A stretch of DNA of 28,067 bases. It comes from a virus. The position numbers were made by a program, and so were the translations under genes. Under the pieces are notes generated by a model. That model had not been told where the DNA came from, made no database searches, and worked only from the letters and a program-made list of their open reading frames with translations. Positions 1 through 28,067 of the stretch are shown piece by piece; positions within the stretch are counted from its first letter, which is position 1; the number at the start of each line of letters is the position of its first letter. The stretch covers positions 1 through 28,067 of the IMG/VR virus record IMGVR_UViG_3300031673_000372. One strand, 5' to 3'.

Positions 1-194
1 TTTAATATCCTTGTATTAACACCTTTTGCATAAGGAGACAAAAAATCTATACTGGATATTTTAAAATATCTATTGTTTAAAGTATAAAGTTTTTCTTTTA
101 AATCTTTTAATTTTTCAAATGATTGAGTACAAGTATATTTATTTTCATACATCCCATGATCTAAAAAATATACTCTATCATATAATTTTATCAT
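1..194 (-). CDS. Partial CDS of unknown function, cut by the left edge
   Basis: An ATG at 194 opens a frame of 64 codons that runs off the left edge without a stop, so only the N-terminal part is visible. The peptide begins MIKLYDRVYFLDHGMYENKY and is rich in Lys, Tyr and Asp, with no motif I recognise. The start overlaps the stop of the upstream 104-aa gene as ATGA, the usual coupling in this cluster, which supports it as a real gene. It would be part of the small-gene unit driven from the promoter at 2253-2281. No function can be proposed. Confidence 0.6.
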   Translation of the reverse strand, partial: MIKLYDRVYFLDHGMYENKYTCTQSFEKLKDLKEKLYTLNNRYFKISSIDFLSPYAKGVNTRIL

Positions 195-505
195 TCCTGT
201 TTTCCTTCTGCTTTGGATATAACTTGTTCTGCTCTTTTAACTGCCGCACATAAATTATTAAATGATTCACCTAATCCATTACGTGGACGGCTCGAACTAT
301 TTATAGTGTTGATATAATCCTGTACTTTTTCGTTTAATAATTCTAATACATCTAATAACCAAATCTTCTCTTTTCGCAAATCATTTATAACAGTAATAGC
401 ATCTGTTAAACATTTTTTCTCATCAAATAATGTCATATACAATTCAGGATCGTCAGGGCAAATTGCCTTTAAAAAATCCATTATGTATTGTGGAGTTTTA
501 TTCAT
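191..505 (-). CDS. Hypothetical protein, 104 aa
   Basis: I chose the ATG at 505 because AAAGGAAT lies just upstream of it. An in-frame TTG at 529 lies inside a hairpin stem and lacks a ribosome site. The product begins MNKTPQYIMDFLKAI and is mostly helical by composition, with a likely amphipathic or coiled segment near residues 40-65. It is probably a soluble cytoplasmic protein. I do not recognise the family. It follows the DUF932 gene and couples by ATGA to the next gene. It belongs to the small accessory gene run typical of phage early regions. Confidence 0.7.
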   Translation of the reverse strand: MNKTPQYIMDFLKAICPDDPELYMTLFDEKKCLTDAITVINDLRKEKIWLLDVLELLNEKVQDYINTINSSSRPRNGLGESFNNLCAAVKRAEQVISKAEGKQE

Positions 506-522
506 ATTTATTCCTTTAAATA

Positions 523-557
523 ATAGCAAGGGAAGATTTTATTTCCTCCCTTGCTAT
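523..557 (-). other. 14-bp hairpin between the DUF932 gene and the 104-aa gene
   Basis: On the minus-strand RNA, arms at 544-557 and 523-536 pair over 14 bp around a 7-nt loop. One pair (positions 534/546) is G-U in the minus RNA but A-C in the plus RNA, so the structure favours the minus transcript. A short T-rich stretch follows but no true U-tract. It may be a weak terminator, a processing site or an mRNA-stability hairpin. Confidence 0.6.
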
Positions 558-568
558 CTCCCTTAAAA

Positions 569-1465
569 TTATGCAACCTGCAACAATGAATTAAATCCAA
601 CCTGCATCAAATTGTTTCCTGAACCGAATACTGTACTATCAAATCTTTTCTCTTCTGTCAATTCATTTGTCTTTGCTCTTATCGTCTTATGATGATTCAC
701 ATATTCTGTCAATGCTTGCATCGCTCCGTATGCTGTTCCTTTTACTCCTTCTATTTCCGTTCCTTTCCCAGATACAAGCAATTCATTGTACTTTGATATT
801 GCAGTTTCATATCTTGCTTGTGATTTATCTTCCTTCGGTTTCGGTATCAATGTTTTGAACCATGCAATCGCTCCGCTATTATCCATCGGAGCGCCAACAA
901 GATATTTCATCTTATCATCAAAATCTGTTATCCCTTCATTATAATAATTCAACATCTCTCTTGCTACTCCTATTTTTTCATCCATATTTGTTGTATGTTT
1001 GATATTGAAAAATCTAACACTATGAGGTAACTGATTCATACACACCCACCGTGAACTCAAACCATATCCCATAAATGATGTTGAGCCATCAAAAGAATTC
1101 ATTATCAACATTGAATGTGTTACCCGATCTCCTCGAATATATTCCCTGTCATTCAATGTTATACTCGCTCCTATACGTCTACCATTATCAAATAGCAATC
1201 CTCTATCAATTTTCCCATTTGATACACTTAAAAATTTATCTATGAAATCCCATGTCTCTTTCGGCTGATTTACTTTGTATCTTGAACCTACAATTCCTAA
1301 AGGACTTCCATTGTCATTTCTAACCGTAACGTAATTCCCTTCATACTCCATCAACGAACCATTAAAATTATACGAGCATGGTATTTTATCAACTCCGAAA
1401 TTGTGCCCTGCAATAACAATCGCTTCTTCAATCCCTTTTACATCTTCTAACTTTGTTCTAAACAT
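569..1465 (-). CDS. DUF932 / phage-plasmid-like protein (TIGR03299-type)
   Basis: This 298-aa protein has the look of the DUF932 family found in phages and plasmids. Family-like segments include the N-terminal half with GIVGSRYKVNQPKETWDFID near residues 58-77 and FMGYGLSSRWVCMNQL near residues 131-146. The length is close to that of family members I know. The biochemical role is unknown; such proteins often sit in early or DNA-metabolism regions. The ATG at 1465 has an excellent site, AAAGGGAGA, a few bases upstream. It lies between the metallopeptidase gene and a hairpin (523-557) in the same unit. I see no catalytic motif. Confidence 0.82.
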   Translation of the reverse strand: MFRTKLEDVKGIEEAIVIAGHNFGVDKIPCSYNFNGSLMEYEGNYVTVRNDNGSPLGIVGSRYKVNQPKETWDFIDKFLSVSNGKIDRGLLFDNGRRIGASITLNDREYIRGDRVTHSMLIMNSFDGSTSFMGYGLSSRWVCMNQLPHSVRFFNIKHTTNMDEKIGVAREMLNYYNEGITDFDDKMKYLVGAPMDNSGAIAWFKTLIPKPKEDKSQARYETAISKYNELLVSGKGTEIEGVKGTAYGAMQALTEYVNHHKTIRAKTNELTEEKRFDSTVFGSGNNLMQVGFNSLLQVA

Positions 1466-1489
1466 TTCTTTCTCCCTTTAAAAAAATAC

Positions 1490-1852
1490 CTAAATCAATT
1501 CCTTTATACGTTCAATCATTTTCTTATAATATTTATCTTCACCATAAATCCTTTTATAAATTTCTATCGTTAGAACATCAAACTGATGTGTATATAATTT
1601 TGCTCCTTTATGACAATTCCCTAAAGCATGGTACATTTCATGTATAACTAACATCTTTTTTCCTGCCATACATAACTTATTCCATACATTCCATCTGAAA
1701 TATATAGCATGTTCACTTTTACGATAACAAGCAGAACTACCACCTTGTTTTGAAAATATTTTAGGAAAAATACTATTTTCATTTCTCATATAAAAATACA
1801 CATCTCTGCATACATCTATAATTTCCTTTTCAAGTTCTAAATTCCTTGCCAT
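1490..1852 (-). CDS. Small zinc metallopeptidase-like protein (HExxHxxGxxH)
   Basis: The 120-aa product carries HEMYHALGNCH at residues 71-81, which fits the HExxHxxGxxH zinc signature. H71, H75 and H81 would bind zinc and E72 would be the catalytic base. A segment VWNKLCMAGKKMLVI precedes it, as expected for the helix leading into the active site. No signal peptide or membrane segment is visible, so it should act in the cytoplasm. The protein is much shorter than classical metzincins and no Met-turn is evident, so it may be a minimal SprT- or peptidase-like fold. The ATG at 1852 follows AAAGGGAGA. Substrate unknown; removal of host or DNA-bound proteins is only a guess. Confidence 0.72.
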   Translation of the reverse strand: MARNLELEKEIIDVCRDVYFYMRNENSIFPKIFSKQGGSSACYRKSEHAIYFRWNVWNKLCMAGKKMLVIHEMYHALGNCHKGAKLYTHQFDVLTIEIYKRIYGEDKYYKKMIERIKELI

Positions 1853-1865
1853 TTCTCATCTCCCT

Positions 1866-2063
1866 TTAAACAACATCACAATATTTCATAGCCGTCCGCA
1901 AAAGATTGTTATAATCACCAGACATAGCTTCTTCCAAAAACTTCTTGGCATTCTCTGCCTGTCCTGCCTTTTTGAGTGCTTTCTGACAAGCACCCAATAT
2001 CGCAAATGCATTCCCATCTCTACCTGTCAATTTCACTATTTCCTCTTCTGTTCTCGTAATCAT
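1866..2063 (-). CDS. Conserved small phage protein, 65 aa
   Basis: The product contains the segment LTGRDGNAFAILGACQKALK near residues 12-31 and MSGDYNNLLRTAMKY near residues 48-62. I recognise this pattern from short uncharacterised proteins encoded in many phage early regions, but no function is assigned to them that I know of. It is probably helical and cytoplasmic. The ATG at 2063 has GAAAGGAGA immediately upstream and overlaps the stop of the 40-aa gene as ATGA. It is followed closely by the metallopeptidase gene, which suggests co-translation. Confidence 0.78.
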   Translation of the reverse strand: MITRTEEEIVKLTGRDGNAFAILGACQKALKKAGQAENAKKFLEEAMSGDYNNLLRTAMKYCDVV

Positions 2064-2182
2064 TTCTTTCTCCTTTCAATAAATAATAAACCACGAAAAA
2101 CAAACCTTCTACCTTCTTGTACTATCTCAAAACTATTACAATGAATCCTTTTGCATCCTTTTTTAATTTTATTCTTTTTCAT
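2060..2182 (-). CDS. Small basic protein, 40 aa
   Basis: A 40-codon frame starts at ATG 2182, preceded by AAAAGGAGA at ideal spacing, and ends with TGA overlapping the next ATG (ATGA). The peptide begins MKKNKIKKGCKRIHCNSF and ends IERRKK, so it is strongly basic with two cysteines in its first half. Its start site, coupling and position as first gene behind the consensus promoter make it a likely real gene despite its length. A small nucleic-acid-binding role is possible but is only an inference from charge. Confidence 0.6.
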   Translation of the reverse strand: MKKNKIKKGCKRIHCNSFEIVQEGRRFVFRGLLFIERRKK

Positions 2183-2252
2183 TTTCTTTCTCCTTTTCAA
2201 AAAAACCTTTTTTGTAAACCATATCAATTTCCTTTTTCATCTTTACATATAT

Positions 2253-2281
2253 ATTATAACATATTGTTTGACAAATGTCAA
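2253..2281 (-). promoter_or_regulatory. Consensus sigma70/sigmaA-type promoter
   Basis: The minus strand reads TTGACA (2276-2281), a 17-nt spacer, then TATAAT (2253-2258), a perfect match to the vegetative consensus with ideal spacing. Transcription would start near 2246, about 60 nt before the 40-aa gene at 2182. It lies directly after the terminator of the helicase operon, so it begins a new unit covering the small accessory genes to the left edge. Confidence 0.85.
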
Positions 2282-2282
2282 A
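2267..2282. promoter_or_regulatory. Palindromic operator candidate over the -35 box
   Basis: TTTGACA and TGTCAAA form a perfect 7-bp inverted repeat around a 2-bp centre, and the right arm contains the -35 hexamer. A dimeric repressor bound here would block polymerase. No repressor gene is visible in the window, so the binding protein is unknown. Part of the symmetry arises from the TTGACA consensus itself, but the second arm is not required by the promoter. Confidence 0.55.
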
Positions 2283-2325
2283 TTAAAATTAAAATATATT
2301 TTAACATTATATAATGATGCCTATT

Positions 2326-2365
2326 AAAAAACCCTATAAACCGTTAAATATAGCGTTTTATAGGG
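2326..2365 (-). terminator. Rho-independent terminator after the DnaB-like helicase
   Basis: On the minus strand CCCTATAAA (2357-2365) pairs with TTTATAGGG (2332-2340), giving a 9-bp stem, followed at once by six T residues (2326-2331). It lies 28 bp after the helicase stop codon. The plus strand shows only CTTTT after the stem, so minus-strand activity is favoured, though some bidirectional activity is possible. Confidence 0.8.
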
Positions 2366-2393
2366 CTTTTAACGATATATAGAATATATAAGG

Positions 2394-4439
2394 TTATTTA
2401 TAGAAATCTTCTTTTTTCTCAACTGTGAAATCCTTGGCAAGCCTTAGACCATCATCATACAATCTGCAATGTTCCCAATCCGTCCCAATTTCCCATCCGT
2501 ATAAATCCAATCTTCCCATCCGATTTTTTGCTACTCCAATTTTTGCTCTGTTCCGACTTCTGTAATAATCGTCCTGATAAATCCATAACATTACAACACA
2601 ATTCTGTTCCACTCCTGATGATTCTTGCAAGTCTGACATAATGTAATACGGGTCACTTCTCTTTTCTGCTTTCTCCCTTCCCATCCTGCTTATCTGATGA
2701 GGCACTATGACCCACAAGTTTTTTTGTGTTGCTAATATCTTTGCCCTTCTCATTATCTCTTTTATTCTTACCCTGTAACTCTCATAGTTTTTATCAGGAT
2801 CAACTAACTCCAAATAATCAATTATTAAAATATCTAATTTTGTATGCGATTGTATCTTATCTATTTCCATATCTAATATATCCATCGAAAATTTTCCCTC
2901 TGGTTGTTGTATATATAAATTCCTATAACTGCCCATTTTCTCAACAACCTTTTTGTAATCCTCAAACTCAACCGCATCTAATTGCCGTCTCCTGATTCTG
3001 TTTAATGTCAAATTACTAAATCCCATATCATAAGCAATCCTTGCCTGAAATATATGCTCCATCTCTTCATCATCCATTTCCAATGTAACAACCAAAACAT
3101 TATCACCATTCAGTATTGCATTATAAGCAAGTTCTTTTGATAATTGCGTTTTTCCATCGGATGTATTATGCACAACAAAATCATTAGCAATAAAATTATT
3201 ATACTTTGGAATAGATAAATCATAACATTGATTTTTACCTTCATGTTTTATGCTTGTTATTCTATCCCACATTATATCACCCTCTGTTTTTAATTTCTTT
3301 TTTATCGGCATAGGTAATTTTCTCGGTATTGCAATATAATCACCTATTTTTAAATCCTTAATTTTTTTCCATCCATTTAATGTATAAAATGGATGATTCA
3401 TTGATACAGATATTTCATTTCCTATATTTGTTTTAACATTATATGTATCAAGTAATCCAGTATCAAGCCATGATGATACTTTCTGTTTTGATAATTTATA
3501 ATCATCTTTCATAGAAATAACATAAGGCATTTTTTTCTTTACAAATTCTTCAATAGGAACATAACTTCCGTTTCCATTTAAAATCAATGTTCCTTCTTTC
3601 AAACAATAACCTCCGATTATCCATGTTTCACCTCTCCATCCACCTCCCGTTAAATCATTCAATCGTGCACTGAATGTTTCATAACTATAATTATTCGGTC
3701 TCAAATATTTATCAATAGCAAACTTACTCCTTTTTGCTAAACTTATCGGCTTACCCTTATCCGTTACATTCATAAAATTATGTAAATACTTTGTTAATGT
3801 TTCTTCTGCTTTTTCTATGTCTCCTTCTTTTCTTGATTTTACTGCATTTAATATTTCCTTATCAAACATCCTATATTTTTCTTCTTGTATTAAATATTTT
3901 ATTGCACTTTTAAACTCATCATCTGTTATAACCCTCCTGCAATGCAATACCATTTCATAACATACCTCAACCGTTCCTTTCCAATCAACTGGTATTTTAT
4001 TTGTCTCTGCTAATCGTTGTCTAAATTCCTTATCAGATAAAAATATGCCGTCCTGTATATATGCTATTTCATATAATGCGTAAATATACCGGAAATGTTT
4101 CACCCTTAAATATTTATTCTTGATATAATTAAAACTATCAATTAAAAAATCCTTTCTTGTTATAACTCCATGTAAAAATATCTTTTGATAATACCATATA
4201 TCACCTTCATCAATCTTTTCCTCCAATGCCTTTAATGTCTCAATTATTTCCTTCTCTTTAAATTTAGGAAATGTAATATCCTCTGGTGGCTGTGGGTCAA
4301 AATTCTCTCCACTATTAAAAAATATATCCGTATCATATTTATACTTTTCACACTCTTCTAAACTTGGTTCATATCCTGCTTCCAATTCTCCATTCTCTCT
4401 TTTTGCACTCCAATAATATTCTTTGCCTTTTATTGCCAT
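2394..4439 (-). CDS. DnaB-like replicative helicase interrupted by an intein in the P-loop
   Basis: The 681-aa precursor would splice to a 534-aa helicase. The C-terminal RecA-like domain has a Walker A motif GYTSDGKT formed only after splicing (G277-Y278 joined to T426-T431). It also has VTLEM (451-455), Walker B LDILIIDYLEL (535-545), and DLQESSGVEQ (603-612), which matches the DnaB LRESG-IEQ motif. KNRMGRLDLYGWEIG near 638-652 completes the core. DnaB-family hexamers unwind the replication fork. The N-terminal 260 residues do not resemble the canonical DnaB N-domain strongly and may bind a phage-specific loader. A modest AAGGG precedes the ATG. It is the last gene of its operon, before a strong terminator. 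Confidence 0.9.
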   Translation of the reverse strand: MAIKGKEYYWSAKRENGELEAGYEPSLEECEKYKYDTDIFFNSGENFDPQPPEDITFPKFKEKEIIETLKALEEKIDEGDIWYYQKIFLHGVITRKDFLIDSFNYIKNKYLRVKHFRYIYALYEIAYIQDGIFLSDKEFRQRLAETNKIPVDWKGTVEVCYEMVLHCRRVITDDEFKSAIKYLIQEEKYRMFDKEILNAVKSRKEGDIEKAEETLTKYLHNFMNVTDKGKPISLAKRSKFAIDKYLRPNNYSYETFSARLNDLTGGGWRGETWIIGGYCLKEGTLILNGNGSYVPIEEFVKKKMPYVISMKDDYKLSKQKVSSWLDTGLLDTYNVKTNIGNEISVSMNHPFYTLNGWKKIKDLKIGDYIAIPRKLPMPIKKKLKTEGDIMWDRITSIKHEGKNQCYDLSIPKYNNFIANDFVVHNTSDGKTQLSKELAYNAILNGDNVLVVTLEMDDEEMEHIFQARIAYDMGFSNLTLNRIRRRQLDAVEFEDYKKVVEKMGSYRNLYIQQPEGKFSMDILDMEIDKIQSHTKLDILIIDYLELVDPDKNYESYRVRIKEIMRRAKILATQKNLWVIVPHQISRMGREKAEKRSDPYYIMSDLQESSGVEQNCVVMLWIYQDDYYRSRNRAKIGVAKNRMGRLDLYGWEIGTDWEHCRLYDDGLRLAKDFTVEKKEDFYK
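3165..3605 (-). other. Mini-intein (147 aa) in the helicase Walker A motif
   Basis: Residues 279-425 of the helicase precursor form an intein. It begins with Cys279 (block A, CLKEGTLILNGNGSYVPIEE), has a block B-like VSMNHPFYTLNGW with His349, and ends with block F/G, CYDLSIPKYNNFIAND followed by VVHN (His424-Asn425). The first downstream extein residue is Thr426. All expected splicing residues are present. There is no room for a homing endonuclease between block B and block F, so it is a mini-intein. Until spliced, the P-loop is split and the helicase should not bind ATP. Confidence 0.92.
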
Positions 4440-4483
4440 TATGAATTACCCTTACTCAAATAATAATCCTTGTTCCGTTTTTA

Positions 4484-6685
4484 TTATACAAACAGCATCT
4501 GTTCGCGTTTTTTATTAATTGCAATTTCACAATTCAAAATTGATTGTTTGTAATATTCACTTTTTAAATCAATACCCTTTGCTCTCCTATTCATTATCAA
4601 TGCCTGATATAACTCAGAACCAATACCTGCGAATGGTGTAAATACAATATCACCCGGGTTGGAATACAATTCAATCATGCGTTCAATAACCTCCAGTTGT
4701 AATGGGCATATATGCCGTTCATCATCCTCGCATCGTGCCGCCGTTCTATTTAATGTGTCCGACTGGTTTATGTCCGTCCATATCGGCGATGCTATTTTCT
4801 GCCATTTATCAACGGGGTAATCCTCCGGTGTGTGTTTTATCGGTTTTTTGTTATCTCCGGGTTTTCTAAAAACACATACATAATCGGGTATTCCCATTCG
4901 AGACATTACACTGTCTTTTTTTAATTGTTTCCACAACAAACCAAGCGCCTTTGTGCGTTGCATTGCCACTACTGGATCTTTCCATATACAAACCTCGGCA
5001 TGATACAAAAAACCCTCATCCGTAAACCACCTTATTATATCACCTCTAAAATCTCGTATCTGTATTTCACCAGTGAATTGTTTTGTTAATGGCAAATTCA
5101 TACAATGGACTGCGACATTGCGGCCAGTCAGCATCACCCTGTATAATTCTTTTATTAAATATTTAAAATGTATTCCAAATTCAATATAATCTTTTGAATT
5201 TCCCATATCTCGTATGTTATCTGAATATGTGTATAACGATGCAAACGGCGGACTGAATATAGAAAAATCAATTGATTCATCAGGTATTTTTTTAGTTTCC
5301 TCAACACTATCCCCCTTAACAATTGTATAATCATCTGTTTCATATATTTCCGAATTATAATCATCCATTTTATCGTTTCCTTTTTTTAATTTTATTTTTG
5401 TTATATCAGCCATATTTGCTGTCATATTTTTAGCCATTGCAATTGCGTCCTTTTCTTTTTCCAATACATTCCTCAATACAGATTGACTTTTCTCTGAAAT
5501 TATTATATGTACATTTACAGGTTTTTTCTGCCCAAATCTCCAACATCTCCTGACCGCTTGATAATATTGTTCGTATGAATCCGATATACCTAAAAATATA
5601 ATATTATTACAATTCTGCCAGTTCATACCAAATCCGGCAATGCGCGGTTTACTGACAAGCCTTTTTATTTCTCCATTTGCAAATCCAATCATTCTGTTTT
5701 CTTTGTCATCATCTTTATCTGATCCGGTGACTTCAATAAATCCATCTATCATTTTACCAACCGCTTTTGATTCATCATTCAAATTGCACCATACGAGCCA
5801 TGGGTCTTTACTTTTTCCTATAATTTCTATTGCTTTTTTTATGCGTAATTCAATTGTGCTTTTTCTTGCATATCTGCGTTCTGATAATGTTTGTGCTTCT
5901 CTAACAAAAAACTCACCCTCTAATGGTTCAGAAGAATGCATTATGTGCTGTGAAATTGCCATATGAGGGAGAATAAAATCTTTATCTTCATATCCCAAAT
6001 CAGATGGTTTTCTTATCATCACTGCCCATTCAGATACCCATTTCCAAAAATCATTTTGTGCATGTCCTTTTAATCTCCATTTTGACGTATCTGATCCGTC
6101 GTGTATAAAAAACATAGGAAGCATCTGATCCCGTTTCATCGCCCCTATAAATTCAGAATGATTGCCAAGTTCCATATAATCATTCGGCGCCGGTGTTGCT
6201 GTACATGCAAGTTTGTATTTCATTTGTCCTGTTTTGTTTATTATTTCCGTTCTGAATTTACCAGTAAACGATTTTAATATAGATGATTCGTCTAATACAA
6301 CACCACAAAAACTATTTAAATCAAACTTGTGCAGTTTCTCATAGTTTGTTATATTTATCCCTTTTTTAATGTCTGATTGAGATTCAATTATATTTACTTC
6401 TACTCCAAATTTAATACCTTCCCTTTTTGTTTGTTTTGAAACAGCAAGTGGCGCAAATATTATGACAGGTTTTTTTTCGTGTTTACTTACCTTGTCAGCC
6501 CATTCAAGCTGTATAGGAGTTTTTCCCAATCCACAATCGGCAAAAATACAAGCCCTGCCTTTTCTGATCGCCCATAATGTTATATCTCTTTGAAAATCAA
6601 ATAACATCTTATTTAATTTTCCCGGTTCAAATCCAGTATCAGGTATTGTTATTTTTTTTGAATTTATAAAATCATTGTATTGCAT
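4484..6685 (-). CDS. SF2 helicase fused to a beta-class DNA methyltransferase
   Basis: The first ~430 residues are an SF2/SNF2-like ATPase: Walker A CGLGKT (51-56), DESS box (132-135), TATP (162-165) and a motif VI-like QAVRRCWRFGQ (376-386). Residues ~445-733 are a methyltransferase with SPPF (478-481, motif IV) followed much later by TPFAGIGSE (683-691, motif I, AdoMet binding). This is the beta-class order and fits N4-cytosine or N6-adenine modification. No nuclease motif is visible. The enzyme could track DNA and modify phage genomes against host restriction, or act in replication; both are inferences. It lies between an unknown gene and the DnaB-like gene in one operon. The ATG has GAGG upstream. 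Confidence 0.88.
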   Translation of the reverse strand: MQYNDFINSKKITIPDTGFEPGKLNKMLFDFQRDITLWAIRKGRACIFADCGLGKTPIQLEWADKVSKHEKKPVIIFAPLAVSKQTKREGIKFGVEVNIIESQSDIKKGINITNYEKLHKFDLNSFCGVVLDESSILKSFTGKFRTEIINKTGQMKYKLACTATPAPNDYMELGNHSEFIGAMKRDQMLPMFFIHDGSDTSKWRLKGHAQNDFWKWVSEWAVMIRKPSDLGYEDKDFILPHMAISQHIMHSSEPLEGEFFVREAQTLSERRYARKSTIELRIKKAIEIIGKSKDPWLVWCNLNDESKAVGKMIDGFIEVTGSDKDDDKENRMIGFANGEIKRLVSKPRIAGFGMNWQNCNNIIFLGISDSYEQYYQAVRRCWRFGQKKPVNVHIIISEKSQSVLRNVLEKEKDAIAMAKNMTANMADITKIKLKKGNDKMDDYNSEIYETDDYTIVKGDSVEETKKIPDESIDFSIFSPPFASLYTYSDNIRDMGNSKDYIEFGIHFKYLIKELYRVMLTGRNVAVHCMNLPLTKQFTGEIQIRDFRGDIIRWFTDEGFLYHAEVCIWKDPVVAMQRTKALGLLWKQLKKDSVMSRMGIPDYVCVFRKPGDNKKPIKHTPEDYPVDKWQKIASPIWTDINQSDTLNRTAARCEDDERHICPLQLEVIERMIELYSNPGDIVFTPFAGIGSELYQALIMNRRAKGIDLKSEYYKQSILNCEIAINKKREQMLFV

Positions 6686-6703
6686 CCACTAGCCTCGCTT
6701 TCT

Positions 6704-7159
6704 TTATTTTTTTGCAAAATTTATTTTTATTTTTTTAATTTTAATTGTATCCCCACATTTCATATCATCAAGTTCTTTTTCCAATTCAGGATATTTTCCA
6801 CTTAAAAACATTGCCTTATTACAATCACAACTATAATTCCCATCCTCAAACATATATAATGCACTTTCTTCCGGATAACCATAACCAAAATCATACTCTA
6901 AATCATATTCTTTACCATTCAATTCAAATATAATATTTGCCTTCGTTTTATATCTTACTAATTTACCTTCTTCTTCAGAAAACACTATACAAACATTATG
7001 TTTACCTGCTATTGATTTTAATTTGTTTTTAAATTCTTTTCTTTCTTCTTTTAAATCAAACCAAAAATAATTTTCAGTTATACCGAGTTCTTTTTCAATA
7101 TAATCAAAATTATTTATCTCTCCCCAATAATGCAAAAGATATTCATATTTATCATTCAT
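6704..7159 (-). CDS. Hypothetical protein, 151 aa
   Basis: The ATG at 7159 has a near-perfect site, AAAGGAGG, which overlaps the stop codon of the SNF2 gene, so the two are translationally linked. The product is acidic and aromatic-rich in its first half (MNDKYEYLLHYWGEINNFDY). It carries a CDC motif in NYSCDCNKAMFLSG near residues 108-121 and ends in a Lys-rich tail. The pair of cysteines could bind metal, but only two or three are present. I do not recognise the family. Its place between two SF2 ATPases suggests a role in DNA metabolism, but this is context only. Confidence 0.72.
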   Translation of the reverse strand: MNDKYEYLLHYWGEINNFDYIEKELGITENYFWFDLKEERKEFKNKLKSIAGKHNVCIVFSEEEGKLVRYKTKANIIFELNGKEYDLEYDFGYGYPEESALYMFEDGNYSCDCNKAMFLSGKYPELEKELDDMKCGDTIKIKKIKINFAKK

Positions 7160-7171
7160 TTTCAGCCTCCT

Positions 7172-8857
7172 TTACATCATTCCTAATAACTGCTCTTTTG
7201 ACATCCCCAACAAACTACCAATCTTTACATCTTCATCCCTATGAAACATCTTCTCAAATAATTCACCCTTCGCATATAACACTTCCAATATATGTTGCTC
7301 CATCGTTTCTTCTGTTATAAGATTTATAATCCGTACTGTATTATGTTCTGAATTTATCCTTCTTATTCTCCCAATCCTTTGAAAATACTTTGATGGATTC
7401 CAAGGCAAATCTACATTTATCAATATGCTTGCTACCTGTAAATTCAATCCCTCCTGTATCGCTTCCGTTCCTATCAATATCCGTCTATCAGGATTATTGT
7501 TAAAATCCTTTATAAATAATTCCCTCTTCTCCATATTCGTTTCACTTGTTATCAATATTGGATTGCAAGTTTTTAATTCCTTTTTTATTATCTTTGCAAA
7601 TGTTTTGAAATAACTTATTATAACAATCTTGCAATATTTCAAATCCTCATTCACGAGCCGTTTCAATTCTTCAAGTTTTACACTGCTCTTAATCCCTGCA
7701 TCTAATAATTCCGTACTATCACATACCTCCTGCAATTTTACAAACTGTCCTAATATATCATCCCGTGTCATTTCACCATATATCTTTCCTGTTATCTCAT
7801 CATACATTCTTCTTTGTCTATCCGTTAATTGCAATGTTATATTCTGCTTTATTATATCCGGTAATTCAAGCGATACATTATCAACTGTTCTTCTTATATA
7901 CATCCCTGCTAATTTTTCCTTGACATCTTTTATGTTTTTATATCCAACTACTTTTAATATATTGATATTCCTGTGCCATAATCTATACGATTCAACTATG
8001 CAGTATTTCTTTTCAAAATATGTTTTAGAACGTAATCTTCTGCTATCTAAAAATTCACATATACAATACAAATCCTCCAATCCATTTTCAATTGGTGTTG
8101 CCGTCATTGCTAATTTATATTCCGTATCCATAAACAATTTTCTGATAACCTTATTTATTTTGGTTTTTCTGGTTTTGATTTTTTGTGCTTCATCAAGTAT
8201 TATCATATTAACATGACTTGCTAATTCTTTAATCTTTTCGCTATCATGTCTTATTAAATCATAACTGGTTATTAAAATTACAGGATTATCTGTTGCAATA
8301 AAATTCTTATATACATAATGCCGTTCCCCTTTACTCTTATCATTTATAATCAATTCTATATCTGGAAACATTTTTCTGTTTATAAATTTTCTACATTCAC
8401 TTAACCATTGCCTTCTTAAACTTGCAGGAACAACAACCAAAAACTTCATCACTCCTTCTGTCTCTATTAAATGAAGCATCACTGTTATCGCTTGCACACT
8501 CTTACCCAAACCCATATCATCAGCCAATAAAACTTTCTTTTGTTTTATTATAAACTCTACTGCTTTTGCCTGAAAAGGATATTGCTTTAAATCATTACAA
8601 AAATACTTTGAATACTTTTCAATATCAATATTATCATATAATATTTTTTTTGTATTCCTGACTTCATCTACCTTACTTCTTATTATAGTTTTTATCTCAT
8701 CTGTAATTTCAATGAAATCACCATAATCAAAAAGCAAGTCCCTAACAAAATGCCAATATGCTCTATAATCTCCGTGTCTTGTTTTTGTAAGATACGGCTC
8801 GGATAATTCCCTATCCGTTTTGAGAATCAAATAATCACTATCAATGCTTAAATTCAA
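7172..8857 (-). CDS. SNF2-family DEAD/DEAH-like ATPase (putative helicase)
   Basis: The 561-aa protein has all core SF2 motifs: Walker A DMGLGKS (114-120), Walker B DEAQ (222-225), TATP (252-255) and motif VI QRIGRIRR (493-500). TEAIQEGLNLQ and the LPWNPSKY segment before motif VI are typical of SNF2 proteins. Such proteins translocate on duplex DNA and remodel protein-DNA complexes; in phages they are common beside replication genes. The start is a TTG at 8857, eight bases after AAAAGGAAA; I see no nearby ATG with a site. It is the first gene of the operon and has a ~200-nt leader containing a purine tract. Confidence 0.9.
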   Translation of the reverse strand: MNLSIDSDYLILKTDRELSEPYLTKTRHGDYRAYWHFVRDLLFDYGDFIEITDEIKTIIRSKVDEVRNTKKILYDNIDIEKYSKYFCNDLKQYPFQAKAVEFIIKQKKVLLADDMGLGKSVQAITVMLHLIETEGVMKFLVVVPASLRRQWLSECRKFINRKMFPDIELIINDKSKGERHYVYKNFIATDNPVILITSYDLIRHDSEKIKELASHVNMIILDEAQKIKTRKTKINKVIRKLFMDTEYKLAMTATPIENGLEDLYCICEFLDSRRLRSKTYFEKKYCIVESYRLWHRNINILKVVGYKNIKDVKEKLAGMYIRRTVDNVSLELPDIIKQNITLQLTDRQRRMYDEITGKIYGEMTRDDILGQFVKLQEVCDSTELLDAGIKSSVKLEELKRLVNEDLKYCKIVIISYFKTFAKIIKKELKTCNPILITSETNMEKRELFIKDFNNNPDRRILIGTEAIQEGLNLQVASILINVDLPWNPSKYFQRIGRIRRINSEHNTVRIINLITEETMEQHILEVLYAKGELFEKMFHRDEDVKIGSLLGMSKEQLLGMM

Positions 8858-8958
8858 TTATTGTTTCCTTTTAAAATTATGTTAAAAACAACAAGGAATT
8901 ATATAGTGAAAAATTAAAATATTTTTGTAAAAGGAAAAAATAGTGTAATGTTCTGATG

Positions 8959-9002
8959 TTCTTCTTCTCTTCTCTCTTTCTTTTCTTCTCTTCTCTTCTC
9001 TT
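8959..9002 (-). repeat. 44-bp homopurine/homopyrimidine tract
   Basis: The minus strand is purely A and G over 44 bp, made of short repeats of the GAAGA/GAGAA type; the plus strand is purely C and T. It lies in the presumed 5' leader of the SNF2 gene, about 100 nt before the start codon. Such tracts can adopt triplex (H-DNA) structure or bind purine-tract RNA-binding proteins. No function is shown here. Confidence 0.85.
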
Positions 9003-9072
9003 ATTCTTACTCTTAAAGATTCAATATATATAATATACAACATGTTTTGACATATTAACATTAAAAATAATG

Positions 9073-9100
9073 ATTATAAACAGTAAGATTCTATGTGCAA
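9073..9100 (-). promoter_or_regulatory. Candidate promoter for the helicase operon
   Basis: The minus strand has TTGCAC (9095-9100), a 16-nt spacer and a perfect TATAAT (9073-9078). The -35 box matches the consensus at only its first three bases. Transcription would start near 9066 and give a ~210-nt leader. The position after the late genes and before the operon supports it, but AT-rich DNA yields such matches by chance. Confidence 0.5.
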
Positions 9101-9152
9101 TATTAGAGGTTTTTTTATAATATAAACTATTGATATTAAAAGCACTTATCCA

Positions 9153-9175
9153 AAATTATTAGCAACTAATAATTT
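9153..9175 (-). terminator. Weak AT-rich hairpin at the end of the late genes
   Basis: A perfect 10-bp inverted repeat, AAATTATTAG and CTAATAATTT around TTG, begins at the last base of the final late-gene stop codon. On the minus strand it ends in TTTT then GG. With only one G-C pair it would be unstable, so it is at best a leaky terminator. Confidence 0.4.
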
Positions 9176-9510
9176 CAACAATCCTTCCCCTCTATCCTTG
9201 TTAATGCTTCCGCTATCTTTTCCTGACTGTTTGATATATCCCTTATTAAGTCAGTTATATCCCGTTGAGTACCAATTATCTCTTTTTGTGATTCTACCAG
9301 ATAACGAGGAGTAAACCACGAAGGTACACCGTCATTGTCATAGTGATTGTGCATTTCATATAATCGTACGGCTTTATCTTTTATTACCTCTATATCTTCT
9401 TTATTATCATTTTTGCCATTTTTCTTATATTTAACAAAATCAATAAATGATCTTATTATAAGCACTGCAAATATACCACCAACTCCTAACTGTCCTATAT
9501 ATTCATTCAT
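9175..9510 (-). CDS. Small membrane protein, one N-terminal transmembrane segment
   Basis: The 111-aa product has one hydrophobic segment near residues 8-26 (LGVGGIFAVLIIRSFIDFV), then a basic stretch and a hydrophilic region with YEMHNHYDNDGVPSW near residues 51-65. A helical, possibly coiled tail follows. The start overlaps the preceding stop as ATGA. Together with the two upstream membrane proteins it forms a small late cassette after the tail fibre, where phages often place holins and spanins. A lysis role is therefore plausible but unproven; I do not recognise the family. Confidence 0.72.
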   Translation of the reverse strand: MNEYIGQLGVGGIFAVLIIRSFIDFVKYKKNGKNDNKEDIEVIKDKAVRLYEMHNHYDNDGVPSWFTPRYLVESQKEIIGTQRDITDLIRDISNSQEKIAEALTRIEGKDC

Positions 9511-10013
9511 TTTATACTTTCAAATTTTTCTATTGTTAAATTATTATTATCATTTGCTATGACTTTATATATCCTGATAACCATTCCCATTGAAAACTTA
9601 GCAAGTAACACTATACCTGCTAAACAAGCGATTATAACTATACTTTGCAATGCAACTATCCCCCATACCATCCATGATGAGTTCTGAACCTTGTCTATAT
9701 CCTGTATTACCTCACCAATACTCTCTGCTGTTACTTTGCCACCTTCTCTTATCTGTTCACTTGTTTTTTCAGTTATTGTAATTGTCTGATCAAACTTCGT
9801 GTCCATTTTAGTAAAAGCCACCATATTATTATCTCCCTGTGTTTTTATATCGCTTGATAACTTTTCAAAACACTCCTTTGTTATTTTAGTTGCATCAGAT
9901 TGTTTCACTCCTTGACCGTTACAACTGCATACGGAACAAACACAAGCAAATGATATTAAAACAACCAACATAAACAACACTATACCCGTTATTTCTTCTA
10001 TAAGTTTTTTCAT
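9507..10013 (-). CDS. Two-transmembrane protein with a CxCxxCxC cluster
   Basis: This 168-aa protein has an N-terminal hydrophobic segment (about residues 8-24) ending in four cysteines, C24, C26, C29 and C31. A hydrophilic, probably helical region (35-112) follows, then a second membrane segment (about 114-148). The first segment could be an uncleaved anchor; the cysteines do not fit a clean lipobox. The ribosome site AAGGAA overlaps the end of the holin-like gene, and the stop overlaps the next start. Its place in the membrane-protein cassette suggests a lysis or envelope role, such as a spanin-like protein, but no family is recognised. Confidence 0.7.
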   Translation of the reverse strand: MKKLIEEITGIVLFMLVVLISFACVCSVCSCNGQGVKQSDATKITKECFEKLSSDIKTQGDNNMVAFTKMDTKFDQTITITEKTSEQIREGGKVTAESIGEVIQDIDKVQNSSWMVWGIVALQSIVIIACLAGIVLLAKFSMGMVIRIYKVIANDNNNLTIEKFESIK

Positions 10014-10014
10014 G

Positions 10015-10206
10015 TTATTCCTTGTTTTTTAATTTAATAATCGTTTCACTTATTATATAAATTATCCCAAGTGCAGTTAAGCATCCCATTGTAAATTTGT
10101 CAATCCCTATAATACCCACAACTATTAAGCCAATAATAGTATATGCCCTCTTTGAGCCTAAAAGATTCAATACTCCATTACTTAGTATTCTTTTTATTGC
10201 TTGCAT
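10015..10206 (-). CDS. Holin-like small membrane protein, 63 aa
   Basis: I chose ATG 10206 (MQAIKRIL) because AAAAAGGAAG lies just upstream; a longer in-frame start at 10242 has no site. The product has two hydrophobic segments, near residues 21-35 (AYTIIGLIVVGIIGI) and 38-56 (FTMGCLTALGIIYIISETI). Charged residues lie at both ends. This matches the two-helix layout of small class II holins, which form membrane lesions to time lysis. No endolysin gene is adjacent, so the role rests on size, topology and position. It overlaps the upstream gene by 29 bases. Confidence 0.65.
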   Translation of the reverse strand: MQAIKRILSNGVLNLLGSKRAYTIIGLIVVGIIGIDKFTMGCLTALGIIYIISETIIKLKNKE

Positions 10207-10591
10207 TTTTTTCTTCCTTTTTAACAGTGTTTCCAATAACAATAAATTTACTTAAAAATATCCTTTTCTTTGCCGATAAAATAACTCCCGTTTTAGCAAG
10301 GTCTTCTTCTGTTACAATAAGAACATCAACATTTAATTCGACTTCTTTTTCTGATAATTCAATAAACTTTGAAAAAGCATCCGGATTGTCATCAATACTT
10401 ATTTTTTCATTCTCTTTAAGACCGAGTGCTTTTCCTATTTTCATCTGCACATTTTTATACATTTTTCTTTTATCATAAACTTCATATGCCAAACTTTCAA
10501 TCTTGTGTATAAAGTCTATTTCACTAAATGGAATGTCAAACAAAATATCAAGTGCCTGATCTGCAATTTCACCATACGTTGTTTTAATCAT
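10178..10591 (-). CDS. Hypothetical late protein, 137 aa
   Basis: The ATG at 10591 follows AAGGGAGAAAA. The product is charged, with a helical first half and a segment near residues 68-100 that reads DNPDAFSKFIELSEKEVELN. This recalls small phage proteins of the DUF1617 type, but that is a weak memory-based resemblance. The C-terminus is Lys/Asn-rich and its coding sequence contains the ribosome site for the holin-like gene. It lies between the 104-aa post-fibre protein and the membrane cassette. Function unknown. Confidence 0.68.
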   Translation of the reverse strand: MIKTTYGEIADQALDILFDIPFSEIDFIHKIESLAYEVYDKRKMYKNVQMKIGKALGLKENEKISIDDNPDAFSKFIELSEKEVELNVDVLIVTEEDLAKTGVILSAKKRIFLSKFIVIGNTVKKEEKNASNKKNTK

Positions 10592-10621
10592 AACTTTTCT
10601 CCCTTGTTAAAAAATACTTTA

Positions 10622-10936
10622 CTATTCTTCTGGATGTAATACATCATACATCGCCTGTGCATTATCTGTAATTTCTGTAATAATATTTGCCTTACTTTTT
10701 GTTACCCCACAATCTGCAAGTATAGATACAATCGCTTCTGATATTAAATCAATAAATGTAGCCACTTTTGCAGGTGGAAAATCCATGATATGCTTTGAAG
10801 CCATATCAACTCTCTGTCCTGTAATCTGATTTACAAAACCACCTTCTACTGCAATTTTAAGAAATCCATCCTGTAACTCCATTATAAACCGCCTACCTTT
10901 ACCTTTTTCCAATGTTTCAAATTCCAATTCAGCCAT
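10622..10936 (-). CDS. Hypothetical protein after the tail fibre, 104 aa
   Basis: The best start is ATG 10936 (MAELEFETLEK), preceded by AAAGGAATT and lying 13 bases after the fibre stop. A longer frame from 11020 would run into the fibre gene without a site. The product has a beta-rich first part (GRRFIMELQDGFLKIAVEGG) and a helical second part with one cysteine. I do not recognise it. A small gene directly after a fibre is often a fibre chaperone or a minor virion protein, but nothing in the sequence proves either. Confidence 0.7.
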   Translation of the reverse strand: MAELEFETLEKGKGRRFIMELQDGFLKIAVEGGFVNQITGQRVDMASKHIMDFPPAKVATFIDLISEAIVSILADCGVTKSKANIITEITDNAQAMYDVLHPEE

Positions 10937-10949
10937 TATTAATTCCTTT

Positions 10950-13900
10950 CTAATTAAAATGTAACACGCATCTTGCCAATACATGCGTCCCTGCACCACC
11001 TGCGGCAACACTTTCAACACAATGTCCTATTTCTGCAAAGTGGGTTTGATTTATTGGTTGAGGTGCACTCGCATTTGTTGCATCAGCATATCCAGCTTCA
11101 GTTATTGATGTCCTTGCCCAATTTCCTCTTGTTGCTCCTGTATTGTCCTCCAATGCCACATCTCCAATTCCAGATACAACAACCCACGCTTCAGCACCAT
11201 CAGCTATACCACTATCCAAAAATATCCCGATAACTTCCAAATCATCTGCGGCAGTTAAAATTACCGCATCATTGTTTGCAGTATCAGGTTTTACTAATTG
11301 CCCTGCAACCGTTACTGCTCCTGTTTTATTTGTAAGTTTTATTGCTAATCCACCTATTGTTGTAATTTTAAATTTTTGTGCACCAGCGCTACTAAATATA
11401 TGCCCCCCTAAACCAACATCATATTCTCCGTCTGTTTGATTATGTGTAAAACTAATCCATTCGGTTGTACTTTGATTAGCAGAATGTATAAAAAAAGTAG
11501 GATTAGGTTGCGCAGTATGTGCAAAATCAAACAATCTATCTGCAATTTCCACCAATAATAAACTTCTTGATGTTGCATCAATACCAAATATACAGGCATG
11601 ATTTGTTTGAGCAGTACCCCACATAATACCAGAATCATTACCATCTCCAAATATAGCCAAATCATTATCACCCATCCATATACCGGCATAGAATAAAGCT
11701 TGTGAATCAAAATGAGCATTTCCATCAACCTCTAATTTTCCTGCTATCAATAAATCATTATCAGCCGTTAATCCATGACCTGATGCTCCTGCTGAACCTA
11801 TTCTGATATATGTGCTGTTGCCTGTTATGTATCCTAAATTCGTTATGTAATTACCGTTAAGATCAATATAAGCACTCAGATTTAATTTTGTTGAATTTAA
11901 TGACATTTTCGTAGCATTATTTACGTACCAATTCATTTGATTAATAGAAAAATCATACCAAAAAGCACCAATAAAGCTATCTGTCTCATGTCCCCAACTT
12001 AAACCATGATATGTGTTTGCACTATTACCAATAAATGTAAAAAATGAAGTTCCGTTATGTTCAATTATAATACTGGAATTTGCATCATGTCCTGCCGGAT
12101 TCACTGCCGTTCTTGTTAAATGTACTTGTGCTATCGGAGTTAATTCGTTTATTCCTAATTTATACGTACCAGTTATAATAGTATTCCCACCCATAAATAC
12201 ACCTGCTGTTGCCGTTATGTTCATCGTATTTGCAAGTGTCGCATGAGTTCCGCCATATAGCTGGAATCTCGCACCTGAATTGTAAGCGTTACCACCTGAT
12301 ATGTAGAAAAAACTTGTATCAACTGTTTTGCAAAATGTTCCAAATGTCATTCTAATATGATCACCTGACGCATCAAGATAATATGTATTTCCCACATAAA
12401 CACGAGAAGTATTTTGTAAATAATTCCCACCAAAATCAACATTGCTATCAAAAAATACCAATCCATCTACCTCTAATTTTCCTGCTATCAATAAATCATT
12501 ATCAGCCGTTAATCCATGACCTGATGCTCCTGCTGAACCTATTCTGACAAATGTACTGTTGCCTGTTATATATCCTAAATTCGTTATATTTTTTCCATTT
12601 GCATTAAAATCCGCTCCATTATGAAATATCTGTGACCATACTGCCGCTGTTGATGTTTCATCTGCACATATATAAAAATATTTTGTTACGGTATCAAACC
12701 AAAATGTTATTCCAGTTCTCATATTATCACCAATATCATCATTTACTGTTGGCGCTGAATTTTTTAAATTTACCAATGTTCCAAAGGTATTATGCAATCC
12801 AGAAGCATCAGTGAGTGTTGCCCAATCACAATTCACAAAAACATTTCTTTGTGCCGCCGCTGATAATGAAATTGTAGCAAAAGTACAATTAGTAAATTTA
12901 TTATCATCACCTGCAACTGTTAATGTTCCAGTTCCATTTATACCAACAAAACTATTCTGTGTTGATGTACTGTCAAGTGTTATGTTTCCAGATGCCGCAT
13001 TTTTAATTCTGATATTTGAAAATGTACTGTAATCAGCACCTGCAAGCGAGATTCCTACTGGCACTCCATCAATCAATCCCTGATCTATAACAAATCCAGT
13101 AGCACTATTATTAACAATTATTCCATAACTTGATAATGTTTCTATTGTAAAATTAGTTATTTTTATTCCATCACCAACATCTACCGTTATTCCTCTGCGT
13201 ACATTTGTTATATATATTTTATCAACAATTGAACCAATATTTGATAAATACATTCCTTCTTCTGTTTTGTTTGTTCCATCCAAATAAATATTACTGTAAA
13301 CGTTTCTAATAGGACTTGCGCCTACCCATACTTCATAAATTAAATATTCCAAATTAGAACCGGATGCAATTGTTGATACATTGAATTTATTTAAATAATT
13401 ATTCCCTGCATCTTCAAGTATAATATAATCAACAGTTGCTTTTCCACCTATCATTTTAAAGCATTCATAAGATGAATCATCATTTTTTATGTGCAACGGA
13501 GTATATGTGTTCGCATTACCGATAATTGCTATATCCCTCCAACAATTATTTGTACCAAAATCTGCGATACCTTTATGCGCATTAGCCGTACCTGTAAAAT
13601 CAAACGTCAAACTTCTGAATCTGCAATAATTAGCGTTCGTATCCAAATCAATTTTTACTTCATCGGTTGTCGGTGCAAAATAAAAATATATGCCTGACAT
13701 CAATACTTCTGATACGTTTATATCAATTAAAAAATCTCCCATATCAACACGTACACATGTTTGATCATCACCTTCTATCCCACCAAGCCCAATAAATACT
13801 TGCCCTTCTTTTGGTATAAAATCTGCTATTTCTGTTATCGTATCTCTTGATACTGTTATTATTGCTCCTGCCGATTCACCTGTCGCCGCATCACTCATTG

Positions 13901-15674
13901 TTTTATACTTCCCATATCCATTTGCATTTACTACTGCTTCTTCATTTGGGAATATCGCTCTATTTGTTCCTGTATCACTTAACTCTGCAACATGATCTGT
14001 TCCCTCTAAATGATTCCCGTAATAAATATTATTGCTTCCAATTAAATTCAATTCGTATCTATCATTATCCTTACATCTGTTCCCTGCAATTATATTTTTT
14101 TCAGAGCTTGCATCAATATGTATTCCATCATATGTTGCTGAATCAGCACTGTCATTTCCTTCGACTTCATTTTCTGTAATAATACTATGCTTTACTGTAT
14201 TAGTATATATACCATGTTTTGTGTTGAAACTCGAATCACAATTTGCAATTTTACAATAATCACTTGTTGCGATTGAAAAACCATTAAATCCATTCTGTAT
14301 TGCAGTACAAGAATCAAAGGTAATGTTTTCACTATCAACAACTTTTATCCCATCTTGATTTGTCCCTATTGCATGACAATTTTCATATACATTTCCTTTG
14401 CCCTCAAAATCATAAATTCCTTCTGTACTGCATCCAATCGCTCTGCATGATCTAAAAGTATTATAATACCCACCATTCCATAATCCAATTACAGAATGTT
14501 GTATAATTACATTGTCAAATAAATTCTGCGCTGACATATTAACAAGATTAATTCCAACTCCATGTATATCTTTTATCAATAAATTCCTAAAAGTACATTG
14601 AGCGGAATGTGCTAAGTATAATGCTGTGCAATTTATACTGTTTTCTTGAAAGATAACATTTTCAATATAAGACCTTATAGCTCTTGACCAGTACATATTA
14701 TAACCGGGAGTATCAGTATTATTTTTCATTGTAACATTTTTAATTACAATATTGTCTGCCATATCACCTGCAAAATAATTTAATCCTGCTCTTGTTTTGC
14801 CTCTATATGTTTCTATTATTGTTAAATGAGTACCATCTGATACGGAATCAATTCTATATATTTCTCCTTCTATAACAATCCAATGATTATTTAATGCTGA
14901 AGTCCAAGCCGTCCCATTTCCTGTTATAGTAGTACTTGCATTTGTTAATGTTACTGTTCCTGCTTCAACAATCGCACCTGATATATCGGGAAATATTTTC
15001 CCAACTCCATTGAAATCAATAATAACACCCTCTGCACTTTCACCTATAAAATTCTGCCCATCTTTAATAACAATATCCCCAAGCGATTCTACATACGTTC
15101 CATTCCTGACAAAAAATGTTATATCTGATGCTTCCGTTGCCGCCGCCACTTGCCAACTTGTATAATCACCATCACCTCCTGCATCAATTGTTTTATCATA
15201 TAGTGTTTGTCCTGTTCCAACTCCTTCAATATATTCTCTAACCTGAATATATAAAGTATTCGTGTCTGCTTTAGTAAATCCAACCTCAACAATTTTATTC
15301 GCACCTACTGGTTTTGTTATTGTTATTCCACCTGCTACTGCTTCCGATAAATAATATCTGCTGTTCGCTGTTAATCCCCATCCTGCTTTTGTTATCTTGC
15401 CAACATATCTAAAAAATCTTTCCTCATCCGTTACTCCACTCTCTGTTAAAAATCCAACCACATGAGCCGTTCCTGCCGCATCTGCTTTTGCTTTTTTAAC
15501 TTTACTTGTCGCAAAATCAAAATAAAACACTTCTCCTTCAGTCCCATTTACACCCAATGTCAATTTATATGTTCTACCATTTTCAATGTTATCCATATCA
15601 TCATTGAAAGATTCATTTGCATTATAAGAACCTTCTGTTAAATATTCCAAATTCATATCAGTAGTCATTGTCAT
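10950..15674 (-). CDS. Large tail fibre / receptor-binding protein with beta-helix domains
   Basis: The 1574-aa protein begins with a ~150-residue N-terminal region that probably attaches to the tail. Residues ~150-590 are a right-handed parallel beta-helix of the pectate-lyase/NosD type, with recurring turns such as IIAGNRCKDND and NIYYGNHLEG. A second helix-like region covers ~610-960. The rest is fibre modules that include a duplicated ~42-residue unit (ITNLGYITGNST...). A C-terminal domain ends in VLARCVLHFN, typical of phage fibre tips. It should bind or degrade a surface glycan, though no catalytic residues are identifiable. The ATG at 15674 has AAAAGGAG. A GC-rich structured element sits in its leader. 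Confidence 0.88.
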   Translation of the reverse strand: MTMTTDMNLEYLTEGSYNANESFNDDMDNIENGRTYKLTLGVNGTEGEVFYFDFATSKVKKAKADAAGTAHVVGFLTESGVTDEERFFRYVGKITKAGWGLTANSRYYLSEAVAGGITITKPVGANKIVEVGFTKADTNTLYIQVREYIEGVGTGQTLYDKTIDAGGDGDYTSWQVAAATEASDITFFVRNGTYVESLGDIVIKDGQNFIGESAEGVIIDFNGVGKIFPDISGAIVEAGTVTLTNASTTITGNGTAWTSALNNHWIVIEGEIYRIDSVSDGTHLTIIETYRGKTRAGLNYFAGDMADNIVIKNVTMKNNTDTPGYNMYWSRAIRSYIENVIFQENSINCTALYLAHSAQCTFRNLLIKDIHGVGINLVNMSAQNLFDNVIIQHSVIGLWNGGYYNTFRSCRAIGCSTEGIYDFEGKGNVYENCHAIGTNQDGIKVVDSENITFDSCTAIQNGFNGFSIATSDYCKIANCDSSFNTKHGIYTNTVKHSIITENEVEGNDSADSATYDGIHIDASSEKNIIAGNRCKDNDRYELNLIGSNNIYYGNHLEGTDHVAELSDTGTNRAIFPNEEAVVNANGYGKYKTMSDAATGESAGAIITVSRDTITEIADFIPKEGQVFIGLGGIEGDDQTCVRVDMGDFLIDINVSEVLMSGIYFYFAPTTDEVKIDLDTNANYCRFRSLTFDFTGTANAHKGIADFGTNNCWRDIAIIGNANTYTPLHIKNDDSSYECFKMIGGKATVDYIILEDAGNNYLNKFNVSTIASGSNLEYLIYEVWVGASPIRNVYSNIYLDGTNKTEEGMYLSNIGSIVDKIYITNVRRGITVDVGDGIKITNFTIETLSSYGIIVNNSATGFVIDQGLIDGVPVGISLAGADYSTFSNIRIKNAASGNITLDSTSTQNSFVGINGTGTLTVAGDDNKFTNCTFATISLSAAAQRNVFVNCDWATLTDASGLHNTFGTLVNLKNSAPTVNDDIGDNMRTGITFWFDTVTKYFYICADETSTAAVWSQIFHNGADFNANGKNITNLGYITGNSTFVRIGSAGASGHGLTADNDLLIAGKLEVDGLVFFDSNVDFGGNYLQNTSRVYVGNTYYLDASGDHIRMTFGTFCKTVDTSFFYISGGNAYNSGARFQLYGGTHATLANTMNITATAGVFMGGNTIITGTYKLGINELTPIAQVHLTRTAVNPAGHDANSSIIIEHNGTSFFTFIGNSANTYHGLSWGHETDSFIGAFWYDFSINQMNWYVNNATKMSLNSTKLNLSAYIDLNGNYITNLGYITGNSTYIRIGSAGASGHGLTADNDLLIAGKLEVDGNAHFDSQALFYAGIWMGDNDLAIFGDGNDSGIMWGTAQTNHACIFGIDATSRSLLLVEIADRLFDFAHTAQPNPTFFIHSANQSTTEWISFTHNQTDGEYDVGLGGHIFSSAGAQKFKITTIGGLAIKLTNKTGAVTVAGQLVKPDTANNDAVILTAADDLEVIGIFLDSGIADGAEAWVVVSGIGDVALEDNTGATRGNWARTSITEAGYADATNASAPQPINQTHFAEIGHCVESVAAGGAGTHVLARCVLHFN
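11721..11846. repeat. 126-bp direct repeat in the fibre gene, copy nearer the C-terminus
   Basis: This segment matches 12462-12587 at 121 of 126 positions, counted by eye without gaps. Both copies lie in the same reading frame, 741 bp apart, and encode the same fibre module ending in SGHGLTADNDLLIAGKLEV and DG. The five differences include silent and replacement changes, so the duplication is recent or maintained by recombination. Confidence 0.92.
12462..12587. repeat. 126-bp direct repeat in the fibre gene, copy nearer the N-terminus
   Basis: Partner of 11721-11846. The coded unit differs at two or three residues near its start (TFVRIG here, TYIRIG in the other copy). Repeats in frame inside a fibre shaft can allow changes in length by recombination. 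Confidence 0.92.
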
Positions 15675-15694
15675 TTTCTAACTCCTTTTAAATA

Positions 15695-15757
15695 GGTTGC
15701 AAGGATTTCCCAAACCCTCCAAGGGAGAAGCGAAAGAATGGTACTTTCCCTGCAACC
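15695..15757 (-). other. GC-rich 63-nt inverted-repeat element in the fibre leader
   Basis: The ends, GGTTGCAGGGA and TCCTTGCAACC on the minus strand, pair over 11 bp with one G-U. Inside is a smaller hairpin around CTCCCTTGGAG. About half the bases are G or C (32 of 63), well above the AT-rich flanks. It ends about 9 nt before the fibre ribosome site (AAAAGGAG), so it could control fibre translation or be a small inserted palindrome. No U-tract follows, so it is not a terminator. It matches no RNA family I recognise. Confidence 0.6.
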
Positions 15758-15880
15758 GTATGTCAGAATCATTTAAATCATTTTTAAGAGCATTTCTCAT
15801 TTATTATACCCTATTTATCTATTTACAAGATAAAGTCCTTATATACGCTAAATAACAAGGTCTCATGCCTATTATAATCC

Positions 15881-18800
15881 CTATACTATCTCAATATACT
15901 TCTTTACCACATCATCAACACTACCAAATTCATTTTTTGGCTGTACTCCAAGGTAAAATTCTGTATCACCGCCCAAATCAGTATTTCTATCTGCAACCAA
16001 ATATGTATACTCAAACACATCACCAATTGAATGTGTTGCTTTTAATACTAAATTCTTATCATAAACTAAAATATTATTACCTATTATATTATCCTCAATG
16101 AATACTCCTGTCAATAACCATTCATTGAATCCTGCTCTGCATATTCCACCCATACTATTCGTATCAATCCAAATAATTTTAGGATCTGCTAATGTTGTTG
16201 TTTTTATACTTCCTAATTTAATTCCACCTTCTTCTAATTCCAATCCTGCTGTATGTGTTGCTTTTTTAGTTAATCCCTTTAATGTGTATTCATATACAGG
16301 TGATTCATCAAAATCCTGCTCATCACCTCTATAATTTAATGATACACATTTAATATATATCTTTTTCCCTACCATATTATCAGGATATTCATACGCTAAA
16401 TATCTTAATGGTTCAAGTGTCAATAATACTTCATCTGTTGTATGTGCTTTTGGTATTGTATAATATTTTCCTCTTGCACAATTTTTCAATGTTACAATAT
16501 CACCGCTTGTTGATATTTCTCTATATGAAACAAATTCAAAATTAGTTAACTCACAATCCGCTACTTGCAATTCACCTATTACAGAAAAACTTCTATCATT
16601 CCTTTGCTCTTCTAATGTAAATCCCGCAAAGGCATCTGGATAATCTCCTGTATCAATTTCAATCTCTTTATCATCCTCTCCAACTATTGCATTTATATCA
16701 CTTGCCAATGCAGGTGAAGGAATCGTACCTATATACCTATATGTCAAATCTTCTTCTGCAACATATACATCAACCGCCATTGTATCATAATCATTTCTAA
16801 TAAAAGTCAAACAAGCTGTGTTTATGTAATTCGCTCTTAATGCAGGTTGTTCAAAAATAACAGGAATTACATTAGAAGGAAAATCAGGTGCAACAAGTTT
16901 TGCTTTTGATCTTGATACTTTGTATGTTTCAAAAGTATTTAAATAACTCTCTTCAATTCTTGCTACAACCTGCATCGCTCCATTAACCTCATAGTCCGGC
17001 TCTCCAATTGTTAATACCCTTATTGTTTGATTATTCAATTCCATATCTGGAAAATTTAAAGTCAATACACAACCCAAATTCAAATATAAATATTTCGGCA
17101 TTAATTTATAAGAAAATGAACTCGTATCATATTGTGAAAATTTTAATAATCTGTATGCCTGTCTTGAAGCACATCTATCATTGGAAAAATAAATATAATC
17201 AACTACTTCTGTTATTATTTCTTCATCTTCTTCCTGTGCTAAAATATTATCAGCTTGAAAACTCGCTTGTCTATAATTAGCTATTCTATCAATATAAGTT
17301 ATGTTAATTCTATTTGCACATAATGATTTATCTTTTAAGTTAATTTCAATTCTCTGGTATTCATCAGCATATATATCTTCATCTGTTATTGTCGCTTCGG
17401 AAACATCGGTATTTCTAAAAACTTTAAATTCATATTTACCTTCATTATTTATAAAAATCAATCCATGAATATATGTCATAAGATTCTGCATAAAATCTAC
17501 TGTTTTTTCGAATGCATTTATCAATATTGAAACACCTATTTGATTATCTCTACAATAATCTGATAAATCCTGTAATGATGTTAAATCTAATTTTGCTACT
17601 GGTATCTCTCTTTCATTTATCATAACATCATAAAAAACCTGTGCAGGATTGCAATCAGTTATTAAATGCATTATCCCAAAAGTATCTACACTACTGCTAA
17701 ATGATATTAAAATTGTACCGTCTTTATTCCACTTAACATATCCATCATAAAGACTTGATGGCTTTTCTTCCCAAAACTCTTCAAGATTTATTGATTCCCT
17801 ATATGATATAATACCTGTATCTTTATTAAATCCATAAATATTCATCAAATATGAATCATGTGCTTTAGGCATTATTCCTGTTATAAATTCATCCCCACCT
17901 TTTAATACACTTATTGCATGTAATTCATCCTCATCACCTGTTAAATAATTTACAACTGACATATCAGATAAATCAATACTATAAATCCGTTCCGTTGCTC
18001 CTGTTTCTCCTGTTAAAAATAACCAATCATTCACACAATCAATATCTTCAATCCCAATCGGTAATGATAAATCATAAACAGTAGGAGTGCTCGAAAAATC
18101 ATTCCAATCATATTTATATAAATTATCTCCATTATCATCTGTCCATGCAATAAATGAATTGTTATCATTATGGCACATTCCTCCCATCGTTCGTGAACCG
18201 CTTGCAGGAGCAATAAAATAATTTACGTCTACCGTTCCAAGAATTATACTATCTTTTTTATATTGGTTCAAATCAAGTTTAATTACTGCTACCTCTGTCA
18301 CATCCCAATCAACAAGTATATATAAATTCCTTCCCTTCTTTGTTTCAATTAAATCTATATCCCATACATCTGTCGCTCCTATTGCAAAATCTGTTATATC
18401 CAATGTTATATCTAATTCAAAATCCTGATTGTAAATCTTTACATATTCATCATCAACCATTATAACATTATTTCTACTATCCTTAATTGATTTCCCATAT
18501 CCACCGCTATCATTTTTTACTGTTTTCAATGGATTATAAACTCTTGCAGATGTTCCTGCATTACTGTTAAAAGGATACCTATGTGCCTCAACGGTTATTG
18601 TCGGTGCTTGCGGCTGATTTTTCCCTAAATAATATCCATCAAAAACAACATAACATAATCCCTTATATGGTACAGGATTTACTACATTAGATTGTATTGT
18701 CGGGTCTGTTGTTTGATCTGTTGCTCCTGCATATATTGTTACCGTGCTTAATCCTTCTTGATAAATCAGTTTATCATTCCCCCACATTCTTGTTATATAT

Positions 18801-19156
18801 GATTCTCCCTGACATACTCCAAGAGCACTATTCATATAATATTTATATCCGACTACTTGACTGCCTCCTGAACCTCCCTTTCCTGAACGGATTGATTTTG
18901 TTTCTAATTTTCCCTTCCATACATAATTACCACCTATTTTCATTGTTCCATAAAGCAATGGTATAGGGATTCCCTTTTGTGCTGTATTCAATCCTAAATT
19001 CGTATATTTATCTGGTTTTGGTAATTGAGGTGGAAATAAAAAATTTCCTATTGCCATACCCATCATAAAACCCCATGAACCTAATGGAGTAGTGGCAAGG
19101 AGTATTCCTAATCCTAATCCAACTGCCGAACCTTGACTTATTGCAGGTTGTCCCAT
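15881..19156 (-). CDS. Tail tip/hub protein (Phage-tail_3 / host-specificity type)
   Basis: This 1091-aa protein starts with a Gly/hydrophobic segment (residues ~11-42) and a domain with KGIPIPLLYGTMKIGGNYVW (61-80), both typical of tail-tip proteins of the lambda J / GTA host-specificity type. From ~500 (DCNPAQVFYDVM) on it resembles the Phage-tail_3 core. Between them, residues ~212-500 form an extra beta-rich segment with repeated units that look like propeller blades. The protein should form the tail hub and carry the fibre encoded next. Its ATG lies inside the last codons of the NlpC/P60 gene (19-base overlap), with only a weak ribosome site, so coupling is likely. Confidence 0.85.
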   Translation of the reverse strand: MGQPAISQGSAVGLGLGILLATTPLGSWGFMMGMAIGNFLFPPQLPKPDKYTNLGLNTAQKGIPIPLLYGTMKIGGNYVWKGKLETKSIRSGKGGSGGSQVVGYKYYMNSALGVCQGESYITRMWGNDKLIYQEGLSTVTIYAGATDQTTDPTIQSNVVNPVPYKGLCYVVFDGYYLGKNQPQAPTITVEAHRYPFNSNAGTSARVYNPLKTVKNDSGGYGKSIKDSRNNVIMVDDEYVKIYNQDFELDITLDITDFAIGATDVWDIDLIETKKGRNLYILVDWDVTEVAVIKLDLNQYKKDSIILGTVDVNYFIAPASGSRTMGGMCHNDNNSFIAWTDDNGDNLYKYDWNDFSSTPTVYDLSLPIGIEDIDCVNDWLFLTGETGATERIYSIDLSDMSVVNYLTGDEDELHAISVLKGGDEFITGIMPKAHDSYLMNIYGFNKDTGIISYRESINLEEFWEEKPSSLYDGYVKWNKDGTILISFSSSVDTFGIMHLITDCNPAQVFYDVMINEREIPVAKLDLTSLQDLSDYCRDNQIGVSILINAFEKTVDFMQNLMTYIHGLIFINNEGKYEFKVFRNTDVSEATITDEDIYADEYQRIEINLKDKSLCANRINITYIDRIANYRQASFQADNILAQEEDEEIITEVVDYIYFSNDRCASRQAYRLLKFSQYDTSSFSYKLMPKYLYLNLGCVLTLNFPDMELNNQTIRVLTIGEPDYEVNGAMQVVARIEESYLNTFETYKVSRSKAKLVAPDFPSNVIPVIFEQPALRANYINTACLTFIRNDYDTMAVDVYVAEEDLTYRYIGTIPSPALASDINAIVGEDDKEIEIDTGDYPDAFAGFTLEEQRNDRSFSVIGELQVADCELTNFEFVSYREISTSGDIVTLKNCARGKYYTIPKAHTTDEVLLTLEPLRYLAYEYPDNMVGKKIYIKCVSLNYRGDEQDFDESPVYEYTLKGLTKKATHTAGLELEEGGIKLGSIKTTTLADPKIIWIDTNSMGGICRAGFNEWLLTGVFIEDNIIGNNILVYDKNLVLKATHSIGDVFEYTYLVADRNTDLGGDTEFYLGVQPKNEFGSVDDVVKKYIEIV

Positions 19157-19599
19157 ATCGCTTTCACTCTATACACTGAACAAATATTTAATTTAAAATT
19201 CTTTAATCTCTGCTTCTTTACACCCAATCCAGAAACTGCGTGAATTATACAATCATCATCAACAAGTAAAGCGATATGACTTTCAATATTATTGTAATAA
19301 AAACTAATCACATCTGCTTTTTGTCTTTCATCAAAAGGAATTATATATCCAAATTTTAAAAACTCTTTTTTAAAAGCATCCTTATCTATGTTTTCAATCT
19401 TCCCTCTATGCCAATCCTTGTAAAAATAAGGTAATACATAATTTTCTGGCATTGCATTTGCTTCTTTTAATATCTCCGAAATTATATTACCGCAATCAAT
19501 CCCTTTATCCTTGCAACAAGCACCTTGAATATATGGAGTATTTAACCATGTATGCGCTATCTCAATAATCAAATCCTGTAATGTTATTATTTCTGTCAT
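19138..19599 (-). CDS. NlpC/P60-family tail-associated peptidoglycan hydrolase
   Basis: The 153-aa product fits the cysteine peptidase fold: Cys36 in GIDCGNII is the likely nucleophile, His108 in ESHIALL is the likely general base and His120 in IIHA fits the third polar residue. The middle carries FKKEFLKFGYIIPFDERQKADVISF, as in phage versions. In the hub cluster DUF2460-DUF2163-NlpC-tail tip, such proteins locally open the cell wall during DNA entry. There is no signal peptide, as expected for a virion protein. The start overlaps the previous stop as ATGA. The length is typical for the family. Confidence 0.87.
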   Translation of the reverse strand: MTEIITLQDLIIEIAHTWLNTPYIQGACCKDKGIDCGNIISEILKEANAMPENYVLPYFYKDWHRGKIENIDKDAFKKEFLKFGYIIPFDERQKADVISFYYNNIESHIALLVDDDCIIHAVSGLGVKKQRLKNFKLNICSVYRVKAIWDNLQ

Positions 19600-20411
19600 A
19601 ATATAGCTTCTTCAGGAGAGGGTATATCTTGAAATCCACCATAATTCAATTGATTGCTGTAATTATCTTTACAATCATCATATGTCTTTTTGCAATGCGG
19701 TATCATTTCATATGTGTCTCCAATCTGAATTGCAGAAGGAAAATAAACTAACACTTCAATCACTCCCGTAGTATATGCCTTTATAAGTCTCTTTTCTCCA
19801 TTGTTATTTCCTGATGTCATTGTAATTCTGCCTAATTCAAAATAATCATCTGTCTCTGTTCTTCCACTATCATTTATAATTGTTATGCTTGAACCTGCCT
19901 CTGCTGTTCCTGTAACTTTTAAAACTGTTTTTGATAAACCACATAAAGCATCATACATTGTATGATCGCATCCCTCTGTATATACTCTTTTCGGTATTGT
20001 CTTTTTGAAATCATTTAATTCATTCTTAACTGTAATTTCAATTGTTGAATTATTATAATTTACTTCCCCAACTTCTCCTATAAATCTTAACCCATAATTC
20101 GTATGATTCGTTCTATCAACCCATCCAATTTGTATCTCCGCATTATCCAAAACTCTATAAAATAATTTTTCAACATTAACATAATCACTATGTCTCGGTA
20201 ATATTATCGCAACTTCACCAACTGATAAATCAGTATTCTTTTCTGAAGGGTCTGATATTATAGGAATCGACTCATATGTATTGCTATCAACACTCCAAAC
20301 AAAATCACTTTCAAAAGAAGTAAAATATGAAATCGTACCATCAATATACGTTACTTTAAATAACTTTGCTAATTGTATTTGTTTTCCTGATAATGTTGTC
20401 TGTAAAGTCAT
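19596..20411 (-). CDS. DUF2163 / phage BR0599-type tail hub protein
   Basis: The 271-aa protein ends in a region with C148, C157, C240 and C247 and then NQLNYGGFQDIPS, the hallmark of the phage BR0599 family. In the related gene transfer agent and lambda-L hub proteins such cysteines have been linked to an iron-sulfur cluster, so metal binding is likely here. It should form part of the distal tail hub between the distal tail ring and the tip protein. The start overlaps the DUF2460 stop and the stop overlaps the NlpC start, both as ATGA. The length is typical. Confidence 0.85.
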   Translation of the reverse strand: MTLQTTLSGKQIQLAKLFKVTYIDGTISYFTSFESDFVWSVDSNTYESIPIISDPSEKNTDLSVGEVAIILPRHSDYVNVEKLFYRVLDNAEIQIGWVDRTNHTNYGLRFIGEVGEVNYNNSTIEITVKNELNDFKKTIPKRVYTEGCDHTMYDALCGLSKTVLKVTGTAEAGSSITIINDSGRTETDDYFELGRITMTSGNNNGEKRLIKAYTTGVIEVLVYFPSAIQIGDTYEMIPHCKKTYDDCKDNYSNQLNYGGFQDIPSPEEAIL

Positions 20412-21010
20412 GGTACAATTATCTCCCTCATTCTCAATCCTTGCAACATTAAATTATTATAATTTAAATGCGTATATCCTTGTTCATCATCAACAAAACT
20501 CATTCTTCTTTTAAAATAAAATTCCGCTTCAATATCATGTGCCAATGTCGGAGCAACTACAAAAGTAACAATTCCTGATTCCGTATAATCAATAGAATAA
20601 TTCACTGTTTTTGTTTGCAATACATTATTAACCCAAATTCTTGCATCAATAGGTGTTTCATTTATATCCCATCTTTCAAATCCTTCCGCATCTATCAATT
20701 GGAATGTTTTTAATGCTCCCGTTCCTGTTCCTATTGATACCCTTGATACAAAATTATAATCAGAATCTTCAAACAAAAAATCATCATAAGAACCTTTCCT
20801 TGCATTAAAGAAATCAATTATATCCAAGGCTTGTGTTTTTGTTAATGCAGAAAAGTTTAAATTGTATTCCCTTCTATCATGTTCCGTGTTATTAAATACT
20901 TGTCTATTCCCTGCATAAGATTCTACCTGTGTATTCTTAAAAAATGTAACTGGTTCAAAAGGAAATTGTGTAAAATTAATTATCACATCATTTATTACTA
21001 AATCGGACAT
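20408..21010 (-). CDS. DUF2460-family distal tail protein
   Basis: The 200-aa product matches the DUF2460 pattern. It has an early segment with NTEHDRREYNLNFSAL, then ALDIIDFFNARKGSYDDFLF near residues 66-85, where a reading head of aromatic and Gly residues is common. A beta-rich second half follows, ending in LRMREIIVP. These proteins form the distal ring that joins the tail tube to the hub. Its ribosome site, AAGGGA, lies in the last codons of the tape-measure gene, and its stop overlaps the DUF2163 start. This order is typical of phages with a GTA-like tail tip. Confidence 0.85.
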   Translation of the reverse strand: MSDLVINDVIINFTQFPFEPVTFFKNTQVESYAGNRQVFNNTEHDRREYNLNFSALTKTQALDIIDFFNARKGSYDDFLFEDSDYNFVSRVSIGTGTGALKTFQLIDAEGFERWDINETPIDARIWVNNVLQTKTVNYSIDYTESGIVTFVVAPTLAHDIEAEFYFKRRMSFVDDEQGYTHLNYNNLMLQGLRMREIIVP

Positions 21011-21011
21011 C

Positions 21012-23102
21012 TTAAAATCCCTTCTTTCTATTTAACAAACCTTTTTGTATTACTGCTCCTACCGCATTCATGTTTTTGCTCAATACTCTAAATGTATCCT
21101 TGCTATCCAAAGAACTAATATACATATTTACAATAGCGCCTTGTCCTTGTCCCATACCTCTGCCACTTAATAATTTCAAAAGATTTGTTTGTTGACTTCT
21201 ATTTAATATCATCTCTCCCGGTGATACCATTACAGGCATAGTATCAATGCCCCGTGGATAACCTCTCTGCGCTCTTGGTATCCCACCTAATTTAAACCGT
21301 TCCATTGCTTCACCTAAAACATCAGTAACTCCTGTAATTGTTTCTCCACCACCGAATCCACTAAACAATTTCATTGTTGCCATTTGTGCTAATCTTTGTG
21401 CAATCATCCTTCCTATATCTCTCATAAATTGATTTATATAATCCAATAATCCTTTAAACTCTCCAAACATCATATCAAAAAACAAATTTTCAAAAGCACT
21501 TGTCATTGTACTTGCTGTTGTCTCTGCTACATCTGCCATACCCTTAAATGTATCTTTAAATTCTTCAATAAAACCATCATACATTTCTGTTAATGTTAAT
21601 ATTTTTTTCTCACCAAGGTCAAATCCACTTAATGCCTTTTCCCATGTATCAGTTAAACTTTCTAAATTCTCATCTGTTTTATTTAATAATTTATTGTATT
21701 CCTTTTGTGCTTCATTATTGTTTTTATTTAATTCAAATCCATCTTTTAAAAGCGCCATAAATTTACTATAACTTGCAACCTGTTTCATTATGCCTTCTTC
21801 TTGATTTAATAATTCCTTTCGTTGCTCTTTTAATTTTTCTATTGTATCTTTTATTTTATTGGTAATTTTTGCATTTCCATCTCCCCATAATTTTACATAA
21901 TTTTCTATACCTTCTTCATAAGCAATTATTTCCTGTGCATTTTTTGTTAATTGATCCGATATGCTTCTTAATGCTTTATTGGCTTTATTGGCTTCTGATT
22001 CTATGCTCTCTCCAATGCCAAACATCTCAAGAACTTTTATAATCTCCATAAATGTTTCAACAAATTTTTTGAATCCTATTCCTAATGTAGTAATCATATT
22101 TAGTATTGTTTCAGCTATAACTGGTAATCCTGATATAAATGCTTTTAATGTTTTCGCCCAGTTTCGAATATTTCTAATCCAATCCTCTATTAATTCTTGT
22201 AATGCTCCTGTTTTAAGCATTTCCATAAGTTTTAATCTAAAACTTTTTACAACATCACCTGCTATTGTTCCTATTCTTTTAAATAAATTTATTATTTCAT
22301 TGCTTCTCAATAAATCAAGAAAGAATGACATTGTTTTTACTACCTCATCAAACAATCCTGATTCTGCAATCATAATTTTTATATTTGTTACTGCATCAGA
22401 AATCATTGAACGAATACCAATAAATGTTGTAGCAAGTTTCGTTGCCATTCCTGCTACACCATATTTCGGATCAGTTAACATTTTAACCAATGCAATTCTA
22501 AATTCATCAACTGATAATTTAGTGGAATCCAAACCCATCTTTGTTTGCATTATACCTCTAAGCATAGCACCCGGGCCACGTGCCAAGAATGTACCCATCT
22601 GCCATGCACGACCAATTACATTGGCTACCGTCTGCATACTCGCACCTGTTAGCGCTGTTGCATCTGCAAGCCCGATCATTGTTACTCTTATATCTTCTCC
22701 AACTACACCCCATGCTTTTAATTGCTTTGCCGCACTTGCTATTTCATCAATTGTAAAAGGTAATCTTCTCGCAACATCCCATAAATCTTCAAATGTCTTT
22801 TTACCTTTTTCTGCACTTCCCATCAATACACCAAATTGCAATATCAATGCTTCAAACTGTGCTTTTGTTTGTACTGCCCCTTTTAATAAATCAACTGTCG
22901 CCCTTACAAGTTTTTTCATAGCTATAATAGCACCTGCCTTTATTGCTACGGCAAATGCCAACACTGCACCTTTTAAAACATTAAAACCTTGCTTCAATGC
23001 TTTAATAGATTGACTACTGGTTTTTTCTAAATCTTTCCAAACAGCTTTTGTAAGATTCTTTGCTCTTAATATTACCCACATTGTTTTTGTATCATCTGCC
23101 AT
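21012..23102 (-). CDS. Tape measure protein
   Basis: The 696-aa product is largely helical, with hydrophobic segments (e.g. residues 45-70), a conserved-type block near 95-160 with RRLPFTIDEIASAAKQLKAW, and long charged helices in the second half. A Gly-rich region near 585-665 with GGIPRAQRGYPRGIDTMPV is common in this family. The tape measure sets tail length and helps eject DNA. By the usual rule of about 1.5 angstrom per residue the tail would be near 100 nm, which is an estimate. The start shares one base with the stop of the chaperone extension (TAATG). Confidence 0.9.
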   Translation of the reverse strand: MADDTKTMWVILRAKNLTKAVWKDLEKTSSQSIKALKQGFNVLKGAVLAFAVAIKAGAIIAMKKLVRATVDLLKGAVQTKAQFEALILQFGVLMGSAEKGKKTFEDLWDVARRLPFTIDEIASAAKQLKAWGVVGEDIRVTMIGLADATALTGASMQTVANVIGRAWQMGTFLARGPGAMLRGIMQTKMGLDSTKLSVDEFRIALVKMLTDPKYGVAGMATKLATTFIGIRSMISDAVTNIKIMIAESGLFDEVVKTMSFFLDLLRSNEIINLFKRIGTIAGDVVKSFRLKLMEMLKTGALQELIEDWIRNIRNWAKTLKAFISGLPVIAETILNMITTLGIGFKKFVETFMEIIKVLEMFGIGESIESEANKANKALRSISDQLTKNAQEIIAYEEGIENYVKLWGDGNAKITNKIKDTIEKLKEQRKELLNQEEGIMKQVASYSKFMALLKDGFELNKNNNEAQKEYNKLLNKTDENLESLTDTWEKALSGFDLGEKKILTLTEMYDGFIEEFKDTFKGMADVAETTASTMTSAFENLFFDMMFGEFKGLLDYINQFMRDIGRMIAQRLAQMATMKLFSGFGGGETITGVTDVLGEAMERFKLGGIPRAQRGYPRGIDTMPVMVSPGEMILNRSQQTNLLKLLSGRGMGQGQGAIVNMYISSLDSKDTFRVLSKNMNAVGAVIQKGLLNRKKGF

Positions 23103-23476
23103 TACTTTTTATTCCTATTATCTTTTTCCGTTTTCTTTTTCATAAATTCATTTCTTAAATATCCTACATATTTTAATCTACTCAAAATATGAGCAGGTTG
23201 GTTATATGTTCCTCCTGAATATGGTAAATGCCCTTTTTCAAAATATCCGAATAAATCCAAATACATAATTGATTCATTCGTGATAAGTGATACAGGACAG
23301 CGATAAAAATTCTCCCCAGTTTTATCATCACTGAATTGAGGATTAGGAGTTGGTTTTTCACAACCTTTTCCTTTTCTAACACCTTCTACTCTTTTAATCT
23401 CTTCTGCGGTATTATTTCTCGGTTTACATTCTTCACAATTGATTTCTTCAATAGCACATAATACCGCAACTTTCAG
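23102..23476 (-). CDS. Tail chaperone T extension, read by -1 frameshift
   Basis: After the slippery site the -1 frame continues for 124 codons to TAA at 23104-23102 and touches the tape-measure start. The extension begins LKVAVLCAIEEINCEECKPR and includes five cysteines; it has no start codon with a ribosome site near its beginning. It would be made only as a fusion of about 257 residues with the upstream G-like protein. In lambda the GT fusion binds the tape measure and tail tube protein during assembly. Another short frame in this stretch lacks these traits and is a shadow. Confidence 0.82.
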   Translation of the reverse strand: MKVAVLCAIEEINCEECKPRNNTAEEIKRVEGVRKGKGCEKPTPNPQFSDDKTGENFYRCPVSLITNESIMYLDLFGYFEKGHLPYSGGTYNQPAHILSRLKYVGYLRNEFMKKKTEKDNRNKK

Positions 23477-23874
23477 TTTTTTTCTTCTTCCTCCGTCATG
23501 TAAACTTTATTCATCGTTTGAGAAAGAAGGTCAAATATATCCAATGGTTTTAACAAATTTATATCAATCTTATCTCCGGATAATACTTGAAATTCACTAT
23601 CAATCAATATGTTTCTTATTTCCACAACATGATCTTTAAAAAATGTCCTCAACATATTCTTTAATGATTCCCCATCTGGTGATGAAAAAATATCAATAAG
23701 TTTACCAATATCTTTTTCCGTATTTATGTCACCAAGATATTTCTGGTATATACTTGCACAACTCAAAAACTCAAATTGATCTAATGGTACAATTTCAAAA
23801 GTTGTCTTAGTGTCTCCTGAATCTCTTGACAATGAAATCCTAAATGTTTCCTTTTTTTCTGCACTAATAGCCAT
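23473..23874 (-). CDS. Tail assembly chaperone, G-like
   Basis: The 133-aa product begins MAISAEKKETFRISLSRDSG and ends in an acidic run (MTEEEEKN). It lies directly between the tail tube gene and the tape measure, where tailed phages place assembly chaperones. The last sense codons form a slippery sequence that lets some ribosomes enter the T frame. It should coat the tape measure in the cytoplasm and not remain in the virion. The ATG at 23874 follows AAAGGGAGA. The sequence itself is divergent, so the call rests on position, size and the frameshift signal. Confidence 0.8.
   Translation of the reverse strand: MAISAEKKETFRISLSRDSGDTKTTFEIVPLDQFEFLSCASIYQKYLGDINTEKDIGKLIDIFSSPDGESLKNMLRTFFKDHVVEIRNILIDSEFQVLSGDKIDINLLKPLDIFDLLSQTMNKVYMTEEEEKN
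23476..23482 (-). promoter_or_regulatory. Slippery heptamer A AAA AAC for -1 frameshifting
   Basis: The heptamer is in the correct phase in the G frame and is followed at once by the TGA stop. A strong SD-like GGAGG lies about 7-8 nt upstream. This is the arrangement that stimulates -1 frameshifting in bacterial dnaX. I see no clear pseudoknot after it. Confidence 0.82.
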
Positions 23875-23903
23875 AATTTTCTCCCTTTAAAAAAACATGC
23901 AAC

Positions 23904-24833
23904 TTAATAGCAACGTAAAGACCATTCATCATCATCTCCACTTGCCGTATAATCAATATTATAAATTCTTAAACCATTCCTGTCACCAGGTGAAATATTC
24001 GTTATCTGTATTTCTGGTTCACTCAAATCAAATTTATTTCCTACCGTAGCACCAATTGTCGCAACAATAGCAATCTTTGTTGATTTTTCAAATAAATCCC
24101 AAAAATCCTTATCAGATATTGCAACCATTTCAGGGTCAACACTCCCTGTTACGTTTCTATTTGTAATTCGCAATCCCTTTAATCCTTCCGGTGAATTTAA
24201 ATCTGGTCTTTCAGATATTTCATTCCCCAAATCAAAAGTCAATGTTTCTGCTATACCTGCATAATTATCAATTTTAAAACCTAAACTTTCAACAATCGGA
24301 GGTAGTGTATCATTTATAAAAACAGGTTGTAATTGAGAAACATCAGAAGGTTTATTATAAAGACCTGTAAAATTAAATGTTAATATACCAAAATTCCCTG
24401 CAACTAAATTACATGATACATTCCCATAGCATCCAGTCATTAAATATTGCTGTCCTGCATAATTAAATTTTAATGCTACACTATCCATTCTTGATTCATC
24501 AGATGTTGGATTATAAACTCTACCACTTGTAATATGATCTGTTGCTATCAATGCACAAGCCCTTAAAAGCGGATCAAATTCAATTGGACTTGCTAATGTC
24601 GGCGCAATACCTCTCCCTTTTAATTCAACATCAAAAGAACAAGTCATTATTTTCTTGCCTACTCTAATACCAAAATTAGAAATTGAATCCTGATACACTT
24701 CACGTTCAAGTAATGTCGGATCAACATTTACATCAAGATTAGCAATCTGTATGGCATTTGCCCCAGTCAATATAGGAGGTGATCCATACGGTGATTCAAT
24801 CCCTGCCAATAAAACTGTTTTTCTCGTTAACAT
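23904..24833 (-). CDS. Major tail tube protein
   Basis: The 309-aa product has a beta-rich composition throughout. It has an N-terminal segment with TVLLAGIESPYGSPPILTGA and regular amphipathic strands, as in tail tube subunits. Position directly before the chaperone pair and after the tail-terminator candidate fits. It should polymerise as rings around the tape measure. The ATG at 24833 follows AAGGAGAT, one of the strongest sites here, as expected for an abundant protein. The sequence does not match a family I can name, so the call rests on context, length and composition. Confidence 0.8.
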   Translation of the reverse strand: MLTRKTVLLAGIESPYGSPPILTGANAIQIANLDVNVDPTLLEREVYQDSISNFGIRVGKKIMTCSFDVELKGRGIAPTLASPIEFDPLLRACALIATDHITSGRVYNPTSDESRMDSVALKFNYAGQQYLMTGCYGNVSCNLVAGNFGILTFNFTGLYNKPSDVSQLQPVFINDTLPPIVESLGFKIDNYAGIAETLTFDLGNEISERPDLNSPEGLKGLRITNRNVTGSVDPEMVAISDKDFWDLFEKSTKIAIVATIGATVGNKFDLSEPEIQITNISPGDRNGLRIYNIDYTASGDDDEWSLRCY

Positions 24834-24848
24834 TTTTATATCTCCTTA

Positions 24849-25322
24849 TTATGATATACTTGCTATTATTTCTCTTTCATACACTACCCACATTACATCA
24901 CCTGTCCATAATCCTCTCCCTACGGTAGTATCCATTGTTATTTCTCCTAATGACGGCATTTCTGCATCTTCCATTGTTTCACCTAATGTTAAATTTATCA
25001 TTAGTTTATTTTGTATTTTATTTAATATACTTTGTAAAGTATTGTATGTTATTGTTGGATTTTCTCCTGCACTTATAACACCTCTTGTAACTATTGTATG
25101 AGCATGTCGCAATACATTTTTAAAAGATATAATTTCTGTTGTTCTTGAAGCCCTATAAATCTGAAATCCTAAAAATAAATCCTTTGCAGATGTTCTGAAT
25201 TTATCAATAAAATCTTCTTGATTTACAGGAGCAATTTTTCTTGTATATGTATTCTCTACACTCGTAACTGCATCAACAAGATTTTTAACTGAATCCAAAA
25301 TTGATAATACATCTAAACTCAT
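24849..25322 (-). CDS. Tail terminator candidate (head-tail joining)
   Basis: The 157-aa product lies between an HK97 gp10-like gene and the tail tube gene, the usual slot for the tail terminator (lambda U role), which caps the tail tube and joins the head. It has helical N-terminal residues (SILDSVKNLVDAVTSVENT) and a beta-rich second half with VVYEREIIAS at the end. Length fits the role. No sequence motif settles it. The start overlaps the upstream stop as ATGA. Confidence 0.65.
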   Translation of the reverse strand: MSLDVLSILDSVKNLVDAVTSVENTYTRKIAPVNQEDFIDKFRTSAKDLFLGFQIYRASRTTEIISFKNVLRHAHTIVTRGVISAGENPTITYNTLQSILNKIQNKLMINLTLGETMEDAEMPSLGEITMDTTVGRGLWTGDVMWVVYEREIIASIS

Positions 25323-25873
25323 ATTGCTTTTATTCCTTCATCAATGCAATAATTATAAAATGTTTTTAAATAACTTAAACTATTATCCTTTGCCCTTCTC
25401 ATTGTTGCTACATATCCTTTTTGCATTTTAGAATTATAAAATACCTGACCTCTTGTATTCATATCGCCTTTTTTCTTATAAGTTTTAGCAATAGCAAAAG
25501 CAACTGATAATGCTTCATCACCACTTATTCCTAATGCTTTTTCTACCCACTTTTTTAATTCAGTAGGCGGCGCCATTTCTTTCCATATACCACCGTATTC
25601 AATTACAAGAGAATATAACATTCTATTGTATATTTTTATATACATTTCATTATCTGCAAATTTCATTATAGGTGATATTCCAAATCCTTGCATATAATGT
25701 CCTAATCCTTTAGCTTCAATTCTTGCTATGTTTATACTTTCAGTTTTTATCTTATTCGCACCACCAACCAAATATTTTGTTAATTGTTTATCTAAAACTT
25801 TCGGTGCTCTTTTAGACAATATATCTACTTTGTTTTTAACATCACTCGTATCAATACTTATTTCAATAACCAT
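25319..25873 (-). CDS. HK97 gp10-like head-tail joining protein
   Basis: The 184-aa protein has LVIEYGGIWKEMAPPTELKK near residues 89-108, followed by WVEKALGISGDEALSVAFAI and a KKKGDMNTRGQVFY segment. These are characteristic of the HK97 gp10-like family, with the conserved E-Y-G, the P..L..WV pair and the later G. Members help join heads to tails. It shares one base with the upstream stop (TAATG) and its stop overlaps the next start, so translation is coupled on both sides. Confidence 0.8.
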   Translation of the reverse strand: MVIEISIDTSDVKNKVDILSKRAPKVLDKQLTKYLVGGANKIKTESINIARIEAKGLGHYMQGFGISPIMKFADNEMYIKIYNRMLYSLVIEYGGIWKEMAPPTELKKWVEKALGISGDEALSVAFAIAKTYKKKGDMNTRGQVFYNSKMQKGYVATMRRAKDNSLSYLKTFYNYCIDEGIKAI

Positions 25874-26577
25874 TAGTCTGTATCATCCTCATGAAAAACT
25901 CTATCAACTCCCCACCTTGTTTCGGTATTCCATTGTTGAGTTGCTTGTCCTGCCGCTGTTTCTGCCTTTCTATTCGCTTCTTCAGGATCACCAAATATAT
26001 GATTGTCATAATTCATTTTGAATTGCTTTGCAATATTCAATCTACTATTACCTGACGCTACCATATTAACAAAATCTAACCCCTGTCCATCTGAAGTAGT
26101 ATTGTATTCCTTTTGTGCTTCTTTTAAACAAGCAAAATAAGCAGATAAATTTAACACTGCCAATTGATCTGATTGCAATACATCACTTATCGTTGATATA
26201 AGTGCCGTGTATGAAACTCTTAATTTCTCTGTTATCTCTGGTGAATCATCTAATAACAATAAGTTTATCGTTCCTATTGGTTGTTTATAAACCTCATAAT
26301 TCTCTTTTGCAATAATATCCTTTTCAGGTTCAGTATCATCTACTGGATATTCAACTTGTTTAATCTCTGAAAAATTCCATATAAACGTTGCAGGTAAATC
26401 ATAAATCCCTGTTCCGTTTCCTGTATACTCTTTTATTGTCTCTGTTGGTTTATCTTTATTATACTTTTCAATCGCTTCGTTTATACTCTCTTCTAATGTA
26501 TCGCTTTCTTGATTGAAATTTATATCTTGATTCTGTAACAATCTCTGTAATTTTTGAATTGCAGTAGTAGTATTCAT
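25873..26577 (-). CDS. Head-tail connector/adaptor-like protein
   Basis: The 234-aa product is helical at its N-terminus (AIQKLQRLLQNQDINFNQES) and later has a segment VLNLSAYFACLKEAQKEYN typical of head completion adaptors. It is acidic at the C-terminus (FHEDDTD). It lies between the head genes and the gp10-like gene, where adaptors of the HK97 gp6 type are found. The ribosome site is poor (AAGAAAGATAAAG). The call rests mainly on position and helical layout, so another connector component is possible. Confidence 0.65.
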   Translation of the reverse strand: MNTTTAIQKLQRLLQNQDINFNQESDTLEESINEAIEKYNKDKPTETIKEYTGNGTGIYDLPATFIWNFSEIKQVEYPVDDTEPEKDIIAKENYEVYKQPIGTINLLLLDDSPEITEKLRVSYTALISTISDVLQSDQLAVLNLSAYFACLKEAQKEYNTTSDGQGLDFVNMVASGNSRLNIAKQFKMNYDNHIFGDPEEANRKAETAAGQATQQWNTETRWGVDRVFHEDDTD

Positions 26578-26602
26578 TCTTTATCTTTCTTTCAAGATAT
26601 TT

Positions 26603-26962
26603 TTAACGAGCAGAAACTAACACATTAGAACCTTTACCTGCCGCAATCAATGTTGTGCAATTTATTCTTATCTTATCAAATATTTTATCAACAATATGAT
26701 AATGAATAACTCCTGATGCCGCATTTACTGTTGTTATTGTTTCGGGTACTGATTCTCCACCCTCAAGACATCCCTCCACTTTTACTGCCGCATCACCTGC
26801 AAGAACACCATTAAATAAAAACTGCAATGTAATTCTTTCTGCATTAGGTATTTTAAACCATTCCTTCGCCCCTGTTGTCTGTAATCCTGTTTCACCACAC
26901 ATTATCACACCGTTGCATGGAGCAACCTGACTTGGATTAGTATTTCTGCGTCTTGTCGTCAT
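26603..26962 (-). CDS. Hypothetical late head protein, 119 aa (possible decoration protein)
   Basis: The product starts with a basic tail (MTTRRRNTNPSQ) and is then beta-rich with ERITLQFLFNGVLAGDAAVK near residues 42-61. It has four cysteines. A short gene right after the major capsid gene is often a decoration or head-completion protein, but the sequence is not recognised. The ATG at 26962 has AAGGAG at good spacing. A hairpin separates it from the capsid gene. Confidence 0.6.
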   Translation of the reverse strand: MTTRRRNTNPSQVAPCNGVIMCGETGLQTTGAKEWFKIPNAERITLQFLFNGVLAGDAAVKVEGCLEGGESVPETITTVNAASGVIHYHIVDKIFDKIRINCTTLIAAGKGSNVLVSAR

Positions 26963-26989
26963 ATAGAAACTCCTTATTTATAGCAAGGC

Positions 26990-27021
26990 AATGAGGGAGA
27001 GTTTTTATACTCTCCCCCATT
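26990..27021 (-). other. Hairpin after the major capsid gene
   Basis: GGGAGAGT (26995-27002) and ACTCTCCC (27009-27016) form a perfect 8-bp stem with a 6-nt loop; one mismatch further out, AATG and CATT add 4 bp. No U-tract follows on the minus strand. It probably protects the 3' end of capsid mRNA or attenuates transcription, which would help capsid exceed downstream proteins. Like the hairpin at 523-557 it lies beside TAGCAAGG. Confidence 0.65.
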
Positions 27022-27064
27022 ACTATTTACAAAAAGCAAAGAAAGAAAGCCACTTCAATTAACT

Positions 27065-28067
27065 TTAAGTAGGAGTTCCCATATAGAATGGTCTGTAATC
27101 TTCAATCACACCACCATACTCATGGCGCACTTTGTAAACAATCCTGTCATTCGTAAACATCAAACTTGCCGATTCCTGATTTGCTGTTATCAATGTAGGT
27201 GTTTCCCTGCCTAATACAAATCCTATTTCTAAACCATCCCAAATCATCGGATCTGCAACAAGATACCAATTGTTTGCATCCGATCTTAAAAATGGACTTA
27301 CAAGAATTTCAACTGATTTATAAACTGGATTCACATCATTAAAAGTCTTATAAGTAGTACCCGGTATCAATTCACTATTCAGAATCCTTTTTGCCGTTGA
27401 AAGCAAATCTCTCGGAATAACAAGATACTTAGGTGTTATACCTAATTCCTGTTTTGCATCCATGTCCTTGTGATTATACATCTTTACCAATGCCGCATCA
27501 AGAGAAGTAAATGTCAACGCATCAGATGTTATATTGTTATGAGCAACCGTGTAAAGAGCCGTGGTATCATAAATTGTTCCATCATTGATTGCCGCAGTAA
27601 CATAATTCAACATCTTATCAAAAGCAAACTGATTCACTGTTCTTAAAGCCGCACGACTTATATGCTTCACAAGTTTCCCGAACGCTTTCAAATCATCATT
27701 CAGAATCGCTCTTCTTGAAATACCTATGTTGTTCCCCTTAGTGATTGCCGCATACTGCGCTCTTTCCTCACTTGGATTTGTGAACTCAACATAAGCCGCA
27801 TCCTCTGCTACTGTTGCAAGATTCGAAAATTCACCAAAGGCAACTCTATCCTGTGTCTTGAAATTATCAATCGGTACTACTGAAGCTATCTTACGGTACA
27901 ATGCATCACCAATGTTGTACTCCCTTACCATTCTCTTCGTCTGTGAATTGGCAAGTATTTTAGTGAAATCAGATGTTTTAATAGATTCATGCAGTCTGCT
28001 ATTCCGTGAACTCATATCAACATTTCCATCAATATATTCATCACCTGTTATATCAATATAAGCCCTT
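27065..28067 (-). CDS. Major capsid protein, N-terminus beyond the right edge
   Basis: The frame ends with TAA at 27065 and is open to the window edge, so the start is not seen. An ATG at 28015 would give 316 aa but lacks a good ribosome site, and the 17 codons before it encode RAYIDITGDEYIDGNVD, which looks coding. The segments TSDFTKILANSQ, NIGISRRAILNDDLKAF and a C-terminal GGVIEDYRPFYMGTPT fit capsid proteins of the type often fused to a prohead protease. The protein forms the icosahedral head. A fusion to an upstream protease or scaffold is likely but not visible here. Confidence 0.85.
   Translation of the reverse strand, partial: RAYIDITGDEYIDGNVDMSSRNSRLHESIKTSDFTKILANSQTKRMVREYNIGDALYRKIASVVPIDNFKTQDRVAFGEFSNLATVAEDAAYVEFTNPSEERAQYAAITKGNNIGISRRAILNDDLKAFGKLVKHISRAALRTVNQFAFDKMLNYVTAAINDGTIYDTTALYTVAHNNITSDALTFTSLDAALVKMYNHKDMDAKQELGITPKYLVIPRDLLSTAKRILNSELIPGTTYKTFNDVNPVYKSVEILVSPFLRSDANNWYLVADPMIWDGLEIGFVLGRETPTLITANQESASLMFTNDRIVYKVRHEYGGVIEDYRPFYMGTPT

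Follow-up and report, generated by a model that had tools for sequence, protein, structure and literature searches.

The window is the whole of IMG/VR virus record IMGVR_UViG_3300031673_000372 (28,067 bases). Profile matches identify capsid, tail-tube, tape-measure and tail genes in it. Near one end, a frame free of stops encodes a DnaB-like replicative helicase precursor with an intein inside it (Table 1).

Table 1. Features of the helicase gene, its intein and other genes of the window
Feature	Positions	Strand	Basis
DnaB-like replicative helicase precursor with intein, 681 aa	2394..4439	-	Stop-free frame; Pfam DnaB_C; phrog_19
Walker A positions 1-2, Gly-Tyr, end of N-extein	3606..3611	-	Alignment with intein-free relatives
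Mini-intein, class 1 signature, 147 aa (precursor residues 279-425)	3165..3605	-	Pfam; fold model; PDB match
Cys1 of intein (precursor residue 279), N-terminal nucleophile	3603..3605	-	Invariant in 25 mini-inteins
Block B motif S68-M-N-H71	3393..3404	-	N70 and H71 aligned with mini-inteins
Penultimate His146 and terminal Asn147	3165..3170	-	Invariant in 25 mini-inteins
Walker A positions 3-8, Thr-Ser-Asp-Gly-Lys-Thr	3147..3164	-	Alignment with intein-free relatives; translation
C-extein, RecA-like ATPase core	2394..3164	-	DnaB_C match on joined protein; motifs read from translation
Fused SNF2/ResIII-type helicase and N6/N4 DNA methyltransferase, 733 aa	4484-6685	-	
Tail-fibre-like protein, 1574 aa, right-handed beta-helix repeats	10950-15674	-	

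The helicase gene and its intein

Outside residues 279-425, the precursor matches Pfam DnaB_C (E 2.3e-30), and it matches the DnaB-like replicative helicases of phrog_19 (E 5.8e-39). Both support the DnaB-like host named in an earlier reading of this DNA (the original prediction). The translated C-extein contains the Glu of LEM, a Walker B motif (IIDYLEL), DLQESSGVEQN in the H4 motif region and a KNR finger region. Together with Walker A, this DnaB_C RecA-like core with its Glu, Walker B and Arg finger region makes the protein a DnaB-like helicase. Residues 1-257 gave no Pfam match of any kind, and hence none to a DnaB N-terminal domain, which suggests a divergent phage form and not a cellular DnaB. 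Searches by peptide patterns and by the helicase-methyltransferase neighbour found no close relatives of the gene, just distant DnaB homologues. One sequence in the query alignment was a typed consensus and served solely to widen the search patterns.

The helicase-methyltransferase fusion that adjoins the DnaB gene is of a very common type in IMG/VR (more than 300 matches, of which the best 80 show 46-54% identity). At another locus, helicase and methyltransferase are two separate genes, likewise beside a DnaB.

Precursor residues 279-425 cover the full domain of Pfam Intein_splicing (E 2.9e-26 for the intein, 1.2e-24 in the 681-aa precursor), so that the search of Hint-type Pfam models proposed in the original prediction finds its match at 2.9e-26. 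NCBIfam adds intein_Nterm (1.1e-10) and intein_Cterm (5.5e-6). We aligned 25 mini-inteins (this one and 24 from genomes). Twelve columns of the alignment are invariant, and this intein conforms in each: C1, H71, W79, W113, D129, N137, F138, A140, N141, V145, H146 and N147. The same alignment gives the residue set of class 1, namely C1, the block-F D129, H146, N147 and T+1. Class 3 inteins lack Cys1 and have a WCT triplet with a block-F Cys. Here Cys1 is present and the block-F position is Asp, so the signature is that of class 1; the only other Cys adjoins block F. Two residues, neither mentioned in the original prediction, depart from the usual pattern. Block B reads SxxH instead of TxxH, position 68 being Thr in most relatives, and in block F a near-invariant His is replaced by Asn (N136).

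A Pfam scan found no LAGLIDADG, HNH or other nuclease domain in the intein, whose linker is short. Nor was an endonuclease recognised in the other scanned ORFs of the record, which may be a fragment. Read from its sequence, 3165-3605 encodes a class 1 mini-intein without a homing endonuclease, which is predicted to excise itself. The original prediction had the boundaries and the 147-aa length right, as well as Cys1, the block-B His, the C-terminal His-Asn, Thr+1 and the missing homing endonuclease.

An AlphaFold model of the intein has the HINT fold (mean pLDDT 93). Its best Foldseek match in the PDB is 6frg, a variant of the Ssp DnaB intein (E 5e-14). Ssp and Npu DnaB inteins make up the top matches (E 5e-14 to 5e-13), and the class 3 MchDnaB-1 intein ranks below them; by these matches the modelled intein is structurally nearer to the former. 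Taken together, the profile, residue and fold matches go far past what chance would produce.

The insertion point in Walker A

We number Walker A as G1xxxxG6K7T8 and mark insertion points within motifs by a slash. The intein lies between positions 2 and 3, where Thr3 takes the position of its +1 nucleophile. Removing it in silico gives WIIGGYTSDGKTQL, with Walker A restored as GYTSDGKT and a joined protein of 534 aa. The site between Gly-Tyr and Thr-Ser-Asp-Gly-Lys-Thr and the length of the joined product were both correctly foreseen. Removal raises the DnaB_C score from 106.2 to 120.9 bits, as a single match over profile positions 7-239; on the joined exteins the match has E 8.1e-35 and spans residues 258-497.

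These junctions also bear on whether the insert is an intein at all. A weak match to PT-HINT (0.011) might indicate another kind of HINT domain, and an assembly chimera would be a second way to account for the insert. Intein models far outscore PT-HINT, however, and an intact C-extein, beginning with Thr, comes directly after His-Asn. Each junction keeps the frame, excision restores an exact P-loop, and such exact junctions contradict these readings. We regard both possibilities as extremely improbable.

All 90 intein-free relatives that we fetched align straight over the junction. Position 3, which corresponds to the +1 residue, is Pro in 83 of them and Thr in three. Pro is unfit as a +1 nucleophile, so the site is open only to a less usual type of helicase.

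To place this site among known ones, we used inteins from bacterial and archaeal genomes with a readable N-junction. None of the 75 is inserted between positions 2 and 3: 55 are at RESG/S or RDSG/S (DnaB-a), nine come right after Gly-Lys (P-loop-type) and two are at SDLRE/SG in Saprospiraceae. The last two, in DnaB at SDLRE/SGAIEQD, lie two residues upstream of the DnaB-a point SDLRESG/SIEQD. Viral inteins fetched by their C-terminal motif are mostly inserted after Gly-Lys, and none of the viral inteins that we read has the 2-3 site. A strict DNA pattern for [VI][VI]HN/T..GKT, which recovers the window intein itself, found five stretches in IMG/VR, none of which is an intein once translated. 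The part of the literature that we covered yielded no report of a DnaB intein between Walker A positions 2 and 3. In published work Lys/Thr is the classic P-loop insertion: terminase sites a and b lie one residue from each other (PMC5050341), MCM-a comes after the Walker A Lys (PMC10643990), and mycobacterial DnaB intein 1 precedes the Mg2+-binding P-loop Ser (PMC6195587). The DnaB-b allele is defined by insertion right before the P-loop Ser or Thr at position 8, and the window intein lies elsewhere, between positions 2 and 3. This insertion point appears to be new, known P-loop inteins being mostly at Lys7/Thr8 or Lys7/Ser8. P-loop inteins of phage helicases as a kind are already known.

What comes nearest to an exception is a 422-aa intein in the helicase of Staphylococcus phage RSM-J51Sa, at AATN/SGKT between positions 4 and 5. 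Two candidates for the same arrangement were rejected. The profile phrog_34449 has a match spanning the junction, but in Vibrio phage 13VV501A it hits the first of two inteins, at the classic GAGK/T. Planktothrix phage PaV-LD seemed to match over both intein and helicase, but the intein there occupies the DnaB-a site. The 13VV501A helicase (gene0073) contains two mini-inteins, one at the P-loop GAGK/T and one at FQDE/CHH, apparently the DExH motif.

Two groups of DnaB inteins are close in position. The mycobacterial DnaB-b intein (Msm DnaBi1, M. leprae DnaB) is also endonuclease-free and in the P-loop of the DnaB ATPase domain, but belongs to class 3, with an internal Cys and the Mg2+-binding Ser8 as +1 residue (PMC6195587), whereas the window intein has a class 1 signature and Thr+1 at position 3. 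Cyanobacterial DnaB P-loop inteins at RPSMGK/T (five loci) share the DnaB P-loop, Cys1 and Thr+1. They differ in having a long insert in the middle, which brings their total to roughly 390-500 aa, and in lying at Lys7/Thr8, five residues beyond the window site.

Splicing and helicase activity

P-loop inteins are known in DnaB and RadA, some with regulated splicing, and are also carried by phage helicases and terminases. Among the candidates for control of DNA replication by protein splicing, they have been studied best. In the window, splicing would begin after translation with an acyl shift at Cys1, continue with transfer to Thr+1 and end with cyclization of Asn147 helped by His146. Excision would join Gly-Tyr to Thr-Ser-Asp-Gly-Lys-Thr and produce a helicase of 534 aa whose Walker A is intact. 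Before this step the ATP site would be incomplete, and helicase activity would therefore need splicing. In the precursor, 147 residues come between the first strand of the ATPase fold and the P-loop, and in P. horikoshii RadA the ATPase function is reported to be disrupted by an intein in the P-loop (PMC6195587). From these two points it can soundly be inferred that the unspliced protein would be unable to form the nucleotide site. A predicted structure of the precursor was set aside as proof of a broken ATP site, given its pTM of 0.49 and the low confidence of residues 256-277 around the loop.

Ser68 in place of the block-B Thr and Asn136 in place of the block-F His may make splicing slow or partial. 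Taken further, these two departures from consensus could mean that the intein has decayed and splices badly or not at all, in a lineage that is losing helicase function or uses a host helicase; the window is also a metagenomic fragment, from which an infectious phage is unproven. The frame is nevertheless intact over 681 codons, no invariant intein residue has been lost and the helicase retains Walker A, Walker B and its other motifs. Decay is thus very unlikely.

A signal such as redox, metal, temperature or host state might instead delay splicing, and active helicase would then be released when replication is due. We consider this unlikely. An intein of this class 1 type normally needs no help to splice, and fast, constitutive splicing is the default expectation. 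The sequence has no feature specific to regulation, and nothing that we observed favours the gating of replication suggested in the original prediction over immediate splicing. We found no related phage with an intein at the 2-3 site and hence no sign of selection for it. There are precedents for conditional splicing: Msm DnaB intein 1, in the P-loop, responds to oxidative stress (PMC6195587), zinc inhibits mycobacterial DnaB splicing (PMC7360933), and contacts between intein and extein hold P-loop RadA mini-inteins until they are warmed (PMC5790916). The Pyrococcus and Thermococcus RadA mini-inteins, like the window intein, are endonuclease-free and in the P-loop of a RecA-fold ATPase, and their splicing is regulated (PMC5790916); they differ in their host, an archaeal recombinase, and in sequence, with low similarity to the window intein (22% in the fold match). 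The position of the window intein within an active site, its lack of an endonuclease and the unusual S68 and N136 in its splicing blocks would also suit a switch. The known redox switch, however, needs the class 3 catalytic Cys, which is absent here. The fuller proposal, a new P-loop allele at the 2-3 site of phage DnaB-like helicases combined with a timing switch that awaits an infection signal, is quite unlikely.

To most readers this will be one more phage intein. As a phage class 1 mini-intein elsewhere in the same loop, it tests whether the Lys/Thr position matters for precursor inactivity and regulation, against the alternative that P-loops are hit simply for being conserved. It suggests, too, that an intein can take hold a few codons off its usual site if the local residue permits, here Thr for Pro.

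Relatives and origin of the intein

In a plain database ranking, DnaB-a inteins look nearest to the window intein. Those of Ssp, Npu and Planktothrix phage PaV-LD have the same fold and give the best matches in the PDB and among annotated phages (32-39% identity). Unlike the window intein, they lie in the SDLRESG/SIEQD motif, far from the P-loop, and have Ser+1. We compared splicing domains after cutting out endonuclease regions. The best matches then include a P-loop intein of Patescibacteria DnaX at GTGK/T, which is 42% identical to the window intein (73% for the final 40 aa), a phage intein of 147 residues at EHGK/T (42%) and a P-loop intein of a phage primase-helicase at NTGK/T (40%). All three have Thr+1. 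Descent from DnaB-a inteins, to which the first PDB and phage matches pointed, was dropped because the trimmed P-loop inteins with Thr+1 score higher. P-loop inteins with Thr+1 are the nearest relatives, with moderate support from the tree.

The primase-helicase and DnaX inteins, whose splicing domains are the closest (40-42%), share the P-loop and Thr+1 with the window intein. They differ in length (about 430 aa, with room for an endonuclease), in their Lys/Thr site and in their host proteins. The primase-helicase intein (429 aa, in IMGVR_UViG_3300033064_003457) is the closest viral relative in the tree, which joins the two with support 90/84, the bootstrap not being settled. An earlier tree without viral inteins left the window intein unplaced.

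The best explanation of the whole is very probably a self-splicing class 1 mini-intein, endonuclease-free and a remnant of a P-loop lineage, in a divergent phage DnaB-like helicase. The lineage was probably one of phage and bacterial Thr+1 inteins that bore an endonuclease, since lost, and invaded P-loops. Its entry point would be five residues upstream of Lys/Thr, the usual one, a shift made possible by the Thr that this helicase has in place of the Pro of canonical DnaB. The intein probably persists by inheritance, since its loss must be exact. Simple inheritance explains its persistence equally well as, or better than, gating of replication.

Base composition gives a further view of origin. 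At 25% G+C, the intein is lower than any stretch of 147 codons in eight other genes of the window, where the mean is 33%. At third positions its G+C is within the ordinary range, 12% of stretches being equally low, and the low overall value may come from a composition rich in Lys, Asn and Ile rather than from foreign origin.
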